Assembly (NCBI GenBank): GCA_947488905.1
Contig: CANLBJ010000002.1
Coordinates: 186,001-250,000, forward strand
DNA length: 64,000 bases
Reading direction: 5' to 3'
Source of the DNA: Ulvibacter algarum
GTDB taxonomy: Bacteria > Bacteroidota > Bacteroidia > Flavobacteriales > Flavobacteriaceae
The notes under the pieces are model-generated. The model saw nothing but the letters and a program-made list of their open reading frames with translations. It was not told the origin of the DNA and ran no database searches. The position numbers were made by a program, and so were the translations under genes. Below are positions 1-64,000 of the stretch, one piece after another. Position 1 is the first letter of the stretch. Every line of letters begins with the position of its first letter.

Positions 1-50
1 AACAACAGTCTGGCGCCTTTGCACTAGGACTTTCTTTTCCTTTAAAATAA
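1..50 (+). CDS. Possible C-terminal end of a gene cut by the window edge
   Basis: The third forward frame is open from the window edge and ends in TAA at 48-50. It encodes QQSGAFALGLSFPLK, which would fit the last strand of a beta-barrel or similar secreted protein. The other two forward frames look random. Only 15 residues are visible, so neither family nor function can be assigned and the frame choice is a judgement. Confidence 0.3.
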   Translation, partial: QQSGAFALGLSFPLK

Positions 51-171
51 TTTTATTAATAACTACAAGTAGATTTTAACATTTTGCTAAACAATTTTTA
101 TTATCTTTAGATAGTTAAATATAAAACGAGACGCCTATACTAAGAAACTACTTAACTAAATTACGAATACT

Positions 172-375
172 ATGGCTAGAGCTATGTTTGACTATACCAA
201 GGCAGTGCTTTCTAAAGTAAGCTTTGATGTAAGCTTGTTCTGCAAAGAGTTACAAAAGGCGATGGACAGATTACTTCCTTACGAAATTGAGGAACTTAAA
301 ATCTGGGTAGATGATCTCTTAAAACAGAACCCTCAATTAAATTTAAATCAGTGTTTAATTTACTTAAACCCTTAA
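172..375 (+). CDS. Small conserved-looking protein of unknown function
   Basis: This 67-residue soluble protein has no signal peptide or membrane segment. It looks mostly alpha-helical and has an amphipathic middle (ELQKAMDRLLPYEIEELKIW). I do not recognise the family. The ATG is preceded by about 120 bases of very AT-rich DNA that contains TATCTTTA, one base off the TAnnTTTG promoter box, near 103-110. The stop codon runs straight into a strong terminator, which supports a real transcription unit. Uninterrupted coding with a helical composition makes a real gene more likely than a chance frame. Confidence 0.6.
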   Translation: MARAMFDYTKAVLSKVSFDVSLFCKELQKAMDRLLPYEIEELKIWVDDLLKQNPQLNLNQCLIYLNP

Positions 376-420
376 AACAAAAACGACCCACTTTTTTTAA
401 AAGTGGGTCGTTTTTGTTTT
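374..420. terminator. Bidirectional intrinsic terminator
   Basis: Two perfect 22-base arms (374-395 and 399-420) are separated by a TTT loop. The core GACCCAC/GTGGGTC is flanked by A and T runs, so the hairpin has a U tract on both strands. It serves the small plus-strand gene and the converging uvrA. Confidence 0.92.
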
Positions 421-436
421 AAGTAATAAGGTAGGT

Positions 437-3274
437 TTATTTTGCTTCAAGTTCTTTTTTTAAGAATCTTGCGGTATGACTTTTCTTTACTTTACTCACC
501 TCTGTTGGTGTGCCTTTTGCAACAACAGTACCACCTCCTTTACCGCCTTCAGGGCCTATATCAATGATATAATCTACCGTTTTAACCACATCTAGATTAT
601 GCTCTATAATTAGTACGGTATTCCCTTTATTTACTAATTTGTTAAGCACAAGCATTAATACTCTTATATCTTCAAAGTGTAAACCTGTAGTAGGTTCATC
701 AAGAATATAGAAGGTATTACCTGTATCTCTTTTAGAAAGTTCTGTAGCAAGTTTTATGCGTTGCGCTTCTCCACCAGATAGGGTAGTAGATTGCTGTCCA
801 AGTGTGATGTATCCTAAACCAACATCACGTATAGTTTTTAACTTTCTAAATATCTTTGGTATATTTTCAAAAAATTCACAAGCTTCATTGATGGTCATGT
901 CTAGCACATCAAAGATTGACTTTGTTTTATAGCGTATTTCTAACGTCTCACGGTTAAAACGTTTTCCCTGGCAAGTTTCACACTCAACGTACACATCTGG
1001 TAGAAAGTTCATTTCTATAACGCGCAATCCGCCACCACGGCAAGTTTCACAACGACCTCCTTTTACGTTAAAGCTAAATCTTCCTGGCTTATAACCACGT
1101 ATCATTGCTTCTGGCACTTTTGCAAAAAGACTTCTTACTTCTCCCCAAACACCTGTGTATGTTGCAGGATTACTCCTTGGGGTTCTACCTATGGGCGACT
1201 GGTTAATATCAATCACTTTGTCTATATGATCAAGACCTTTAATCTTTTTATAAGGCATAGGTTTTTTAACGCCATTAAAATAATACGCGTTAAGAATAGG
1301 GTAGAGAGTCTCATTAATTAATGTAGATTTTCCGCTACCAGAAACACCTGTAACGCCTATCATTTTTCCTAACGGAAATTTTACAGAAACGTTTTTAAGG
1401 TTGTTACCTGTACATCCAGTTAATTCTAGAAAATTCCCGTTTCCTTCTCTAAGTTTTTCTGGGATTTCAATTTTTTTAGTCCCATTTAAATAATCTGCGG
1501 TAAGTGTTTTGTGTTTTAAAATTTCCATAGGAGTACCCTCAGATACTATCTCGCCACCATATTTTCCTGCTGCAGGACCTATATCAATTACATAGTCTGC
1601 ACTCTCAATCATGTCTTTATCGTGCTCTACCACAATTACAGAATTCCCCACATCGCGCAATGCAACAAGTGACTTAATCAGTTTCTCATTATCTCGTTGA
1701 TGCAGGCCAATACTAGGCTCATCAAGAATATAAAGTACTCCAACTAATTGAGAACCTATTTGTGTTGCAAGCCTAATACGCTGCGCCTCACCTCCCGAAA
1801 GTGATTTAGAGCTTCTATCAAGTGCGAGATATGTGAGCCCCACATCAATTAAAAACTGAAGACGTGTGCGCACCTCTTTTACAATTTCTGCTGCAATCTT
1901 TAATTGGTTTTTACCCAATCTTTTTTCTATGCCTTTAAACCACTCTGCCAGCTCAACAATGTCCATTTGAGCTAGCTCTGCAATGTTTTTACCGTCTACT
2001 TTAAAGTATAATGATTCTTGTCTTAAACGTGAACCTTGGCATTCTGGGCAAGGAACTTTATCCATAAAATCTTTTGCCCAACGCTGTAGAGAACGAGACT
2101 CGTTTGCGTCATAAGTATTCTGTATAAAGGTTGCTACTCCTTCAAAATCTATATTGTATTTTCGGGTAACGCCTAGGTCTTTGCTGTTTACTTCAAACTT
2201 GTCATTACCACCATAAAAGATCATTTGCTGTGCTTCTTTTGGCACTTTGCTCCAAGGGTCACTTAATTTAAATTTAAAACGTTCTGCTATTAACTCAAGC
2301 TGCTTAAAAATCCAATTCTTTTTATGTGGTCCGTGTGGTGCTAATGCTCCTTGTTTTATAGATATAGAAGCGTCTGGGACTATTTTCTGTTCGTTAATTT
2401 GATACAGCTGCCCAAGACCTTTACAGTTAGGGCACATCCCTTTTGGGGAGTTAAACGAAAAGTTATTAGGCTCTGGATTAGGGTAAGAAATACCACTAGT
2501 AGGGCACATTAATGAACGACTAAAAAAGCGAGTTTCATTAGTGTCATTATCTAATACCATTAATACATCATCACCGTGATACATGGCTGTATTTATGGTT
2601 TCGCTTATGCGCTTATCATTATCTGGACCTTCTGCTATTTTAAGACGATCTATAACAATCTCAATATCGTGATTTTTGTAACGATCTATGCGCATTCCTT
2701 TAGTGATATCTACGACAACGCCATCTACACGCACTTTTAAAAAACCTTGTTTTGCTATTTGCTCAAAAAGTTCGCGGTAATGTCCCTTTCTAGAGCGTAC
2801 CACTGGCGCAAGAATACTTATTTTTTTATCTGCATACTCGCTTACAATTAAGCTTTTAATCTGTTCATCACTATAGCTTACCATTTTTTCGCCCGTATTA
2901 TAACTATAGGCATCACTACCTCTTGCGTATAAAAGACGTAAAAAATCGTAAATTTCTGTGATGGTACCCACCGTAGAGCGTGGGCTCTTGCTTGTGGTCT
3001 TTTGCTCAATAGCAATCACTGGAGAGAGACCATCTATTTTATCTACGTCTGGGCGTTCAAGACTGCCTAAAAACTGGCGGGCGTAAGCAGAGAATGTTTC
3101 TATATAACGGCGTTGTCCTTCTGCATAAATAGTATCAAAGGCGAGTGAAGATTTACCACTACCAGAAAGACCTGTAATTACCACCAGTTTTTCTCTAGGA
3201 ATAGTAACATCAATGTTCTTTAAATTGTGAACTCGTGCCCCTAAAACTTCAATAACATCTTCATTTTTTGCCAT
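437..3274 (-). CDS. uvrA: Excinuclease ABC subunit A (UvrA)
   Basis: UvrA is the damage-recognition ATPase of nucleotide excision repair; it scans DNA as a dimer and hands lesions to UvrB. Both ABC modules are visible: Walker [10 protein letters not shown] near residue 35 and GVSGSGKST in the second half, each followed by LSGGEAQRI and an ILDEP Walker B. The C-terminal zinc module (CETC...CETC) is intact. The first module reads CPTSG at about residue 257, so its second Cys is Ser while the partner CPNC is present. I start at the ATG at 3274 (945 aa, normal length). An in-frame TTG at 3283 lies inside the TACCTTTG promoter box and should be upstream of the transcript. The gene stands alone. 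Confidence 0.97.
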
Positions 3275-3280
3275 AGTTTG

Positions 3281-3288
3281 CAAAGGTA
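3281..3288 (-). promoter_or_regulatory. uvrA promoter -7 box, probably leaderless
   Basis: On the minus strand the box TACCTTTG matches the Bacteroidota consensus TAnnTTTG exactly. Only six bases separate it from the uvrA ATG, so the transcript would start at or very near the start codon. The start site itself is inferred. Confidence 0.65.
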
Positions 3289-3325
3289 CTCAAATGCGCT
3301 TAAATTTTGGGTGTAGGGTTTCCTA

Positions 3326-3401
3326 CGGAAATGTTAATTGTATACAAAAAGATTAAGTGATTTGATGGTACTCCCCGGGATTCAAATCATTTACATTTCC
3401 G
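3326..3401. repeat. Nested inverted repeat upstream of uvrA
   Basis: Outer arms 3326-3337 and 3390-3401 pair at 11 of 12 positions (CGGAAATG core). Inner arms 3359-3365 and 3382-3388 (GATTTGA/TCAAATC) pair perfectly. The apex holds CCCCGGG. The right outer arm overlaps one copy of the TTTCCGAAG motif. No U tract follows, so this does not look like a terminator. Confidence 0.55.
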
Positions 3402-3411
3402 AAGCAAAAAA

Positions 3412-3443
3412 AAAAGCCTTTGATACGAATATCAAAGGCTTTT
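3412..3443 (-). terminator. Intrinsic terminator of the 608-aa lipoprotein gene
   Basis: The 14-bp stem AAAAGCCTTTGATA / TATCAAAGGCTTTT has a four-base loop. On the minus strand it is followed by an uninterrupted T run, and it lies about 26 bases past the stop codon of the gene at 3469. Confidence 0.9.
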
Positions 3444-3468
3444 AAACTAAAACTAATTTGGGGTGTTT

Positions 3469-5295
3469 TTAATTATCTCTAAGCACGTGAACTGTACCAG
3501 TTATAAAATGTGTGTTACCACTAAAGTCTTCATAGTTTCCAGAAAAACTGATGTCAATATATTCTCCTACTTCACCAAGAGTGGTAAGGTTGTATACAAT
3601 TTCATTATTAACGTTAGACATATCAAAGAACTCAGACATATTAAAACCAAGATCGTTTGGGTCTTGCCAATCTAGAAAGTCATAAACGCCTAAATGTGGA
3701 GCTGGCAATAACTCACCGTACATATAGATACCTTGACCAGAATTATCACCAGCATAAATATTTACATTAGGATTTCCAGTATTTGGATTGCTTGCAGAGA
3801 AATTAGCCTCAATATTTACTGTTTCAAAGAATGTTTGTGCACCATTATCTAAGTCATATTGTATAAACTCTGTAACCGTATCACAAGCTAAAAGATTACC
3901 TACATCTGTAAGTGGTGTTGTAAAATTATAGGTCTGTAATGTAGATTGTTGTAAACCATCAATATCAATACCTTGTATTGTAAACTCAAGTTCTGCTGTA
4001 CAACGCAAAATAGTAATTTCAAAACTTCCGTCAGCTTCTACTACAACTGTTGCGCCACCCCCTTGATAGTCTACAACAACATATCCATTAGAGATAGAGG
4101 CTCCATTACAATCACTTAGGGTACCTGTTACAGTCTCTGTTACTACAATGCCAGATAGTACCACAGTGACTGGTACCGTTGTGTCTACACTAAATGGACC
4201 TACATTAGTGTTAAAAAGTGATGTGTCATTACAGGTCTCACTATATACATTTAACTCTAAAACTTCTCCATTAGGCATATATCCGCATACTTCTCCATCA
4301 TTATTTGTCGTTCCAGATGTTGTACCAAATGTTGGGCTTGTAATAGTTACTAATGAGTTTGCAAGAGCGTTACCGTCTTCATCTGTTAAGACTAAACATA
4401 CTACACTTGCATCTGTAGGTATATCATAGTTCCAGAAAGAAAAGTGACTTACTTCTCCTATGTATTCTGTACCTATTAATGTTGCTTCTCCTTCTTCAAT
4501 CCATACACCGTTCACTTCGTCAAAATACCATAATGGGATAGTAGTAGGGGCATAAGATATAATACTAGGATCTACAGGCATGGTGATGGTTGCTGTGCTT
4601 CCGCTCATTAAGTTAAGATCTTCACCATTTGCTCCTCTTAATTCTACTGCGAGCATACCCAATGTAACTAGCCCTTGTGCTTCGCCATCTTCATCTTGCG
4701 CATATAGCATACCTGGCATTTGATCTCTCATATTCTCATCTGCTGGATCAAGGTGGTGTAAAATAACATCTACTGTACCTGTATATTCGTTTCCGCTTTC
4801 GTTTATATAATTTCCGTTAAGCACAACAGATGCTCCAGCACCGTTTGTGATAGTTGCTATCTCACCGCTATTAGTAGATCCAGCAATTGTTTCTGGCAGC
4901 ATCATTATACGTACTTGATTAAGACCGTGGGTAGGAGCAATACTTCTTGATGCATGAATAAAGCCAACTTTAGAGGCTTTTATATATCCAAAACGCTCAT
5001 AAATAGAGGCGTCTCTTAAGATGGCAATTCCGTTTTGATCTGTTGACGTATTTAGGTTTGCTACATTTATATTTACACCTTCTAGGTTGTTACCGTCTTT
5101 ATCTACAACGGTCACCATTATATCTCTAATAATGGTAGCTCCATAATTAACGACGAAGTCTGGGTCAAAAGAGTTCATGTCAATCACACCCACAACATCA
5201 TCTGTGTCGTCAGTGCTATCAATTGTGTCATCATTATTATCACAAGCAAAGCAAGTGATAAGAAATGCTAGTAAAAGTAGTTTTGTAGTTTTCAT
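3469..5295 (-). CDS. Large surface lipoprotein with Ig-like/carboxypeptidase-regulatory-like domains
   Basis: The 608-aa protein begins with a lipoprotein signal (MKTTKLLLLAFLITCFAC), so Cys18 would be lipidated. It is followed by an acidic Asp/Thr-rich linker of the kind often seen on surface-exposed Bacteroidota lipoproteins. Residues of about 60-120 (VTVVDKDGNNLEGVNINV) and about 300-380 (VLTDEDGNALANSLVTI) look like carboxypeptidase-regulatory or CNA-B-like beta-sandwich repeats. The middle part (MPGMLYAQDEDGEAQGLVTL) resembles flavobacterial proteins of unknown role. There are no catalytic motifs. The gene is monocistronic, with its own terminator. An adhesion or structural surface role is inference. 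Confidence 0.8.
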   Translation of the reverse strand: MKTTKLLLLAFLITCFACDNNDDTIDSTDDTDDVVGVIDMNSFDPDFVVNYGATIIRDIMVTVVDKDGNNLEGVNINVANLNTSTDQNGIAILRDASIYERFGYIKASKVGFIHASRSIAPTHGLNQVRIMMLPETIAGSTNSGEIATITNGAGASVVLNGNYINESGNEYTGTVDVILHHLDPADENMRDQMPGMLYAQDEDGEAQGLVTLGMLAVELRGANGEDLNLMSGSTATITMPVDPSIISYAPTTIPLWYFDEVNGVWIEEGEATLIGTEYIGEVSHFSFWNYDIPTDASVVCLVLTDEDGNALANSLVTITSPTFGTTSGTTNNDGEVCGYMPNGEVLELNVYSETCNDTSLFNTNVGPFSVDTTVPVTVVLSGIVVTETVTGTLSDCNGASISNGYVVVDYQGGGATVVVEADGSFEITILRCTAELEFTIQGIDIDGLQQSTLQTYNFTTPLTDVGNLLACDTVTEFIQYDLDNGAQTFFETVNIEANFSASNPNTGNPNVNIYAGDNSGQGIYMYGELLPAPHLGVYDFLDWQDPNDLGFNMSEFFDMSNVNNEIVYNLTTLGEVGEYIDISFSGNYEDFSGNTHFITGTVHVLRDN

Positions 5296-5475
5296 AAAAT
5301 GTTTTTTATACCAACTGAAAGTGGTGGTTACTATAAATAAAACAAGTTGAAATCTATTTTCCCTACGTTTACATTAATAAAATACAAAAAAATAAGGAAG
5401 CTAATTGCACTTTAAAACCCATCAATAAAGGCTTTACTATTATTAATAAAAAGCTATAAAAAAAGATAAAAGCAA

Positions 5476-7197
5476 TTAATAACCAACGGCTGTATCATCT
5501 CCACGACGATCTGCACCACCTTCTAGTTTACCATTGGTTTTTCTTAAAATGGCGTCTACTTTACCTATAACAGGGGCATCATCTTTATTAATTTTATATC
5601 CTTTTTGTGATAAACTATCAAGTACATTTTTATCAAAACCTACAGGCTCAACAAGTACCTCATCTGGCAGCCATTGATGGTGAAATCTAGGTGCGTTTAC
5701 AGCATCTTGCATAGTCATATCATATTCATACACATTAAGAATAGTTTGCATTACAGAGGTAATAATTGTTGATCCTCCGGGTGTACCAACACTCATCCAA
5801 AATTCTCCATTTTTCTCAACAATAGTAGGTGTCATACTGCTCAACATTCTTTTTTGTGGAGCTATAGCGTTTGCCTCGCCACCTATAAGACCAAACATAT
5901 TAGGTTCGCCAGGTTTAGCGCTAAAATCATCCATCTCGTTATTAAAGAAAAAACCCAAGTCGTTGCTATATAATTTAGAGCCAAAGGCTGCATTTAGGGT
6001 AGTCGTTGCAGCAATGGCGTTTCCTCTAGCATCTACAATAGAGTAATGGGTAGTTTCTGTAGATTCTTGACCTAAAGGCTTTCCTGCCGCTATAGAAACA
6101 GAAGGAGTAGCCTTATCAAAAGAAAAGTCATTCATTCTACCTTTTACATAATGTTGACTAATTAAACTATCTACAGGAACTTCTACAAAATCTGGATCGC
6201 CTAAAAACTCACTTCTATCTGCATAAGCACGTCTTGAGGCTTCTATGATAACTTGCATAGATCGTGTTTGGTTGTGCCCATAATCTATAATAGGGTACTC
6301 TTCTACGGCATTTAATATTTGAGCTAGACAAATACCACCACTAGAAGGTGGCGCCATAGAGATAATCTTTAATTCTTTATAATCAAATAGTACGGGTTCT
6401 CTCCATACGGCTTCATAACTAGCAAGGTCTTGTTTGGTGATGATTCCGTTTTTTGAAGAAATGAATTTTACCAGAAGGTCTGCGGTTTCATCATTATAAA
6501 ATTCTTCTCTTCCGTTTTCTATAATGCGTTTAAAAGTAGCAGCGAGAGCTTTATTAATAAAACGATCATTAGCTTTCCACTCATTAGAATAAATACTTTT
6601 CTCTCCATTCACTTCTTCAAAAATAGGAGCATATTTATTAAAACGTCCTGCTTGATCTTCTGTTAGTAAAAAACCATCTGTGGCTAGTTTTATTACAGGT
6701 TCAATTATTTCTTCCATAGGTAATGAGCCATATTTTTCGTGAACGGCAAACATTCCTGCAACTGTTCCGGGGATACCAACTGCTAATGAACCTGTCTTAC
6801 TTTTATCGCTTATAAAATTTCCGTCGTCATCAAGATACATATCTCTAGTAGCTGCCATTGGGGCTTTCTCTCTGTAGTCTAAAGCGCCCACTTCGCCATA
6901 TTCTGTTCTATACACCATAAAACCACCACCACCTAGATTACCAGCGTATGGATAAACAACTGCGAGTGCAAACTCTGTTGCAATCATTGCATCAAAGGCG
7001 TTTCCGCCTTTTTCTTTCATTATTTTCAGACCAATATTAGAAGCTTCTTGTCTTGCAGAAACCACCATAGCACTATCTGCAATAACACCTAGTTGCGGTT
7101 TTTTAACTTCGGAAATGTGCGGGTCATTTTTACAAGCGCTAAATAAAAAAATAGCAAGCAGATGCAAAAAATAAAGAGAGTAGTTTTGTTTTTTCAT
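5476..7197 (-). CDS. ggt: Gamma-glutamyltransferase (lipoprotein)
   Basis: This enzyme hydrolyses or transfers the gamma-glutamyl group of glutathione and related compounds outside the cytoplasm. It is an N-terminal nucleophile enzyme that cleaves itself into two subunits. The nucleophile Thr is recognisable in TTHYSIVDARGNAIA at about residue 385. Further family motifs are AATTTLNAAFG, NNEMDDFS, SSMTPTIV and the GTPGGSTI block. At 573 aa the length is typical. The signal ends LFSAC, predicting lipidation and a periplasmic or outer-membrane location. The start is one base past the stop of the acpH-like gene (TAAGATG), so the two are translationally coupled. The functional link between them is not obvious. 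Confidence 0.95.
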   Translation of the reverse strand: MKKQNYSLYFLHLLAIFLFSACKNDPHISEVKKPQLGVIADSAMVVSARQEASNIGLKIMKEKGGNAFDAMIATEFALAVVYPYAGNLGGGGFMVYRTEYGEVGALDYREKAPMAATRDMYLDDDGNFISDKSKTGSLAVGIPGTVAGMFAVHEKYGSLPMEEIIEPVIKLATDGFLLTEDQAGRFNKYAPIFEEVNGEKSIYSNEWKANDRFINKALAATFKRIIENGREEFYNDETADLLVKFISSKNGIITKQDLASYEAVWREPVLFDYKELKIISMAPPSSGGICLAQILNAVEEYPIIDYGHNQTRSMQVIIEASRRAYADRSEFLGDPDFVEVPVDSLISQHYVKGRMNDFSFDKATPSVSIAAGKPLGQESTETTHYSIVDARGNAIAATTTLNAAFGSKLYSNDLGFFFNNEMDDFSAKPGEPNMFGLIGGEANAIAPQKRMLSSMTPTIVEKNGEFWMSVGTPGGSTIITSVMQTILNVYEYDMTMQDAVNAPRFHHQWLPDEVLVEPVGFDKNVLDSLSQKGYKINKDDAPVIGKVDAILRKTNGKLEGGADRRGDDTAVGY

Positions 7198-7198
7198 C

Positions 7199-7795
7199 TT
7201 AATATTTTTTATCTATTTCTACTAACTTCTCTTTACAGCTGTCTCGTAGTTCTTCAAAAAAGCTGGTAAATTCTATTTCAAACTCATCATAAAACTCTTT
7301 GAGTTCAATGACGGCAAAGTTCATGTTAGAGCGCCCTTTTACGCGCACGCTCATCTGGTCTAATATCTTACTAATACCTGGTACTGTGGCGTAAGACAAG
7401 AGCCAGTTGTCTGCCATCATATAAGGCATCATTCGCTGTATTCTGGTAGGGAGTATTGCGTAGTTGTCTTGTAGTAAGTTGTAAAAATTGTCTATGTATT
7501 CTGCTAATGGCACATCACTATACTTACTCCAGTTTTTTGCCAAAAAATGGTCATAAAGTATGTCTACTATTACACCGCTATAATGCCCATGTTTTTCGTG
7601 TAATCGCTTTGTGCTTTTACGCACAGTAGGATGACTATCTGTATAACTGTCAATAAAACGGTGCAGCAAAATACCTTTTTGAATGGTTGCTGGATACTTT
7701 TGGTATTTTTTGCCTTTAATTCCGTCTGCGATAAAGTTGCCAATAGTGACTCCTTCATCATCGCCAGAAAGGTAAATGTGTGCGAGAAAATTCAT
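7199..7795 (-). CDS. Acyl carrier protein phosphodiesterase family (AcpH/DUF479)
   Basis: Members of this HD-like family remove the 4'-phosphopantetheine group from acyl carrier protein. Family hallmarks are the N-terminus MNFLAHIYLSG, then IGNFIADGIKG, the LLHRFID segment at about residue 45 and the VDILYDHFLAKNW block at about residue 80. I choose the ATG at 7795 (198 aa); the longer frame begins at a GTG two codons earlier and lacks support. It is the first gene of a two-gene operon with ggt. Real activity is only known for a few homologues, so the substrate here is inferred from family membership. Confidence 0.85.
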   Translation of the reverse strand: MNFLAHIYLSGDDEGVTIGNFIADGIKGKKYQKYPATIQKGILLHRFIDSYTDSHPTVRKSTKRLHEKHGHYSGVIVDILYDHFLAKNWSKYSDVPLAEYIDNFYNLLQDNYAILPTRIQRMMPYMMADNWLLSYATVPGISKILDQMSVRVKGRSNMNFAVIELKEFYDEFEIEFTSFFEELRDSCKEKLVEIDKKY

Positions 7796-7810
7796 TAGCA
7801 CAAATTACAA

Positions 7811-7873
7811 AAAACGTCCTTTTGATTAGAGTTAATCAATCTTAAATAATTAATAAATTTAAAAGGACGTTTT
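7811..7873. repeat. Inverted repeat next to the 7865-8089 element
   Basis: AAAACGTCCTTTT (7811-7823) is the exact reverse complement of AAAAGGACGTTTT (7861-7873). A smaller palindrome GATTA/TAATC lies in the loop. The same CGTCC end recurs at 8085-8089, tying this hairpin to the larger inverted repeat. Confidence 0.7.
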
Positions 7874-8089
7874 GACCCACGACCAGGTGCTTCGCACCTT
7901 ACACGATTCACGACAGGATAGCAACTCTAGTATTATTTTGTTAGATACTGTTTGAAGATTGAAGCACTATAGTTTATTGGATAACATTGACTTCGTTTAT
8001 TACAAGAATCATTATAAGCTTCATAAATCTAAAGATTTAATCGTGAATCGTGTAATGAACGAAGTGAATGGTCGTGGCTCAAAACGTCC
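7865..8089. repeat. 225-bp element with 49-bp inverted terminal repeats (MITE-like)
   Basis: Arm A (7865-7913) and the reverse complement of arm B (8041-8089) are both 49 bases and agree at 41 positions with no gap. They share GGACGTTTTGA, CCACGACCA, CTTCG and TTACACGATTCACGA. The differences cluster in two four-base blocks that in arm A make the small hairpin GGTGC-TTC-GCACC. Both ends are bordered by AAAA, a possible target duplication. The 127-base interior has no convincing gene: a 67-codon frame at 7959-8162 starts with TTG and reads through arm B. An outer pair GCAACTCT (7921) / AGAGTTGC (8139) lies nearby. The element fills most of the 416-base gap between acpH and glmM. Confidence 0.7.
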
Positions 8090-8180
8090 AAAACTCATAG
8101 AAGATCTTTATTGCTATGAGAATTATTTTCGACCAATAAGAGTTGCTAAATTGACTCTTTAATATTCATATATTAACAAG

Positions 8181-8188
8181 TATCTTTG
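8181..8188 (+). promoter_or_regulatory. glmM promoter -7 box
   Basis: TATCTTTG matches TAnnTTTG exactly, 29 bases before the glmM ATG. An exact ATTTCAGAAAT copy (8198-8208) sits between the box and the start codon. Confidence 0.6.
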
Positions 8189-8217
8189 TTTTTTAATATT
8201 TCAGAAATACAACAACA

Positions 8218-9603
8218 ATGACATTAATAAAATCTATATCAGGAATTAGAGGAACCATAGGTGGTACTCAAGGCGAAAACTTAACACCATTTGATGCGGT
8301 AAAATATGCTGCGGCTTACGGTGCCTGGGTAAAAAAGCAACGCAACAAAGACCGTTATAAGGTTGTGATAGGTCGTGATGCACGTATTTCTGGAGCTATG
8401 ATTCAAGAACTTGTTGTAAACACATTAATAGGTATGGGTATAGATGTAGTAGATCTAAGTTTATCTACAACACCTACAGTAGAGGTTGCTGTAGCACTAG
8501 AAGCTGCAGATGGAGGGATTATCTTAACAGCGAGCCATAACCCAAAACAATGGAACGCTCTTAAATTATTAAATAGTAAAGGAGAGTTTTTAGACGGTGC
8601 AGCTGGACAAGAAATTTTAGACTTGGCAGAAAGTGGAGATATCACTTTTGCAGAAGTAGATAACTTAGGAGAGCGTTTTATTAATGATGCTTACATGGAT
8701 ATTCACGTAGATGAGGTTCTAGATTTAGAGCTTGTAAATGTAGAAGCAATAAAAGCAGCCAAATTTAAAGTAGTGGTAGATGGTGTTAACTCTACGGGAG
8801 GTATCGCAGTACCATTATTATTAGAGGCTTTAGGCGTAGAAGCTGTAAAATTATACTGTAAACCTAACGGTGAGTTCCCGCACAATCCAGAACCATTAAA
8901 AGAACATTTAGGAGACCTAATGGCCTTAACTGTTAAGGAGAATGCAGACTTTGGTCTTGTGGTAGATCCAGATGTAGATAGACTTGCGTTTGTAGATGAA
9001 AAAGGAGAGATGTTTGGCGAAGAGTACACACTAGTTGCCGTTGCAGATTATGTATTAGAACATACACCAGGAAACACGGTGTCAAATATGTCATCATCTC
9101 GTGCTTTAAGCGATGTTACTAAAAAACACGGTGGTAAACATCAAGCAAGTGCCGTGGGAGAAGTAAACGTTGTAAATATGATGAAGGATACTAAAGCCGT
9201 GATAGGTGGAGAAGGAAACGGTGGTATTATTTATCCAGACTCACACTACGGGCGTGATAGTCTTGTAGGGATAGCCTTATTTTTAAGTCATCTTGCAGCT
9301 AAAAAAATGCCAGTAAGTGAGTTACGTGCTAGTTACCCTAACTACTTTATGAGTAAAAAGAAAATAGCTTTAACGCCTACTATAGATGTAGATGCGATAC
9401 TTAAATCTATGGAAGATAAATATGCTTCAGAGCAGATTACAACTATTGATGGTGTGAAGATTGACTTTCCAGAAAACTGGGTACACCTAAGAAAATCTAA
9501 TACAGAACCAATAATTCGTGTGTACACAGAAGCTTCTTCACAAGAGATAGCAGATAGTCTAGCAGATAGATTTATTGCAGAAATAGCTGCTATTTCAAAA
9601 TAG
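8218..9603 (+). CDS. glmM: Phosphoglucosamine mutase
   Basis: It converts glucosamine-6-phosphate to glucosamine-1-phosphate for UDP-GlcNAc and peptidoglycan synthesis in the cytoplasm. The phosphoserine loop TASHNPKQWNALK is at about residue 100, the Mg-binding loop DPDVDRLAF at about 240, the sugar-binding GGEGNGG at about 325, and the phosphate-binding RKSNTEPIIRVYTEA near the C-terminus. At 461 aa it is of normal size. A phosphomannomutase or phosphoglucomutase activity cannot be excluded, since the superfamily shares these motifs. The presence of an alternative GlmU gene 2 kb downstream on the same strand supports the GlmM assignment. It has its own promoter and terminator. Confidence 0.92.
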   Translation: MTLIKSISGIRGTIGGTQGENLTPFDAVKYAAAYGAWVKKQRNKDRYKVVIGRDARISGAMIQELVVNTLIGMGIDVVDLSLSTTPTVEVAVALEAADGGIILTASHNPKQWNALKLLNSKGEFLDGAAGQEILDLAESGDITFAEVDNLGERFINDAYMDIHVDEVLDLELVNVEAIKAAKFKVVVDGVNSTGGIAVPLLLEALGVEAVKLYCKPNGEFPHNPEPLKEHLGDLMALTVKENADFGLVVDPDVDRLAFVDEKGEMFGEEYTLVAVADYVLEHTPGNTVSNMSSSRALSDVTKKHGGKHQASAVGEVNVVNMMKDTKAVIGGEGNGGIIYPDSHYGRDSLVGIALFLSHLAAKKMPVSELRASYPNYFMSKKKIALTPTIDVDAILKSMEDKYASEQITTIDGVKIDFPENWVHLRKSNTEPIIRVYTEASSQEIADSLADRFIAEIAAISK

Positions 9604-9623
9604 AAAAGTTTCTTTTAATATAG

Positions 9624-9661
9624 ACCACCGTAAAACTTATTTAATTAAGTTTTACGGTGGT
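9624..9661 (+). terminator. Intrinsic terminator after glmM
   Basis: The 16-bp stem ACCACCGTAAAACTTA / TAAGTTTTACGGTGGT has a six-base loop and is followed by a T run, 20 bases after the glmM stop. Confidence 0.93.
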
Positions 9662-9790
9662 TTTTTTATGTCTTATATATTCTCTTTTTTAATTATTAAT
9701 TCTGAAATTTTAACCGTTTGTTTTTTGTTAGATTCTTTAAAAGATTTGATAAATTTAATGTAGATTCGCATACAATTAATTGATAACCAA

Positions 9791-11296
9791 ATGTTTATAA
9801 AGTCTATCGGAAAAGTAGAACAAAGTGTAACTAGCTTAGAATCATACTTTGAACCTTTCAGAAATCAAATTTTAGGAATAGATAAAACATTTACTAGTCC
9901 CTATGGTGAACAAAAAATAGTTTACACAGACTGGACTGCAAGTGGTAGATTATACACACCCATTGAAAATAAAATGAGGGATGACTTTGGTCCCTTTGTA
10001 GCAAACACCCATACAGAAACATCTATCATGGGAACCACTATGACACACGCTTACCAAAAAGCGCGTACTATCATTAAAGAACACGTGGGTGCAGATAAGA
10101 ATGATGTGTTACTTACTTGTGGTTCTGGTATGACAGGGGTTATTAATAAATTTCAACGCATATTAGGCTTAAAAGCGCCAGAAAATTTACAATCACAATT
10201 AGATTTAAGTAAACAAGAAAGACCTGTTGTGTTTATAACACATATGGAGCATCATAGTAATCAAACATCTTGGTTAGAGACAATAGCAGAGGTAGTTGTT
10301 ATTCCTTGTAATGAAGTAGGTTTATTTTGCTTAGAAAATTTTAAAAAGACACTAGATTCATATAAAGATGCACCTTATAAAATAGCTTCTATTACTAGCT
10401 GCTCTAACGTAACAGGAATTAAAACACCGTATTATGAAGTAGCACGTTTAATGCATGAGCAAAACGGACTTTGTTTTGTAGACTTTGCTTGCTCTGGACC
10501 ATATATAGATATAGATATGCATCCCGCAGATCAACCAGATTCTTATCTTGATGCTATCTTTTTATCACCTCATAAATTTTTAGGAGGACCAGGTTCTAGT
10601 GGTGTTTTAGTATTTAATAATAAACTTTATAAAAATGATATTCCTGATAATCCAGGTGGAGGAACCGTTGCCTGGACAAACCCTTGGGGAGGTCACAAGT
10701 ATATTGATGATATAGAGACACGTGAAGATGGTGGTACACCAGGCTTTTTGCAAGCTATTAGAATATCACTTGCCATACGCTTAAAAGAGAAAATGGGTGT
10801 AGACAAGATGATGGCAAGAGAGGCAGAGCTACTATCTATCTTGTTTTCTGAATTAGAAGACAATCCTAAAATAAAGATATTAGCCGGTGATCATAAAGAC
10901 CGTTTAGGTGTTTTTTCATTCACTATAGAAGGCATACACCACGATCTTGTGGTAAAAATATTAAATGACCGCTACGGTATTCAATCTAGAGGGGGTTGTA
11001 GTTGTGCTGGTACTTACGGTCATTATCTTTTTGATATAGATCAACCTACATCAGACGGGCTCATTGATAAAATATTTAGCGGAGAGTTCTCTTTAAAGCC
11101 AGGCTGGATAAGAGCTTCGATACATCCAACTACCACAACAGATGAAGCTTATTTTCTTTGTAATGCTATTAAGGAAGTAGCAGAAAATGCACAAGTATGG
11201 GCAAAAGATTATATAATTCAAGGTACAACATATCGTCACGTTTCTGAAGGTAAAGAACTAAGTTCTGCTTGCAATGAAAGCTGGTTTGAGTTTTAA
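9791..11296 (+). CDS. Class V aminotransferase / cysteine-desulfurase-like PLP enzyme
   Basis: This is a fold-type I PLP enzyme of the aminotransferase class V family. The Schiff-base Lys is in SPHKFLGGPGSSG at about residue 260, with the PLP-contacting MEHHSNQ at about 155 and FVDFACSGP at about 230. The loop RGGCSCAGTYGH at about residue 395 carries Cys residues where desulfurases have their persulfide-forming Cys. At 501 aa it is about 90 residues longer than SufS or IscS, and no suf or isc genes are nearby. I therefore do not call it SufS; the substrate is unknown. The gene lies between glmM and the alternative GlmU but has its own upstream region. Confidence 0.85.
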   Translation: MFIKSIGKVEQSVTSLESYFEPFRNQILGIDKTFTSPYGEQKIVYTDWTASGRLYTPIENKMRDDFGPFVANTHTETSIMGTTMTHAYQKARTIIKEHVGADKNDVLLTCGSGMTGVINKFQRILGLKAPENLQSQLDLSKQERPVVFITHMEHHSNQTSWLETIAEVVVIPCNEVGLFCLENFKKTLDSYKDAPYKIASITSCSNVTGIKTPYYEVARLMHEQNGLCFVDFACSGPYIDIDMHPADQPDSYLDAIFLSPHKFLGGPGSSGVLVFNNKLYKNDIPDNPGGGTVAWTNPWGGHKYIDDIETREDGGTPGFLQAIRISLAIRLKEKMGVDKMMAREAELLSILFSELEDNPKIKILAGDHKDRLGVFSFTIEGIHHDLVVKILNDRYGIQSRGGCSCAGTYGHYLFDIDQPTSDGLIDKIFSGEFSLKPGWIRASIHPTTTTDEAYFLCNAIKEVAENAQVWAKDYIIQGTTYRHVSEGKELSSACNESWFEF

Positions 11297-11437
11297 ACTA
11301 AAAGACAGCTTCTTCTTTATCTAATACAGATCCCAATTCTTCAAGTACAGAACATTTCAGAAATAATAAGATTGAATCTTTAATTTTAAATTAGTTAACT
11401 ATTTTTGAAACAAAGTGCTTTCAGAGGTAATAATTTC

Positions 11438-11445
11438 TACCTTTG
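11438..11445 (+). promoter_or_regulatory. Promoter -7 box of the alternative GlmU gene
   Basis: TACCTTTG matches TAnnTTTG exactly, 34 bases before the ATG at 11480. The 183-base intergenic region also contains an exact ATTTCAGAAAT at 11354-11364; no terminator is visible after the PLP enzyme gene. Confidence 0.55.
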
Positions 11446-11479
11446 AAAGAACTAATTACTGACGACTAATTACTATAAA

Positions 11480-12655
11480 ATGAACTATATTCTTTTTGAC
11501 GGCGCTGTGCGCAACCAGTTATTACCATTTACGTTTACAAGACCTGTTGCAGACATTCGCGTAGGTATATTGACCATTAGAGAAAAATGGGAACGTATGT
11601 TGGGATCTACTACCACAACGATTACAGAAGATTACTTGGTAGATAAATACCCAATGGTTGAGATGGAAGAGAATATAATGATTAATGCTTCTTTTATTCC
11701 TTCAGAAAATTTAGTGGCTGTGATACAGGGTCTTAAAGAAAATCAAGCCGTGTTTTTTGAAGACGAACCATTAGCATTTTTTGCCAAAGAAGAACAAGAA
11801 GTAGATTTTGATACGTTTGATGTTGTGCAATACACCTATGATGATGTATTGAGAATAGAACACACTTGGGATATTTTTGCTAAAAATGGTGAAGCAATCA
11901 CTAAGGACTTTGCCTTACTAACAGAAGACAGAACTTCTCAACCTATTCCAGAATACGTAGTCGCTTTTAACAAAGAAAATATATTTATTGAAGAAGGTGC
12001 CAAGCTATTTAATTGTTCTTTAAATGCAACAGATGGGCCCATTTACATAGGTAAAGACGCAGAAGTTATGGAGGGTGTTATGCTACGTGGTCCTTTTGCT
12101 TTATGTGATAATGCTACCGTAAAAATGGGTGCAAAAATATATGGAGCCACTACTATTGGGCCTCATAGTAAAGTAGGAGGTGAGGTTAACAATTCTGTTA
12201 TAATGGGCTATTCTAATAAAGGCCATGATGGCTTTTTAGGAAACAGTGTGCTAGGTGAGTGGTGTAATCTGGGAGCAGATACCAACAACTCTAACCTTAA
12301 AAATAATTATGCAGAAGTACGTTTATGGGATTATGAGACAGAAGGGTTTGCAAGAACTGGATTACAATTTTGCGGCTTAATGATGGGCGATCACAGCAAG
12401 TGTGGTATCAACACTATGTTTAATACAGGTACGGTAGTAGGAGTGAGCGCTAACATATTTGGTAGTGGTTTTCCTCGCAATTTTGTACCAAGTTTTAGCT
12501 GGGGTGGTAGTGCTGGTATGACTACTTACAAAACAAACAAAGCGTTTGAGGTTGCAAAAATAGTAATGGACAGAAGAGGTATTGAGTTTACCGCAGAAGA
12601 CGAAGCTATTTTAGAACACGTTTTTGAAGAGGCTGCTCAGTGGAGGAAGGGATAG
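11480..12655 (+). CDS. Alternative GlmU: GlcNAc-1-P uridylyltransferase / acetyltransferase family
   Basis: The 391-aa protein belongs to the Bacteroidota sugar nucleotidyltransferase family that replaces classical GlmU. The N-terminus MNYILFDGAVRNQLLPFTFT substitutes for the usual LAAGxGTRM loop, and TRPVADIRVGILTIREKW is a strong family marker. From about residue 185 the protein shows a left-handed beta-helix hexapeptide pattern (IYIGKDAEVMEGVMLRGP), ending in the GVSANIFG block typical of acetyltransferases. Its role would be glucosamine-1-phosphate to UDP-GlcNAc, directly after GlmM. The bifunctional activity is inferred from the two domains. Enzymes of this family from other Bacteroidota could act on other sugars. 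Confidence 0.85.
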   Translation: MNYILFDGAVRNQLLPFTFTRPVADIRVGILTIREKWERMLGSTTTTITEDYLVDKYPMVEMEENIMINASFIPSENLVAVIQGLKENQAVFFEDEPLAFFAKEEQEVDFDTFDVVQYTYDDVLRIEHTWDIFAKNGEAITKDFALLTEDRTSQPIPEYVVAFNKENIFIEEGAKLFNCSLNATDGPIYIGKDAEVMEGVMLRGPFALCDNATVKMGAKIYGATTIGPHSKVGGEVNNSVIMGYSNKGHDGFLGNSVLGEWCNLGADTNNSNLKNNYAEVRLWDYETEGFARTGLQFCGLMMGDHSKCGINTMFNTGTVVGVSANIFGSGFPRNFVPSFSWGGSAGMTTYKTNKAFEVAKIVMDRRGIEFTAEDEAILEHVFEEAAQWRKG

Positions 12656-12665
12656 TATTCTCACT

Positions 12666-12986
12666 TTAGTTTAATTGAATATTTAAATTCAAGAGATTTT
12701 CTGTAAATGAGGATTTTAAATATTTTATATCTAATTCCGTCACAGAAACTGTCATTATTCCATTAAGAAAGTTATCTATTGCTTTTTTGTGATAGGTACG
12801 GAAAATGCCCCAAACCATTAATTGAACAAGGTTAGAATCATTTTTAGCTTTTAATTCTGCTTTGTCCCATGAATCATTTAAAGTTTTAAAATTTCCACTA
12901 TTTTTTTTAACCATTTTTCCATCTGAAATATCTATTTCAGAGGGGTAATATTTGATTGTTAGGCAGTATATTTCTTTGAATGTCAA
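12666..12986 (-). CDS. Hypothetical protein, 106 aa
   Basis: I do not recognise this soluble, Lys/Asn-rich protein. It begins with TTG (TTGACATTC) and has no ATG in frame at the front, so the true start is uncertain and the gene may be shortened at its 5' end. It stops 10 bases from the end of the convergent GlmU-like gene. It directly follows the decayed small-membrane-protein patch at 13000-13726 on the same strand and shares its low GC. A chance frame is possible, but Trp-containing segments (NDSWDKAELKAKN, MVWGIFRTYHKKA) look like real protein. Confidence 0.5.
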   Translation of the reverse strand: MTFKEIYCLTIKYYPSEIDISDGKMVKKNSGNFKTLNDSWDKAELKAKNDSNLVQLMVWGIFRTYHKKAIDNFLNGIMTVSVTELDIKYLKSSFTENLLNLNIQLN

Positions 12987-12999
12987 TATTTTGAGGTGT

Positions 13000-13137
13000 T
13001 TAACATTTGAATAAATAGATTATAATCGCTACTGCTACTATAACTGTGGTTACGAAAGATAAATAGAGATTGATTTTTCGTTTTTTTTTATTAATTAGTT
13101 CTTTTTTAAATATATAATAAAAAATAAAAAAAGGCAC
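13000..13137 (-). other. Short frame encoding a TM helix, possibly the shifted 3' part of the pseudogene
   Basis: A GTG-initiated 45-codon frame ends KKRKINLYLSFVTTVIVAVA followed by IIIYLFKC. That is a basic stretch and then a hydrophobic helix, the same design as the C-terminus of the 13418 protein. It overlaps the end of the broken gene at 13106 in a different frame. The simplest reading is that a frameshift split an ancestral two-helix protein; an independent small gene is also possible. Confidence 0.4.
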
Positions 13138-13390
13138 TCACAAGAATAACCACTGTAATCCCAAAAGAGATAGCAAGCCTTTTTTGATTGTCAGCCTCGC
13201 GTTGTTTTACTTTTGCTTTAAAGGCAGCAAGCTAATCTGGAGACATTTGAGTATGGTCAACAAATTTATCAAAGACGGTTTCAGAATTTTGTGGACTATT
13301 AAAATACCCTTTCCCTTTTCTATTGTTTAATTGTGCGCGGTTCATCTTTACAGATTTAACTCTTTCTACACCACCTTGACCAAAACCCAT
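13106..13390 (-). pseudogene. Small membrane-protein gene broken by an in-frame TAG
   Basis: Reading from the ATG at 13390 gives a 94-codon frame that is protein-like throughout (start MGFGQGGVERVKSVKMNRAQ) but has TAG at codon 53 (13234-13232). After the stop it continues LAAFKAKVKQREADNQKRLA and a hydrophobic helix ISFGITVVILVSAFFYF. The context SPD-stop-LAAFK suggests a former CAG Gln codon changed by one C-to-T step. The second half has the same layout as its neighbour at 13418: charged helix, Lys/Arg patch, one TM segment. An apparent frameshift near the 3' end may be a second lesion. A sequencing error cannot be excluded. Confidence 0.7.
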
Positions 13391-13417
13391 ATTTATAATT
13401 ATATTTTGCACCTTGCT

Positions 13418-13726
13418 CTATTGGCCTCGATAACTATTAGCAGCATCAAACTTTTCAAATAAAAAAGGTAATATTAGTATTAAGCTAATCGCTATTATTA
13501 TAGACACAATAAGTAAAAAATAAAACCTCCTTTTACGTTTTTTAATAGCCTTAAATTGTTCTTTTTGAAATGCAGCATATTCCCAGGTCTTCATTTCTTT
13601 ATGATCTTTAAACGCACCAAACTTACCTGAAGGCACATCTGTTTTTTCAAACTTATCAAATGATGTACTTCTTTTTCTAACAAATAATTTATGTCCTGAG
13701 GTAGTTCCGGTCGTTTTGTATCTCAT
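13418..13726 (-). CDS. Small single-pass membrane protein, 102 aa
   Basis: The N-terminal 60 residues are hydrophilic and Lys-rich (FVRKRSTSFDKFEKTDVPSG). A charged helix (FQKEQFKAIKKRKRR) and one long hydrophobic segment (FYFLLIVSIIIAISLILILP, roughly residues 68-88) follow. There is no signal peptide, so the basic patch should leave the N-terminus in the cytoplasm. The family is not recognised. Similar architecture in the broken gene next door (13106-13390) suggests that the pair arose by duplication. The ATG at 13726 is clear. Confidence 0.7.
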   Translation of the reverse strand: MRYKTTGTTSGHKLFVRKRSTSFDKFEKTDVPSGKFGAFKDHKEMKTWEYAAFQKEQFKAIKKRKRRFYFLLIVSIIIAISLILILPFLFEKFDAANSYRGQ

Positions 13727-13782
13727 AGTGCGCTTTTATAGTTATACGCAAGAATGTAGGAAAAGGTTACAGAATAAAGTAA

Positions 13783-15426
13783 CTATTTTATTTTCTTAAC
13801 CCTTTTTAAGACTAGAAAGTTCTGAGGGTTGACGCCAAGTCCAGAGATTTTTTTAGATACTAAACGCACCGCCATATCATAATACAGAGGCACTATAGGA
13901 GCATCTGCAATAATCAAACTATCCATTTTGCGATAATAGTTTTTCCTTATTTTTATGTCTGAAATATTCTGAGATTGAATATACAAGCTATCAAAAATGG
14001 CATTTTTATAATGCATATAATTAGGCCCGTTAGGCGCAAAATTTGGACTGTAAAATAAAGAGAGATAGTTCTCTGCATCTGGGTAATCTGCAATCCAGCT
14101 GGCTCTAAAAATGTCTAGTTCTCCACTTGATTTCATTTGGCGTAGGGTAGAAGGCGGCACTACATCTATAATTACTTTTAGTCCTAGTTTTTCGAGTTCG
14201 CGTTGTATGTATTCACAAACATCAAGGTATTGTGCATTTGTACCAATAGTTATTTCTGGTTGGTCATCACCAGCTTCTGTTTTATAGGTTTCAATAAGCT
14301 CTTTTGCTTTTTGCGGATTGTAACTAAATCCTTCAATTTCCTCAAAACCAGGTAATCCCTTTGGGATAAATCCATTAACAGCAGGGAAGCCCATACCATT
14401 GCGCAGATAGGTTACCATCTTTACTCTATCAAAACCATAATTTACGGCTTGACGTAAGTTTTTTGAGTTAATTTCTTCTGTACTAGAATCAAGATAAAAA
14501 CCTAGATACTCTGTATTTAAAAAAGGTGCTGTGATGAGGTTAACCTTATTTTCATATTTAGGTTGCAATTGTCCAGTGGTGGTTACAATCTCATCTTTAT
14601 ATGAATTATCTAACCCAGACATAAAATCTAGATTACCTTGTATAAATTGTAAAAACTCACTCTGTTTATCAGGTAAGAATGTGATGGCAACCGCCTCCAT
14701 ATAAGGAAGTTGATTTCCTTCTTTATCTTTTTCAAAATAATCTGGATTTTTTCTTAAAACTAATTTGATGTTTTCTTCCCACATTTTAAACAGAAATGGT
14801 CCCGTACCTACAGGGTTTCTTCTAAAGGTGTTACCGTAATGTTCTACAGCTTCTTTAGGCACGACAGAGCAGTATCGCATAGAGAGTAAACCAAGAAATG
14901 CCGGAAAAGGTTTTTTAAGTTTTATTATAAACGTACTATCATTTTTTGCTGAGTATGATGCTACATTTTGTAATACCCAACTTCCGGGAGAGGCTACTTT
15001 ATCATCCAGTAATCTGTCAAAACTATAGGTAAAATCTTCTGCGATTACTTTTCTAGTTTTAGTATTTCCGAAGACCTCATTTTTATGATATTTTACATCA
15101 TCGCGTAATGTAAAAGTATAGGTCTGCGTACTGTCATTAATAACCCAAGACTTGGCAATATCTGGAATAATGTTTAAGTCATCATCTAATTGAACCAAAC
15201 CATTAAATAATTGATTAGTAGGCCAGATAGTTTGTGGGTTTCTAGCAAAAGCAGGGTCTAAAGAGGCTATGTTACTATGCTCGTTGTACCTAAAAACCTC
15301 GTGGTCTCGAGAGGCATCTGTGCTGTCTTTACAACTTGTTGCTAGTATGGGTGCTAGGGTTGCTATTAAAAATAATAGCGAGTAATTAATAGTAGGTAAT
15401 GAGATTTTTCTAGCGATTCTAGTCAA
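13783..15426 (-). CDS. ABC transporter solute-binding lipoprotein, peptide/nickel family (SBP_bac_5)
   Basis: This 547-aa extracytoplasmic binding protein belongs to the family of OppA and DppA, which deliver oligopeptides or related ligands to an ABC importer. Lipobox: LAPILATSC. Family markers are the cluster-5 opening NIASLDPAFARNPQTIWPTN, then YTFTLRDDVKYH, FTYSFDRLLD, RNPVGTGPFLF and LRQAVNYGFDR, and the C-terminal MDSLIIADAPIVPLYYD. No permease or ATPase gene is adjacent, so it is an orphan or pairs with genes elsewhere. It starts with TTG at 15426, 21 bases after a clear TATATTTG promoter box; no in-frame ATG precedes the signal peptide. Confidence 0.9.
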   Translation of the reverse strand: MTRIARKISLPTINYSLLFLIATLAPILATSCKDSTDASRDHEVFRYNEHSNIASLDPAFARNPQTIWPTNQLFNGLVQLDDDLNIIPDIAKSWVINDSTQTYTFTLRDDVKYHKNEVFGNTKTRKVIAEDFTYSFDRLLDDKVASPGSWVLQNVASYSAKNDSTFIIKLKKPFPAFLGLLSMRYCSVVPKEAVEHYGNTFRRNPVGTGPFLFKMWEENIKLVLRKNPDYFEKDKEGNQLPYMEAVAITFLPDKQSEFLQFIQGNLDFMSGLDNSYKDEIVTTTGQLQPKYENKVNLITAPFLNTEYLGFYLDSSTEEINSKNLRQAVNYGFDRVKMVTYLRNGMGFPAVNGFIPKGLPGFEEIEGFSYNPQKAKELIETYKTEAGDDQPEITIGTNAQYLDVCEYIQRELEKLGLKVIIDVVPPSTLRQMKSSGELDIFRASWIADYPDAENYLSLFYSPNFAPNGPNYMHYKNAIFDSLYIQSQNISDIKIRKNYYRKMDSLIIADAPIVPLYYDMAVRLVSKKISGLGVNPQNFLVLKRVKKIK

Positions 15427-15447
15427 TTGAAGTGTCTTAAGTTATCA

Positions 15448-15455
15448 CAAATATA
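15448..15455 (-). promoter_or_regulatory. Promoter -7 box of the solute-binding protein gene
   Basis: The minus strand reads TATATTTG, an exact TAnnTTTG, 21 bases before the TTG start at 15426. It supports a start at or downstream of that codon. Confidence 0.6.
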
Positions 15456-15522
15456 CACCCAATTTTATTTTATGAAGCTCAAGTTACAGATGTTTAAAAT
15501 TTCAGAAGTAAAGATTAGTTTG

Positions 15523-15530
15523 TATTTTTG
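15523..15530 (+). promoter_or_regulatory. mtaB promoter -7 box
   Basis: TATTTTTG matches TAnnTTTG exactly, 18 bases before the mtaB ATG. The expected leader is therefore only about 10 bases. Confidence 0.6.
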
Positions 15531-15548
15531 TAAACTCAAATTTAATTA

Positions 15549-16898
15549 ATGTCTGCACAAAAAAAAGTTGCCTTTTACACACTAGGTTGTAAGTTGAATT
15601 TTAGTGAAACTTCTACCATTGCTCGTGACTTCACGAAAGAAGGGTATGAACGTGTTGACTTTAAAGATCAAGCAGATATCTATGTGGTAAACACGTGTTC
15701 TGTGACAGAGAATGCAGACAAACGTTTTAAGTCTATTGTAAAACAAGCGCAAAAAGTAAACCCAGATGCCTTTGTGGCTGCCATAGGTTGTTATGCACAG
15801 TTAAAGCCAGAAGAGCTGGCAGATGTTAATGGCGTTGATTTAGTTCTGGGTGCTACAGAAAAGTTTAAATTACCTTTTTATATTAATGAGTTACTCGCCT
15901 CGCCAGACAGAAGTAAGGGCGATGCGCAGATACACAGTTGCGAGATTGAAGATGCAGATTTTTATGTAGGTTCATACTCAATAGGTGATCGCACACGTGC
16001 TTTCTTAAAAGTACAAGATGGATGTGATTATAAATGTACGTATTGCACTATACCATTAGCACGTGGTATTTCTAGAAGTGATGAGCTTGAGAATGTATTA
16101 AAAAATGCTTCGGAAATTGCCGAGCAAGGAATAAAAGAGATTGTTTTAACTGGAGTTAATATAGGTGATTACGGTAAAGGAGAATTTGGTAATAAAAAGC
16201 ACGAGCACACTTTTTTTGAACTTTGCCAAGCCCTTGATGAAGTAAAAGGTATAGAAAGATTGCGTATTTCTTCTATAGAGCCTAATTTACTTAAAAATGA
16301 GACCATAGATTTTGTTTCTCAATCTAAGACGTTTGTGCCTCATTTTCACATTCCGTTACAGAGTGGAAGCAATACCTTATTAAAATTGATGAAGCGCCGT
16401 TATATGCGCGAGTTATATGTAGATCGAGTAACTAGAATCAAGCAAGTAATGCCAGACGCTTGTATAGGCGTAGATGTGATTGTAGGTTTTCCGGGCGAGA
16501 CAGATGAGTTGTTTTTAGAGACTTATAATTTCTTGACAACACTAGATATATCTTACTTACACGTCTTTACATATTCTGAAAGAGAAAATACTGAGGCTGC
16601 CACTATGGATGGTATTGTGCCTAAAAAAGTAAGAGCAAAGAGGAGTAAAATGTTGCGTGGCCTTTCGGCAAAAATGCGCCGGGCATTTTACGAAAGTCAA
16701 TTAAATAACACCCTGACAGTATTGTTTGAAGGTGAAAACAAGGAAGGCTTTATTCACGGTTTTACACAAAACTACGTAAAAGTAAAAACACACTGGAACC
16801 CAGAGTTAGTAAATACATTACATAAAGTAACCTTAACCGAAATTGATGAAGACGGTCTAGTTAGATTTAATTTTGCAAATGAAAATGTTTTAAGTTAA
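15549..16898 (+). CDS. mtaB: tRNA t6A37 methylthiotransferase MtaB
   Basis: This radical-SAM enzyme adds a methylthio group to t6A37 of tRNAs reading ANN codons, giving ms2t6A. The N-terminal UPF0004 domain supplies three Cys for the auxiliary cluster (TLGCKLN, VNTCSVTE, AIGCYAQ). The radical-SAM motif CDYKCTYCTIP is at about residue 157. HIPLQSGS and IGVDVIVGFPGET are also family-typical. A C-terminal TRAM-like segment begins at about residue 385. TLGCKLN rather than TLGCxVN-type starts fits MtaB better than MiaB or RimO. At 449 aa the length is normal. Confidence 0.93.
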   Translation: MSAQKKVAFYTLGCKLNFSETSTIARDFTKEGYERVDFKDQADIYVVNTCSVTENADKRFKSIVKQAQKVNPDAFVAAIGCYAQLKPEELADVNGVDLVLGATEKFKLPFYINELLASPDRSKGDAQIHSCEIEDADFYVGSYSIGDRTRAFLKVQDGCDYKCTYCTIPLARGISRSDELENVLKNASEIAEQGIKEIVLTGVNIGDYGKGEFGNKKHEHTFFELCQALDEVKGIERLRISSIEPNLLKNETIDFVSQSKTFVPHFHIPLQSGSNTLLKLMKRRYMRELYVDRVTRIKQVMPDACIGVDVIVGFPGETDELFLETYNFLTTLDISYLHVFTYSERENTEAATMDGIVPKKVRAKRSKMLRGLSAKMRRAFYESQLNNTLTVLFEGENKEGFIHGFTQNYVKVKTHWNPELVNTLHKVTLTEIDEDGLVRFNFANENVLS

Positions 16899-16946
16899 AG
16901 GTGTTTTAAGCCCTTACTGTATTGCTATAGATGAGTGTGATTTACA

Positions 16947-17246
16947 CTAAATATTAATACCTATAGGCAATAGAGACTTGTATTTTCTTCTATTCTTTCT
17001 TAAAAACGAAATAATTTCTGGTGCTGTAGGCATCATACTTATATTTCTATCTTTAATGTTTTGGAAAACAGCTTTAATAAAGATTTCTTTAAAACCTTGT
17101 TCTACTAAATCTTCTGGCATTTCAAATTTAGTGAGAAAGATTTTACGTTCTTGTAGCGCATATTCTATTCTTGCCATGTTGTCTCCTATCTCTAGTTCAA
17201 ACTGGCGTAAAAATTCGTTATCGTGTATTTCAACATCTTCAATCAT
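16947..17246 (-). CDS. Small GNAT-like N-acetyltransferase family protein (YjdJ/NATD1 type)
   Basis: This 99-aa single-domain protein has the layout of the small GNAT family: IEDVEIHDNEFLRQFELEIG, then a long helix (EQGFKEIFIKAVFQNIKDRN) and the C-terminus FLRKNRRKYKSLLPIGINI. The acetyl-CoA loop RGxGxA expected before that helix is replaced by EDLVEQGF, so CoA binding is doubtful. Its start lies about 80 bases from the divergent hydrolase gene. Function unknown; I consider it a GNAT relative that may have lost activity. Confidence 0.6.
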   Translation of the reverse strand: MIEDVEIHDNEFLRQFELEIGDNMARIEYALQERKIFLTKFEMPEDLVEQGFKEIFIKAVFQNIKDRNISMMPTAPEIISFLRKNRRKYKSLLPIGINI

Positions 17247-17346
17247 AATGTAGGGTTTATCCTAAAACTGGCATGAAGTTTGTTTAAGGTTCTGTAAATT
17301 TACAAAATATCTTGATTGAATTACTATTTTGAACGAAAGTTCGTGT

Positions 17347-18012
17347 ATGAATACAGAAAAAACCCATATTTACTTCGTTCCAGGCCTTGCTGCCAGTAAA
17401 GAAATCTTTAGAAATATTAATCTTCCCACTGACAAATATGTCATGCATATTATTGAATGGAAAATTCCTGGTGAAAAGGAATCTATGACAGATTATGCAA
17501 AAAGAATGGCAATTGAGGTTAAACAAAAAGATGCTGTTTTGATAGGAGTATCTTTTGGAGGCGTAGTAGTACAAGCTATGAGTGAGCATTTAACTTTAAA
17601 AAAGTTAGTACTAATATCAAGTATAAAATGCAGAAGTGAATTACCTAGAAGGCTACGTTTTGTTCAAAAAACAGGTCTGTATAATTTAGCTCCTACACGC
17701 TTTATTGTTAACGCAAAAGATTTGACTCGTTTTGCCATTGGACCACGGTCTAAAAAACGATTAGAGTTGTATAATGAATATCTTCACGTAAGAGATAAAG
17801 TATATATGGATTGGGCAATAAAAAATATGGTTAGTTATAATCGTAAAAAACCTATTCCAGGTATTATTCACTTGCACGGTGATGCAGATATGGTATTTCC
17901 TATAAAACATATAAAAAATGCTATTGTTTGTCCTGGCGGGACACATATTATGTTATTAAATAGGGCAAAATGGGTAGTAAATCAATTAAATAAAATTGTT
18001 ACTAATAATTAA
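17347..18012 (+). CDS. Alpha/beta hydrolase
   Basis: A compact cytoplasmic alpha/beta hydrolase of 221 aa. It has the oxyanion region YFVPGLAASKEIF, the nucleophile elbow GVSFGGVV at about residue 70, and a likely acid and His in HLHGDADMVFP and PGGTHIMLL. The substrate is unknown. I start at the ATG at 17347; the frame also offers a TTG at 17329. The stop lies 55 bases before the lytic transglycosylase gene, which has its own promoter-like TATCTTTA near 18045, so the two may or may not be cotranscribed. Confidence 0.8.
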   Translation: MNTEKTHIYFVPGLAASKEIFRNINLPTDKYVMHIIEWKIPGEKESMTDYAKRMAIEVKQKDAVLIGVSFGGVVVQAMSEHLTLKKLVLISSIKCRSELPRRLRFVQKTGLYNLAPTRFIVNAKDLTRFAIGPRSKKRLELYNEYLHVRDKVYMDWAIKNMVSYNRKKPIPGIIHLHGDADMVFPIKHIKNAIVCPGGTHIMLLNRAKWVVNQLNKIVTNN

Positions 18013-18067
18013 GAAATGTACTTTTATAGTGGTTAACAAATGCATATCTTTAAAACAAAGAAAAAAC

Positions 18068-18994
18068 ATGAAAATGATGACGAGAGTAGGTGTTTTTACA
18101 GCATTAATTGCAGTGGTAGCTATAAGTGTTTATGCTGTGCAATCTCCTAAAACAGACGCCGCAGTTACAGAAAAAATAGCAAATGACTATGGAGTACACG
18201 CGTTACCTATGCCAGCTTATTTAGAGTTTGCAGGAGAACGAGTGCCATTAGAGAATCCAGATATTATGGAGCGTATGGATCGTGAGCTTCATGTTAATAC
18301 ATACTGGCAATCTAATATGATAATTTTAATGAAACGTGCTAATAAGCATTTTCCTAGAATTGAAGCTTTATTAGCTGAGCATAACTTACCAGATGATTTT
18401 AAATATTTAGCAGTAGCAGAGAGTAGTCTTGATAATGTTAGGTCTCCAGCAGGAGCAGCAGGTTTTTGGCAATTTTTAAAAGGAACAGCAAAAGAATATG
18501 GTCTTGAGGTAAATGATTATGTAGATGAACGTTATAATGTAGATTTGGCAACAGAAATGGCAGCAAAGTATTTAAATAGTTCAAAAGAACGTTTTGGTAC
18601 TTGGACTTTAGCTTGTGCAGCATATAACGCGGGTAACGGTGGTGTTAATAAGCAGTTAGATAGACAAGAAGTTAACGATTATTATGATTTACTTCTTAAT
18701 TCTGAGACGAGCCGTTATGTTTTTAGAATCCTAGCTTTTAAAGAGATTATGACAAACCCTAAAAAGTATGGTTTTAACCTAAGAGCTTCAGATTTATATC
18801 AAGAAATTCCAACTAAAAAAGTGTTAGTTGATTATCCTGTAAAAGACTTTGCAAAATGGTCTAAGGAACAAGGTATTAACTATAAGATATTAAAGATTCA
18901 CAACCCTTGGCTACGTGATACGTATTTAAATAATGCATCAAAAAAAGAATATTTTATAGAGATCCCTCTAGAGGGGTATTACCAGTTTAATTAA
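18068..18994 (+). CDS. Membrane-bound lytic murein transglycosylase (SLT family)
   Basis: It cleaves peptidoglycan glycan strands in the periplasm, leaving 1,6-anhydro ends. It begins with a signal or anchor segment (MKMMTRVGVFTALIAVVAIS). The SLT domain holds the catalytic Glu in LAVAESSLDN at about residue 120, followed by SPAGAAGFWQFLKGTAKEYG and AAYNAGNGGVNKQ. No LysM repeats follow, unlike MltD of proteobacteria. The open frame extends upstream to 17996, but the ATG at 18068 begins the signal peptide and is the likely start (308 aa). The TauE gene follows after 7 bases, suggesting cotranscription. Confidence 0.9.
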   Translation: MKMMTRVGVFTALIAVVAISVYAVQSPKTDAAVTEKIANDYGVHALPMPAYLEFAGERVPLENPDIMERMDRELHVNTYWQSNMIILMKRANKHFPRIEALLAEHNLPDDFKYLAVAESSLDNVRSPAGAAGFWQFLKGTAKEYGLEVNDYVDERYNVDLATEMAAKYLNSSKERFGTWTLACAAYNAGNGGVNKQLDRQEVNDYYDLLLNSETSRYVFRILAFKEIMTNPKKYGFNLRASDLYQEIPTKKVLVDYPVKDFAKWSKEQGINYKILKIHNPWLRDTYLNNASKKEYFIEIPLEGYYQFN

Positions 18995-19001
18995 TTTTTT
19001 T

Positions 19002-19388
19002 ATGAATCTTACACTTATTTTATCATTAATTACAATTGGCTTATTAGCTGGAATATTGAGTGGATTTATGGGAGTAGGAGGTGGTGTTGTTATGGTACCA
19101 CTTGCAGTATTACTTTTAGGCTATTCTCAGCATCAAGCTCAAGGATTAAGTCTTGCTGTACTTGCAGTACCTGTTACATTTTTAGCAGCCTACACGTACT
19201 ATGTAAACCCTATAGAAGGTCAAGAACCTTTTAGCTGGAAATTTGGGATAATAATTGCCCTCTCTTTTGTTGTGGGTGGGCTTATTGGATCTAAGTTTGC
19301 TGTTGCTATTCCGCAGAATGTTTTAAAGAAATCTTTTGCAGTTATCTTGATGGTTGCTGCCGTAAAGATGTTCTTTTTTTCAAAATAA
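19002..19388 (+). CDS. Half-length TauE/SafE family membrane permease
   Basis: The TauE/SafE family exports sulfite, sulfoacetate or other organic anions. This protein has 128 aa and four predicted TM helices, covering only one of the two repeats of the usual 250-aa permease. The repeat signature GILSGFMGVGGGVVMVPLAV is intact at residues of about 17-36, and it ends VILMVAAVKMFF. Such half-size members presumably dimerise. It follows the lytic transglycosylase by 7 bases on the same strand. Substrate unknown. Confidence 0.8.
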   Translation: MNLTLILSLITIGLLAGILSGFMGVGGGVVMVPLAVLLLGYSQHQAQGLSLAVLAVPVTFLAAYTYYVNPIEGQEPFSWKFGIIIALSFVVGGLIGSKFAVAIPQNVLKKSFAVILMVAAVKMFFFSK

Positions 19389-19394
19389 AAGCAA

Positions 19395-20090
19395 CTATTT
19401 ATTAGAATTCATAGTTTCTTGACTCTCACTAGAGTTTAGTAAAACTGAAATCCCTTTTGTTAAGGAGTTGTAGTTAAGATCAAAAGATACCGTATAGTCT
19501 TCTTTATAAGGGTGCAATATACCTCTAGTCATATCTAAAACAGTTTTGTTTTGATCAATAAGAAATGATGAAGGGAAACCTACACTGTGCTTTAATAGTC
19601 TAATAACACGGCAATGTTTATTTTCTGCTTCATCAATGTAAATGACAGATACGTGTGAGTTATATTTTCTGGTTGCTTTTTTTGCATTTTCTTTCGTATC
19701 CCAAAAAAGAACAACAAAATCAATCTCTTTTCTGTATTTTTTTGCGACTTCATTAAGTGCGGGTATTTCGCCAGCTCCAGGTGTACACCAAGAAGCATAT
19801 GTTTTTAAAAATACAGGTTTTTTATATTTGTGAAATTCAACTTTTTTGCCAGATAACTTACGGGCTGTAAAGTTATCCATTTTACTATCGTTAATTACTT
19901 TTTTAACTAATGTGTCAAAAAGAGCATCTGCTTCTTCATACCTTTTGTCGTGGTAAGCTAGTTTAGAGTTTATTTTATAGTTTTTTATGTTTTTGCCTAA
20001 ATTATAAGACAATAAAGAACTTTGCTCAATCTCTTGTGATTGTGCAGAAAAAGGAAAAAATAATATAATTAGAAGTATTTTTCTTAGCAT
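19395..20090 (-). CDS. TlpA-like thioredoxin-fold protein lacking the second active-site Cys
   Basis: A secreted 231-aa protein (signal MLRKILLIILFFPFSAQS) with a thioredoxin/AhpC-TSA fold from about residue 75. The segment FLKTYASWCTPGAGEIPALN aligns with the redox site of TlpA/ResA, but where WCxPC is expected the sequence is WCTPG; only the first Cys remains. The cis-Pro region reads VGFPSSFLIDQN, as in the family. It cannot form the normal disulfide, so it may act by mixed disulfide or as a non-redox binding protein. It converges with the TauE gene. Confidence 0.8.
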   Translation of the reverse strand: MLRKILLIILFFPFSAQSQEIEQSSLLSYNLGKNIKNYKINSKLAYHDKRYEEADALFDTLVKKVINDSKMDNFTARKLSGKKVEFHKYKKPVFLKTYASWCTPGAGEIPALNEVAKKYRKEIDFVVLFWDTKENAKKATRKYNSHVSVIYIDEAENKHCRVIRLLKHSVGFPSSFLIDQNKTVLDMTRGILHPYKEDYTVSFDLNYNSLTKGISVLLNSSESQETMNSNK

Positions 20091-20183
20091 TCAACTCGTT
20101 TATATTAAGATAAATATACGAGTTTAAATGAAAGAATAACTTAATTGTAGATGAAAAGTAGGAAATTACTTCGTTAGAAAAAA

Positions 20184-20753
20184 TTATCTACGACCACCTC
20201 TTCCTGGACGACCACCACCATATTGTTGTTTAGGAGCTCCAGCACGTTTCATTTGTTGCTTCATTTGCTTAATTTGATCGTCCATCATATTATGCTTATC
20301 AAGTTTCTTTGCTTCAGAAAGTAATATTTCTGCTTCGCGCTTTCTGTTTTTTGTCATTGCGATACCAGCAAGATTTAGCTTAGTCATAGCCATATCTGTA
20401 TCCATACTCAAACCTAAAGTCACTGCTTTTTTAAAAAATTTTTCAGCCTCATTCATGTTTGTTTGGCTCACCATCAGTCCATTAAGGTAATTATAATACC
20501 CCTGCTGTGTTTTTATTAATGCCTGCTCTGGATTTTTAATCTTATCTAACCATTTTTTTGCACCAGGAAAGTCTTGCTTACGTAAACGTAAGAAGGCAAG
20601 AAGGATAATTTCATTTTTAAAATAAAGAAAAACAAAAATAGCAGCTAATAGTATGAACATTATTCCATTACCTATATTTGTCTCTGTAAACTGCCAGACT
20701 GCACCAACGATAGACAATACGGCAAGAACTAATTTAATATTTTTATGAAACAT
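20184..20753 (-). CDS. Membrane-anchored TPR protein
   Basis: The protein (189 aa) starts with two hydrophobic segments (residues of about 7-22 and 28-52). Residues of about 60-165 form tetratricopeptide-like helices (YYNYLNGLMVSQTNMNEAEK, KAVTLGLSMDTDMAMTKLNL). The tail is basic, Gly-rich and low-complexity (GGGRPGRGGRR). TPRs mediate protein contacts, but no partner is evident. It is transcribed away from rpmH-carB from a TACCTTTG promoter 23 bases before the ATG. Function unknown. Confidence 0.75.
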   Translation of the reverse strand: MFHKNIKLVLAVLSIVGAVWQFTETNIGNGIMFILLAAIFVFLYFKNEIILLAFLRLRKQDFPGAKKWLDKIKNPEQALIKTQQGYYNYLNGLMVSQTNMNEAEKFFKKAVTLGLSMDTDMAMTKLNLAGIAMTKNRKREAEILLSEAKKLDKHNMMDDQIKQMKQQMKRAGAPKQQYGGGRPGRGGRR

Positions 20754-20776
20754 AATGCTTGTTTTTAAGGAGCGAG

Positions 20777-20784
20777 CAAAGGTA
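20777..20784 (-). promoter_or_regulatory. Promoter -7 box of the TPR protein gene
   Basis: The minus strand reads TACCTTTG, exact TAnnTTTG, 23 bases before the ATG at 20753. Confidence 0.6.
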
Positions 20785-20818
20785 AGTAAAACAATTAAAA
20801 TTTTTTTACAATTTGGAG

Positions 20819-20848
20819 TTGAGTGTGTAAAAAATGTTTGTATATTTG
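20819..20848 (+). promoter_or_regulatory. rpmH promoter (-33 TTG and -7 TATATTTG)
   Basis: TATATTTG at 20841-20848 matches TAnnTTTG. A TTG at 20819-20821 lies 19 bases upstream, the usual spacing of the Bacteroidota -33 element. The leader of roughly 100 bases before rpmH contains an exact ATTTCAGAAAT at 20880-20890. Confidence 0.7.
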
Positions 20849-20955
20849 CAGCCGCCTACGAAGAATAATGACGAATTATATTTCAGAAATATACTGAAGC
20901 AGGTAATAAACAGAGAAAGAATTAAAATATAGTTTCAGAATAAAGAAATCATACC

Positions 20956-21117
20956 ATGAGCAAAAGAACATTTCAGCCATCAAAAAGAAAGAGAAGAAAC
21001 AAGCACGGTTTTAGAGAGCGTATGGCATCTGTAAGCGGTAGAAAAGTATTAAAAGCTCGTAGAGCAAAAGGCAGAAAAAAGATTTCTGTTTCTTCAGAAT
21101 TTCGTCACAAGAAATAA
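20956..21117 (+). CDS. rpmH: 50S ribosomal protein L34
   Basis: L34 is a very basic small protein of the large ribosomal subunit. The 53-codon frame reads [20 protein letters not shown] followed by [20 protein letters not shown] and a short tail, matching L34 nearly residue for residue. It lies between a strong promoter and a strong terminator, as expected of a highly expressed gene. The neighbours are not rnpA or dnaA, the classical partners in other bacteria. Confidence 0.98.
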
Positions 21118-21135
21118 TGTTGATAAGTCATATAT

Positions 21136-21169
21136 AAAAAAGGTGTTGTTTTTAAACAACACCTTTTTT
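21136..21169 (+). terminator. Intrinsic terminator after rpmH
   Basis: The perfect 16-bp stem AAAAAAGGTGTTGTTT / AAACAACACCTTTTTT has a two-base loop and is followed by T. It separates rpmH from carB, which begins 50 bases later. Confidence 0.93.
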
Positions 21170-21218
21170 TATACCCAGTCGATTTGTAAATTTACACCCC
21201 GAAAAAAGCACCTTATTT

Positions 21219-24071
21219 ATGCCTAGAAATACATCAATAAAATCGGTTTTAATTATTGGATCTGGACCTATTGTAATTGGTCAAGCTTGTGAGTTTGATT
21301 ACTCTGGATCACAGTCTCTTAGATCTTTAAGAGAAGATGGGATAGAAACAGTCCTTATTAATAGTAACCCTGCTACCATAATGACAGACCCGTCAATGGC
21401 AGATCACATCTATTTAAAGCCACTGACTACAAAATCTATTATTGAAATATTAAAAGAACATCCTCAAATTGATGCTGTCTTACCTACTATGGGTGGTCAA
21501 ACAGCTTTAAATCTAGCAATAGAAGCAGATGAAAAAGGAATTTGGAAGGATTTTGATGTTGAACTAATAGGTGTAGATATTGACGCTATTAATATTACAG
21601 AAGATCGTGAGAAATTCCGTTTGTTAATGGAAAAAATTGGAGTGCCAATGGCGCCTCAAGCTGCAGCAACTTCTTATTTAAAAGGAAAAGAAATAGCACA
21701 AGAGTTTGGTTTTCCACTTGTTATTAGAGCTTCTTTTACTTTAGGTGGAGCAGGAGCATCATTTGTATATCACGAAGATGAATTTGATGAACTACTTACA
21801 CGTGGTCTGGAGATTTCACCAGTACATGAAGTAATGATTGATAAAGCCTTAATAGGCTGGAAAGAATATGAGTTAGAATTACTACGTGATGCTAATGATA
21901 ATGTAGTTATTATATGTGCTATTGAAAATATGGACCCAATGGGGATCCACACAGGTGACTCTATAACTGTTGCACCTGCAATGACACTAAGTGACAAAAC
22001 TTACCAAAAAATGCGTGATATGGCAATCCATATGATGCGTAGTATTGGAGATTTTGCTGGAGGTTGTAACGTACAGTTTGCTGTAAGTCCAGATGAGAAT
22101 GAAGATATTATTGCTATTGAGATTAACCCTCGTGTATCACGTTCTTCTGCATTAGCATCTAAAGCTACTGGTTACCCTATTGCTAAGATTGCTACTAAAC
22201 TTGCTATAGGATATCACCTTGACGAGTTAGACAACCAAATTACAAAATCTACATCAGCACTTTTTGAGCCTACTTTAGATTATGTAATTGTAAAAATCCC
22301 ACGCTGGAATTTTGATAAATTTGAAGGATCAGACAGAACACTTGGTTTACAGATGAAATCTGTAGGTGAAGTAATGGGTATAGGTCGTTCTTTTCAAGAA
22401 GCACTGCACAAAGCAACACAATCGCTTGAGATTAAGCGTAATGGGCTTGGAGCAGATGGTAAAAGTTATACAGACTACGAGCAGATTCTAGATAAACTTA
22501 AAAATGCGAGTTGGGATCGTGTATTTGTGATTTATGATGCGATACAAATGGGAATCCCATTAAGCCGTATCCACGAAATCACTAAAATAGATATGTGGTT
22601 CTTAAAACAATATGAGGAGCTTTATCTATTAGAAAAAGAGATTTCAACATTCACTTTGGAAACGTTACCTCGTGAATTATTGTTAGAAGCAAAACAAAAA
22701 GGTTATGGTGATAGACAGATAGCTCATATGCTAAAATGTCTTGAAAGCCAAGTATATAGTAAAAGAGAAGAACTTAATGTTCAGCGTGTTTATAAATTAG
22801 TAGATACTTGTGCAGCAGAGTTTAAAGCACAAACACCTTATTATTATTCTACATTTGAGAATGATATGCAAACTGCAGACGGTACTCGTTATGCAGAAAA
22901 TGATAGCATTGTTACAGAAAAGAAAAAAATTATAGTTCTTGGTTCTGGACCTAACAGAATAGGTCAAGGTATTGAGTTTGATTACTGTTGTGTGCACGGT
23001 ATTCTTGCAGCTTCAGAAATAGGCTATGAGACTATTATGATTAACTGTAATCCAGAAACTGTTTCTACAGATTTTGATGTAGCAGATAAACTTTACTTTG
23101 AACCAGTTTTCTGGGAGCACATTTATGACATTATTCGTCACGAAAAACCAGAAGGTGTTATAGTTCAATTAGGAGGACAAACAGCTCTTAAGCTTGCAGA
23201 AAAACTAGAACGCTATGGTATCAAGGTACTTGGTACAAGTTTTCAAGCCTTAGACCTTGCAGAAGATAGAGGTAGTTTTTCTAACATACTTAAAGATTTA
23301 AAGATTCCTTATCCAGAATTTGGAGTAGCAGAAACTACAGATGAAGCACTGGCGCTTGCAGACCAATTAGATTTTCCATTATTAATTAGACCTTCTTATG
23401 TTTTAGGGGGACAAGGGATGAAAATTGTAATTAATAAACAAGAGCTTGAAGAACACGTTGTAGATTTACTGAGAAAAATACCAAACAACAAATTACTGTT
23501 AGATCATTACCTAGATGGTGCTATTGAGGCAGAAGCAGATGCTATTTGTGATGGAGAGAATGTTTACATTATAGGTATTATGGAGCACATAGAACCTTGT
23601 GGTATTCACTCTGGAGATTCTAACGCAACACTACCACCTTTCAATCTAGGTGAGTTTGTGATGCAACAGATAAAAGATCACACAAAAAATATTGCACTTG
23701 CGTTAAATACTGTTGGACTTATTAATGTTCAATTTGCAGTTAAAGATGATGTAGTGTATATCATTGAGGCAAACCCACGTGCATCTCGTACCGTGCCTTT
23801 TATCTCAAAAGCGTATGGAGAGCCTTATGTAAACTATGCAACCAAAGTGATGTTAGGTCACAGCAAAGTAACAGACTTTGACTTTAAGCCAAAACTAGAT
23901 GGATATGCCATTAAGCAGCCTGTTTTTAGTTTTAATAAATTTCATAATGTAAACAAACAGCTAGGACCAGAGATGAAAAGTACTGGTGAGAGCATCCTGT
24001 TTATTGATAGCTTAAAAGATGATCAGTTTTACGACTTATATGCAAGAAGAAAAATGTACTTGAGTAAGTAG
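21219..24071 (+). CDS. carB: Carbamoyl-phosphate synthase large subunit, without C-terminal regulatory domain
   Basis: CarB makes carbamoyl phosphate from bicarbonate, ammonia and two ATP for arginine and pyrimidine synthesis. Two homologous ATP-grasp halves are visible: VLIIGSGPIVIGQACEFDYS at the start, and IIVLGSGPNRIGQGIEFDYC at about residue 570. Each is followed by typical ATP-grasp blocks (RASFTLGGAG, RPSYVLGGQGM; EINPRVSRSSALAS, EANPRASRTVPFIS). The protein ends at residue 950, soon after GPEMKSTGES. The roughly 120-residue MGS-like allosteric domain of the 1073-aa E. coli enzyme is therefore missing. The small subunit carA is not adjacent. This shorter form is, to my knowledge, usual in Flavobacteriaceae. 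Confidence 0.96.
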   Translation: MPRNTSIKSVLIIGSGPIVIGQACEFDYSGSQSLRSLREDGIETVLINSNPATIMTDPSMADHIYLKPLTTKSIIEILKEHPQIDAVLPTMGGQTALNLAIEADEKGIWKDFDVELIGVDIDAINITEDREKFRLLMEKIGVPMAPQAAATSYLKGKEIAQEFGFPLVIRASFTLGGAGASFVYHEDEFDELLTRGLEISPVHEVMIDKALIGWKEYELELLRDANDNVVIICAIENMDPMGIHTGDSITVAPAMTLSDKTYQKMRDMAIHMMRSIGDFAGGCNVQFAVSPDENEDIIAIEINPRVSRSSALASKATGYPIAKIATKLAIGYHLDELDNQITKSTSALFEPTLDYVIVKIPRWNFDKFEGSDRTLGLQMKSVGEVMGIGRSFQEALHKATQSLEIKRNGLGADGKSYTDYEQILDKLKNASWDRVFVIYDAIQMGIPLSRIHEITKIDMWFLKQYEELYLLEKEISTFTLETLPRELLLEAKQKGYGDRQIAHMLKCLESQVYSKREELNVQRVYKLVDTCAAEFKAQTPYYYSTFENDMQTADGTRYAENDSIVTEKKKIIVLGSGPNRIGQGIEFDYCCVHGILAASEIGYETIMINCNPETVSTDFDVADKLYFEPVFWEHIYDIIRHEKPEGVIVQLGGQTALKLAEKLERYGIKVLGTSFQALDLAEDRGSFSNILKDLKIPYPEFGVAETTDEALALADQLDFPLLIRPSYVLGGQGMKIVINKQELEEHVVDLLRKIPNNKLLLDHYLDGAIEAEADAICDGENVYIIGIMEHIEPCGIHSGDSNATLPPFNLGEFVMQQIKDHTKNIALALNTVGLINVQFAVKDDVVYIIEANPRASRTVPFISKAYGEPYVNYATKVMLGHSKVTDFDFKPKLDGYAIKQPVFSFNKFHNVNKQLGPEMKSTGESILFIDSLKDDQFYDLYARRKMYLSK

Positions 24072-24087
24072 AAAATAATCAACTTAT

Positions 24088-24134
24088 AAAAACCACAAAA
24101 AGATCTTATACTAAAAGAACTTTTTGTGGTTTTT
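24088..24134 (+). terminator. Intrinsic terminator after carB
   Basis: Arms 24088-24102 (AAAAACCACAAAAAG) and 24120-24134 pair perfectly over 15 bases with a 17-base loop. They are followed by TATTTT. Confidence 0.85.
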
Positions 24135-24299
24135 TATTTTAAGCCAAGTTTTGTAAACTATAGTCAATGATGTGAGTAAGGATGTTATAGATGAAATCTT
24201 GTAAAAGTCATCATATAAATAATATACAAAGAGGAAATTTGCTAAAGAACAAAGAAAATAAATAGTATTGTTTTTCAAAACAGGCATATGATTTCTCAC
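24111..24299 (-). CDS. Doubtful 62-aa hydrophobic frame
   Basis: A GTG-started minus-strand frame encodes two hydrophobic stretches (TIYFLCSLANFLFVYYLYDD; SITSLLTSLTIVYKTWL). Its stop lies in the loop of the carB terminator. There is no promoter box and the region is very AT-rich, which favours chance hydrophobic codons. I list it because nothing else occupies the 312 bases between carB and 24384 apart from the terminator. Confidence 0.25.
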   Translation of the reverse strand: MRNHMPVLKNNTIYFLCSLANFLFVYYLYDDFYKISSITSLLTSLTIVYKTWLKIKNHKKFF

Positions 24300-24383
24300 A
24301 TTAAAAGATGCTGTTTAAAAATAGCATAAATATCTATAAATTAATATTTTGTATATTACCTAATAACAAAACAAACCTAAGAC

Positions 24384-24971
24384 ATGAAAAAAATTACTTT
24401 ACTAGCAGTAATGATGACCACAATGGTTGCTACTGCACAGCAAACTTTTGAAGTTGCATGGGATCAAAGTACAGAAACTGCAAATGCAAGCTTTACCTTA
24501 TTAGTTGGAGATACCGTAAACTGGACCTGGGCAAATGCTGCTCCACATGACGTACAGCCGGCACCGGGTGAGATGGATGCTCCAGGAGATTTTGGTAGCG
24601 ATATTCAAACAGGCCAGGGGATGTCATATTCATATACATTTACAGAGCCTGCTGTGATTGATTATTTATGTACTATTCATCCAGGAGCAATGAATGGAAC
24701 TCTTACCGTTGAAGCAACTATGTCTGTTCAAGACCAGTTTGAGCGTAATATTACATTTTTCCCTAACCCAGTTAAAGAAGATTTAAAAATTAGATCTCTA
24801 TTTTCAATTGATACTTATGAGATTTATAGCACTACAGGTAAAAAAGTAAGTGAAGGAGTAGGAGAAGGTACTTTTACAAGCCTTAATACAAGCCATTTTC
24901 CAGCTGGAGTATATTTCGTAACTGTAAAGTCAGAAGCACTTTCAGCAACTATTAAGTTGATAAAAGAGTAA
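24384..24971 (+). CDS. Secreted cupredoxin (plastocyanin/azurin-like) with T9SS sorting domain
   Basis: The 195-aa protein has a signal peptide (MKKITLLAVMMTTMVATAQ). A type I copper domain spans residues of about 22-112: ligands are His in APHDVQP and Cys, His and Met in YLCTIHPGAM, the order found in plastocyanin-like proteins. A T9SS type A sorting domain starts at about residue 125 (FFPNPVKEDLKI) and ends GVYFVTVKSEALSATIKLIK. It should thus be exported across the outer membrane and anchored or released. It may carry electrons or bind copper at the surface; the partner is unknown. Confidence 0.88.
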   Translation: MKKITLLAVMMTTMVATAQQTFEVAWDQSTETANASFTLLVGDTVNWTWANAAPHDVQPAPGEMDAPGDFGSDIQTGQGMSYSYTFTEPAVIDYLCTIHPGAMNGTLTVEATMSVQDQFERNITFFPNPVKEDLKIRSLFSIDTYEIYSTTGKKVSEGVGEGTFTSLNTSHFPAGVYFVTVKSEALSATIKLIKE

Positions 24972-25003
24972 GTAACTAATTACTTCAGAAATATTATAGA
25001 TTC

Positions 25004-25031
25004 AAATCTCGTCAAGTAATTGGCGAGATTT
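25004..25031 (+). terminator. Intrinsic terminator after the cupredoxin gene
   Basis: A 12-bp stem AAATCTCGTCAA / TTGGCGAGATTT (one G-T pair) with a GTAA loop is followed by TTCTTTTTT. Confidence 0.88.
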
Positions 25032-25117
25032 TTCTTTTTTAAAATTTCAGCAAGAAATAAAACACCTTAAGTTATCTAGATAATAAAATGTTTATTTTTA
25101 CATGAAAACATAAAGAA

Positions 25118-26593
25118 ATGACACGTCTTATAACAACATCTTTTTTCTGCTTAATTAGCCTGTACATATATGCTCAAGACCTATCTAGCGGGTATATAGC
25201 AAATGATCTAGCAGAACACCCAATGCAAGACTTAGATAAGCCGGCATATTTAGATACCGTAAATGATATGTCTTTTCCAGGAACTTCAATTAGAAGAATT
25301 TCTGAAGCAAATGAGAATAGCTTTATGGTACCTATGTACAGTACTATTCAATCCTGGAACGCTGATGAAAGTAGAATGATTCTTTATGGTAATGGAGATC
25401 ACCAATTACTAGATGGTGTAGATTATACGTTTATTAGAACATTAGATGATATAAATCCTGACGATATTGAGGCAGTATTTTGGGACTTTAATGATCCAGA
25501 CATACTTTTTTATATAGATAATAACACAAGTGAGTTTATTTCATATAATGTATCAACTCAAGTCAATGAAATCATAGCAGATTTAGCATCTTTATCAGGC
25601 TGTACAGAAGGTATAACAGGAGGTAATGATATACAGATGATGTCTTGGGATAGTGATGTGATTAGTTTTAGATGTGGTAATACCAATGCTTATTATTATA
25701 GAATTTCTACGGAAACATTAACCGAATTTACAATAGATGATATTGCATTTAATGCACCTATGCCTTTCCCTAGTGGAAATTTATTTTATCATCAAGGTAA
25801 CATATATAATGCAGCAGGTTTATTAGAGCGTAGCTTAAATTTAAACACCGTACATGAGCACTCTTGTCTAGGGGTGTTAAGTAATGGAGATGACGCTTAT
25901 TTTGCAATTGCTTTTGAAGAAGGCCCTAATAGTGGTTGTCAAGGAACACTTACAGCACATAATGCCACAGACGGTAACTGCTTTTCTGTAGCCTCTGCCA
26001 CAGATTATGGTTACCCACAATCTGGAACTCATATCTCAGCCTTAGCGCATAAAAACACAGAAGGTGGGTGGGTTGCAGTGTCATGTATAGGCTTTGATAA
26101 AGATGGGCAAGATTTATTAGATCAAGAGATATTTATAGCAAAAGTAAATGAGAATGATGCAGATGTGTACCGTGTAGCACATCACAGAAGTGATGAAGAT
26201 GATATAGACTATTGGGGAGAACCACACGTAACTATCAGTCCTAGCGGTACCAGACTACTTTTTGGTAGTGATTGGAGCGGAAGTGATGATGGAGTATCTG
26301 TAGATAGTTATGTAGCAGAACTTCCTGCTTATTTACTGGGTAACCAAGATGTAGCTTTTAGTCAACAGATTTTTAGTTTGGCCTCAAATCCAGTTAAAAA
26401 CGAGTTGTCAATCCTTACAGAAAACATCAACACTGTCTACACTATTGTTAATATACTTGGTAAAACAGTAATCAATGGAGTGCTAGAAAATGATCAACAA
26501 CTTATTGATGTGTCAACGTTAAATACAGGTGTTTACTTTATTAAGTTAAACACTAGAGATAGCGCCACAACATTACGTTTTTTAAAGAAGTAA
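25118..26593 (+). CDS. T9SS-exported beta-propeller-like protein
   Basis: This is a 491-aa secreted protein (signal MTRLITTSFFCLISLYIYAQ). Residues of about 40-400 show repeating beta-strand patterns with WD40/PD40-like motifs (IQSWNADESRMILYGNG, VTISPSGTRLLFGSDWSG). A T9SS type A sorting domain starts at about residue 425 (SLASNPVKNELSI) and ends TGVYFIKLNTRDSATTLRFL. No enzyme motifs are recognised. The start ATG at 25118 is followed at once by the signal. The preceding gene is also T9SS cargo but is separated from it by a terminator. Confidence 0.8.
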   Translation: MTRLITTSFFCLISLYIYAQDLSSGYIANDLAEHPMQDLDKPAYLDTVNDMSFPGTSIRRISEANENSFMVPMYSTIQSWNADESRMILYGNGDHQLLDGVDYTFIRTLDDINPDDIEAVFWDFNDPDILFYIDNNTSEFISYNVSTQVNEIIADLASLSGCTEGITGGNDIQMMSWDSDVISFRCGNTNAYYYRISTETLTEFTIDDIAFNAPMPFPSGNLFYHQGNIYNAAGLLERSLNLNTVHEHSCLGVLSNGDDAYFAIAFEEGPNSGCQGTLTAHNATDGNCFSVASATDYGYPQSGTHISALAHKNTEGGWVAVSCIGFDKDGQDLLDQEIFIAKVNENDADVYRVAHHRSDEDDIDYWGEPHVTISPSGTRLLFGSDWSGSDDGVSVDSYVAELPAYLLGNQDVAFSQQIFSLASNPVKNELSILTENINTVYTIVNILGKTVINGVLENDQQLIDVSTLNTGVYFIKLNTRDSATTLRFLKK

Positions 26594-26595
26594 AA

Positions 26596-26964
26596 TTATT
26601 CTCGGCTAAAATGTGGTGACTTTTCTGACGATACATCGCTAATAAAATAAGTAGAATCTCCCCAGAAAAAGAAAGTGTCAAAGCGTTCTTCATATGTGAG
26701 CTTTACATATTGACCTTGGTATTCTTGTAGCTTATCAATCACTTCTTGCTCAGAATCTAGAACAGAAAAAGAAAATATCTGTGCACCGCTTATTCCTTGG
26801 CTTATTTCACCTTCCCACGTTTTAAACATAACTCCTTTGCTACTAAACTTGATGAGTTCTCCAGCTCTAGTTCCTTCACTGTATGGTACAAAAGAAACAA
26901 ATGCATAATATATAAGGAATAAGGCAGCAATAGTACCTAGAATAATAAAGAGTATTTTTTTCAT
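26596..26964 (-). CDS. Membrane-anchored extracytoplasmic protein of unknown function
   Basis: A 122-aa protein with one N-terminal TM anchor (ILFIILGTIAALFLIYYAFV) and a small beta-rich domain (EGTRAGELIKFSSKGVMFKT, WEGEISQGISGAQIFSFSVL). It belongs to a flavobacterial family sometimes mislabelled '6-phosphogluconate dehydrogenase'; no dehydrogenase features are present. It lies downstream of the rmuC group, 47 bases after the 72-aa membrane protein, possibly cotranscribed. Function unknown. Confidence 0.75.
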   Translation of the reverse strand: MKKILFIILGTIAALFLIYYAFVSFVPYSEGTRAGELIKFSSKGVMFKTWEGEISQGISGAQIFSFSVLDSEQEVIDKLQEYQGQYVKLTYEERFDTFFFWGDSTYFISDVSSEKSPHFSRE

Positions 26965-27011
26965 TTTAATTTATTTAATAGTGCTATTGTATTTAACGAG
27001 TTGAACAATTC

Positions 27012-27230
27012 TTACAAGACAAGACAAGCCCAGCAAACTAAAATACCTACAATGATACAGATAATTCCTATCCCTAAATGCATTTCTTGTTGATAATCCT
27101 TTTCAAAAAAGGATGTTTGAGAATCATACAAAAGCCCAATTCCTCCTATGATAGGTGCTAAGCCAGCAGAAGCGTAAAGCATAATCTGGATGGTGATCCA
27201 AACACGTTCTAGTTTATTAGTCAAGTTCAT
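27012..27230 (-). CDS. Small two-helix membrane protein
   Basis: The protein has 72 aa and two hydrophobic segments (IMLYASAGLAPIIGGIGLLY; IGIICIIVGILVCWACLVL). The ATG lies inside the last codons of rmuC (14-base overlap), so it is almost certainly translated from the rmuC transcript. The family is not recognised. A link to RmuC function is possible only by position. Confidence 0.7.
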   Translation of the reverse strand: MNLTNKLERVWITIQIMLYASAGLAPIIGGIGLLYDSQTSFFEKDYQQEMHLGIGIICIIVGILVCWACLVL

Positions 27231-28611
27231 TCTCTTCTGCTCGCTTTATTATTTTTTCTGGCAAAGATTTTTTAGCTTTCGCTCCCATCTTTTTCAATTT
27301 CTCTACACTAGTAATAAGGTTTCCGCGACCTTCAAATAGTTTATTCATTGCGCTAGAGTAATCTAGCTTAGCATCATCCATTTTTTTACCTACGCTTGTT
27401 AGGTCTTTGATAAGGCCTTCAAATTTGTCATACAATGCTCCAGCTTGTCTAGAAATCTCTATTGCATTGCGTTGTTGCTTCTCATTATTCCACATCGTGT
27501 CTATAGTACGTAAAGTGGCTAATAAGGTTGAAGGAGTTACAATTATTATATTTTGCTCAAAGGCTTTATTGTAAATACTAGGGTCTTTATTTATGGCTAT
27601 TGCAAATGCAGGCTCAATAGGGACAAAAAGCAACACAAAATCTGGACTTTCCATCTCATAGAGGTCGTGATAGTTTTTCTCACTTAATTGATCTACGTGG
27701 CGCTTTAGTGAAGCAAGGTGCTCGTTTAAGTGACGTGGTTGTAATTCTTCATCTTCTTCATTAACAAAACGTTCATAAGCTACAAGAGACACTTTACTAT
27801 CTATCACCATACGCTTGTTGTCTGGTAAGTGAATCACCACATCTGGCAACACTCTTTTGCCTTCTGCAGTAGTAAAACTTTGTTGTACAAAATACTCACG
27901 GTCCTTTTCAAGCCCACTCTTTTCTAGTACTTTCTCTAGTACGAGTTCGCCCCAGTTGCCTTGTATTTTACTATCTCCTTTGAGTGCTTTAGTTAAGTTT
28001 GTCGCCTCTTTACTCATTTGCTCATTGAGTTCTTTAAGACCAATAATCTGCTGGCGCAACATCGCTTGTCCTGTGAGGCTTTCTTTGTGTGTATCATCAA
28101 CGCGCTTCTCAAACTTCTCTATTTTTTCTTGAAGAGGTTTTAAGATAACATCTATGTTTTCCTTGTTCTGTTTTGTGAATTTCTCAGATTTGTTATCTAA
28201 AATTTTATTTGCAAGGTTTTCAAATTCTGTAGTAAACTTCTCTTGTAATTTTTCAACTTCATTGCGTTCTACTTTGAGTTTCTCTTCTAGGTTTTCAATA
28301 ATGCCATTGCGTTTGGTAAGCTCTAGATTTAGATAGTCTTTTTCTTTTCTAATGTTTTCACGTTCTAAAACTACATTTTCATATTGAACGCTAAATTTTT
28401 CTTCCTGTAAAGATGCTCTATTTGCTAATGCTCTTAGTTTTTCTTCATGTTCTTTAGCCAATCTTTGCTGGTTTAATTCTTGCTGTTGAAGACGTTCGTT
28501 AAGCGCGCTCGATTCTGCCTTTTGTTTTAGCTTAGCTATGAGGTGTCCGATTATTACGCCAATTATTAAGGCGATAATGGCTAGTATAAAATAGATGATG
28601 GTTTGATTCAC
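27217..28611 (-). CDS. rmuC: DNA recombination protein RmuC
   Basis: RmuC limits inversions at short inverted repeats and is thought to be a nuclease-like factor. The 464-aa protein has an N-terminal TM helix (residues of about 4-20). A long coiled coil rich in Glu/Lys/Gln reaches about residue 215. The RmuC domain starts at about 217 (GNWGELVLEKVLEKSGLEKD) with PDVVIHLPDNKRMVIDSKVS, VLLFVPIEPAF and the TLLATLRTI segment. It starts with GTG at 28611; an overlapping ATG is out of frame. It leads an operon with the 72-aa membrane protein. Confidence 0.92.
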   Translation of the reverse strand: MNQTIIYFILAIIALIIGVIIGHLIAKLKQKAESSALNERLQQQELNQQRLAKEHEEKLRALANRASLQEEKFSVQYENVVLERENIRKEKDYLNLELTKRNGIIENLEEKLKVERNEVEKLQEKFTTEFENLANKILDNKSEKFTKQNKENIDVILKPLQEKIEKFEKRVDDTHKESLTGQAMLRQQIIGLKELNEQMSKEATNLTKALKGDSKIQGNWGELVLEKVLEKSGLEKDREYFVQQSFTTAEGKRVLPDVVIHLPDNKRMVIDSKVSLVAYERFVNEEDEELQPRHLNEHLASLKRHVDQLSEKNYHDLYEMESPDFVLLFVPIEPAFAIAINKDPSIYNKAFEQNIIIVTPSTLLATLRTIDTMWNNEKQQRNAIEISRQAGALYDKFEGLIKDLTSVGKKMDDAKLDYSSAMNKLFEGRGNLITSVEKLKKMGAKAKKSLPEKIIKRAEENELD

Positions 28612-28709
28612 ATTGTTAAAATTGGTTAGACACTACTATTTTATTGCTTAGCGTATGTGGTAAAACATAAAGATACAAATCAATAAAAAAGTAACCCAAC
28701 TATAAATAA

Positions 28710-29504
28710 TTAATTATTAACACGAAACTGCATGGTCTCTATATCAAAATCAATTGTATTACTAGGAAAAAGGGTGTTAAAAACACCTTGTTTGGCTAGG
28801 GCAGTGGGCGTGTCAAAAGAAACGGTATCTTTTTGTAGCACCAGCATTTTGTCTACTAATGTGAGTGCAATCCCAATTTCGTGCGTAGAGAACAGTATGG
28901 TTTTTCCTTCAGTTTTTGTGAGACGTTTTAGCAATTTAAGCACATAAGCTCTGTGATACAAATCTAAGTGAGAGGTAGGCTCATCAAGTATAATGATGGG
29001 GGTGTCTTGCGCTAAAGCTCTTGCAATTAAAACCCGTTGTAACTCTCCGTCACTCAATTCAAAACATTTTTTATGTTGTAAATCTGTTGTCTCTGTGATG
29101 GCAATCGCATTATTTACCGCGGTTTTATCTTCTTGTGTTAGCACTCCCAGCCAGTTTGTATAGGGTTGTCGTCCTAACGCAATAAGTTCGTATACAGTTA
29201 GGTTTTTTGAAGCAGGAGTTTCTGTAAGTACCACACTTATTTGTGAAGCTAATGCGGCTGGTGATAAGCTTTTTATTTCAACTTCGGAAACTTTAATACT
29301 CCCAGAAATAGGCTTTTCTATTCCAGTAAGGGTACGAATCAAAGTAGATTTTCCTATTCCGTTAGGACCCACTAAGGCGATGAGCTCTCCTTTTGTGGAG
29401 GAAAAGTTAATTTTTTCAGCAATTATTATTTCCTTCTTTTTTGAAGTATAACCAATGCTTACATCTTGGACTGTAATACGAGTATGTGATTTTTCCGAAG
29501 CCAT
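28710..29504 (-). CDS. ABC transporter ATPase for cobalamin/siderophore-type import (BtuD/FecE-like)
   Basis: The cytoplasmic ATPase of a type II importer, 264 aa. It has Walker A GPNGIGKST at about residue 43, the Q-loop near VVLTETPAS, the signature LSDGELQRVLIARAL, Walker B IIILDEPTSHLD and the switch His in FSTHEIG. Its ATG overlaps the stop of the permease gene (TAATG), so the two are coupled. Together with the permease and the binding lipoprotein upstream it forms a complete importer. The divergent riboswitch-controlled receptor locus argues for cobalamin as substrate; heme or siderophore remains possible on sequence alone. Confidence 0.88.
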   Translation of the reverse strand: MASEKSHTRITVQDVSIGYTSKKKEIIIAEKINFSSTKGELIALVGPNGIGKSTLIRTLTGIEKPISGSIKVSEVEIKSLSPAALASQISVVLTETPASKNLTVYELIALGRQPYTNWLGVLTQEDKTAVNNAIAITETTDLQHKKCFELSDGELQRVLIARALAQDTPIIILDEPTSHLDLYHRAYVLKLLKRLTKTEGKTILFSTHEIGIALTLVDKMLVLQKDTVSFDTPTALAKQGVFNTLFPSNTIDFDIETMQFRVNN

Positions 29505-30538
29505 TAAAATAAGAGTTTACGTTTTCTTATTAATAACCAAATGACAACAGGAGCACCAATAATACTTGTAATTGCGTTGATGGGTAATGAATATTCGCTA
29601 AAGGGTATTTGTGCAATTGTATCACATACAAGCAGTAATATTGCACCCATTAGTGTGACTGCTGGTATTAAAACAAGATGGTTAGAAGACTTTATGATCT
29701 GGCGTGTAAGGTGTGGTACAGCAAGACCAACAAAGGCTATAGGGCCAGCAAATGCAGTGATGCTTCCGGCAAGTATGCTGGTAGCTATTATGATAAACAG
29801 GGTTTGTTTTTTTATATTTATCCCCATTGATTTTGCATAGTTTTCTCCCAATAGTAATGCATTTAAAGATTTTGAAGTGGCAAGCGCGATTATTAATCCT
29901 GCGATAAAACAACTGACTAAAATAAAAATACCTGTCCAAGATTGGTTTCCTAAGCTACCTAAAGACCAGAAAATATATTGCTGTAATTGCTCTGCGCTGC
30001 TAAAATATGATAGTACGCCAACAACTGCTGCGGTCACACTACCAAACATTAACCCGATAATTAAAATTGCCATCGTGTCTTTTACTTTTATAGTCATTGC
30101 AAGCACAGCAATTAATACTAAAAAACTACCTAAAGCAGCAGCAATTACAAGACTCCAACTATTGCCTAATAACATCCCAAAAATGCCACCAAATGCTCCC
30201 GCGCCAAGAATTAACAAAGCAACTCCCAGACTTGCTCCACTACTTAAGCCAAGTACAAATGGACCTGCAAGAGGGTTTCTAAAAACAGTTTGCATTAATA
30301 ATCCAGAAATCGCAAGACCACCACCTGCTGTAATTGCTGTAATTGCTTTTGGTATTCGATACTCAAAGAGAATTAAATTCCAAGCTGTTTTTTCTGTAGC
30401 CCCTGTTAATAAACCACTGGCTACTTCTTGAAAAGGAATATAAACAGAACCCAAACTTACATTAATGAAAAACGCCACAATAGTTAGCAAAGCCAACAAT
30501 AGCAGGGGTTTTTTATAAGATGCTTGGTGGGTCGTCAT
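29504..30538 (-). CDS. FecCD/BtuC family permease
   Basis: This inner-membrane permease (344 aa, about ten TM helices) belongs to the family that moves cobalamin, heme or ferric siderophores. Family motifs are EYRIPKAITAITAGGGLAIS, then LMQTVFRNPLAGPFVLGLSSG and GPIAFVGLAVPHLTRQI near residue 260. It sits between the binding lipoprotein (65 bases upstream) and the ATPase (overlapping). The substrate is inferred from the neighbouring cobalamin riboswitch locus. Confidence 0.9.
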   Translation of the reverse strand: MTTHQASYKKPLLLLALLTIVAFFINVSLGSVYIPFQEVASGLLTGATEKTAWNLILFEYRIPKAITAITAGGGLAISGLLMQTVFRNPLAGPFVLGLSSGASLGVALLILGAGAFGGIFGMLLGNSWSLVIAAALGSFLVLIAVLAMTIKVKDTMAILIIGLMFGSVTAAVVGVLSYFSSAEQLQQYIFWSLGSLGNQSWTGIFILVSCFIAGLIIALATSKSLNALLLGENYAKSMGINIKKQTLFIIIATSILAGSITAFAGPIAFVGLAVPHLTRQIIKSSNHLVLIPAVTLMGAILLLVCDTIAQIPFSEYSLPINAITSIIGAPVVIWLLIRKRKLLF

Positions 30539-30603
30539 TTTAATTAGTTCTTGGTTTTAATTTTATTTTTTAGTTGTACTTCAACAAGCTTAGTGTGATA
30601 GTA

Positions 30604-31752
30604 CTAAATCTTACTAAAAAAATAAAGTTTGTGTTCTGGTAATAATTCTGGATGTAATATTTTGATAATATCTTTTAATACAATATCAGGTCTATTAGGG
30701 GCTAGTTCATAATAAATTACCCCCCCTGTAGCTCCTGTTTTGTTAGTGAAATTGTAAATATTGTCATTTTTAAAAGCGTCAAATTGGGTGTACATATTGT
30801 GCATTTCTGCCATTTGTTCTGTGCTTTTAAACTGTCCTGGACTAATCCATATTTGTGCGTTTTGTCCTTTAACTAAAACAGATTCTAGATTAAGAGCTAT
30901 ACTTCCGGTTCCTTCTGAGTCTGCCCATAAATAAGCGCCGTTTGCATCTGCTATAAATTGAGCAGCCCAGCTATCTCCTTGTGGCATATACCAAACATCT
31001 TTATACATAGCACCGCTTAATACTGTTGGTGTTGTAGTAGCCGTTTTTGCTATCTCTTGTGCAGAAAGATAATTTCTTTCTATTTCAGAAAAAATACTGT
31101 CTGCTTCTTTTTCTTTACCGTAGAGAGCTCCAAAAAACTTAATCCATTCTGCCTTGCCTAATGGGTGTTTCTCTGTCCAGTCTGCGTTATATAGTACAGG
31201 AGTTCCTAACTTTTCTATAGTATTAAAAGTAGGGTTGTTACCGTCTATACCATAACCAATAACGGCTTGCGGGTTTAGGTCAATAAGTACTTCTGTATTA
31301 ATAGATTCATTTTTGCCTATTTCTTTAATTTTTCCTTCTTGAATGAGCTGTCTTGTTTTTACAGATGAAATGTAATCAAGACTAGGGAAACCGATAAGAG
31401 TTTCTTCTACACCAAGCATTTCTAATGACGGGATATGCGTAGTAGAAGTAACTACTACTTGTTTAAGAGGTACTTTAATAACGGCATCAAATTGACCTTT
31501 TAAACTTGTAACCGAAGCATCATCTTTAACTAACGCATAGGTAAAAGTTTGGTCTGCTTCTGGCCAAGGATTTGTGATTGTGATAAGCGTGAGGTTGCCT
31601 GTGGTTTCTACAGTAAAGCCTTTTGCATAGGCAATAGGAGTTTGTACTGATGACTCAATTTTAAGACTTGGATTCTGTTCTTTACACCCCGTTATTGTAG
31701 TAAACAATAATAGTACAAGGGATAATCTCCAGAAAATTTTGGTACAAAACAT
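30604..31752 (-). CDS. Periplasmic-binding lipoprotein of the cobalamin/iron-complex ABC importer (BtuF-like)
   Basis: The 382-aa class III solute-binding protein has a lipobox LLFTTITGC. TSTTHIPSLEMLGVEETLIG, VLIDLNPQAVIGYG and PNRPDIVLKDIIKILHPELL are typical of the TroA-like fold used for B12 and siderophores. The longer frame begins at a TTG (31776) that is part of the TACCTTTG promoter box. I therefore start at the ATG at 31752, 21 bases past the box. It is the first gene of the importer operon and diverges from the riboswitch-controlled receptor. No riboswitch precedes this operon. Confidence 0.88.
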   Translation of the reverse strand: MFCTKIFWRLSLVLLLFTTITGCKEQNPSLKIESSVQTPIAYAKGFTVETTGNLTLITITNPWPEADQTFTYALVKDDASVTSLKGQFDAVIKVPLKQVVVTSTTHIPSLEMLGVEETLIGFPSLDYISSVKTRQLIQEGKIKEIGKNESINTEVLIDLNPQAVIGYGIDGNNPTFNTIEKLGTPVLYNADWTEKHPLGKAEWIKFFGALYGKEKEADSIFSEIERNYLSAQEIAKTATTTPTVLSGAMYKDVWYMPQGDSWAAQFIADANGAYLWADSEGTGSIALNLESVLVKGQNAQIWISPGQFKSTEQMAEMHNMYTQFDAFKNDNIYNFTNKTGATGGVIYYELAPNRPDIVLKDIIKILHPELLPEHKLYFFSKI

Positions 31753-31773
31753 AAAAATCGTTTTTAACAATCG

Positions 31774-31781
31774 CAAAGGTA
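31774..31781 (-). promoter_or_regulatory. Promoter -7 box of the BtuF-BtuC-BtuD-type operon
   Basis: The minus strand reads TACCTTTG, exact TAnnTTTG. The TTG inside it is the apparent first codon of the longest frame, which is evidence against that start. Confidence 0.65.
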
Positions 31782-31833
31782 AACGTTATATAGTTTAAAC
31801 TAAAAGTGTGGTGTGGTATATATTAATATGTCG

Positions 31834-31841
31834 TACTTTTG
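31834..31841 (+). promoter_or_regulatory. Promoter -7 box upstream of the cobalamin riboswitch
   Basis: TACTTTTG matches TAnnTTTG. Transcription from here would start just before the aptamer at about 31848, so the whole riboswitch would be in the leader. Confidence 0.6.
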
Positions 31842-31847
31842 CACCAG

Positions 31848-32016
31848 ATTTTAGGTGAACACACATGTGTTCTTAAAAGGGAAACGGGTGTAAAACCCGT
31901 GCTGTTCCCGCAACTGTAAGTCGGTTTACGTTATGTAAACAAGTGATTCTACAACCACTGTACGCCTAGGCGCACGGGAAGGTGTCACGAGACAAGCCAG
32001 GAGACCTGCCCAAGAT
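31848..32016 (+). promoter_or_regulatory. Cobalamin riboswitch (B12 element)
   Basis: The B12 box GCCAGGAGACCTGCC is at 31996-32010. Upstream are the other class hallmarks: GGTGAACAC at the 5' edge, the AAGGGAA...GGGTGTAAAACCC stem, and GCTGTTCCCGCAACTGTAA. Between aptamer and start codon I see no U-tract terminator. A short GCTTT/AAAGC hairpin (32038-32054) ends 9 bases before the ATG, which favours control of translation. It should switch off the receptor and downstream surface proteins when cobalamin is plentiful. Confidence 0.95.
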
Positions 32017-32063
32017 CTTTATTAATTTAACACTGTGGCTTTCGGGTAAAAAGCTTTGCGTTT

Positions 32064-33899
32064 ATGAAACTATTTGTGTGCTTTTTATTTTTTAGCATTT
32101 GTATTTCTCATGCTAGCTTTTCTCAAACCGATACTGTTAATGTATTAGGGGAGGTACTGCTGTCTGCTAAACAAATAAAAGATTCTGTTTATACCACAAA
32201 TGTTTTAGTCTTAAAGGATAGTGTGCTTCGTTTAAGCCAGCCCTCACTTACCAATTTACTTAACTTTAATAGCACTGTTTACTTAAAAGAAAACGGATTA
32301 GGTATGGTTTCTTCTCCATCCTTTAGAGGTACTACGGCTTCTCAAACCGCGGTATTATGGAACGGAATTAATATTAACTCACAAACTACTGGACAGACAG
32401 ATTTTAATACAATAAACACACGTGGTTTTAATAGTATTGAGGTTACCCCAGGAGGGGGTAGTGTTGCTAGCGGTAGTGGGGCGATAGGAGGGAGCATAAA
32501 TCTGGTAAATACACTCAAGTATCAAACAGGTTTTGCAAACCAATTATTTGTTAATTATGGAGCGTTTAATACTTATGGTATTGATAATCAAACTCAATAT
32601 GCCACAGATAATACGAGTTTAAGTTTAGGCCTTTCTAGAAATGAATCTGACAATGATTATCCATATCCTAATACAGATCGTAAAAATGAAAACGGACAAT
32701 TTAATAATACCAATGTCAGTTTAGCTTCGGGTTTTAAACTAAACAAAAAGAACACTTTAAATATTTATGCAAATATCTATAAGGGTAGACGTAACTTTTC
32801 ATTGCCTACTCCAAATGCCCTAAAAACCAAGTATACAGATTTTAATACACGCTCATTAATAGCCTGGAAAAGTACATTTGGAGCAATGGCTTCAAACCTG
32901 AAGATGGCTGTCACTACAGAAGAGTATAAATATTTTGCAAATATAGATAGTGATTTTTTTACCTCCGGAAATGTTCAGAATTTTATTGCTCACTATGATT
33001 TAGACTATTCTTTTTCTCCTAAAATAGTAGTGACTGCAGGTGCGCAATACACACATAATGATGGTCGTGGTTCTAACATTACTTCGGCAACTCGCAATCT
33101 TGCTGCAGCAACCTTAAGTTTAAAACATAAGGTTTCTTCTTCATTTTTATATGAAATAGGTTTAAGACAAGAAACTAATGAAGATTTTGGAAATCCTTTA
33201 TTATATTCTGCTGGTATACGTTATGTAGTTTCTCCATTGTATCAGTTTAAAATAAACACTTCAAAAAACTTTAGAATCCCTACTTATAATGATTTATACT
33301 GGACAGGTTTAGGTAACCCAAATCTAAAACCAGAAACATCTTATCAAGGTGAGATGAGTCATATCTTATCTTATAAAAAAGCGTCACTCACGGTTACAGG
33401 GTATTATAATCAAGTCACAGATTTATTGCGATACGTGCCAGGTATTGATGGTGTTTTTAGACCAGAAAACACAAATAGTGTTGCCATTTATGGACTAGAG
33501 AGTGTTTTTAGTTATGAAAAGAAAATGGGCAATCATGCAATGACGGTTAATGCTACGTATGCATATACAGTGTCTGAAAATAAAGAAACTCAAAAACAAC
33601 TTATTTACGTTCCTTTTCACAAGTTTACGATGGCTTTAGGCTACCGCTATAAAAAGATTAATGCGTATTATCAATATCTCAATAACGGAGAGGTTTTTAC
33701 CACTTCAGATAATACTACGCTAGACATTTTAGACAGTTATATGGTTGCAAATCTTGGAGCAGAATATAACTTCGGAAAAGTCAATAATTTTAAAATAGGT
33801 GCACAAATATTAAACTTATGGAACGAAGATTATGAAAGCGTTCTCAATAGACCGCTGCCAGGTCGCAATCTTAACGTGTATCTTAATATTACTATTTAA
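32064..33899 (+). CDS. TonB-dependent outer-membrane receptor for cobalamin (BtuB-like)
   Basis: A 22-stranded outer-membrane barrel with a plug that takes up a ligand using TonB energy. Signal peptide MKLFVCFLFFSICISHASFS; no carboxypeptidase-regulatory domain. The plug (residues of about 40-150) has SPSFRGTTASQTAVLWNGIN and GSGAIGGSINLVN. The barrel ends LPGRNLNVYLNITI. At 611 aa it matches BtuB in size and is shorter than SusC-type receptors. The cobalamin riboswitch directly upstream fixes the likely ligand as cobalamin or another corrinoid. The next gene follows after 2 bases. Confidence 0.92.
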   Translation: MKLFVCFLFFSICISHASFSQTDTVNVLGEVLLSAKQIKDSVYTTNVLVLKDSVLRLSQPSLTNLLNFNSTVYLKENGLGMVSSPSFRGTTASQTAVLWNGININSQTTGQTDFNTINTRGFNSIEVTPGGGSVASGSGAIGGSINLVNTLKYQTGFANQLFVNYGAFNTYGIDNQTQYATDNTSLSLGLSRNESDNDYPYPNTDRKNENGQFNNTNVSLASGFKLNKKNTLNIYANIYKGRRNFSLPTPNALKTKYTDFNTRSLIAWKSTFGAMASNLKMAVTTEEYKYFANIDSDFFTSGNVQNFIAHYDLDYSFSPKIVVTAGAQYTHNDGRGSNITSATRNLAAATLSLKHKVSSSFLYEIGLRQETNEDFGNPLLYSAGIRYVVSPLYQFKINTSKNFRIPTYNDLYWTGLGNPNLKPETSYQGEMSHILSYKKASLTVTGYYNQVTDLLRYVPGIDGVFRPENTNSVAIYGLESVFSYEKKMGNHAMTVNATYAYTVSENKETQKQLIYVPFHKFTMALGYRYKKINAYYQYLNNGEVFTTSDNTTLDILDSYMVANLGAEYNFGKVNNFKIGAQILNLWNEDYESVLNRPLPGRNLNVYLNITI

Positions 33900-33901
33900 T
33901 T

Positions 33902-34987
33902 ATGAAAAAGTCAATTTTTAAACATTCGTTATTACTCTTACTTACTTGGCTTGCAGTGCTCTCTTGTACTAGTGATGACCGCGAAGACCCTGTTCAAGAT
34001 CCACCTGTGTCAGGTGACTATAGTCAAGGTCTTTTTATTTTAAATGAAGGCGGGTTTGGATCTTCAAATGCCTCCGTTTCATTTTTAGATAATGACGGGC
34101 AAGTATACAACGGTATTTTTTCTGAGGTTAATAATAGAAGTCTAGGTGATACAGCACAAAGTATTGGTTTTTATGAAGACAACGGGTATGTTATAGTAAA
34201 CAACTCTTCTACGGTAGAGGTGGTAAACCGTTATACTTTTAATAGTGTAGCAACTGTGACTTCACAAATTGTAAATCCTCGTTTTATCTCTTTTAGTGGT
34301 AACAACGGTTTTATCACAAACTGGGGTGACCCTAATGATACAAATGATGATTACGTTGCCGTACTCAATCTAGCAACAAACCTTGTAGAGTCAAAAATTA
34401 TGGTTGCAGAAGGTCCAGAAAAAATGGTCATCAATAACGGAAAATTATACGTCGCTCATAAAGGAGGTTACGGTTATGGTAATACAATTACAGTAATAGA
34501 TATAGCAACACAACTTGTGGAGTCTAGTATTGATGTAGCAGATGTCCCAACAGGAATGGTAATCGCTAATGATTTTTTATATGTATTGTGTGCTGGTAAA
34601 GCTCCTTTTACACAAGATGAAACCACAGGAAAATTGTATAAGATTAATGCAAGCACAAATGTAGTTGAAGCATCACTTGATTTTCCTGAAGGTGTACACC
34701 CTAGTTTTTTAGAAATAGATAATACTATTTTATACTATACACAAGGGAGTGCTGTGTATGCAACACCAATAAATAATTTTCAACTTCCTAGTTCGCCAAT
34801 TATAGAACCTACTACAGACGGTCTAGAGATTCTTTATGGTTTTACTGTTACAGATGGCTTAATTTATATGGCAGATGCAAAAGATTATTCATCAAATGGT
34901 AAAACTTTTATTTACAATATTAATGGAGCATTACAGCAACAATTTACAGTGGCTATAATTCCAAATTCTTTTTATTTCAACAATTAA
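33902..34987 (+). CDS. BtuG-like surface beta-propeller lipoprotein (DUF5074/YVTN)
   Basis: The 361-aa lipoprotein (LLTWLAVLSC) has repeated propeller blades: ASVSFLDNDGQVYNG, STVEVVNRYTFNSVATV, DYVAVLNLATNLVESKIMV, NTITVIDIATQLVESSIDV. This matches the YVTN/DUF5074 propellers that in Bacteroides (BtuG) bind cobalamin with extreme affinity and cap BtuB. Here the gene directly follows the BtuB-like receptor under the same riboswitch. I infer that it is the B12-capturing lid; binding residues cannot be judged by eye. The acidic segment TSDDREDP after the lipid Cys suggests surface export. Confidence 0.85.
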   Translation: MKKSIFKHSLLLLLTWLAVLSCTSDDREDPVQDPPVSGDYSQGLFILNEGGFGSSNASVSFLDNDGQVYNGIFSEVNNRSLGDTAQSIGFYEDNGYVIVNNSSTVEVVNRYTFNSVATVTSQIVNPRFISFSGNNGFITNWGDPNDTNDDYVAVLNLATNLVESKIMVAEGPEKMVINNGKLYVAHKGGYGYGNTITVIDIATQLVESSIDVADVPTGMVIANDFLYVLCAGKAPFTQDETTGKLYKINASTNVVEASLDFPEGVHPSFLEIDNTILYYTQGSAVYATPINNFQLPSSPIIEPTTDGLEILYGFTVTDGLIYMADAKDYSSNGKTFIYNINGALQQQFTVAIIPNSFYFNN

Positions 34988-35011
34988 TACATACTTATAA
35001 ATACAAACTAA

Positions 35012-36304
35012 ATGAAAAATTATTACAAAAAATCAATTGCAATTATTGCCGGACTCTTATGTTCATTAACCTCTTTTTCTCAAGATTTTACAGAAGGTGT
35101 TTTTGTGCTTAATGAAGGTTTATTTGGTACTGACACAGCATCAGTATCTCATTTTAATGAAAGCAATGTACTTGAGAATGATATTTATGCTACGCAAAAT
35201 GCAGGTCTAGATTTAGGGAATACAGGACAAGGAATGGGCTTTACTGAAGATTTTACATACGTAGTATTAAATGGAACTAATGCAGTAAAAGTAATTGACA
35301 GAGCTAGTTTTGAGCTAGTGACTACCATTACAGACCAGATGGTAAACCCTCGTAATATTGCTATTTATGAAGGGAAAGGATATGTAACAAACTGGGGTGA
35401 TGGTGGCGTAGCAGATGATGATTATGTAGCGGTTATTGATCTTGCAACAAATACAGTTATTGAGACTATTTCTGTAGTTGAAGGTCCAGAAGAAATTGTA
35501 CAAAAAGGAGGTAAACTATTTGTTGCGCATCAAGGTGGTTTTAACTTTGGGAACACTGTTTCTGTAATTGATACTTCAACAAATGCAGTAGAGGTTATTT
35601 CTGTTGGCGATGTGCCTTCTGCACTTCGTATAGATGAAAACTTCTTATTTGTACTTTGTAGTGGAAAACCAAATTATGCTGATGTTGAAACAACAGGTGC
35701 TTTGGTAAAAATAGATTTGTCTTCTTTTGATAATATAGACACATTTACCTTTCCAGATATCGTACACCCTCAATTTTTAGGTTTAGATGATACAGATGTA
35801 TTTTATATGGTAGACAGTAATGTTTATAAAATGGACATTTCAGCAACTACATTACCTACTTCTCCATTTATTGATACAGCATCAGAAAACATTATGGTGC
35901 CTTATGGGTTCAATAAAATTGATGATAAATTATATATTGGTGATGCTGTTGATTTTGTTAGTGAGGGTAAAGTGTTTTTATATGAAGAAGACGGTACTTT
36001 TGTTTCAGAATCTATTGTGGGACCTTTACCTAATGGTTTTTATAAATATGAAGTAGAAGAGTTAGGCGTACAAGATATCTCAACTTCAATAATAACATTA
36101 TATCCTAATCCAACTTCAGGAAGTTTTAGTTTAACAACTACAGAAAAAGTAAACGTTACTTTGTATACTATCACTGGACAAAAGGTAAAAGAGGTAGCTT
36201 ATACTAATCAAGCTATTTCTATTGCTGGATTAAGAGCAGGGATTTATGTTGTTCAATTAGAGCAAAATGGAGCAGTAAGTACACAAAAATTAATCATCAA
36301 ATGA
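35012..36304 (+). CDS. Second BtuG-like beta-propeller, with T9SS sorting domain
   Basis: Residues of about 24-345 are clearly paralogous to the preceding gene: EGVFVLNEGLFGTDTASVSH against QGLFILNEGGFGSSNASVSF, and YVAVIDLATNTVIETISVVE against its DYVAVLNLATNLVES. Instead of a lipobox it has a plain signal (LLCSLTSFSQ) and gains a T9SS type A sorting domain at about residue 360 (LYPNPTSGSFSL ... GIYVVQLEQ). So the two copies should reach the surface by different routes. Its last codons overlap the next start by 4 bases (ATGA). Cobalamin binding is inferred from homology and the riboswitch. Confidence 0.85.
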   Translation: MKNYYKKSIAIIAGLLCSLTSFSQDFTEGVFVLNEGLFGTDTASVSHFNESNVLENDIYATQNAGLDLGNTGQGMGFTEDFTYVVLNGTNAVKVIDRASFELVTTITDQMVNPRNIAIYEGKGYVTNWGDGGVADDDYVAVIDLATNTVIETISVVEGPEEIVQKGGKLFVAHQGGFNFGNTVSVIDTSTNAVEVISVGDVPSALRIDENFLFVLCSGKPNYADVETTGALVKIDLSSFDNIDTFTFPDIVHPQFLGLDDTDVFYMVDSNVYKMDISATTLPTSPFIDTASENIMVPYGFNKIDDKLYIGDAVDFVSEGKVFLYEEDGTFVSESIVGPLPNGFYKYEVEELGVQDISTSIITLYPNPTSGSFSLTTTEKVNVTLYTITGQKVKEVAYTNQAISIAGLRAGIYVVQLEQNGAVSTQKLIIK

Positions 36305-37275
36305 GATATTTAGCTTTCGCATTACTTTTATTAAACTCGCTTTTGCACGCGCAAAGTTATCCGCCTGCAGCAGGGCAAACAGGAACCACAGCTATCCCAG
36401 CAGATAGTGCAGTGTTTGTATCGTGGGCGACAGGAGTAGAGGTAACGCGAGGCTTGGTTAATATTTCAGACCCAACTACTCAAGATAATGGTAGCGCTTT
36501 TGCGTCTTTTGGTACGCCAGAAGATGCAATAGGTGTTGCTGCAGGAAATCCAGTAAGTTTAGGTGATGCAGGTGAGGCTATTCTTACTTTTGAAACGCCT
36601 ATTTCTGACGGAGCAGGTTTTGATTTTGCCGTGTTTGAAAATAGTTTTAGCGATACTTTTTTAGAGTTAGCTTTTGTTGAGGTAAGCTCAGATGGAGAAA
36701 ATTATTATAGATTTCCTGCGCATAGCCAAACGCAAACAGACGAACAGGTAGGTGGTTTTGGAGATGTAGATCCTACATATATTAATAATCTTGCTGGTAA
36801 ATACCGTGCATTGTTTGGAACTCCATTTGACCTTTTAGACATACCTGATAGTGCTTTATTAGATAAAAATGCAATTACACATGTAAAAATTATAGATGTT
36901 GTAGGGAGTATTGATGCTGAGTTTGCGCGTTATGATAGCTTCGGAAATGCTATAAATGATCCATATACAACTCCATTTGCTTCTGGGGGCTTTGATCTTG
37001 ATGGAGTAGGGGTGATTAATGAGCAGTTGTTAAGTATTTCGGAAGAAGAAGTTTTTAATTTTAATTTATACCCTAATCCTGCTACAACAACGTTATTTGT
37101 AGATACCCAAGATTTGACACAAATAAGTGTTTATGATCTTCAGGGGCGTTTTATTTTTTCAAATAAAGTAACAGGTGGTGATGCAATTGATATTTCGGCA
37201 TTAAAAAACGGAGTATATGTTTTACAAGCTAGTTATAACGGCAACAAATTGCACCATCGTTTTATTAAAAGGTAA
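36301..37275 (+). CDS. T9SS-exported cell-surface protein of the B12 locus
   Basis: This 324-aa protein (signal MRYLAFALLLLNSLLHAQ) starts at the overlapping ATGA of the second propeller gene, so it is coupled to the riboswitch operon. The central domain has a distinctive pattern: VTRGLVNISDPTTQDNGSA, TFETPISDGAGFDFAVFENS, ELAFVEVSSDGENYYRF and ASGGFDLDGVGV. Related 'cell surface proteins' accompany btuB genes in other Bacteroidota, which suggests a role in corrinoid capture; no activity has been seen in the sequence. The T9SS sorting domain begins at about residue 252 (FNLYPNPATTTLFVDT). Confidence 0.82.
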   Translation: MRYLAFALLLLNSLLHAQSYPPAAGQTGTTAIPADSAVFVSWATGVEVTRGLVNISDPTTQDNGSAFASFGTPEDAIGVAAGNPVSLGDAGEAILTFETPISDGAGFDFAVFENSFSDTFLELAFVEVSSDGENYYRFPAHSQTQTDEQVGGFGDVDPTYINNLAGKYRALFGTPFDLLDIPDSALLDKNAITHVKIIDVVGSIDAEFARYDSFGNAINDPYTTPFASGGFDLDGVGVINEQLLSISEEEVFNFNLYPNPATTTLFVDTQDLTQISVYDLQGRFIFSNKVTGGDAIDISALKNGVYVLQASYNGNKLHHRFIKR

Positions 37276-37393
37276 AATTTAGTGAACATTTAAAGAGATA
37301 CTTAGTAGGTCTCAATTTTTATGGATTAATAAATAGCAGCTTTTATGATGGTTGAAAACTTGTTAAAAACTAAATTTCTTTTTTAAAAGGAGG

Positions 37394-37424
37394 TTTTGTT
37401 TTTATAAAATACTACTTATCTTTG
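37394..37424 (+). promoter_or_regulatory. Promoter of the 55-aa membrane protein gene
   Basis: TTTTG at 37394-37398 and TATCTTTG at 37417-37424 are 18 bases apart, the best -33/-7 pair in the window. The ATG follows 22 bases later. Confidence 0.7.
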
Positions 37425-37446
37425 CAGAAACTTAATAATACGCACT

Positions 37447-37614
37447 ATGTTTGATTTTGACCAATATTTAGGATTTTTAGCTTTCTTAACTATACTTACT
37501 ATAGGATTCTGGTTAATGATATTTTTAGTTTCAATAATTCCTTATTGGATAGGTGGAGCATTAGTTGAAAGTATTAAACTTAAGCGTGAAGCAAAGAAAA
37601 ACGAAGAAGGTTAA
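37447..37614 (+). CDS. Small membrane protein, 55 aa
   Basis: This short gene encodes MFDFDQYLGFLAFLTILTIG, then a second hydrophobic stretch and a charged tail (IKLKREAKKNEEG). The hydrophobic stretch of about 35 residues suggests one long or two short membrane helices with the charged tail in the cytoplasm. It is framed by an excellent promoter and a perfect terminator, which makes a real gene very likely despite its size. The family is not recognised. Confidence 0.75.
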   Translation: MFDFDQYLGFLAFLTILTIGFWLMIFLVSIIPYWIGGALVESIKLKREAKKNEEG

Positions 37615-37631
37615 TCCCTTTATTACAATAT

Positions 37632-37668
37632 AAAAAACCCGTCTAATTTTTAATTAGACGGGTTTTTT
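37632..37668. terminator. Bidirectional intrinsic terminator
   Basis: Arms 37632-37648 and 37652-37668 pair perfectly over 17 bases (AACCCGTCTAATT core) with a three-base loop, flanked by A and T runs. It serves the 55-aa gene and the convergent DUF1569 gene. Confidence 0.93.
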
Positions 37669-37689
37669 TGTTTCTGAAATTTAATAAAT

Positions 37690-38142
37690 CTAAACTCCAA
37701 ACTGTGTTAAGTGGTGGTCTAGGTGTTTGTAAAACATATTGTTCCATTCATTTTTTGTTAAGACACCAAAAGAAATACTTTCTTTACCGTCAAAATGAGT
37801 ATCTCCTAATTCTTGTGTTTTTTGAATGTATGAGACTAATCTTCCCTTCTCTACATTAAAATCTTTATCTCCTGTTATAATAAATTGTGGAGCTGTTCTG
37901 CCATTTTTCTGATACGGTATTTCATTTACTACATGCTTTTTTACAAAGGTTTGTAACATCCATTTTTTTATTAGCATTGGTTTTGAGTGATTGTCTTCAT
38001 ACACCATCTCATAGGTAACATTACAGTGTGCTAACATTTGGTCTACGCTCATTTTTCCCCAATTGGGTTGTGTTGCTACATCAAGTGCATTAATTCTTGA
38101 TACTACTTCTTCGGCTACTGGTTTTGTAAAAATGTTTTTCAT
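37690..38142 (-). CDS. DUF1569 (DinB-like) family protein
   Basis: This 150-aa protein has the features of the DUF1569 branch of the DinB/YfiT four-helix fold: WGKMSVDQMLAHCNVTYEMV near residue 30 and the C-terminal MFYKHLDHHLTQFGV. The His residues at the ends of these helices could form the metal site seen in DinB-like enzymes. No activity is established for this branch. Single gene with an ATG start and a shared terminator. Confidence 0.78.
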   Translation of the reverse strand: MKNIFTKPVAEEVVSRINALDVATQPNWGKMSVDQMLAHCNVTYEMVYEDNHSKPMLIKKWMLQTFVKKHVVNEIPYQKNGRTAPQFIITGDKDFNVEKGRLVSYIQKTQELGDTHFDGKESISFGVLTKNEWNNMFYKHLDHHLTQFGV

Positions 38143-38253
38143 TATTTGGTTGGTTTTTATATTCTATTTTAATGCCATATTATTATGTGCCTACAAATTA
38201 CCGCTTAAATTAATAAAAGTTCAGAATTAGGTTTACTTTTTTATCATTATATG

Positions 38254-38300
38254 TTTAAGGTGGTATAAAAAAAGGGAACCACCTTAAAAGTGATTCCCTT
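38254..38300 (-). terminator. Terminator with two mutually exclusive hairpins
   Basis: Hairpin 1 pairs 38254-38264 with 38278-38288 (TTTAAGGTGGT, 11 bp perfect). Hairpin 2 pairs 38272-38282 with 38290-38300 (AAGGGAAYCAC, 10 of 11). They share 38278-38282, so only one can form. On the minus strand hairpin 2 is followed by seven T, as in a terminator for the gene at 38406. Confidence 0.7.
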
Positions 38301-38405
38301 ATTAATAATATAATTTAACTAATAATAACCTAGTAGCTATTTACTTCTCTAACAATCTTTAATATATGGTTTCACTAAAATTGATTGTACATGTTTTCTT
38401 AGTTA

Positions 38406-38822
38406 TTATTTAAAAAGATGTATAAAAGATTGTTCTAGATTAAGCTTTGCAGATTGCGGAAATTGTGCGTGTATTACTAGTGTGTTTTCATGATGTTGTT
38501 CTAAGTCTTTTATAACTTTTCTATTTAATAGTAACACTGTAGAATGGCCTTGGTGATCTAGCTTTTCTAGTATTTTCTTACCATTGAACTCGCAAGACCA
38601 ATGAGTTTCTTTCATGTTTTCTTCATAAGCAAGCTCTATAGTTGGTATTTGGTAGTAGCTATGTTCACCTATTCCTTCTAGGTCAAATACTAACCTTAAT
38701 ACTCCTCCTTCTAGATTACTGGCCTCTTGCTTTATACCTAAATCTGTAAAAGACAATTTTCCTGGAGTAGGACTGCTAAAATTTAACTTGATTTCTCCTT
38801 GGTTTAATTCTACTTTATTCAT
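38406..38822 (-). CDS. Hypothetical protein, 138 aa
   Basis: A soluble protein without signal peptide. Beta-rich stretches (EIKLNFSSPTPGKLSFTDLG; GGVLRLVFDLEGIGEHSYYQ) are followed by HSTVLLLNRKVIKDLEQHHE and AQFPQSAKLNLEQSFIHLF. I do not recognise the family. The ATG is clear and composition is normal for this genome. It is transcribed alone, with the two-hairpin terminator 100 bases downstream. Confidence 0.7.
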   Translation of the reverse strand: MNKVELNQGEIKLNFSSPTPGKLSFTDLGIKQEASNLEGGVLRLVFDLEGIGEHSYYQIPTIELAYEENMKETHWSCEFNGKKILEKLDHQGHSTVLLLNRKVIKDLEQHHENTLVIHAQFPQSAKLNLEQSFIHLFK

Positions 38823-38986
38823 CTACTTTGAGTTTTTAATGTTCACCCAAAGTTATTTATAATTTAAAATTTAAGGAATGATATATATCAGCTTTTGACA
38901 CTAATTACTGCTTGTTTTTTTAATCTCAGTAGTTAAAAAATATGCTATGATACATCTAACAAGATATAAGCAGGTATGTGTCAGGG

Positions 38987-40483
38987 TTATTTTGATTGTA
39001 ATCGCTCTATTTCTGTTATAAATGCTTCTGCGTGCTCATTTTCAGGATTCATTTTAAGTGCTTTTTTAAAATTTAAAAGCGAATTATTATAGTCCTTAGC
39101 AGTAAAGTAGGCTTCTCCTAGACTGTCAAACAGATTTGCATTTTCTGGATATTTTTCTGTGGCAAATGTTATGAGCTCAATAGATTTGTTAATTGACTTT
39201 TCCGAAGCCATTAAATCATAGCCAATACTGTTAAGTGCATCTGCGAGGTCTGTATTGTAGTATTTGTCTTCTTGTATTTTTAATGTATTGAATGATTTTA
39301 CAGCTCCTTCTTTATCTTCTATAAACTGTTGTTTTAATACAGAAGCTAAATTTAACTTCGGAAATGCTATTAGTTCATTCTCCATCTTTGTAAAAAACAA
39401 CTGTAGCCAGTTATCAATTGCCTCATCTGAAGTGTTATTACCTATTAAAATAACCCCGTAATTAGAATCTGGGCAGAGTAGAAGCCCACTCTGTGTGCTA
39501 TTTGAGGTTCCTGTTTTAGAGTAGTAAAAACCTTCTTCTTCTCCAATACCCATAGCTTCCCATAAATAACCAACGCCATCACCTTCTTGGTCTAAAAAGA
39601 GTTCTTTTGTGGCTTCTTTAATTAATGGGTCATCGCTTTCTAATTGGTATTTCATAAAAGTAACTAAGTCTGGTAATGTACCTATCATACCTGCGCTACC
39701 GCCTAGCATAGGGTTTTTGTCTAAAGGAGCTAATTTACCATCCTCTTTATGGCCTCTTAGCAAGGTGCTTTTGTGTATGTCAAAATCTTGTAAATAGGTG
39801 TTGTTCATCCCTAATTCGTCTAAAAATTCTTGTAATAACACCTTATAAGGCTTGTTGTATACTTGACCTAAAATATAGGCAACTAATTCTGGACCTATAG
39901 AGTTATACTCATAAAAAGAGCCTGGTTTTTTATTAAGTTCTACCGTTTTAAGTTCTTCTAGAAGGTTTGTCATAGAGTACTCAAAAGGTTTATTTTCATA
40001 AAAGCCTTCGCTTACTTTTTCTTGAACTTCATTTAAGCCTTTTGGGTAACGATCTTTAAAACCAAGTGTGTGAGTTAGTAAATGTTTAATGGTAATTGGG
40101 GCTCCATTAAAAGCTAGGTTTGTATACTCTTTGCCCAGATATTTTTGAACAGGATCGTCTAGAGCAATTTTTCCTTCTACGACAGCTCTTGCAGCAAGTG
40201 AGCCTGCAAATACTTTAGAGATAGAAGCAAATTCATATAGCGTCTCGTCATTTGGTTTTTTGTTGCTTCCTTTTTCTGTGGTTCCGTAGTAGTTATGGTA
40301 TACCTCGCCGTCTTTATAAAATGCTAGCCCTATGGCAGGGATATTACCTTTGTTAATAGTTTCTTGTCCGTATACATCAAAAATCTGTGTGAGCTTGGTA
40401 AATGGATCATCTTCCTGTTTTTCTTTAGATGGTTGACAACCTAAAAATGTGATTAGCGTAAACAATACTAGTAATTTATTCAT
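38987..40483 (-). CDS. Serine hydrolase (beta-lactamase class C fold) fused to TPR repeats
   Basis: The 498-aa lipoprotein (LFTLITFLGC) has a penicillin-binding/beta-lactamase fold. Nucleophile motif ASISKVF (SxxK) is at about residue 90, and KTGTS near 325 corresponds to the third motif. The second motif, usually YxN, reads YEYNSIGP, so the Asn may be shifted by one. From about residue 400 two TPR units follow (LFDSLGEAYFTAKDYNNSLL; NFKKALKMNPENEHAE). Such proteins are esterases or peptidases rather than resistance enzymes; the substrate is unknown. Confidence 0.85.
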   Translation of the reverse strand: MNKLLVLFTLITFLGCQPSKEKQEDDPFTKLTQIFDVYGQETINKGNIPAIGLAFYKDGEVYHNYYGTTEKGSNKKPNDETLYEFASISKVFAGSLAARAVVEGKIALDDPVQKYLGKEYTNLAFNGAPITIKHLLTHTLGFKDRYPKGLNEVQEKVSEGFYENKPFEYSMTNLLEELKTVELNKKPGSFYEYNSIGPELVAYILGQVYNKPYKVLLQEFLDELGMNNTYLQDFDIHKSTLLRGHKEDGKLAPLDKNPMLGGSAGMIGTLPDLVTFMKYQLESDDPLIKEATKELFLDQEGDGVGYLWEAMGIGEEEGFYYSKTGTSNSTQSGLLLCPDSNYGVILIGNNTSDEAIDNWLQLFFTKMENELIAFPKLNLASVLKQQFIEDKEGAVKSFNTLKIQEDKYYNTDLADALNSIGYDLMASEKSINKSIELITFATEKYPENANLFDSLGEAYFTAKDYNNSLLNFKKALKMNPENEHAEAFITEIERLQSK

Positions 40484-40594
40484 TTTGAGTATATTTTATA
40501 AAAAGAGGACATTTTTTATTAAATGTTACAGTACTGTAATTTGAAGCATTAAAAAACATTGTCTTTTTAAAGTTAGTTAAAATGGTATTAGCAT

Positions 40595-40602
40595 TACCTT
40601 TG
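40595..40602 (+). promoter_or_regulatory. Promoter -7 box of the methyltransferase gene
   Basis: TACCTTTG matches TAnnTTTG exactly, 28 bases before the ATG at 40631. Confidence 0.6.
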
Positions 40603-40630
40603 TTTTAAGTGCTAAAGTACAAAACCTATA

Positions 40631-41695
40631 ATGAGCGACATAAAAATTAATAAGCCAACACCACTTTCTATTACTAAAAATCAAAAAACTTTTGATCAAG
40701 GTACAGAGATAAAACCTACCATAGAAAGTTTAGTAAATGGGGAGACCATTTTAATAAACGCATTTTATAGCGATGGTGTTACTTTACTTAAAGAGATACA
40801 TAAATATCTAAGAAGAAAACTACCTAATAAGTCTATGACAGAACAGAGAGCTTATCGTGAAGCCTATCACGAGCTGTCTAATCTTGTTTTAATAGAGGTA
40901 ATAGACCAAAAGCTCTGTGTTAAAAAAGCACCAAGTATAGGGTGGTTAAATAAGTTTTACCCTAACAATAATCACTTTGCATTAACTTTTCCAGAAATAC
41001 AAGGATTAAACAGTGCTTGGCAATGGTATGACAATGGAATTAAAATACCGGTTTTACGTAATAAACTAACTCCTTATTATGGTGTGTATTTCCCAACTCG
41101 TTTTGAACATTTAATACTTTTTGACAACTGGTTAAAACATTATGAAGGACCTAAAAAATCTGCAATAGACGTAGGTGTAGGTTGTGGAGTATTATCATTA
41201 CAAATGGTTTTACAGGGTTTCCAGAAAGTTTTTGCTACAGATATTAACCCAAATGCAATTGTAGGTTTACAAGAGTTTATGGGCATTACTAAGCTGTCTC
41301 GTAAAATAGAACTTGACTTAGGAAATCTCTTCGGAAAATGGAAAAATGAAACAGAATTAATTGTTTTTAACCCGCCTTGGTTACCTGCAACTAGAGATGT
41401 AGACGGTATGGATAATGCTATCTATTATGATAAAGAGTTATTTCCAGAATTTTTTGCAGAAGCTAAAAAGAGACTTGCTCCAGATGGTAAGCTAATTATT
41501 ATTTTTTCTAACCTAGCAATCATCACAAAAGTTGCAACATCACACCCTGTAGATATTGAGTTAGCGCAAGAAAATCGTTTTCAACTAGAAAAAAGATATA
41601 CAAAAAAGGTGAAGGCTGCTTCTCAAAACACCAAGCGAGACCAGCACTGGCGTGGTACAGAAGAGGTTGAGTTGTGGGTGTTAACCCATAAGTAA
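40631..41695 (+). CDS. SAM-dependent methyltransferase (N6-adenine/glutamine type, NPPW)
   Basis: A cytoplasmic class I methyltransferase of 354 aa. SAM-binding motif I, AIDVGVGCGVLSLQMV, is at about residue 178, the acidic motif II ATDINPNAI at about 205, and the catalytic NPPW motif in VFNPPWLPA at about 247. NPPY/W motifs methylate exocyclic amines of adenine, guanine or the side chain of Gln; the target is unknown. The N-terminal 150 residues form an additional domain that could recognise substrate. It is neither PrmC nor RsmC by length and context. Single gene. Confidence 0.83.
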   Translation: MSDIKINKPTPLSITKNQKTFDQGTEIKPTIESLVNGETILINAFYSDGVTLLKEIHKYLRRKLPNKSMTEQRAYREAYHELSNLVLIEVIDQKLCVKKAPSIGWLNKFYPNNNHFALTFPEIQGLNSAWQWYDNGIKIPVLRNKLTPYYGVYFPTRFEHLILFDNWLKHYEGPKKSAIDVGVGCGVLSLQMVLQGFQKVFATDINPNAIVGLQEFMGITKLSRKIELDLGNLFGKWKNETELIVFNPPWLPATRDVDGMDNAIYYDKELFPEFFAEAKKRLAPDGKLIIIFSNLAIITKVATSHPVDIELAQENRFQLEKRYTKKVKAASQNTKRDQHWRGTEEVELWVLTHK

Positions 41696-41775
41696 ACAAA
41701 CCATATTAATTAGAAACTAGCCTATTATATCCTCTTCAAGTGCTTACTTTCGCACCTATTTTTTGAAAGGATTTT

Positions 41776-42834
41776 ATGAACGATAGTACGTATGATTATG
41801 TAGTAATTGGTGGTGCCCAAGCAGGTTTGTCTATGGCATTTCATTTAAAAAAAATGAACAAAAACTTCTTAATCCTTGATGGCGGTAATGAAGTAGGAGG
41901 TTCTTGGTTAAGTAGATGGGATTCATTAAAACTTTTTACATCTACAGAATACAATCATTTACCAGGTTTAAAATTTGATGCCCCAAAAGGACATTACCCT
42001 TCAAAAATAGAAGTTGCTAATTATTTTAAAACATATGTTGCTAAGTTTGATCTTCCTGTAAGATTAAACACACTAATAACAGCTGTTAAAAAAACAGAAG
42101 AAGGTTTTCATGTAATTCATAAAGACGGTACGATAGCCGCTCAAAATGTGATTGTTGCCACGGGACCCTTTCATATACCATATACACCACCTTGCCATAC
42201 AAAGATCTCTAGCGATACTTTGCAAATGCACAGCAATAATTATAAAAGTACATCTCAACTACAAGACGGTGACGCGCTTGTAGTAGGAGGAGGAGATTCT
42301 GGATATCAAATTTTAAACGAAATCTCAAAAGACAGTTCTAGAACGGTTTATTTTTCTGGTGATACAAACGTGAGATCCATCCCACAACAAATTTTAGGTA
42401 AGACCATCTGGTGGTGGTTTACACTGGTAGGCTTTTTAAGCTACAGTAAGTATAGCTGGATAGGAAAGAGGCTTAATAGCTCTACACAACCAGTAATAGG
42501 TACAGATGTTAAAGAGATTTTGTCAAGAAAAAATGTGATACCCGTAGGGAGAACAAAAGACGCATTAAAAGAAACACTTTTTTTTGAATCACAGAATATT
42601 TCGACCATAAAAAATATAGTTTGGGCTACAGGATATCGCCCTAATTTTAAGTGGATAGAAGGCCTTGAGTTAGACGCAAACGGATACCCTAAAAACTATA
42701 GAGGTGTTAGTAATATTACGGGGCTTTACTTTATAGGTTTGCCCTGGATGCATACTCGCGGGTCTGCTACACTAGGTGGTGTGTCTAAGGATGCAAGTTA
42801 CTTAGCTAGTGAGATAAGTAAGGTTAATGATTAG
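41776..42834 (+). CDS. FAD/NAD(P)-dependent oxidoreductase (flavin monooxygenase-like)
   Basis: This 352-aa flavoprotein has two dinucleotide folds. The FAD motif is YVVIGGAQAGLSMAFHLKK at the N-terminus, where GGAQAG replaces GxGxxG, and the NADPH motif is LVVGGGDSGYQILNEI at about residue 170. VGGSWLSRWDSLKLFT and the C-terminal IVWATGYRPNF are typical of the YhiN/CzcO and FMO-like group. Homologues oxidise soft nucleophiles or accompany metal-efflux systems, but the substrate is unknown. A 21-base repeat with a GGCTTTCGCC core overlaps its stop codon. Confidence 0.83.
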   Translation: MNDSTYDYVVIGGAQAGLSMAFHLKKMNKNFLILDGGNEVGGSWLSRWDSLKLFTSTEYNHLPGLKFDAPKGHYPSKIEVANYFKTYVAKFDLPVRLNTLITAVKKTEEGFHVIHKDGTIAAQNVIVATGPFHIPYTPPCHTKISSDTLQMHSNNYKSTSQLQDGDALVVGGGDSGYQILNEISKDSSRTVYFSGDTNVRSIPQQILGKTIWWWFTLVGFLSYSKYSWIGKRLNSSTQPVIGTDVKEILSRKNVIPVGRTKDALKETLFFESQNISTIKNIVWATGYRPNFKWIEGLELDANGYPKNYRGVSNITGLYFIGLPWMHTRGSATLGGVSKDASYLASEISKVND

Positions 42835-42887
42835 GCTTTCGCCAAAATGTTATAGACTTGAAAAATGTGCTTTTATAATTAATAAGC

Positions 42888-43409
42888 TTAGCAGCAAACA
42901 GAACAGTTAGATTCTCCAAAAAGCTTGCCTTGTTTGTTAAATTCATATTTACAGCATTCATTAAATCTTTGCTTTAAAATTTCTTTTGCTCTTTTAACTC
43001 TTGCTTTAACGTTTTCAAGACTTATATTTAATTCTTCTGCAGTGTCTTTTTGTTTTTTTCCTTTAATGTAGATAAGCTCAATTACCTGTTTGTAAATTTT
43101 GGGTAGTTCATCAATAAACTTATCAAAACAGCATACATACTCATACTTTTGTAAAAGAGTCTCCTTATTTGTGTCAAGGTTATTTGAGTAAACAGATTCT
43201 TTATTAAAGTGATTAATTATCTCATTACGGGCAATTTGAAAAACCCATGCTTTTGCCTTTTCTTCTTTTTTAAGTTTAGATATATTTTTATGAATTTTCA
43301 AAAATGTATTTTGAAAAACATCATTTGTAACATCTCTGTCTTTTACTTTTTTTAGAATAAAAAAATATAGCTCTTCATTAAAGCTTTCCCAGATTTTTTG
43401 AGTTTGCAT
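42888..43409 (-). CDS. ECF RNA polymerase sigma factor, SigZ type, with Cys-rich tail
   Basis: The 173-aa protein has sigma region 2 (DVTNDVFQNTFLKIHKNISK; AWVFQIARNEIINHF) and region 4 (LPKIYKQVIELIYIKGKKQK; LNISLENVKARVKRAKEIL). It ends NECC ... NCSVCC and has a further CC in the linker (YVCCFDKF), giving at least seven Cys. This fits SigZ-type factors, in which Cys residues could sense metal or redox state. No anti-sigma gene is adjacent. I use the ATG at 43409; the frame's TTG is two codons upstream. A hairpin lies 15 bases ahead of the start. The gene follows the 37-aa Cys-rich gene by 48 bases. Confidence 0.88.
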   Translation of the reverse strand: MQTQKIWESFNEELYFFILKKVKDRDVTNDVFQNTFLKIHKNISKLKKEEKAKAWVFQIARNEIINHFNKESVYSNNLDTNKETLLQKYEYVCCFDKFIDELPKIYKQVIELIYIKGKKQKDTAEELNISLENVKARVKRAKEILKQRFNECCKYEFNKQGKLFGESNCSVCC

Positions 43410-43423
43410 AATCAATATTATTT

Positions 43424-43450
43424 AAGGGTTAGTTTAAACAACTAACCCTT
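43424..43450 (-). promoter_or_regulatory. Hairpin just upstream of the sigma factor start
   Basis: Arms 43424-43434 and 43440-43450 (AAGGGTTAGTT / AACTAACCCTT) are a perfect 11-bp stem with a five-base loop. On the minus strand it is followed by AAATAATATT, not a T run, and then by the ATG at 43409. It could be a processing or attenuation structure between the two genes. Confidence 0.6.
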
Positions 43451-43457
43451 ATTAATT

Positions 43458-43571
43458 TTAGCAACAAGAACATTCGCTGCATTCACATTTAGAACAAGAA
43501 CAATTCTTTTCTAAACAATTACCGCAATTGCAATTTTTACATTGGCAATTTGTGCATTTACAATTATTCAT
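43458..43571 (-). CDS. Metallothionein-like peptide, 37 aa with 14 Cys
   Basis: The frame from ATG 43571 to TAA 43458 encodes MNNCKCTNCQCKNCNCGNC followed by LEKNCSCSKCECSECSCC. Fourteen of 37 residues are Cys, arranged as repeated CxC and CxxC with Asn, Lys, Ser or Glu between and no aromatic residue. Such a composition cannot arise by chance in a genome this AT-rich. Peptides of this type bind Cu, Zn or Cd through thiolate clusters. The sequence does not look like the known bacterial SmtA or MymT families, so I call it metallothionein-like only. It lies upstream of a Cys-rich ECF sigma gene on the same strand, probably in one transcript. Confidence 0.85.
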   Translation of the reverse strand: MNNCKCTNCQCKNCNCGNCLEKNCSCSKCECSECSCC

Positions 43572-43844
43572 AATTTTAAAGATTTATAGTTCATTAAGGA
43601 GACTCAAAATCTTTTAAAAAGATACATTTTAATTCGTTTTTTTTAAATTAAGTGAATCACTAAGTTTCAATTTGCATTAAGAAGACCTTTAACCTTTAGT
43701 CTATGTTATAGCTAATACCTTTTAAAAAATTGAAGGTATTAATCTATTTAATCTAAAAACCCCAATCAAAAGATCAGGGTTCAAGTATTTAATATTTCCG
43801 AAGTTAATATACTGCTTACCGCTATTGCGATTGCTTACTATAGT
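43572..43844. other. Intergenic region between the Cys-rich gene and the TonB receptor
   Basis: These 273 bases contain a hairpin AATACCTT/AAGGTATT (43714-43721 with 43733-43740), the receptor terminator (43758-43781) and one TTTCCGAAG copy (43795-43803). Any promoter for the Cys-rich gene must be here; TATCTTTT in minus sense near 43615 is one base off the consensus. I see no other gene. Confidence 0.5.
43758..43781 (-). terminator. Probable terminator of the TonB receptor gene
   Basis: On the minus strand AACCCTGATC-TTTT-GATTGGGGTT forms an imperfect stem and is followed by TTTAG. It lies about 65 bases past the receptor stop. Confidence 0.6.
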
Positions 43845-46304
43845 TTATCCCTCAAATTCTCCATCATCACCACCGCCACCTTGTGAGCGTGAGCGTTTCT
43901 TTTTCTGATTAAAACGATATGTAAAAGATAGGTTAACAGAACGCTTTCTCCATTGAAACTCGCTCTCTTGTATAAAAGTATCTGTCTCTGTAATAGAATT
44001 ACGTTTACGGGAGTTAAAAAGGTCACTCACGTTAAGACCTATAGTAGCATTATCATTAAATAAGTCTTTACTAAAAGCCATATTCATAGAGAAGATCCCT
44101 TCGCTTTCTGTTTGAGCGGTGTTTCTAGGGCCACGGTAAAAAGCACTTGTTTGCCAGTCTATTTTTGCTGGTAAAGAGACCTTAGCGCTACCACGGGCAA
44201 ACCAGCTGTCGTTTTCTGTACCGTAATCTACACCCTCATAAAAACCTTCACTTTTAAAAGTAAAGTAGTTAAAACTACCGTTAAGGCGTAACCATTTTAT
44301 GGCATTGTATAGTATACCAGCCTCAAAACCATAACGATCATTAGAAGAAAGATTAATAGGGAAAGTTCTAATTATAGGAATTCCGTTAGGTGTTAACTCT
44401 CCAGTATCTTCTTGTATGCGCTCAAAAGCATCTGTTTCGTGTTGATAATATATAGAGGTTGTTAGTGTAATTTTTTTCCAGCTTTTTAAATATCCTAGAT
44501 CAAAGGCGTTTGAGTAAGCAGGGCTAATGTTGGGATTTCCCTGAAATACATTACTCTCACTAGAACGAGAAGGGAAGGGGTTTACATAAAAACCACGAGG
44601 TCTGTTAATACGTCTGTTATAGCCTAAGGTAAAGTTTTCGCGATCTGCAATCTCATAAGATAAGTTTGCAGTAGGAAAGAGCCCAAAGTAAGAGTTGTCA
44701 AAGTTGGGGTCAAAACCTATTGTTGCATCTTCATTTGCTTCTACTTTACCAGCAAGTCTAGTGTTTTCTGCACGAAGACCAAAAAGGAAACTAAATTTTT
44801 CACCTACCTTATTACCGTATTGAGCGTAAGCAGCTAGTACATCTTCATCGTATGTAAAGTTGTTAGATAACCCATTATCTTTTAAGAAATTATTAGTTAA
44901 TCCATCTTCTTCAAAGAGCTTATAATCTGTAACGTTTTCTTCTAGATTTACTCTTAAACCTGCCTCAAACTGTCCGTTTTCTCCTATAGGTTTAACATAG
45001 TCAGATTGAAATAAAAACTCTGTACCATCTTCATCATTAAAAACCATTTCTGATGGTAAACGCTCGTTAATAGGGAAGGTGTTGTCTTCTGTAATAGTAG
45101 AACGTCTTTCTTCTTTATCTATTTCATATTGAAAGTCTACCGTAAGTTTTTGACCATTGTCATCTAAGTTATTTACATAGTTTAATGCTCCTTGAATACT
45201 AAAGTCTTCTTCTGTTTCTAGTTCTTGTCTCAATCTAGAAAGTTCTAGAACACTAGGGGAGCTTAACTCATCTGTAAAATTGCTAGTAACATCATCATTA
45301 TCACCTAGTCTTAAAAAAACAGAACCAGTTATAGAAGATTGTTCTGTTAAAAAGTACTCCATACCAAGATTGGTATTAAAACTTTTATTAGTTCTATCAT
45401 AATCACGAGTCTCAGTTACAAAAGGGTTTGCAGCATTTTCAGTAAGGTATTGGTTGTCAAAAAAAGCATTACCTGGTGATTTTCTGTAATTAATTCCCGT
45501 AGTATTAAATACATTAAACTTATCTGTACGAACATTTATGTTACCAGATAATCCATAAGATTCTGGATCGCCCACATTGGCTTGTATAGAACCGTTAAAG
45601 CCTAATGTCTTTTCTTTTTTTAATATTATATTTAAAATACCAGCAGTACCCTCAGCATCATAGCGAGCAGAAGGAGAGGTAATCACCTCTACACGCTCTA
45701 TAGCGTCTGCAGGCAACTGTCTTAAAGCATCTGTAGAGCCAAAACCAGCAATAGCAGATGGTTTACCGTTTATTAAAATACGTACGTTTTCATTTCCTCT
45801 TAGGGCAATCGCTCCATCTACATCTACTGTTACAGACGGCACATTACTTAAAGCGTCGCTCACTGTAGCGCCGCTTGTAGTTAAATCTTTACCTATGTTA
45901 TAGATTTTTTTATCAAGTCTAATTTGAACCTCTGTCGTTTCTGCACGTACAACAACCTCGTCTAGACTATCAGAGTTTATCTCTAGATAAACGTCTGGCA
46001 ATGTTATGTTTGATTTAATATTTTGCCCAGTTATTTCTTTTGTTTTAAAAGATATAAATTCATAACGTATTGTATAAATACCTGCCGCTACATTTATAGC
46101 ATATTTACCTTCTAGATCTGTAATACCACCGGTAACTATCTTACCGTTAGTGTCAATAAAAGATACAGTAGCGTACTCTAATGGAACATTAACACCTTCT
46201 TCAAGAACCTTACCTGTAACGGTAACATCTTTAGGTGGATTGGGGCCTTGTGCAAATGCAAAGAAGGTTAAAAAGGACAAACAAAGGGTTAAATAAATTT
46301 TCAT
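43845..46304 (-). CDS. TonB-dependent outer-membrane receptor with carboxypeptidase-regulatory domain
   Basis: This outer-membrane receptor has 819 aa from the ATG at 46304; the frame's TTG three codons earlier is less likely. After the signal (MKIYLTLCLSFLTFFAFAQ) comes a carboxypeptidase-regulatory-like domain (VTGKVLEEGVNVPLEYATVS), then a plug (ALSNVPSVTVDVDGAIALRG; VEVITSPSARYDAEGTAGIL) and a barrel of the OMP_b-brl_3 type. The last 20 residues are an Arg/Ser- and Gly/Asp-rich tail after the final strand SLTYRF-like VNLSFTYRFNQ. Ligand unknown. A TATTTTTG promoter lies 29 bases upstream. Confidence 0.88.
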   Translation of the reverse strand: MKIYLTLCLSFLTFFAFAQGPNPPKDVTVTGKVLEEGVNVPLEYATVSFIDTNGKIVTGGITDLEGKYAINVAAGIYTIRYEFISFKTKEITGQNIKSNITLPDVYLEINSDSLDEVVVRAETTEVQIRLDKKIYNIGKDLTTSGATVSDALSNVPSVTVDVDGAIALRGNENVRILINGKPSAIAGFGSTDALRQLPADAIERVEVITSPSARYDAEGTAGILNIILKKEKTLGFNGSIQANVGDPESYGLSGNINVRTDKFNVFNTTGINYRKSPGNAFFDNQYLTENAANPFVTETRDYDRTNKSFNTNLGMEYFLTEQSSITGSVFLRLGDNDDVTSNFTDELSSPSVLELSRLRQELETEEDFSIQGALNYVNNLDDNGQKLTVDFQYEIDKEERRSTITEDNTFPINERLPSEMVFNDEDGTEFLFQSDYVKPIGENGQFEAGLRVNLEENVTDYKLFEEDGLTNNFLKDNGLSNNFTYDEDVLAAYAQYGNKVGEKFSFLFGLRAENTRLAGKVEANEDATIGFDPNFDNSYFGLFPTANLSYEIADRENFTLGYNRRINRPRGFYVNPFPSRSSESNVFQGNPNISPAYSNAFDLGYLKSWKKITLTTSIYYQHETDAFERIQEDTGELTPNGIPIIRTFPINLSSNDRYGFEAGILYNAIKWLRLNGSFNYFTFKSEGFYEGVDYGTENDSWFARGSAKVSLPAKIDWQTSAFYRGPRNTAQTESEGIFSMNMAFSKDLFNDNATIGLNVSDLFNSRKRNSITETDTFIQESEFQWRKRSVNLSFTYRFNQKKKRSRSQGGGGDDGEFEG

Positions 46305-46333
46305 AGTTATCAAGTGGTTTTCTACTTAGACTA

Positions 46334-46341
46334 CAAAAATA
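46334..46341 (-). promoter_or_regulatory. TonB receptor promoter -7 box
   Basis: The minus strand reads TATTTTTG, exact TAnnTTTG, 29 bases before the ATG at 46304. Confidence 0.6.
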
Positions 46342-46394
46342 TGTTTGGGCTTCGCCGTATGTTGGTAATGTTATGTTAAAAAAAGAAAGGCAAA

Positions 46395-46769
46395 TCATAA
46401 GATTTCTAAAACACGAGAAGGAGGTCTTCCTATCACAGCTTTATCGCCATTTACAACAATAGGGCGCTCCATTAGTTTAGGGTGTTCTATCATCGCATTT
46501 ATTACTTCTTTATCACTCAGTGATTTACCTTTGTACAGTTCTTTCCAGACAGCTTCATTTTTGCGCACAAGCTCTAAAGGGGTAATCCCTAATTTTTTTA
46601 TGATGGTAGAGAGTGTCTCAAAATTTAAAGGATTGTCAATATACTTAACAGTCTCAATTTGAGCTTCTTTTAAGGCCAAAGGTGTTAAGTGGCTTGCAAC
46701 GGTCTCTTCAAGTAAAAGAAGGCATTGACGAGATTTGCTACAGCGAGGATTGTGGTAGATGGTGATCAT
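46395..46769 (-). CDS. ArsC family (arsenate reductase-like) protein
   Basis: A 124-aa thioredoxin-fold protein of the glutaredoxin-coupled ArsC family. MITIYHNPRCSKSRQCL carries the catalytic Cys at residue 10, where arsenate is bound. The C-terminal LMERPIVVNGDKAVIGRPP supplies the conserved Arg residues and cis-Pro. No arsR, arsB or acr3 gene is adjacent, so arsenate reduction is not certain; Spx and YffB share the fold but differ at the active site. It lies upstream of the TonB receptor, which has its own promoter. Confidence 0.87.
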   Translation of the reverse strand: MITIYHNPRCSKSRQCLLLLEETVASHLTPLALKEAQIETVKYIDNPLNFETLSTIIKKLGITPLELVRKNEAVWKELYKGKSLSDKEVINAMIEHPKLMERPIVVNGDKAVIGRPPSRVLEIL

Positions 46770-46858
46770 AGATTATTAAATAATAAGAAGCAATAGTTTT
46801 TCTTCAGAAATAATAATAGTTTAAAAATTACTAGTGAATTTTAATTTTAGATATACAG

Positions 46859-47590
46859 CTAGTCTACTCCATAAGTAAGCTTCATAGTTATAGATGTGGT
46901 TTTCTCTTTAGAGCTTGTGTTATAAGCACCTCCCCAAGAATAATCTTCTCCAGAGTTCTGTCCTGTAATTTGAAAAATACCCATTCTTGCTTCTTTAAGA
47001 TCGCCTAAACTCGCGCCGCTATTCTCAGCAATCTTTTCTGCTCTAAGTCTAGCATTTTCTGTAGCACGAGAGATCATCTCTATTTTAAGATCTTCTATTT
47101 TAGTGTAGTAATAGCGTGGAGATTCACTGTATAGCTGTAAACCTTGGTTAAGTAATTCTGTGATTTCTCTAGAAACTTGCTCAATACCTTCTACGTCTTT
47201 ACTGTTTATCTCAACAGTTTGTGATAAGGTGTAGCCTGTAAATGTAGTACCTATGTAATTTCCGTTAGGGCCATAGAGTGGATCGCTATTTTCACTACTG
47301 TTTACAGCGCTAAATACCATACTGTCTTCAGTAATCCCTTTTGCGATAAGGTAATTTTTTACAATTGTTTTGTCTTTTTCAAGATCTGCATACGCTTGTT
47401 TAAGATTGCTGTTTACTTTATTAAAACGTGCACTCCACACGATTAAGTCTGACGTAAAATCTTCATTACCCAATCCTGTTACTGAGATTGTTTGTTCTTT
47501 ATTATTTCTATTCATAAAGGCATTACCTAGCAAAGCGGCAGCAATGACAATGGCTAAGCCAAAAATAATGGCGGTGAGATTGTTTTTCAT
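46859..47590 (-). CDS. SIMPL domain (DUF541) protein
   Basis: The 243-aa protein is anchored by an N-terminal TM segment (TAIIFGLAIVIAAALLGNAF) with the SIMPL domain outside: QTISVTGLGNEDFTSDLIVW, then a helix NSNLKQAYADLEKDKTIVKN and the C-terminal ARLRAEKIAENSGASLGDLK. Family members (for example E. coli YggE) are linked to oxidative stress tolerance, without known chemistry. It is followed by no close partner downstream; the 158-aa gene lies 25 bases upstream on the same strand, so they may be cotranscribed. Confidence 0.85.
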   Translation of the reverse strand: MKNNLTAIIFGLAIVIAAALLGNAFMNRNNKEQTISVTGLGNEDFTSDLIVWSARFNKVNSNLKQAYADLEKDKTIVKNYLIAKGITEDSMVFSAVNSSENSDPLYGPNGNYIGTTFTGYTLSQTVEINSKDVEGIEQVSREITELLNQGLQLYSESPRYYYTKIEDLKIEMISRATENARLRAEKIAENSGASLGDLKEARMGIFQITGQNSGEDYSWGGAYNTSSKEKTTSITMKLTYGVD

Positions 47591-47615
47591 ATTCTTATAT
47601 TTTATAAAATGAGTG

Positions 47616-48092
47616 TTAACTATTTAATGCTTCTAGTTCTTCATTAAAATCATACTGTAAATCTTCATGCAGCGCAGGGATCTTTCGTTCTATATACTCT
47701 AACTGTCTTTCAAAGATGTTACGTATCACACTATTTCTTTTTACGTGTGATTTATAATTCTTTAATACAGTACAAAAATAGAGTAGGAGCTCTACTTCTG
47801 TTTCTTTATTGCCGGAGTATCTTATATACTTTTTAGTCTCTTTTAAGATCTTTCTAATATTCTTTTTAATGATATAAACTCTAGTAGCTGTTATATCATT
47901 AAAGCTCTGGTCAATAAGCTCTTTAATGCTCTCGCGGTAGCTCTCTTCACTATCTGCTTCAAATAGTAAATAGGTGAGGAGCTCTTTATTTTCTTTCTTA
48001 AAACGCCCTAAACGCAGGCATAGCGCCGTGATTTCTTCTGGCGAGCGGTGTTTAAATTCTTTCTTTATTTCTGCAAGGGTAGCGGTCTTCAC
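47616..48092 (-). CDS. Helical protein of unknown function, 158 aa
   Basis: A soluble, strongly helical, Lys/Glu-rich protein (LAEIKKEFKHRSPEEITALC; RVYIIKKNIRKILKETKKYI). The N-terminal pattern of a Lys-rich helix, 'SPEEI' and LCLRLGRFKKENKELLTYLL recalls the DUF6155-type proteins, but I am not certain. It starts with GTG at 48092 and no ATG precedes the first helix. It lies between recG, 62 bases upstream, and the SIMPL gene, all on the minus strand. No function can be inferred. Confidence 0.65.
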   Translation of the reverse strand: MKTATLAEIKKEFKHRSPEEITALCLRLGRFKKENKELLTYLLFEADSEESYRESIKELIDQSFNDITATRVYIIKKNIRKILKETKKYIRYSGNKETEVELLLYFCTVLKNYKSHVKRNSVIRNIFERQLEYIERKIPALHEDLQYDFNEELEALNS

Positions 48093-48154
48093 GTTTGTAT
48101 TATTTGTATTGTAAAGATAGTGTTTCGGTCTTTAAAATTTCCGAAGTGAAAGGG

Positions 48155-50260
48155 CTAAGAGATGTAATTCCAGATATTTTTATACTTCACGAGTTGCCCA
48201 AAAGTGTTTTTAATATTTAAATTTTCTGGAGCAGATAGGCTAGGGTCTGCCTTTAGAACCTTAAAAGCATAGCTTCTAGCGATTTTTAAAATCTCTGTAT
48301 CCTTAACAATATCTGCGATTCTTAAGTTAAGCACACCACTTTGCTGTGTTCCCATAATATCACCAGGGCCTCTTAGTTTAAGGTCTACTTCTGCAATCTC
48401 AAAACCGTCTGAGGTACTGGTCATAGTAGATAAGCGTGTTTTTGCATCTGCAGAGAGTTTGTGACTAGTCATTAAAATATTATAACTCTGCTCTGCGCCA
48501 CGACCTACACGGCCTCTTAACTGGTGGAGTTGAGATAGCCCAAAACGTTCTGCGCTCTCAATTACCATTACCGAAGCATTAGGAACATTCACGCCAACTT
48601 CTATGACGGTAGTGGCAACCATTATTTGCGTTTCGCCTTTCACAAAACGATTCATTTCAAATTCTTTGTCGGCAGGTTTCATCTGTCCGTGTACAATTGA
48701 GATCTGGTATTTTGGCTGCGGAAAATCTCTAATAATACTCTCATAGCCATCCATTAAATCTTTGTAATCTAATGCCTCACTTTCTTGTATTAATGGGTAC
48801 ACAATATAGACCTGTCTACCTAGTGCAATTTCGTCTCTAATAAACTTAAAAACCTTGAGTCTATTTGAGTCAAAACGGTGCACTGTTTTTATCTCTTTTC
48901 TGCCTGGCGGAAGCTCATCAATAACACTAATATCTAGGTCGCCATAAACACTCATGGCAAGGGTGCGAGGTATGGGTGTTGCAGTCATCACTAATACGTG
49001 TGGCGGCAGCTCATTTTTATGCCATAATTTACTGCGTTGTGCTACCCCAAAACGGTGCTGCTCATCTATAATTGCAAGCCCTAAATTCTTAAATTTAACC
49101 TTGTCTTCTAGTAAAGCGTGTGTTCCTATTAATATGTCTAAAGAGCCATTTTCAAGGTTTTCATGTATGATTCTTCTTTGTGAAGTAGTGCTTGAACCAG
49201 TGAGTAGTGAAATGCTGATTTTCAAATCTTTACATAGTTCTAATAATCCATTATAGTGTTGGACTGACAAAATAGCAGTAGGCGCCATTAGGCAAGCTTG
49301 AAAACCGTTGTCAAGTGCTATTAACATTGATAAAAGTGCCACAATAGTCTTTCCGCTCCCTACATCACCCTGTAAAAGCCTGTTCATTTGTGCATTACTA
49401 CCTAAATCTTGGCGTATTTCTTTGACTACTCGCTTTTGTGCACCAGTAAGTTCAAATGGTAAATGGTGGTTGTAAAAGTTCTTGAAGTTGTCCCCTACTA
49501 TAGGAAAAGGATACCCTTTAATTTTAGATTTATGAATAAGATTTTTACGTATTAATTGCAGCTGAATGTAGAACAATTCTTCAAACTTTAAACGGTATTC
49601 TGCGCGTGCTAATCGCTCTCCATTTTCGGGAAAATGTATGTTGAATATTGCTTCGCTTTTTGATAGTAATTTTAGCTCGTCAATTATGGGTTGTGAGAGG
49701 GTCTCAGCAAAGGCATTTTTAGCATCTAAAAAGACCTGTTCCATCAAGCCATTTACTACTCTATTTGAGATGCCACTATTGGTTAATTTTTCGGTGCTTG
49801 GGTAAATGGGTTGCATAGAAGAACGCATTTTATTTTTGTGCTCTTTTAATAATTCTAGCTCTGGGTGAGGCATAGAAAAATTACCATTGTACCATTTAGT
49901 TTTTCCGAAGATCACATAAGGCTCATTGATTTTTAAATTCTCTTTTATCCATTTTTGACCTCTAAACCAGATAAGTTCCATGACACCGGTTTCATCTTTA
50001 AAAGTGGCGACGAGTCTTTTGCCTCTTTTTTGCTCCACCATCTTAATATGTGTAATCTTACCTATAATTTGTACATCTGCATTATTGCGCGGTAAGCCTT
50101 CTATTTTGTAAAACTGAGTGCGATCTAAGTACCTGTTAGGAAAAAGGTTTAAAAGGTCTTGAAAGGTATGTATGCCAAGCTCTGTCCTTAAAAGGTTTGC
50201 CCTGTTGGGGCCTACGCCTTTTAAATATTCTATGGGAGTTTGTAACTTTTGGGCATTCAT
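48155..50260 (-). CDS. recG: ATP-dependent DNA helicase RecG
   Basis: RecG remodels stalled replication forks and branch-migrates Holliday junctions. The 701-aa protein has the N-terminal wedge/OB domain (LKGVGPNRANLLRTELGIHT; DVQIIGKITHIKMVE). Helicase motifs follow: Walker A LLQGDVGSGKTIVALL at about residue 295, DEQHRFGV at about 395, VMTATPIPRTLAM, and the C-terminal TTVIEVGVNVPNA and QLRGRVGRG. The last residues LVKYKNIWNYIS are usual for flavobacterial RecG. TATTTTCG, one base off the promoter consensus, ends five bases before the ATG. Confidence 0.96.
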   Translation of the reverse strand: MNAQKLQTPIEYLKGVGPNRANLLRTELGIHTFQDLLNLFPNRYLDRTQFYKIEGLPRNNADVQIIGKITHIKMVEQKRGKRLVATFKDETGVMELIWFRGQKWIKENLKINEPYVIFGKTKWYNGNFSMPHPELELLKEHKNKMRSSMQPIYPSTEKLTNSGISNRVVNGLMEQVFLDAKNAFAETLSQPIIDELKLLSKSEAIFNIHFPENGERLARAEYRLKFEELFYIQLQLIRKNLIHKSKIKGYPFPIVGDNFKNFYNHHLPFELTGAQKRVVKEIRQDLGSNAQMNRLLQGDVGSGKTIVALLSMLIALDNGFQACLMAPTAILSVQHYNGLLELCKDLKISISLLTGSSTTSQRRIIHENLENGSLDILIGTHALLEDKVKFKNLGLAIIDEQHRFGVAQRSKLWHKNELPPHVLVMTATPIPRTLAMSVYGDLDISVIDELPPGRKEIKTVHRFDSNRLKVFKFIRDEIALGRQVYIVYPLIQESEALDYKDLMDGYESIIRDFPQPKYQISIVHGQMKPADKEFEMNRFVKGETQIMVATTVIEVGVNVPNASVMVIESAERFGLSQLHQLRGRVGRGAEQSYNILMTSHKLSADAKTRLSTMTSTSDGFEIAEVDLKLRGPGDIMGTQQSGVLNLRIADIVKDTEILKIARSYAFKVLKADPSLSAPENLNIKNTFGQLVKYKNIWNYIS

Positions 50261-50416
50261 AGAACGAAAATACTAAAAAATGGTTTTAGTGATAAGTGTG
50301 TTATTAAAGTAGAGAAGGGTTAAGAAGCTTAGTCTTAATGTGATTGTAACTTGTATTAAGCCTTAACGTAGCGTTTTGTTTAAAGTGTTTAAAGTATACT
50401 AAAACGCCAGAAACCT

Positions 50417-50695
50417 TTATTCTATAGTAGGTTTACTTACGGACTCTTGTTTTTTTAACATTTCTAAAATTACAAAAGCAGATGTTGCAGCTAGAAGAAG
50501 TGCTGGTATTATAACGATAAAAATTCCATCATCGTCCATATCAAAAAATGCAAAAGCAATTACTATGATAATAATTTCTATAGCAAACCAAGATATTGCT
50601 GTGGCAGCTATCCATTTTCCGGGTTTTATACCTTTTTCTGTACAGATTTTTTTTATTTGCTTGATAAAGTAACTAAGAGCTAAAATTTCTAACAT
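50417..50695 (-). CDS. Small membrane protein, 92 aa
   Basis: The protein has two hydrophobic helices (WIAATAISWFAIEIIIIVIA; DDGIFIVIIPALLLAATSAF) joined by an acidic FFDMDDD turn, with Lys-rich ends. I do not recognise the family. The ATG and stop are clear and a run of about 100 non-coding bases flanks each side, so it is probably its own transcript. Function unknown. Confidence 0.65.
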   Translation of the reverse strand: MLEILALSYFIKQIKKICTEKGIKPGKWIAATAISWFAIEIIIIVIAFAFFDMDDDGIFIVIIPALLLAATSAFVILEMLKKQESVSKPTIE

Positions 50696-50807
50696 ACTAT
50701 TTGTTTTGTTTAATACAATAATAATAGAAATATCTATAAAATAAGGTTGCTAGATATTTATTCGGCAACCTTTATAATAGATAACTATATTTAATACTAG
50801 GTGTAGT

Positions 50808-52049
50808 TTATTTCTTTTGTGCGGAAAACATCTTATAAGTGAACAGCCCTAAAACCAATACGATAACAATCATTATGGCCCACAACCATTTTTCGTTTTC
50901 AAAAAGAGGTGACTGCTTTTCTATTAGCACACCTTCAATAGTGAGTGGATTTCCTAGAGATAAAGGAGTGAGTTTTTGAGGTATATTCTCTTGAAAACGA
51001 GTAATATCATATTTAGGCTTACGTGCGTCTATGTTTGAGTAGGTGAGGTGATACGTTGCAGGTTCATTAAATCTAGTAATCAATTGATGTTGATAGCCTT
51101 TAGCCTCAATAGATGAGATTTTTAAAGGTTCATTATCATTGTTTTCTATAATAACTTTTATGTGTTGAACTGTTCTTGTTGCGTTTAGCTCAAAGCTGTT
51201 GTCGTCAATAGAATTAAGGGTTCCAGAGCCTAGCGTGCGGTAATTGTATTTCCAACCTTTATCTGTCTGTACGCTGTCTACAAGGTATTTAATAGACATG
51301 TTTCTGTAATAGTCGTGAGTAGTTGCTATGTTAAACTTTAACTGACTTACCGGAACGGGATACTCTAGTTTTAACAAGGCTGTTGTTTGTTTTTTAGCAT
51401 TACTGTTTTCTATGGTAAAAGAGTTGATAGGGTAGTTTATAACAGTGCCCTCGTTCTTGTTTACTTGCTTTATGGTTGCATTTATAAATTTAGGATCTTT
51501 TTTACTATTCACTTTTACACGGTAATACGCATATTTTGAATCTGGAAAAGTGAGTGTTGTAAATCTGTAATCTGTTTGCTCATTTTTAATAGAGAGTATT
51601 CTGTAATTCTCTTTAATAGTAAACCATTCTCTTTGGTTTTGGCTTCCTTCTAGGTTTACGTTCCAGTCAAAATTAGGACGTTCAAATTTAAGCTTAATAC
51701 TATTTACAGAGACCTTGGTTGGTATCTCAAAAGTATAATAATATCCATCTTGAGTTTTACTTTTGTTTAACAGTTTAAAGCGTACAATGGTTTGGTCTGT
51801 TGTAGGCCCATTTATCTTTAAAATATAGGGAGCCTCAATAGTATCTTTTTCTTCGGAAATACCATAGATACGTACATCAGACAGATCTTGTTTTAAATGG
51901 GAGAACATTTCCGAAGGTATATTAACGGCGTGCCACTCATTTTCAATACCCGTTAATTCGCGCTGAAAACCATAGTCTTTCATTTGTGCAAACAGTGATG
52001 TTTGCAGGCTAATAAATAGAAGTAGTGTTATTTTATTTAGTAGTGTCAT
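50808..52049 (-). CDS. DUF3999 family membrane-anchored protein
   Basis: The protein (413 aa) has a signal peptide (MTLLNKITLLLFISLQTSLF), a large extracytoplasmic beta-rich region with discoidin-like stretches (NVNLEGSQNQREWFTIKENY; YAYYRVKVNSKKDPKFINAT) and one C-terminal TM helix (WAIMIVIVLVLGLFTYKMF). This matches DUF3999, which usually accompanies DUF2339. Its start lies within the 3' end of the DUF2339 gene (17-base overlap), so the two are translationally coupled and probably form one complex. The biochemical role of the pair is unknown. Confidence 0.8.
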   Translation of the reverse strand: MTLLNKITLLLFISLQTSLFAQMKDYGFQRELTGIENEWHAVNIPSEMFSHLKQDLSDVRIYGISEEKDTIEAPYILKINGPTTDQTIVRFKLLNKSKTQDGYYYTFEIPTKVSVNSIKLKFERPNFDWNVNLEGSQNQREWFTIKENYRILSIKNEQTDYRFTTLTFPDSKYAYYRVKVNSKKDPKFINATIKQVNKNEGTVINYPINSFTIENSNAKKQTTALLKLEYPVPVSQLKFNIATTHDYYRNMSIKYLVDSVQTDKGWKYNYRTLGSGTLNSIDDNSFELNATRTVQHIKVIIENNDNEPLKISSIEAKGYQHQLITRFNEPATYHLTYSNIDARKPKYDITRFQENIPQKLTPLSLGNPLTIEGVLIEKQSPLFENEKWLWAIMIVIVLVLGLFTYKMFSAQKK

Positions 52050-54399
52050 CTACGATCTTGTCTTTAAATTTATTGTACAAAAATGATATAATGAGAAGTA
52101 AAATACCCAATGAAACAAACACAATTGTTTTTGCGATGGTGTTTAATGAAGCAATATCGTACAAGAAGAGCTTAGCGAGTGTGATACCAAATAATACCAT
52201 CGCTCCTATGCGTAGGTATTTTTTGTTTTTCCAAATCCCGATAACAACTAGCGATAATGAGAATACGCCCCATAAAATGCTTAATCCTAGCTTATAAGAA
52301 GAGCTGAAGCCTGCGATATCTAGCCAGTGTATTAACTCACTACTTGCAATCCATAAAATGGTAATAGCTAAGATTGCTTCAAAAATGATCTTGAATGAAA
52401 ACTTCATAAAACGCTGTTTTCCATATTGATGAAGAGCAAAAAGGAGTAGTGTAACAAAAACATAACTAATGTAACGCATCCATAAATTAATGATGCCTAC
52501 ATTGTAGTAATCAGCATCTATCTGTTCAAGATAATGTTCTCGTAACTCGCTGATAATAAATAAGCCTATGGTAAGATACGCTAATAGTGCAAGTACGTTC
52601 ACGATGTAATTGATAAACCCTAATATTTGTTTCTCTAATTTTTTGATATTGACAAAAGAGAGTATTGTCACAAATAGTAGTGTGTATAGTATAGACCAGA
52701 CTATTTTGAGGTTACTGTAATTATCATTCTGCAGATAGTCTGTGTAGTCACTGTCTTCTGGAGTTATTGCAATTTTTGACGCAGATAATAACCCATCCCA
52801 ATAGTTTACAATCTCTAATCTAAAGGTGTTATATAGTACAAAGATAAACACTAAAGGTGCTACGTATGAGGCTATTTGTGGCATCCAGTTTTTAGTAGTA
52901 AAATCTGTTACATGCTTTTTTTGACGCATAATGTATATAATCAACCCAAATGCAGCTACAAAAATTAGATTGCTCAAAAACTGAATATTGAAAAAGGCTT
53001 TTGGGAATTCTATTTCAGAATAATAATAACTATCATAAGTATAAGTCCAGTCTTGTAAGAGGCTAAAAGAGGCAATTGTCATTAGCGCATAAGATAACTG
53101 CTCGTAATATTTTATTCCTTTTGTTCTTCCTATCCAAAACAAAATAACGGCTTCTGCAATCCAGAATAATGTTACCCAATTACCGTCTAATTGTACCGGG
53201 AACGCTAATGTTAAGAATACCGTCACGAGCCCTGCAATAAAATAGAACACATTTTTGTCTGCTAATTTTTTCTTGTAAATGAGCAAGCATACCGCAAAAT
53301 GAATAACAGCATTAGCCACGGTGAATAGCCCTAAAAGAGAGCTAGATTGCTCATTACCTTCTAAGATGGCAAAACCTAAACCGTAAAATACAAACGAGTT
53401 AATAAGAAGAAATACCGTGTTTCCTGCATTAAACTTTTCTTTTCTAACCAGCTTGTAGGCAAGAAACGTAAGATAAAAAATGATAAAAAATAAGGTAAGA
53501 AAACTCAACGCGAGTTTAAAATGAATCTCTTGGTTGTACTCAAAAAAGTACCAAGACATAAATACAATCCAGGTGAGTGAAAATGCGGAATAAAATAATG
53601 CTCTCCAGTATTTTTTAAAGGCTATAAATAAGACCCCAGCGTTAATTAGCGCCATATAGCTAAACATTATCACAATCTTCCCAGAGCCATCGCTAAGTAG
53701 AAAGGGGACGGCATAGGCTCCTACAAGTCCAAAAATGGCAATGATCTGTTTGTTATAATTTAAAGCAGCAGCAATAGCAAAGGCTGTAAATAAAACCATC
53801 ATCCCAAAAGTGAGCGATTGCGGTATGAGTCCATAAAAATCATAAGCAAAAAAGGTGATGAAATACATAATGGAAATAGCGCCACTAACAAGTACTGCAC
53901 TAAAACCTTCAAATTTCTTTTTCAATTTCATCCCAACACCTAACAGCCCAACGCCAGTTAAATAGCCTAAAATAATACGTGTAAGCGGGCTAATTAAATC
54001 ATTGTCTATAGAATATTTTGCACCAATACCTACACCAATGATAAGAATGATAATACCTATTTTATTGATAATGCTTTCGCCTATTAGCTTTTCAAGGTCA
54101 GACTTTTGTCTTGGTTTCTTTGGCTTAGGGGTTGGTTTAATTTGTGGAGGTGCAATTTTCTTTTCTTGTACCTGATTTTGGGAAACTGATTGTGATGCCG
54201 CTTGAGTAGTAGGTTTTAGAAGCTCAGGTTTAATGATTTCATTTTGTAGAGGTGTTGTGTTTGTCACATTTTCACCTGAACGTAATACATCTATATCTCT
54301 CTTTAAATTTTCAACTTCTTTAGCAAAGTATCTTTGCTGAGAGAGCAACAGGTCTAACTTTTTATCAAGTTTATTTAATTGGTTATCGTTGTCAGCCAT
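52033..54399 (-). CDS. DUF2339 multi-pass membrane protein
   Basis: This 788-aa integral membrane protein begins with a coiled coil (QLNKLDKKLDLLLSQQRYFA) and a Pro/Lys/Gln linker up to about residue 100. From about residue 105 (KIGIIILIIGVGIGAKYSID) roughly 20 or more TM helices follow, the DUF2339 pattern. Its last 17 bases overlap the DUF3999 gene. The soluble coiled coil should lie in the cytoplasm. Family members occur widely and have been proposed to act at the envelope, but no function is established. Confidence 0.85.
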   Translation of the reverse strand: MADNDNQLNKLDKKLDLLLSQQRYFAKEVENLKRDIDVLRSGENVTNTTPLQNEIIKPELLKPTTQAASQSVSQNQVQEKKIAPPQIKPTPKPKKPRQKSDLEKLIGESIINKIGIIILIIGVGIGAKYSIDNDLISPLTRIILGYLTGVGLLGVGMKLKKKFEGFSAVLVSGAISIMYFITFFAYDFYGLIPQSLTFGMMVLFTAFAIAAALNYNKQIIAIFGLVGAYAVPFLLSDGSGKIVIMFSYMALINAGVLFIAFKKYWRALFYSAFSLTWIVFMSWYFFEYNQEIHFKLALSFLTLFFIIFYLTFLAYKLVRKEKFNAGNTVFLLINSFVFYGLGFAILEGNEQSSSLLGLFTVANAVIHFAVCLLIYKKKLADKNVFYFIAGLVTVFLTLAFPVQLDGNWVTLFWIAEAVILFWIGRTKGIKYYEQLSYALMTIASFSLLQDWTYTYDSYYYSEIEFPKAFFNIQFLSNLIFVAAFGLIIYIMRQKKHVTDFTTKNWMPQIASYVAPLVFIFVLYNTFRLEIVNYWDGLLSASKIAITPEDSDYTDYLQNDNYSNLKIVWSILYTLLFVTILSFVNIKKLEKQILGFINYIVNVLALLAYLTIGLFIISELREHYLEQIDADYYNVGIINLWMRYISYVFVTLLLFALHQYGKQRFMKFSFKIIFEAILAITILWIASSELIHWLDIAGFSSSYKLGLSILWGVFSLSLVVIGIWKNKKYLRIGAMVLFGITLAKLFLYDIASLNTIAKTIVFVSLGILLLIISFLYNKFKDKIVDDTTK

Positions 54400-54527
54400 A
54401 CTTGATTATTGAGGTTATTTAGTTCTCGATGTATCATCGTAAAACGACTGTAAATATAGATAAATGTTTAGGTATGAGATACGCTTAGCAGGTAATTTGT
54501 ATGCTTGTAATCATCCAAATGTTATTT

Positions 54528-56093
54528 CTAAATTTTACTGGATATTTGACTCATAGCTCTCTCTGCAATAGCCGTAATTGTTAAGGAAGGATTAACGCCG
54601 GGGTTTGCTGAAATCATTGCGCCATCAATCACAAACATATTTTTATAGCCAAATACGTGATTGTTTTTATCAATCACTCCTTTAGAGCTATCTTCTGCCA
54701 TAACAGCTCCCCCTAAGATATGAGCTGTAGAAGGTATTCCTGCTAGTGTTTCTAAAGCAAAAGAAGTACTAATCCCGTTAATAGCTTTGCTGTACTCTTT
54801 TACCAGTTTTATAGATTCTGGGATAAAAGGTGTTGGTTTTTTACCAGAACTTAATGTAGATGTCATATTTCCGAAGAAAGAACGCTTTAATTTTAAAGTG
54901 CTGTCTAGTGTTTGCATAAACAGGAGTACCACCGTCTTTTTTGCCCAACTGTTTGAAACGTACACCTTAAAATAAGTGATCGGCGATTTGATAGTTTTTA
55001 ATGCAATTTTTGCCAATCTAATTATCACATTAGAGCCAGTAACGTAAGGTAAATGCGCAAATTTCCAAGCGTTAGAACCCTCGCCGTATCTCACAATCTC
55101 TAGATGGCTGTTATCATCTGTGTTTAAAATGCTGCCTATGGCGATCCCTTTTGAGTAGTTTTTGTCTTTCTCTAGACTAGAAACACTAATGAGTGTCTCA
55201 TTATTGGTCCTAATATCTTCGCCCAATTTATCTGAAATATTAGGTAATGATTTTTCTTTAAGTTTAAGTAGCAATTTTACGGTGCCTAAGACACCGCCAG
55301 AAAAAATAACGCCTTTGCTTTTTATCTTTTTTCGTTTAGAAAATAGGGTAGTGCTGGTTTTTACAGAAACCTCATACCCTTGAGAACCGTCAGTTTTATT
55401 AACAGGAATGACGTTATAAACCTCGTGTTCTGCTAGAATTTTTGCGCCATTTTTTTGTGCTAGATAGAGATAGTTTTTATCTAGAGTATTTTTTGCGTTA
55501 TGTCTACAACCTGTCATACACGCTCCGCAAAAAGTACAACCAGCACGTTCTGGGCCTTTGCCGTTAAAATAGGGGTCTTCATTTGTAACGCCAGGGGTGC
55601 CAAAGTAAACCGCAACATCTGTAGTATCAAACTTGTTTTTAATACCTAAGCTATCAGCCATTTTTACAAGCCCCTTGTCACCGTCAAACAATTTTGGATT
55701 TTTAGCAGCGCCCAGCATTTTTAAAGCTTCTGTATAAAAAGGTTTTAATTCTTCTTCCCAGTCATTTAAATCTTTCCAACTTCCGGTATTAAAAAAGACT
55801 GTTTTAGGGATGGGTAGAGTGTTTGCATACACAAGAGAGCCACCGCCAACGCCAGTACCAGAAAGGACAGCAATGTGTTTAAAAATGGTAAGTTTCATTA
55901 TACCAAAAAATCGTAACCAAGGCATCCAGAGCCATTTTCGTAAATTCCAGTTTGTCTTAGGGAAGTCTTTTGCTTTGTACCATTTTCCTTTTTCTACTAC
56001 CAGTACTTTATATCCTTTTTGGGATAACCTATGCGCACTCACAGAACCTCCAAAACCACTTCCTATAATGATATAATCGTATTCTGTTTCCAA
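54528..56093 (-). CDS. GMC-family oxidoreductase (cholesterol-oxidase-like) with Cys cluster
   Basis: The 521-aa FAD enzyme starts METEYDYIIIGSGFGGSVSA, the dinucleotide fold. SGTGVGGGSLVYANTLP at about residue 80 is the second GMC signature, and the C-terminal AHILGGAVMAED, GYKNMFVIDGAMISANPGVN and PSLTITAIAERA match long-chain alcohol or sterol oxidases. Residues of about 186-197 read CTFCGACMTGCRHNAKNT, with spacing CxxCxxCxxxC as in 4Fe-4S proteins; related actinobacterial proteins share it. It begins with TTG at 56093, as there is no in-frame ATG before the FAD motif. Substrate unknown. Confidence 0.85.
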   Translation of the reverse strand: METEYDYIIIGSGFGGSVSAHRLSQKGYKVLVVEKGKWYKAKDFPKTNWNLRKWLWMPWLRFFGIMKLTIFKHIAVLSGTGVGGGSLVYANTLPIPKTVFFNTGSWKDLNDWEEELKPFYTEALKMLGAAKNPKLFDGDKGLVKMADSLGIKNKFDTTDVAVYFGTPGVTNEDPYFNGKGPERAGCTFCGACMTGCRHNAKNTLDKNYLYLAQKNGAKILAEHEVYNVIPVNKTDGSQGYEVSVKTSTTLFSKRKKIKSKGVIFSGGVLGTVKLLLKLKEKSLPNISDKLGEDIRTNNETLISVSSLEKDKNYSKGIAIGSILNTDDNSHLEIVRYGEGSNAWKFAHLPYVTGSNVIIRLAKIALKTIKSPITYFKVYVSNSWAKKTVVLLFMQTLDSTLKLKRSFFGNMTSTLSSGKKPTPFIPESIKLVKEYSKAINGISTSFALETLAGIPSTAHILGGAVMAEDSSKGVIDKNNHVFGYKNMFVIDGAMISANPGVNPSLTITAIAERAMSQISSKI

Positions 56094-56230
56094 ATTATTC
56101 TTATGGTATTTGTTTGTTGATAACTTCGGGCTCTTAAAACTTATGAGCTAGCGTTTTAAAATGTATTTAAGAGTCTATTTTAATTTCTGAAATATTCTTT
56201 ATTTGAAGCTAAAGATACTAAAAGTCACTT

Positions 56231-56590
56231 TTAATTTTGAAGTTCTTTTTGCGTACCTATTCTATAACAACGTTCTGCCCCAAGATACTTAGAGTCTCCG
56301 TGTTTCTCAGACCAAAAGCCTTCTAAGACATCTTTTGTGATGCATTTATAAACCACCACACCTTTATAGACAAGGTTGTTATCGCCTTTGTAGTTAAAGT
56401 TTACCACTAAGATGTTGTCTTTAAAAAAACCAGTTCCAGATTGAGACTGGCTACCGTTAATAAGCCACTTTGCTATAACTCTATTGTCTTCATCTAGCGT
56501 AAGGTCTAGCCTACCTTTGTAAGAAGCACCTTCTTCATCTTGATTATTACCTGTTATTGTAAAGCTGCCTGATAGGTCTTCAATTGTCAT
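56231..56590 (-). CDS. Hypothetical protein, 119 aa (small beta-barrel-like)
   Basis: A soluble protein with alternating beta strands: SGSFTITGNNQDEEGASYKG, then GRLDLTLDEDNRVIAKWLIN and LVVNFNYKGDNNLVYKGVVV. This looks like a small lipocalin- or avidin-like barrel, but I cannot assign a family. There is no signal peptide. It stops 22 bases after mnmE's end would be reached on the same strand, that is, it directly follows mnmE downstream and is probably cotranscribed. Function unknown. Confidence 0.65.
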   Translation of the reverse strand: MTIEDLSGSFTITGNNQDEEGASYKGRLDLTLDEDNRVIAKWLINGSQSQSGTGFFKDNILVVNFNYKGDNNLVYKGVVVYKCITKDVLEGFWSEKHGDSKYLGAERCYRIGTQKELQN

Positions 56591-56612
56591 TTGATTTAAT
56601 TATGAGTTTTTT

Positions 56613-58010
56613 TTACTTCCCAATACAAAAATTAGCAAAAATATTCCCAAGTAGTTCATCGTTTGTTACTTGTCCGGTGATTTCACCAAAATGATACAAA
56701 GCTTGTCTAATATCTATTGCCATTAAATCGCTGCTCAGGTTAATGTCAATGCCTTCTTGTACTCTGATAATTTCTTCTAATGCTTTTAGTAATGCGTCAT
56801 AGTGACGAGAGTTTGTTACAATCGTGTCATTATTGCGCAATGCACCTGTGTTAACAAAGTCAAGTAGTTTTGTTTTTAAATCTTCAACACCTTCGCCAGT
56901 TTTTGCAGAAATTGGGATTATTACCGTTTGTTGTGGGAGTGGTATATCTTTTACTTTAGAAATAGCATTGGAGTCAACTTGGTCTATTTTATTGGCCACA
57001 ACAACAAGTGTTTTTTGTGGATGCCTGTTTTTAATTTTTTCAATCTCTACTTGAGTAACAGCTTTATCTGCGAGTAGTTGGGTAGCACTTAATAAAAATA
57101 GAACTACCTGCGCTTGCTCCATTTTCTCAAAGGTCTTCTTTATCCCAAGACCTTCTATAGTGTCGCTGGTCGCTCGTATTCCTGCAGTATCAATAAATCT
57201 AAAAGCAATACCGCCTATATTTAGTTCATCTTCTATAGTATCTCTGGTAGTACCCGCAATATCACTTACAATGGCGCGCTCTTCATTAAGTAGTGCGTTA
57301 AGCAAAGTAGATTTTCCTACATTAGGTTCTCCTACAATAGCAACGGGAATTCCGTTTTTGAGTACGTTACCTGTGGCAAAAGAGTCTATCAGTCTTTTTA
57401 ATACTTGAGTGATGCGTGTGATTAATTTTTGAAACTCATCACGATTTGCAAAGGCAACATCTTCTTCTGCAAAGTCTAACTCTAATTCTATAAGAGAAGC
57501 AAAATTTAAAAGCTCTTCTCTTAATTGTTTAATCTCATTAGAAAAGCCACCACGCATTTGCTGGATAGCAAGTTGGTGTGATGCTTCAGAGTCACTAGCA
57601 ATAAGGTCTGCCACAGCTTCGGCTTGGCTCAAGTCCATTTTTCCGTTAATAAACGCTCTTAAAGTAAACTCGCCTGCGGTTGCCATTCTAGCACCTTTCC
57701 GTAGGCATAATTGTATGATTTCTTGTTGTATATAATTACTACCGTGACAAGAGATCTCCACTACATCTTCTCCAGTATAACTCCTTGGGTTTTTAAAAAT
57801 TGATGCAAGCACTTCATCAACTACGCGCTGCCCATCTTTAATATGCCCTAAGTGAATGGTGTGGGTAGCTTGGTCCTTTAAGGCCTTGCCAGACACAGAA
57901 TGAAAAATAGCAGAAGCAATGGTAATGGCATCGCTACCAGATAGTCTAATAACGGCAATCGCGCCAGCTCCAGCAGGCGTTGCGAGGGCAACAATGGTTT
58001 CTTGAATCAT
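56613..58010 (-). CDS. mnmE: tRNA modification GTPase MnmE
   Basis: MnmE with MnmG installs the cmnm5U group at tRNA wobble uridine 34. From the ATG at 58010 the protein has 465 aa: the formyl-THF-binding domain (IQETIVALATPAGAGAIAVI), the GTPase with G1 GEPNVGKSTLLN, G3 DTAG (FIDTAGIRATSDTIE), G4 NKID, and the conserved C-terminal Cys motif FCIGK. The longest frame starts 38 codons earlier at 58124, but that extension is unlike MnmE and contains the promoter. A TATTTTTG box ends four bases before the chosen ATG. Confidence 0.96.
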   Translation of the reverse strand: MIQETIVALATPAGAGAIAVIRLSGSDAITIASAIFHSVSGKALKDQATHTIHLGHIKDGQRVVDEVLASIFKNPRSYTGEDVVEISCHGSNYIQQEIIQLCLRKGARMATAGEFTLRAFINGKMDLSQAEAVADLIASDSEASHQLAIQQMRGGFSNEIKQLREELLNFASLIELELDFAEEDVAFANRDEFQKLITRITQVLKRLIDSFATGNVLKNGIPVAIVGEPNVGKSTLLNALLNEERAIVSDIAGTTRDTIEDELNIGGIAFRFIDTAGIRATSDTIEGLGIKKTFEKMEQAQVVLFLLSATQLLADKAVTQVEIEKIKNRHPQKTLVVVANKIDQVDSNAISKVKDIPLPQQTVIIPISAKTGEGVEDLKTKLLDFVNTGALRNNDTIVTNSRHYDALLKALEEIIRVQEGIDINLSSDLMAIDIRQALYHFGEITGQVTNDELLGNIFANFCIGK

Positions 58011-58014
58011 AGGG

Positions 58015-58022
58015 CAAAAATA
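58015..58022 (-). promoter_or_regulatory. mnmE promoter -7 box, probably leaderless
   Basis: The minus strand reads TATTTTTG, exact TAnnTTTG, only four bases (CCCT) before the ATG. The transcript should begin at about the start codon itself. Confidence 0.6.
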
Positions 58023-58140
58023 CATGATTTTTAATCGTGATTTGCCTGCTTTTAACTTCGGAAATATTAAAAATTGAAACTTTGCACGTAACATTTTAAG
58101 AATTCTTGATACATATAAGTACAATCAAAAAACAATCAAA

Positions 58141-58503
58141 ATGCAAATCGTAACTCAAAATGCCCAAAAAGTAGATAACCAATTATTAATGTTAACCCAT
58201 TTAAGCCAACTCTTAAGTTATGTAACCGGTTTTGGAGGATTTATAGTTCCATTAATATTATGGCTTACTAAAAGAGATGAAATAGCAGATATGGATGAGC
58301 ACGGAAAGTCTATTATTAACTTTCAGATCACCATATTTATCTTAGCTGCTATCAGTGTGCCGCTTATTTTTGCTTTTGGTCTAGGTATTTTGTCATTAAT
58401 TTTTGTGGGTGTAATATCATTTGTTCTTCCTATAGTTAACGCTATAAAGGCTAGCAATGGCGAGGCTCCAAGTCAGTTTTGCACCTTTCCTTTTATTTCA
58501 TAA
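58141..58503 (+). CDS. DUF4870 membrane protein
   Basis: The 120-aa protein has the DUF4870/Tic20-like pattern: LLMLTHLSQLLSYVTGFGGF, then IVPLILWLTKRDE, HGKSIINFQITIFI and a last pair of helices (LAAISVPLIFAFGLGILSLI). Four TM segments are expected. Function unknown. The C-terminus NGEAPSQFCTFPFIS differs from the usual YPLSIRF-like end. It lies head-to-head with mnmE across about 130 bases. Confidence 0.82.
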   Translation: MQIVTQNAQKVDNQLLMLTHLSQLLSYVTGFGGFIVPLILWLTKRDEIADMDEHGKSIINFQITIFILAAISVPLIFAFGLGILSLIFVGVISFVLPIVNAIKASNGEAPSQFCTFPFIS

Positions 58504-58558
58504 TTACACTTATTAGTGCTTGTTTTTAAGTGGAATATTAATTTTTAAATAGAATAAT

Positions 58559-59041
58559 ATGAAAGATATATATAGTTGGAAAAAAGGGTTTTTATCCTGT
58601 ATTTGCAATATATACTCAAACGGCAAAGAGATAGGAACCTTAAAAGACAAGGCGTTCTCTCAAACCTCTGAGGGCGAAATTATGGGTGATAGATATTCTT
58701 TTAAAACAACTGGTATCTTCAATCAAAAGACTGCTATTATTGATATTCAAAACAATAAAATAATTGGTAATATTACTTACAATAGCTGGATGACAAAAGC
58801 GACTATCAACCTTTTTGATAAAATTGCTACCTTTAAATATGATAATGTCTGGAACACAAAATGGAGCGTGATTGATGACCAAGGAAACAGAATTAATTAT
58901 GCTGGATATTCTACATCTGGAAAAATAGAATCATCTTTTAAAAACGATTTATTGTTATTAACAGGGCTTTTTATTACTAATTATTACGCCCAAATGTCTA
59001 TTGCAGTTATGCTTATTGTATTTATACCAATATGGGTATAG
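58559..59041 (+). CDS. Hypothetical protein with C-terminal TM segment, 160 aa
   Basis: Residues 1-120 are rich in beta strands (SNGKEIGTLKDKAFSQTSEG; IIGNITYNSWMTKATINLFD), somewhat like a tubby/LURP-one fold, though I am not certain. Residues of about 125-155 are hydrophobic (LLLTGLFITNYYAQMSIAVM). There is no signal peptide. It lies between the DUF4870 gene and a membrane-anchored hydrolase on the same strand with short gaps, so it could be cotranscribed. Function unknown. Confidence 0.65.
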   Translation: MKDIYSWKKGFLSCICNIYSNGKEIGTLKDKAFSQTSEGEIMGDRYSFKTTGIFNQKTAIIDIQNNKIIGNITYNSWMTKATINLFDKIATFKYDNVWNTKWSVIDDQGNRINYAGYSTSGKIESSFKNDLLLLTGLFITNYYAQMSIAVMLIVFIPIWV

Positions 59042-59071
59042 ATAAAACTACACTATAAATAAGATGCTTTG

Positions 59072-59968
59072 ATGAGACTATCAAGATTGTTTTTTAAAAG
59101 GTTCATTGTTATAGTGGCACTATTAAGCACCTCTATATTTTTATTAGCTACATACGTTTTACCTTATGCAATTTTAAAGCCTAAAAGGCTTCATTTAAAT
59201 ATTGACCCGGCAACTATTTCTGCTAATTATTCGCCAATTTCTATTGCAATTAATGAGATAGATTCTTTAAGAGGTTTTCATTTTAAGCCCATTTCCGAAG
59301 CACCAAAAGCCACTATAATTTTAGTCCATGGCATAGGAGGATCTAAAGAACACTTTTTCCACTTAGCAAAAAAGCTTACTGAAGATGGTTATGGCGCTAT
59401 TGCATTAGATAATAGAGCGCACGGTGATAGTGATGGTGAGTATGTAACGTATGGGTTTAAGGAAAAAGAAGATGTGTCTTTAATAGTAAACTACTTAAAA
59501 GAACAAAACCCAAATTTAAAAATAGGGGTGTGGGGCAGCTCTATGGGTGGCGCGATTGCTATACAGACTTTGGAACAAAATGATAACATAGATTTTGGGA
59601 TTGTAGAAAGTACTTTTACAGATCTTGAGCAAATAGTGTATGATTATCAAAAACGTTTTTCTGCTGGTGTTGGATTACGGTTTTTAACAGATTATGTAGT
59701 TGCACGTGCTGGTGATATTGCTGGTTTTGATCCTAAAAATGTAAGTCCATTAGCATCTGTTAAAAATATAGAACAGCCTATGTTTTTAGCACACGGTGAT
59801 AAAGATGCACGTATTAGTTGTGCATATGGAACACAATTATTTGAAAACCTAAAATCAAAACATAAAACCTTTGAGCTTGTAAAAGGAGCAGGGCATCTTG
59901 ATTTGGGTCGAGTAGGAGGTGAGACGTATTACCGTAAAGTGTTATATTTTATTACTCAACAATTATAA
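59072..59968 (+). CDS. Membrane-anchored alpha/beta hydrolase
   Basis: The 298-aa protein has an N-terminal TM anchor (FIVIVALLSTSIFLLATYVL) and then a serine hydrolase fold. It shows the oxyanion motif ILVHGIGGSKEHFF at about residue 85, the nucleophile elbow WGSSMGGAIAIQ at about 153, and an acid and His in HGDKDARISCAYG and KGAGHLDLG. It resembles BEM46/YqkD-type hydrolases; the substrate is unknown. I start at the ATG at 59072; a TTG directly precedes it. The hydrolase domain should face the periplasm. Confidence 0.83.
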   Translation: MRLSRLFFKRFIVIVALLSTSIFLLATYVLPYAILKPKRLHLNIDPATISANYSPISIAINEIDSLRGFHFKPISEAPKATIILVHGIGGSKEHFFHLAKKLTEDGYGAIALDNRAHGDSDGEYVTYGFKEKEDVSLIVNYLKEQNPNLKIGVWGSSMGGAIAIQTLEQNDNIDFGIVESTFTDLEQIVYDYQKRFSAGVGLRFLTDYVVARAGDIAGFDPKNVSPLASVKNIEQPMFLAHGDKDARISCAYGTQLFENLKSKHKTFELVKGAGHLDLGRVGGETYYRKVLYFITQQL

Positions 59969-60118
59969 GACTAGGATTTGTTTAAAATTATAGACTAAGT
60001 TAAATTATCATAAAAAAGGAGTGTAATTTTATATTTACCCATTGATTTCATTGGTTATATTGATTTTTATACGAAGTTTGTATAATAATTAATTTGTTAA
60101 TCTAAATTAAAAACCAAA

Positions 60119-60580
60119 ATGGTAACAACAACATTTAAAGGAAATCATTTTTTCCGCAACGCATTTTTAATTGCAAGTCTTATTTTTAGCACTGCATTAT
60201 TTGCACAAGAGTCAGTAACTGAAGAACAAGGTGTTTTTGAATTTGAATCTAAAGTAGTCGATTATGGTACTATTGAGCATAACGCTGATGGTGTTCGTGC
60301 TTTTAAGTTTAAAAATGTAGGTGATGCTCCTATAGTTATTACAGGAGTTAAAGGGAGCTGTGGTTGTACAGTACCTACAAAACCTAAGGGGCCTATTATG
60401 CCAGGTGAGACTGCAGAAATTGGAGTTAAATACGCAACAAACAGAGTAGGTGCTTTTACAAAAACAGTAACAGTAACTTCTAACGCTAGTGAAGCTAGTG
60501 TTCTTTTAAGAATTAAAGGAAAAGTATTGCCAGATGCACCAGCATCTCCAGCAGTACCTTCTAATGAAGAAGGGAAGTAA
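60119..60580 (+). CDS. Secreted DUF1573 protein
   Basis: The 153-aa protein has a signal peptide (FLIASLIFSTALFAQ) and one DUF1573 domain (FESKVVDYGTIEHNADGVRA; GDAPIVITGVKGSCGCTVPT), an Ig-like HYDIN/ASPM-related fold with the characteristic CGC motif. The C-terminus is Pro/Ala/Glu-rich. Such proteins are abundant in Bacteroidota envelopes, without known function. ATG at 60119; an efficient terminator follows 16 bases after the stop. Confidence 0.85.
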   Translation: MVTTTFKGNHFFRNAFLIASLIFSTALFAQESVTEEQGVFEFESKVVDYGTIEHNADGVRAFKFKNVGDAPIVITGVKGSCGCTVPTKPKGPIMPGETAEIGVKYATNRVGAFTKTVTVTSNASEASVLLRIKGKVLPDAPASPAVPSNEEGK

Positions 60581-60595
60581 TAAGTACTTTTACTT

Positions 60596-60635
60596 AAAAA
60601 AAGACCTCTTACAAATTTGTAAGAGGTCTTTTTTT
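60596..60635. terminator. Intrinsic terminator after the DUF1573 gene
   Basis: A perfect 20-bp palindrome (AAAAAAAGACCTCTTACAAA and its complement), flanked by A and T runs; the loop would be formed by the central AAATTT. Confidence 0.92.
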
Positions 60636-60677
60636 GTTTTAAAGTTTACGAAGTAAATGATATTCTTTATTTTCAAA

Positions 60678-60708
60678 AAAAATGCCCACATTTCTTGTGG
60701 GCATTTTT
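60678..60708 (-). terminator. Intrinsic terminator of dnaN
   Basis: The 13-bp stem AAAAATGCCCACA / TGTGGGCATTTTT has a five-base loop. On the minus strand an eight-base T run follows. It lies about 55 bases past the dnaN stop. Confidence 0.9.
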
Positions 60709-60728
60709 ATTAGTTATTTAAAGCAAAG

Positions 60729-60760
60729 CTCAATCCCGCAGGCTGAGCGTAGCCCGAAGA
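60729..60760. repeat. GC-rich repeat-like insert at the dnaN 3' end
   Basis: A GC-rich patch in an AT-rich intergenic region contains GCTCA/TGAGC arms and CTGAGCGTAGCCCGAAG. It resembles the CTGAGCG-AGTCGAAG class of short interspersed repeats seen in some marine flavobacteria (from memory). It lies between the dnaN stop and its terminator. Confidence 0.5.
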
Positions 60761-61879
60761 CTAGCTATTAAGCATTACTGGCATTACAAGCATTGTAACT
60801 CTTTCACCTTCATCTAATCCATCTACTGGAGTTAGAATACCGGCGCGGTTAGGAAGACTCATCTCTAATGAAACATCATCACAAGTTAAATTGTTTAGCA
60901 TTTCGGTTAAAAAACGAGAATTGAAACCTATTTGCATATCATCACCTTGATAATCACAAGTAAGACGTTCTTCTGCTTTGTTGCTATAGTCAATGTCTTC
61001 TGCAGAGATGTTTAATTCTGCTCCTGCAATTTTTAATCGTATTTGGTGAGTCGTTTTATTTGAGAATATAGAAACACGACGCACACTGTTTAAAAACTGA
61101 TTACGAGAGATAGAAAGCTTGTTTGGGTTCTCTTTAGGGATTACCGCTTCATAGTTAGGGTATTTACCGTCTATTAAACGACAGATTAACTCTGTACCGT
61201 CAAAACTAAACTTAGCATTACTATCATTATACTCTACCATTACTTCATCTTCACTACCAGCAAGGATGCTTTTTAAAAGATTTAAAGGTTTTTTAGGCAT
61301 AATAAATTCTGCCGTTTCTGTAGCAACTACATCTTCACGAGTATATTTTACAAGCTTGTGTGCGTCTGTAGCAACAAAGGTTAAACCATCTGTACCAAAC
61401 TGAAAAAACACACCGCTCATCACAGGTCTTAAATCATCATTACCACTAGCAAATATTGTCTTGCTAATTGCAGTTGCAAGAATATCTCCTTGAATAATAG
61501 TAGAAGAAGGGTCTTTTAACTCAACAGCGCTAGGAAACTCTGCCCCATCTGCATATGCTAATGCATATTTACCGTGATTAGAACTAATCTCTATCGTGTT
61601 ATTATCTTCTAGAGTAAACGTCAAAGGCTGTTCTGGGAAAGTCTTTAAAGTATCTAATAATAAACGAGCAGGAATACAAACATTTCCTTCTTCATTACTC
61701 TCAACGTCTAACATTGAGGTAACTGTAGATTCTAGATCTGAAGCAGAAACCTTAAGCGAGTTGCCATTAAGTTCAAACAAAAAATTGTCTAAGATAGGCA
61801 AGGTGTTGTTATTGTTTATAATACCTCCTAAAACCTGTAGTTTTTTGAGTAAATATGAGCTTGATACGATAAATTTCAT
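60761..61879 (-). CDS. dnaN: DNA polymerase III beta subunit (sliding clamp)
   Basis: DnaN forms the ring that holds polymerase III on DNA. The 372-aa protein has the three-domain clamp layout: MKFIVSSSYLLKKLQVLGGI, then KYALAYADGAEFP, the second-domain start ILATAISKTIFASGNDDLRP with VFFQF, and the C-terminal end VTMLVMPVMLNS that lines the client-binding pocket. dnaA, recF and gyrB are not next to it, unlike in many other bacteria. The ATG at 61879 lacks a clear TAnnTTTG box close by. Confidence 0.97.
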   Translation of the reverse strand: MKFIVSSSYLLKKLQVLGGIINNNNTLPILDNFLFELNGNSLKVSASDLESTVTSMLDVESNEEGNVCIPARLLLDTLKTFPEQPLTFTLEDNNTIEISSNHGKYALAYADGAEFPSAVELKDPSSTIIQGDILATAISKTIFASGNDDLRPVMSGVFFQFGTDGLTFVATDAHKLVKYTREDVVATETAEFIMPKKPLNLLKSILAGSEDEVMVEYNDSNAKFSFDGTELICRLIDGKYPNYEAVIPKENPNKLSISRNQFLNSVRRVSIFSNKTTHQIRLKIAGAELNISAEDIDYSNKAEERLTCDYQGDDMQIGFNSRFLTEMLNNLTCDDVSLEMSLPNRAGILTPVDGLDEGERVTMLVMPVMLNS

Positions 61880-62354
61880 AAGTATATGCTAATTCTTATT
61901 TTATTAAAAAGGCTTAAAATATGTGCTTTAAAGTGCTGGTGTTTAGAGTTTTCTAATATGTGTCTGGGTTTTAAAGCAACCATAACAAATATATTTTAAA
62001 TCAGACCATTTAAAAAGCTTTGTGATAAAAAGTTATCACGATATTGCTCAGACTTTTAAGTGTTCGTTATTAGTATTTTAGGGGGTAAATTAAAGTTTAA
62101 ATTGTTAATAGATACTTAGGGGTTTTTATGAGGTGCTTTATTTGCAGAATAGGGTGTTGTTAGTATTAGGCTTACGCCAAAATGTGCTAGTTTCAATCAC
62201 TTTAGTATTTTATTACTATGTTAAAATTGAAGATTAGTAATTTGGAATACTTTTTTTAAACGCCTTTGTTAAAATCAAGGTCATTAATAATGAAGAAACA
62301 TTAAAAATAAATCTTCTGATGTATTAAAATCTAGGTTTTCTAAATTCTAAATTT
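61880..62354. other. 475-base intergenic region upstream of dnaN
   Basis: I see no gene here. It holds a hairpin GTGATAA-AAAG-TTATCAC (62022-62039) about 145 bases before dnaN and a second copy of a 21-base repeat with core GGCTTACGCC (62165-62185). The dnaN promoter must lie here, but no exact TAnnTTTG box stands out on the minus strand. There is no DnaA-box cluster, so nothing suggests an origin. Confidence 0.5.
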
Positions 62355-62651
62355 CTAATTAATTTCTTCAACAACATCTATACTCCACGCAGCTGCTTTT
62401 TCTTTAAAAAGTGGTTTTGTTTTTGCCCATACACCTTTAAACAAGTCGCTGTGTCTGTAATTTTCTAGATCAGATTCATCTAGCCAATGACTGTGAGTAA
62501 AAAAGATATTTGGATTTCGTTTATCTCTCCATAATTGTAAATGCTTACAACCTTCAAAACTTCTTATTTTATGTTTAACAAGTTCAAAATCTGCTAGAAA
62601 GGTAGTTATGTTTTCTGGCTTAAATTCCATTTTTACTATACGGGTAAACAT
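62355..62651 (-). CDS. Antibiotic biosynthesis monooxygenase (ABM) domain protein
   Basis: This 98-aa dimeric alpha/beta ferredoxin-like fold protein has the ABM pattern: MFTRIVKMEFKPENITTFLA, then SFEGCKHLQLWRDKRNPNIF and HSHWLDESDLENYRHSDLF. Members include quinol monooxygenases and heme-degrading enzymes; here the role is unknown. An exact ATTTCAGAAAT in sense orientation lies 25 bases before the ATG. It follows the SAM-hydrolase-like gene by 41 bases on the same strand, suggesting an operon. Confidence 0.85.
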   Translation of the reverse strand: MFTRIVKMEFKPENITTFLADFELVKHKIRSFEGCKHLQLWRDKRNPNIFFTHSHWLDESDLENYRHSDLFKGVWAKTKPLFKEKAAAWSIDVVEEIN

Positions 62652-62692
62652 AAGAGCGAGGTTTTAAATATTTAAAATTTCTGAAATGAAAA

Positions 62693-63538
62693 TTAAGAAT
62701 TAGAAGCAGGTAAAAAATTAATAGTTACACTATCACGATACGCCAGGCCAAAAAGGGTAGAGGCACTACCCACAGTACTTGGGTTGCTTTTGTAAATAGC
62801 AAGCTCTAGATATTCTGAGCTGTTCCAGAGTGCGATTTTTTTACCGTCTTCTTCTCGTTTCTCTTTTGGTTGTGTAAAATTAATGGCGTCACTATAATGA
62901 GTGTGTATTTTTGAAAAAGTAGCGCGACGTGCAGTGATTTTAAAATCTCTCCCTTTGCCTACTTTTTCAAATAATGCCTTATTAATATTAGTAATAACGT
63001 TTCCGTAGTTATCAATATAAATAACGTTACCTATAATTTGTTTTCCATCACCTTGTATCACGGGGTTAAGACCGTTAAGTTGCTTAATCTCTTTTATTTG
63101 CTTACCTATCACCTCTAGGGTTCCACCTCGTGCAATATGGCAGGCTACTTTTACAAAGACATCTAGCACAGGAAAATTACTGATTATGTGGTCATGTATA
63201 TTGATCTCTACAATCTTTTCTGGAACAATCTCATTTGCTAGCATAGAGATAATACCATTATTTGCACAGATAAAATAATGACCATCAAGTAAAACAGCAA
63301 TATGTTTGTTTTCTGGGTTTAACTCGCTATCAATACCAATAAGATGTATGGTGCCAGGAGCAAAACTACGGTAGGCACTTTGTATAATATAAGCTGCTTC
63401 TGCCGTATGAAAAGGAGATACTGAGTGTGAGATGTCAACAATGCGTACCGTATCTAGCTCTGCATAAATAGCACCTTTTACAGCGCCAGCAAAGTGGTCT
63501 TTTTCTCCAAAATCTGTAGTTAATGTGATGATAGGCAT
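62693..63538 (-). CDS. SAM hydroxide adenosyltransferase / chlorinase-fluorinase family protein (DUF62)
   Basis: This 281-aa protein belongs to the family that splits S-adenosylmethionine into adenosine and methionine using water, or halide in a few members. The opening ITLTTDFGEKDHFAGAVKGA is diagnostic, with ICANNGIISML, VIYIDNYGNVITNI and FGLAYRDSVTINF near the C-terminus. The typical VVDPGVGxxRR segment reads GIDSELNPENKHIAV and the usual FHGRD reads FPVLDVF. The Arg and His of the known Asp-Arg-His set thus appear to be absent. Activity should therefore be tested rather than assumed. A TATTTTTG box lies 37 bases upstream. Confidence 0.85.
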   Translation of the reverse strand: MPIITLTTDFGEKDHFAGAVKGAIYAELDTVRIVDISHSVSPFHTAEAAYIIQSAYRSFAPGTIHLIGIDSELNPENKHIAVLLDGHYFICANNGIISMLANEIVPEKIVEINIHDHIISNFPVLDVFVKVACHIARGGTLEVIGKQIKEIKQLNGLNPVIQGDGKQIIGNVIYIDNYGNVITNINKALFEKVGKGRDFKITARRATFSKIHTHYSDAINFTQPKEKREEDGKKIALWNSSEYLELAIYKSNPSTVGSASTLFGLAYRDSVTINFLPASNS

Positions 63539-63575
63539 AGTAAAACTGTTGATACTTTGTTAACAATATCTACTA

Positions 63576-63583
63576 CAAAAATA
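63576..63583 (-). promoter_or_regulatory. Promoter -7 box of the DUF62 gene
   Basis: The minus strand reads TATTTTTG, exact TAnnTTTG, 37 bases before the ATG at 63538. Confidence 0.6.
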
Positions 63584-63648
63584 AGGCACTTTTTGCATTG
63601 TAAAAACTATATTTACAATAGCTATTAATTGTTATAAACAAACTGCTT

Positions 63649-64000
63649 TTGAACGAACTCATCTTAGAACTAACAGATATAAGCCCAAAAGATTTTTTTG
63701 GGGATCAAAGTGCAAACATTGCATTAATAAAAAAATATTTCCCGAAACTTAAAATTGTTGCTCGCGGTAGTAAAATTAAGGCATATGGAGATCAAGAGAT
63801 ACTTGAAGAGTTTGATAGGCGGATGGCGATGCTTTTTGAGCATTACGGAAAGTATAATAAGCTTGACGAGAATGTGATAGAACGCGTTTTTTTAAGTAAT
63901 AGTAAGGCAGATTATGAGACTCCTATGAGTAGTAATGATATACTTGTGCACGGGGTGAGTGGTAAAATAATAAAGCCACAAACTGCTAACCAGCGTAAGC
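63649..64000 (+). CDS. PhoH family protein (partial, cut by the window end)
   Basis: The frame beginning TTG AAC GAA stays open to the window edge (117 codons). It reads LNELILELTDISPKDFFGDQ, then ALIKKYFPKLKIVARGSKIK and MLFEHYGKYNKLDENVIERV, the N-terminal KH-like part of PhoH, an ATPase thought to act in RNA metabolism. The P-loop domain lies beyond the window; ILVHGVSGKIIKPQTANQRK is the segment that normally precedes it. A TAG at 63619 limits the start, and only TTG at 63649 fits. Divergent from the DUF62 gene. Confidence 0.9.
   Translation, partial: MNELILELTDISPKDFFGDQSANIALIKKYFPKLKIVARGSKIKAYGDQEILEEFDRRMAMLFEHYGKYNKLDENVIERVFLSNSKADYETPMSSNDILVHGVSGKIIKPQTANQRK

Follow-up and report, generated by a model that had tools for sequence, protein, structure and literature searches.

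The window, a 64,000-nucleotide stretch of an Ulvibacter algarum contig, carries on its minus strand a compact cassette composed, in order, of an ECF-type promoter, a gene for a cysteine-rich peptide, a hairpin and a gene for a SigZ-like ECF sigma factor (Table 1). The sigma gene starts 48 nt past the peptide stop codon, and on its two sides the peptide gene is flanked by the sigma gene and a TonB-receptor-like gene. A sequence-only reading had described the peptide frame (MNNCKCTNCQCKNCNCGNCLEKNCSCSKCECSECSCC, minus strand 43571..43458) as complete from ATG to TAA, 37 amino acids long and free of aromatic residues, with cysteines at positions 4, 6, 9, 11, 14, 16, 19, 24, 26, 29, 31, 34, 36 and 37, and our re-reading agreed on every one of these points. 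Its description of the spacing as CxC/CxxC throughout was right about the array and wrong about its extent, because four residues separate C19 from C24 and C36 and C37 are adjacent. That reading was silent on the strand, and it likewise lacked the promoter, the hairpin, the sigma tail and the second peptide class described below. A gene on the plus strand was rejected because that strand of 43458-43571 contains one stop and one cysteine. A ferredoxin-like or zinc-finger protein was rejected by reading, given the CxC arrays and the absent hydrophobic core.

Table 1. Positions of the cassette features in the window
Feature	Position	Strand	Basis
ECF-type promoter: GTATCTTTT, 13-nt spacer, GTCTCC; ATG follows after 26 nt	43598..43625	-	pattern match
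Metallothionein-like peptide, 37 aa, 14 Cys (class A)	43458..43571	-	ORF reading, homologue cysteines and Cys codons
Hairpin between the two genes, 12-bp stem; may attenuate transcription or stabilise the RNA	43423..43451	-	MFE -16.6 kcal/mol, z -4.5
SigZ-like ECF sigma factor, 173 aa, ATG at 43409	42888..43409	-	matches to sigma-70 regions 2 and 4; closest family SigZ, under its cut-off
CC (C93-C94) in the sigma linker that joins regions 2 and 4	43128..43133	-	invariant in 10-sequence class-A alignment
Sigma Cys tail CC-x7-GxLxG-x3-CxxCC; candidate metal sensor	42891..42956	-	alignment, tail pattern, AlphaFold2

A short gene for a metallothionein-like peptide

The peptide ORF is almost certainly a real coding gene. 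When frames were read from their first ATG, it was the sole ORF in the window of at least 25 amino acids with at least 15% cysteine. Forty dinucleotide-preserving shuffles of the window yielded 25 ORFs at or above 15%, the richest with seven cysteines, and none at or above 25%, which places the peptide ORF far beyond chance. Across 47 distinct genes of the same class (class A, below), each of 37 codons, pN/pS was 0.22; pN was 0.019 at Cys codons versus 0.288 at the other codons, and only pN was used for Cys codons because pS was saturated there (>1). The Cys codons themselves alternate across these genes (TGT 396, TGC 261). If the ORF were instead a chance or non-coding run of Cys-like codons that is never translated, the absence of any match to the peptide in Pfam or NCBIfam would be expected; such a run is nonetheless hard to reconcile with the empty shuffles, with 14 cysteines that stay invariant despite TGT/TGC alternation, with the low pN/pS, or with a conserved promoter whose distance from the start codon hardly varies, and we consider it extremely improbable.

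The searches that returned nothing covered several libraries. None of 15 class-A peptides matched a Pfam family at E values up to 10, and the only Pfam family matched by 31 peptides of a second class (class B) was M20_dimer, in two of them (best E 0.21), in a search whose HMMER filters may drop weak matches for peptides as short as these. A class-A profile had no match among PDB sequences, and a tblastn search of plasmids with the 37 residues had none either, a result that could reflect low-complexity filtering or true absence and proves neither. With 37 residues, 14 cysteines in a CxC/CxxC array and no aromatics, the peptide has the sequence features of the broad metallothionein class, and the discovery of homologues with conserved Cys spacing supports the earlier assignment to that class. 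From the Cys pattern we infer metal binding, and we think it very likely that the peptide is a metal-binding metallothionein.

Two peptide classes and their pairing with a sigma factor gene

The homologues fall into two classes: class A, to which the window peptide belongs, has 14 cysteines in about 37 amino acids, and class B has 11 in about 33. Every one of the 14 cysteines is retained across 15 class-A peptides, and the same holds for the 11 cysteines across 31 class-B peptides; two further peptides, at L118 and L137, have 12 and 13. The peptide of G076, a genome of the window's genus, is identical to that of Patiriisocius marinus, which suggests that the window probably stems from Patiriisocius or a genus close to it.

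Searching 299 genomes of the window's family with the sigma protein (E <= 1e-25) identified 59 loci in 58 genomes, and a Cys-rich micro-ORF lies upstream of the sigma gene at 47 of the 59 (46 read intact). The remaining micro-ORF belongs to what looks like a decaying cassette (L053, genome G188), in which the class-B peptide is apparently frameshifted, the promoter is kept and the sigma match contains two stops. A scan of named genomes, which is limited to the best 80 sigma matches and is not a census, found the peptide at 54 of the 55 closest loci and at none of the 25 more distant sigmas. The lone miss was Zunongwangia pacifica (L133), and the closest loci include Roseivirga, Psychroflexus, Maribacter, Polaribacter, Salegentibacter, Aequorivita, Cellulophaga, Algoriphagus, Pedobacter, Kaistella and Brumimicrobium, with others besides. 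The family and named counts are not independent, since their genomes overlap (L014/L114 and L013/L104 have identical peptides).

To count peptides irrespective of the sigma gene, we used class-specific profiles, which recover their own members by construction. They replaced an insensitive profile from a mixed alignment that had detected the peptide in 4 of 246 genomes without recovering the window's own. The class-A profile matched 16 of the 299 family genomes, 15 of them those used to build it, and the class-B profile matched 47, so that a peptide of either class was present in 63. The sequence-only reading had proposed a homologue check that included the neighbouring sigma gene; run on this sample, it placed a sigma gene beside the peptide in 15 of the 16 class-A and 35 of the 47 class-B genomes (50 of 63 linked, 13 unlinked). 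The sole new class-A match, G223, has no sigma gene beside the peptide. Among the 47 class-B genomes, 32 were already known with a sigma gene (one decaying), three more have one (L212, L214 and L217), and 12 have none in the fetched stretch, seven of these in genomes smaller than 2.3 Mb, several of which are incomplete. The 13 genomes that lack an adjoining sigma gene indicate that the peptide can live under other control. A phylum sample of 395 genomes had class A in eight (sigma-linked in all but one, L231) and class B in four, each of them sigma-linked.

Some class-B sets that lack the sigma gene share like neighbours, which we name by reading: a carbonic anhydrase and a SulP-like gene at L213 and L224, an Lrp-like regulator at L215, L219 and L223, and an amidohydrolase-like gene at L216 and L225. 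At L219:53-1257 (genome G088) the class-B peptide also has close by two ORFs that we read as Cas2-like and Cas1-like.

The cassette may be mobile. Roseivirga spongicola (Cytophagales) and Psychroflexus tropicus (Flavobacteriales) have in common an 804-bp block of 97.8% identity (L085:3750-4552 and L086:842-1644) that runs from about 35 nt before the promoter to about 27 nt after the sigma gene. A near-identical, cassette-sized block in two orders is what a recent transfer of the cassette would leave, although the Psychroflexus copy lies on a short 6.6-kb contig that may be a contaminant. A further match of 152 bp (87.5%) abuts the block at L086 694-845 and lies about 1 kb downstream of it at L085:5481-5632; this repeated stretch is perhaps the end of an element.

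Beyond the pair itself, the surroundings vary. At the 55 named loci (the closest among the best 80 scan matches), the widest recurrent family of neighbours was present at five when ORFs of at least 100 amino acids were compared, and at four when ORFs of 40-130 amino acids within about 1 kb of the cassette were compared. Because flanking genes differ between loci, no recurring anti-sigma partner was seen. Could the peptide itself fill that role, as a small Zn- or Cu-loaded anti-sigma factor (or co-activator) that binds its own sigma factor and is mainly a regulator and not a bulk store? The lack of any other recurrent neighbour fit to be an anti-sigma at these 55 loci would agree with this, as would the way peptide class tracks sigma clade (below) and the placement of adjacent genes under one promoter, which is typical of sigma/anti-sigma pairs. 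On the other hand, 13 of the 63 peptide genomes have no adjoining sigma, the non-Cys positions are far more variable than the cysteines (pN 0.29 versus 0.02), unlike a specific protein-protein interface, and a hairpin after the peptide gene fits high peptide output. We therefore judge a mainly regulatory peptide improbable and continue to read it as a metallothionein.

Eight neighbours were hand-picked for Pfam from all flanking ORFs. One had no match, and metal genes among them comprised cation efflux at two loci and MerC, VIT1 and ArsR at one each, a selection from which no rate of metal neighbours is claimed; the ArsR-family gene (L088) is downstream of the sigma gene. In the window, no SmtB-type repressor was found beside the peptide gene. 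A flavin oxidoreductase gene (41776-42834, plus strand) is convergent to the sigma gene, with likeness below cut-off to monooxygenases of the ArsO family (195 bits, cut-off 425) and, more strongly, to the MSMEG_0569 family (209 bits, cut-off 498), and 46395-46769 (minus strand) encodes a glutaredoxin-type arsenate reductase, ArsC, that scores over its curated cut-off.

Promoter, hairpin and sigma factor tail

Upstream of class-A peptides the ECF-like motif is mostly GTATCYTTT, followed after a 13-nt spacer by mostly GTCTMC; upstream of class-B peptides it is mostly GCATCTTTT, with the same spacer and then mostly GTCT plus two of A, T or C. The distance from motif to ATG is 18-32 nt in most loci. 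A single regular expression with fixed spacing matched within 150 nt upstream at 101 of 101 peptide loci (L053 included). Among 1986 random control stretches from the same loci it matched 13, some of which may coincide with a true site, and among 2020 shuffled upstream regions it matched none. A scan for sigma-70 promoters gave three sites versus 5.7 in shuffles.

We also examined 16 sigma genes that have no peptide. Inspection by eye showed a similar motif (GCGTC..., spacer 12 or 13) immediately upstream of five of them, all SigZ-type (L047, L050, L058, L065 and, on a Hymenobacter plasmid, L181), of which the expression used for these genes matched only two; no such promoter precedes the other 11, including L020 and L133, whose tails are full. 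The five cases suggest that the sigma factor reads its own promoter, as expected of autoregulation, and, judged by sequence, that the peptide gene of the cassette sits between promoter and sigma gene. The genome that contains the window has a single exact match to the pattern, at 43625..43598 of the window, and likewise a single match to the reversed-pattern control. With up to one mismatch, seven class-A genomes contained the seven cassette sites and seven others, compared with six for the reversed control. Six of the extra sites are inside ORFs of more than 100 codons, and the seventh (L078) is inside a reverse ORF that we read as ribosomal protein S14. As the extra sites are no more than the reversed control gives, we claim no wider regulon. 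The operon and its promoter are well supported, and it is likely that the adjoining sigma factor transcribes the peptide gene from this ECF promoter.

Between the two genes, the window hairpin has the stem AAGGGTTAGTT / AACTAACCCTT at 43451..43423. Intergenic hairpins with z < -2 were found at 44 of 45 family loci (13 of 14 class A and 31 of 31 class B), a count that leaves aside L019, whose gap is 4 nt, and L053; L018 is the locus that has no hairpin. In a joint set of 100 loci, 94 had measurable gaps and 86 of these had hairpins at or below -8 kcal/mol. A T run follows the stem in only 50 of the 94, and the tail of the window hairpin is T-poor on the minus strand; the terminator scan gives this hairpin a score on the plus strand only. 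A search of the region against Rfam returned no family at the gathering threshold. The hairpin may be a partial terminator at some loci and a protector of the RNA end at others, and either would give more peptide than sigma factor.

The best family of the sigma factor is SigZ (TIGR02959, NF007215), at scores below the curated cut-offs (140.5 versus 168.65 bits and 146.5 versus 212 bits). In an alignment of ten class-A sigmas, nine of them beside a peptide and one (L020) not, the invariant cysteines were C93-C94 in the linker, C152-C153 at the end of region 4, C169 and C172; the linker has CC in class A and a single cysteine in class B. The window sigma and 46 of 58 family loci have a CC...GxLxG...CxxC tail. 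Tail and peptide occur together at 45 of these 58 loci, with one locus that has the tail only, one the peptide only and 11 neither; at the 80 named loci (the best 80 matches), the corresponding numbers are 51, 1, 3 and 25. L053 was left out of the tail table because its sigma reading is cut and its peptide apparently frameshifted; the tail pattern misses L134-L136 by one residue, and the L016 sigma is without the last CxxC.

AlphaFold2 (113 sequences; mean pLDDT 82.7) modelled the tail as a helix, the CC, a beta hairpin and the CxxC, at a low pTM of 0.45 and with low confidence for linker residues 74-90. By our reading the modelled tail resembles a zinc ribbon in plan. A structure search with the model matched, at E <= 0.001, only sigma factors among solved structures, nearly all of them ECF. 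In a tree of 110 sigma rows, rooted for drawing only, the partners of class-B peptides form one clade (99/89), and those of class-A peptides form another (100/100) that also holds the peptide-less L020 and L133. These two tailed sigmas reflect either loss of the peptide or early branching, a fork that the tree leaves unsettled. At Z. pacifica L133 the sigma gene lies 104 nt after a cation-efflux gene whose product ends in CCCD, and L020 has, by eye, no evident metal gene immediately before the sigma gene.

The 14 SigZ-type rows outside both clades differ in that no peptide lies upstream, as judged from annotated neighbours for three plasmid rows. Similar, partial tails are nevertheless found in peptide-less SigZ proteins of Vibrio and Hymenobacter plasmids, which have a CC...C tail like that of the window sigma, so the Cys tail is not specific to the peptide; a SigZ-type protein of Priestia retains only the CC. 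The Vibrio plasmid protein (L183:2501-3046) ends in CC...CNRC, and the tail may therefore be old in the SigZ family. The Hymenobacter plasmid sigma (L181:4940-5549) has a tail of the form CC...CGC...C and, immediately before its gene, a similar promoter, without a Cys peptide; it is about 2 kb from arsenic genes.

A proposed metal-responsive circuit and its relation to known systems

Considering the architecture of the sigma factor, the closest comparison is with CorE and CorE2 of Myxococcus xanthus (formerly ECF44, now ECF238). According to two papers (PMC3107203, PMC8999054), these also have a Cys-rich C-terminal extension and linker cysteines, and CorE, like the window sigma, has no linked anti-sigma. 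The second of these papers gives Cd and Zn as the metals of CorE2, calls the CxC of the linker essential, and suggests that two further Cys-rich groups, ECF287 and ECF288, work like CorE (PMC8999054). Two defining spacings differ: cysteines 181, 184, 192 and 194 of CorE form CxxC-x7-CxC, whereas the window sigma has CC-x15-CxxC, and the CorE linker has CxC in place of the CC (class A) or single C (class B) found here. The genes that CorE activates encode a multicopper oxidase and an ATPase for copper (PMC10141476), not a metallothionein. The 21 CorE-type sigmas listed in 2011 came from Proteobacteria, Acidobacteria, Verrucomicrobia and Nitrospira, and none from Bacteroidetes (PMC3107203). The window sigma thus resembles CorE in its architecture and departs from it in these two spacings.

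As a small Cys-rich peptide of metallothionein type, the peptide is also comparable to SmtA and to the BmtA-type proteins of Pseudomonas, and SmtA likewise has a regulator gene as its partner. The published account describes the Pseudomonas metallothionein as binding metal through nine cysteines and a histidine, and cyanobacterial SmtA as controlled by a divergent repressor, SmtB (PMC7387436); here there are 14 or 11 cysteines, the window peptide has no histidine and the partner is a sigma factor. The earlier statement that the peptide does not obviously match SmtA was borne out, in that no Pfam metallothionein matched and SmtA-type membership is not supported. For MymT, the peptide had no NCBIfam hit, in a library that may lack a MymT model. 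MymT and the CxC-type copper thioneins of fungi are short peptides rich in CxC and CxxC that differ from the window peptide in length, spacing and regulation.

We favour a model in which the cassette is a metallothionein operon that is switched on by a sigma factor whose own thiols sense metal, much as in CorE. The ECF promoter would drive an mRNA for a cysteine-only metallothionein, and the hairpin past the peptide gene would hold back or stabilise the transcript, with less of the downstream sigma factor made as a result. The sigma factor would recognise the promoter of its own cassette, giving positive autoregulation. Having no partner anti-sigma, it would itself be the sensor: thiols of the linker and of the C-terminal tail (CC...CxxC) would bind a metal, which we infer to be thiophilic, and the sigma factor would become active. 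The metallothionein would then capture the metal, the cell would be protected and the sigma factor would fall silent. Direct sensing of metal by the sigma factor through its own cysteines is the step of which we are least sure, and the balance tips only slightly towards it.

What if the peptide is a metallothionein, serving as a thiol or zinc store, and the sigma factor answers a different signal such as disulfide or oxidative stress? The tail and linker cysteines would in that case be there to make disulfides or to build a structural zinc site. Both CC and CxxC motifs are capable of redox chemistry, like tails occur in SigZ proteins that have no peptide, with Priestia keeping the CC alone, and a Pseudomonas fluorescens metallothionein is described as induced only in stationary phase and dispensable for metal resistance (PMC7387436). 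Against this, some of the flanking genes, among the hand-picked neighbours, are metal genes, and a metal-binding output beside a thiol sensor is the simpler reading. We consider a non-metal signal unlikely, if a more serious contender than the other alternatives weighed above, and retain the metal-sensing model.

A bolder version is possible but in our view doubtful: the cassette may be a mobile two-gene metal circuit with neither repressor nor anti-sigma, in which the sigma factor is the sensor, its own metallothionein operon is its only clear target, and the metallothionein is both output and off switch, stripping metal from the sigma factor. By extension, the wider SigZ family would consist of thiol- or metal-sensing sigma factors, an extension drawn from the several SigZ members examined in which a CC...C tail is retained and a related promoter precedes the sigma gene itself.

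According to a 2020 paper, only two bacterial metallothioneins, SmtA from a cyanobacterium and MymT from Mycobacterium, had been studied for their biological function (PMC7387436). No description of the peptide-sigma pair was recognised among the open-licence papers listed, judged by their titles and the openings of their abstracts. The cassette adds two further classes of Cys-only, metallothionein-like peptides in Bacteroidota, encoded by 33-37 codons and easily missed. As a metallothionein the peptide is ordinary; the novelty lies in the family it forms, in how it is spread in Bacteroidota and, most of all, in how it is regulated. Together, promoter, metal store, hairpin and sensor-sigma would make up a minimal circuit, and the pairing provides a concrete hypothesis for what SigZ-type sigma factors may do.
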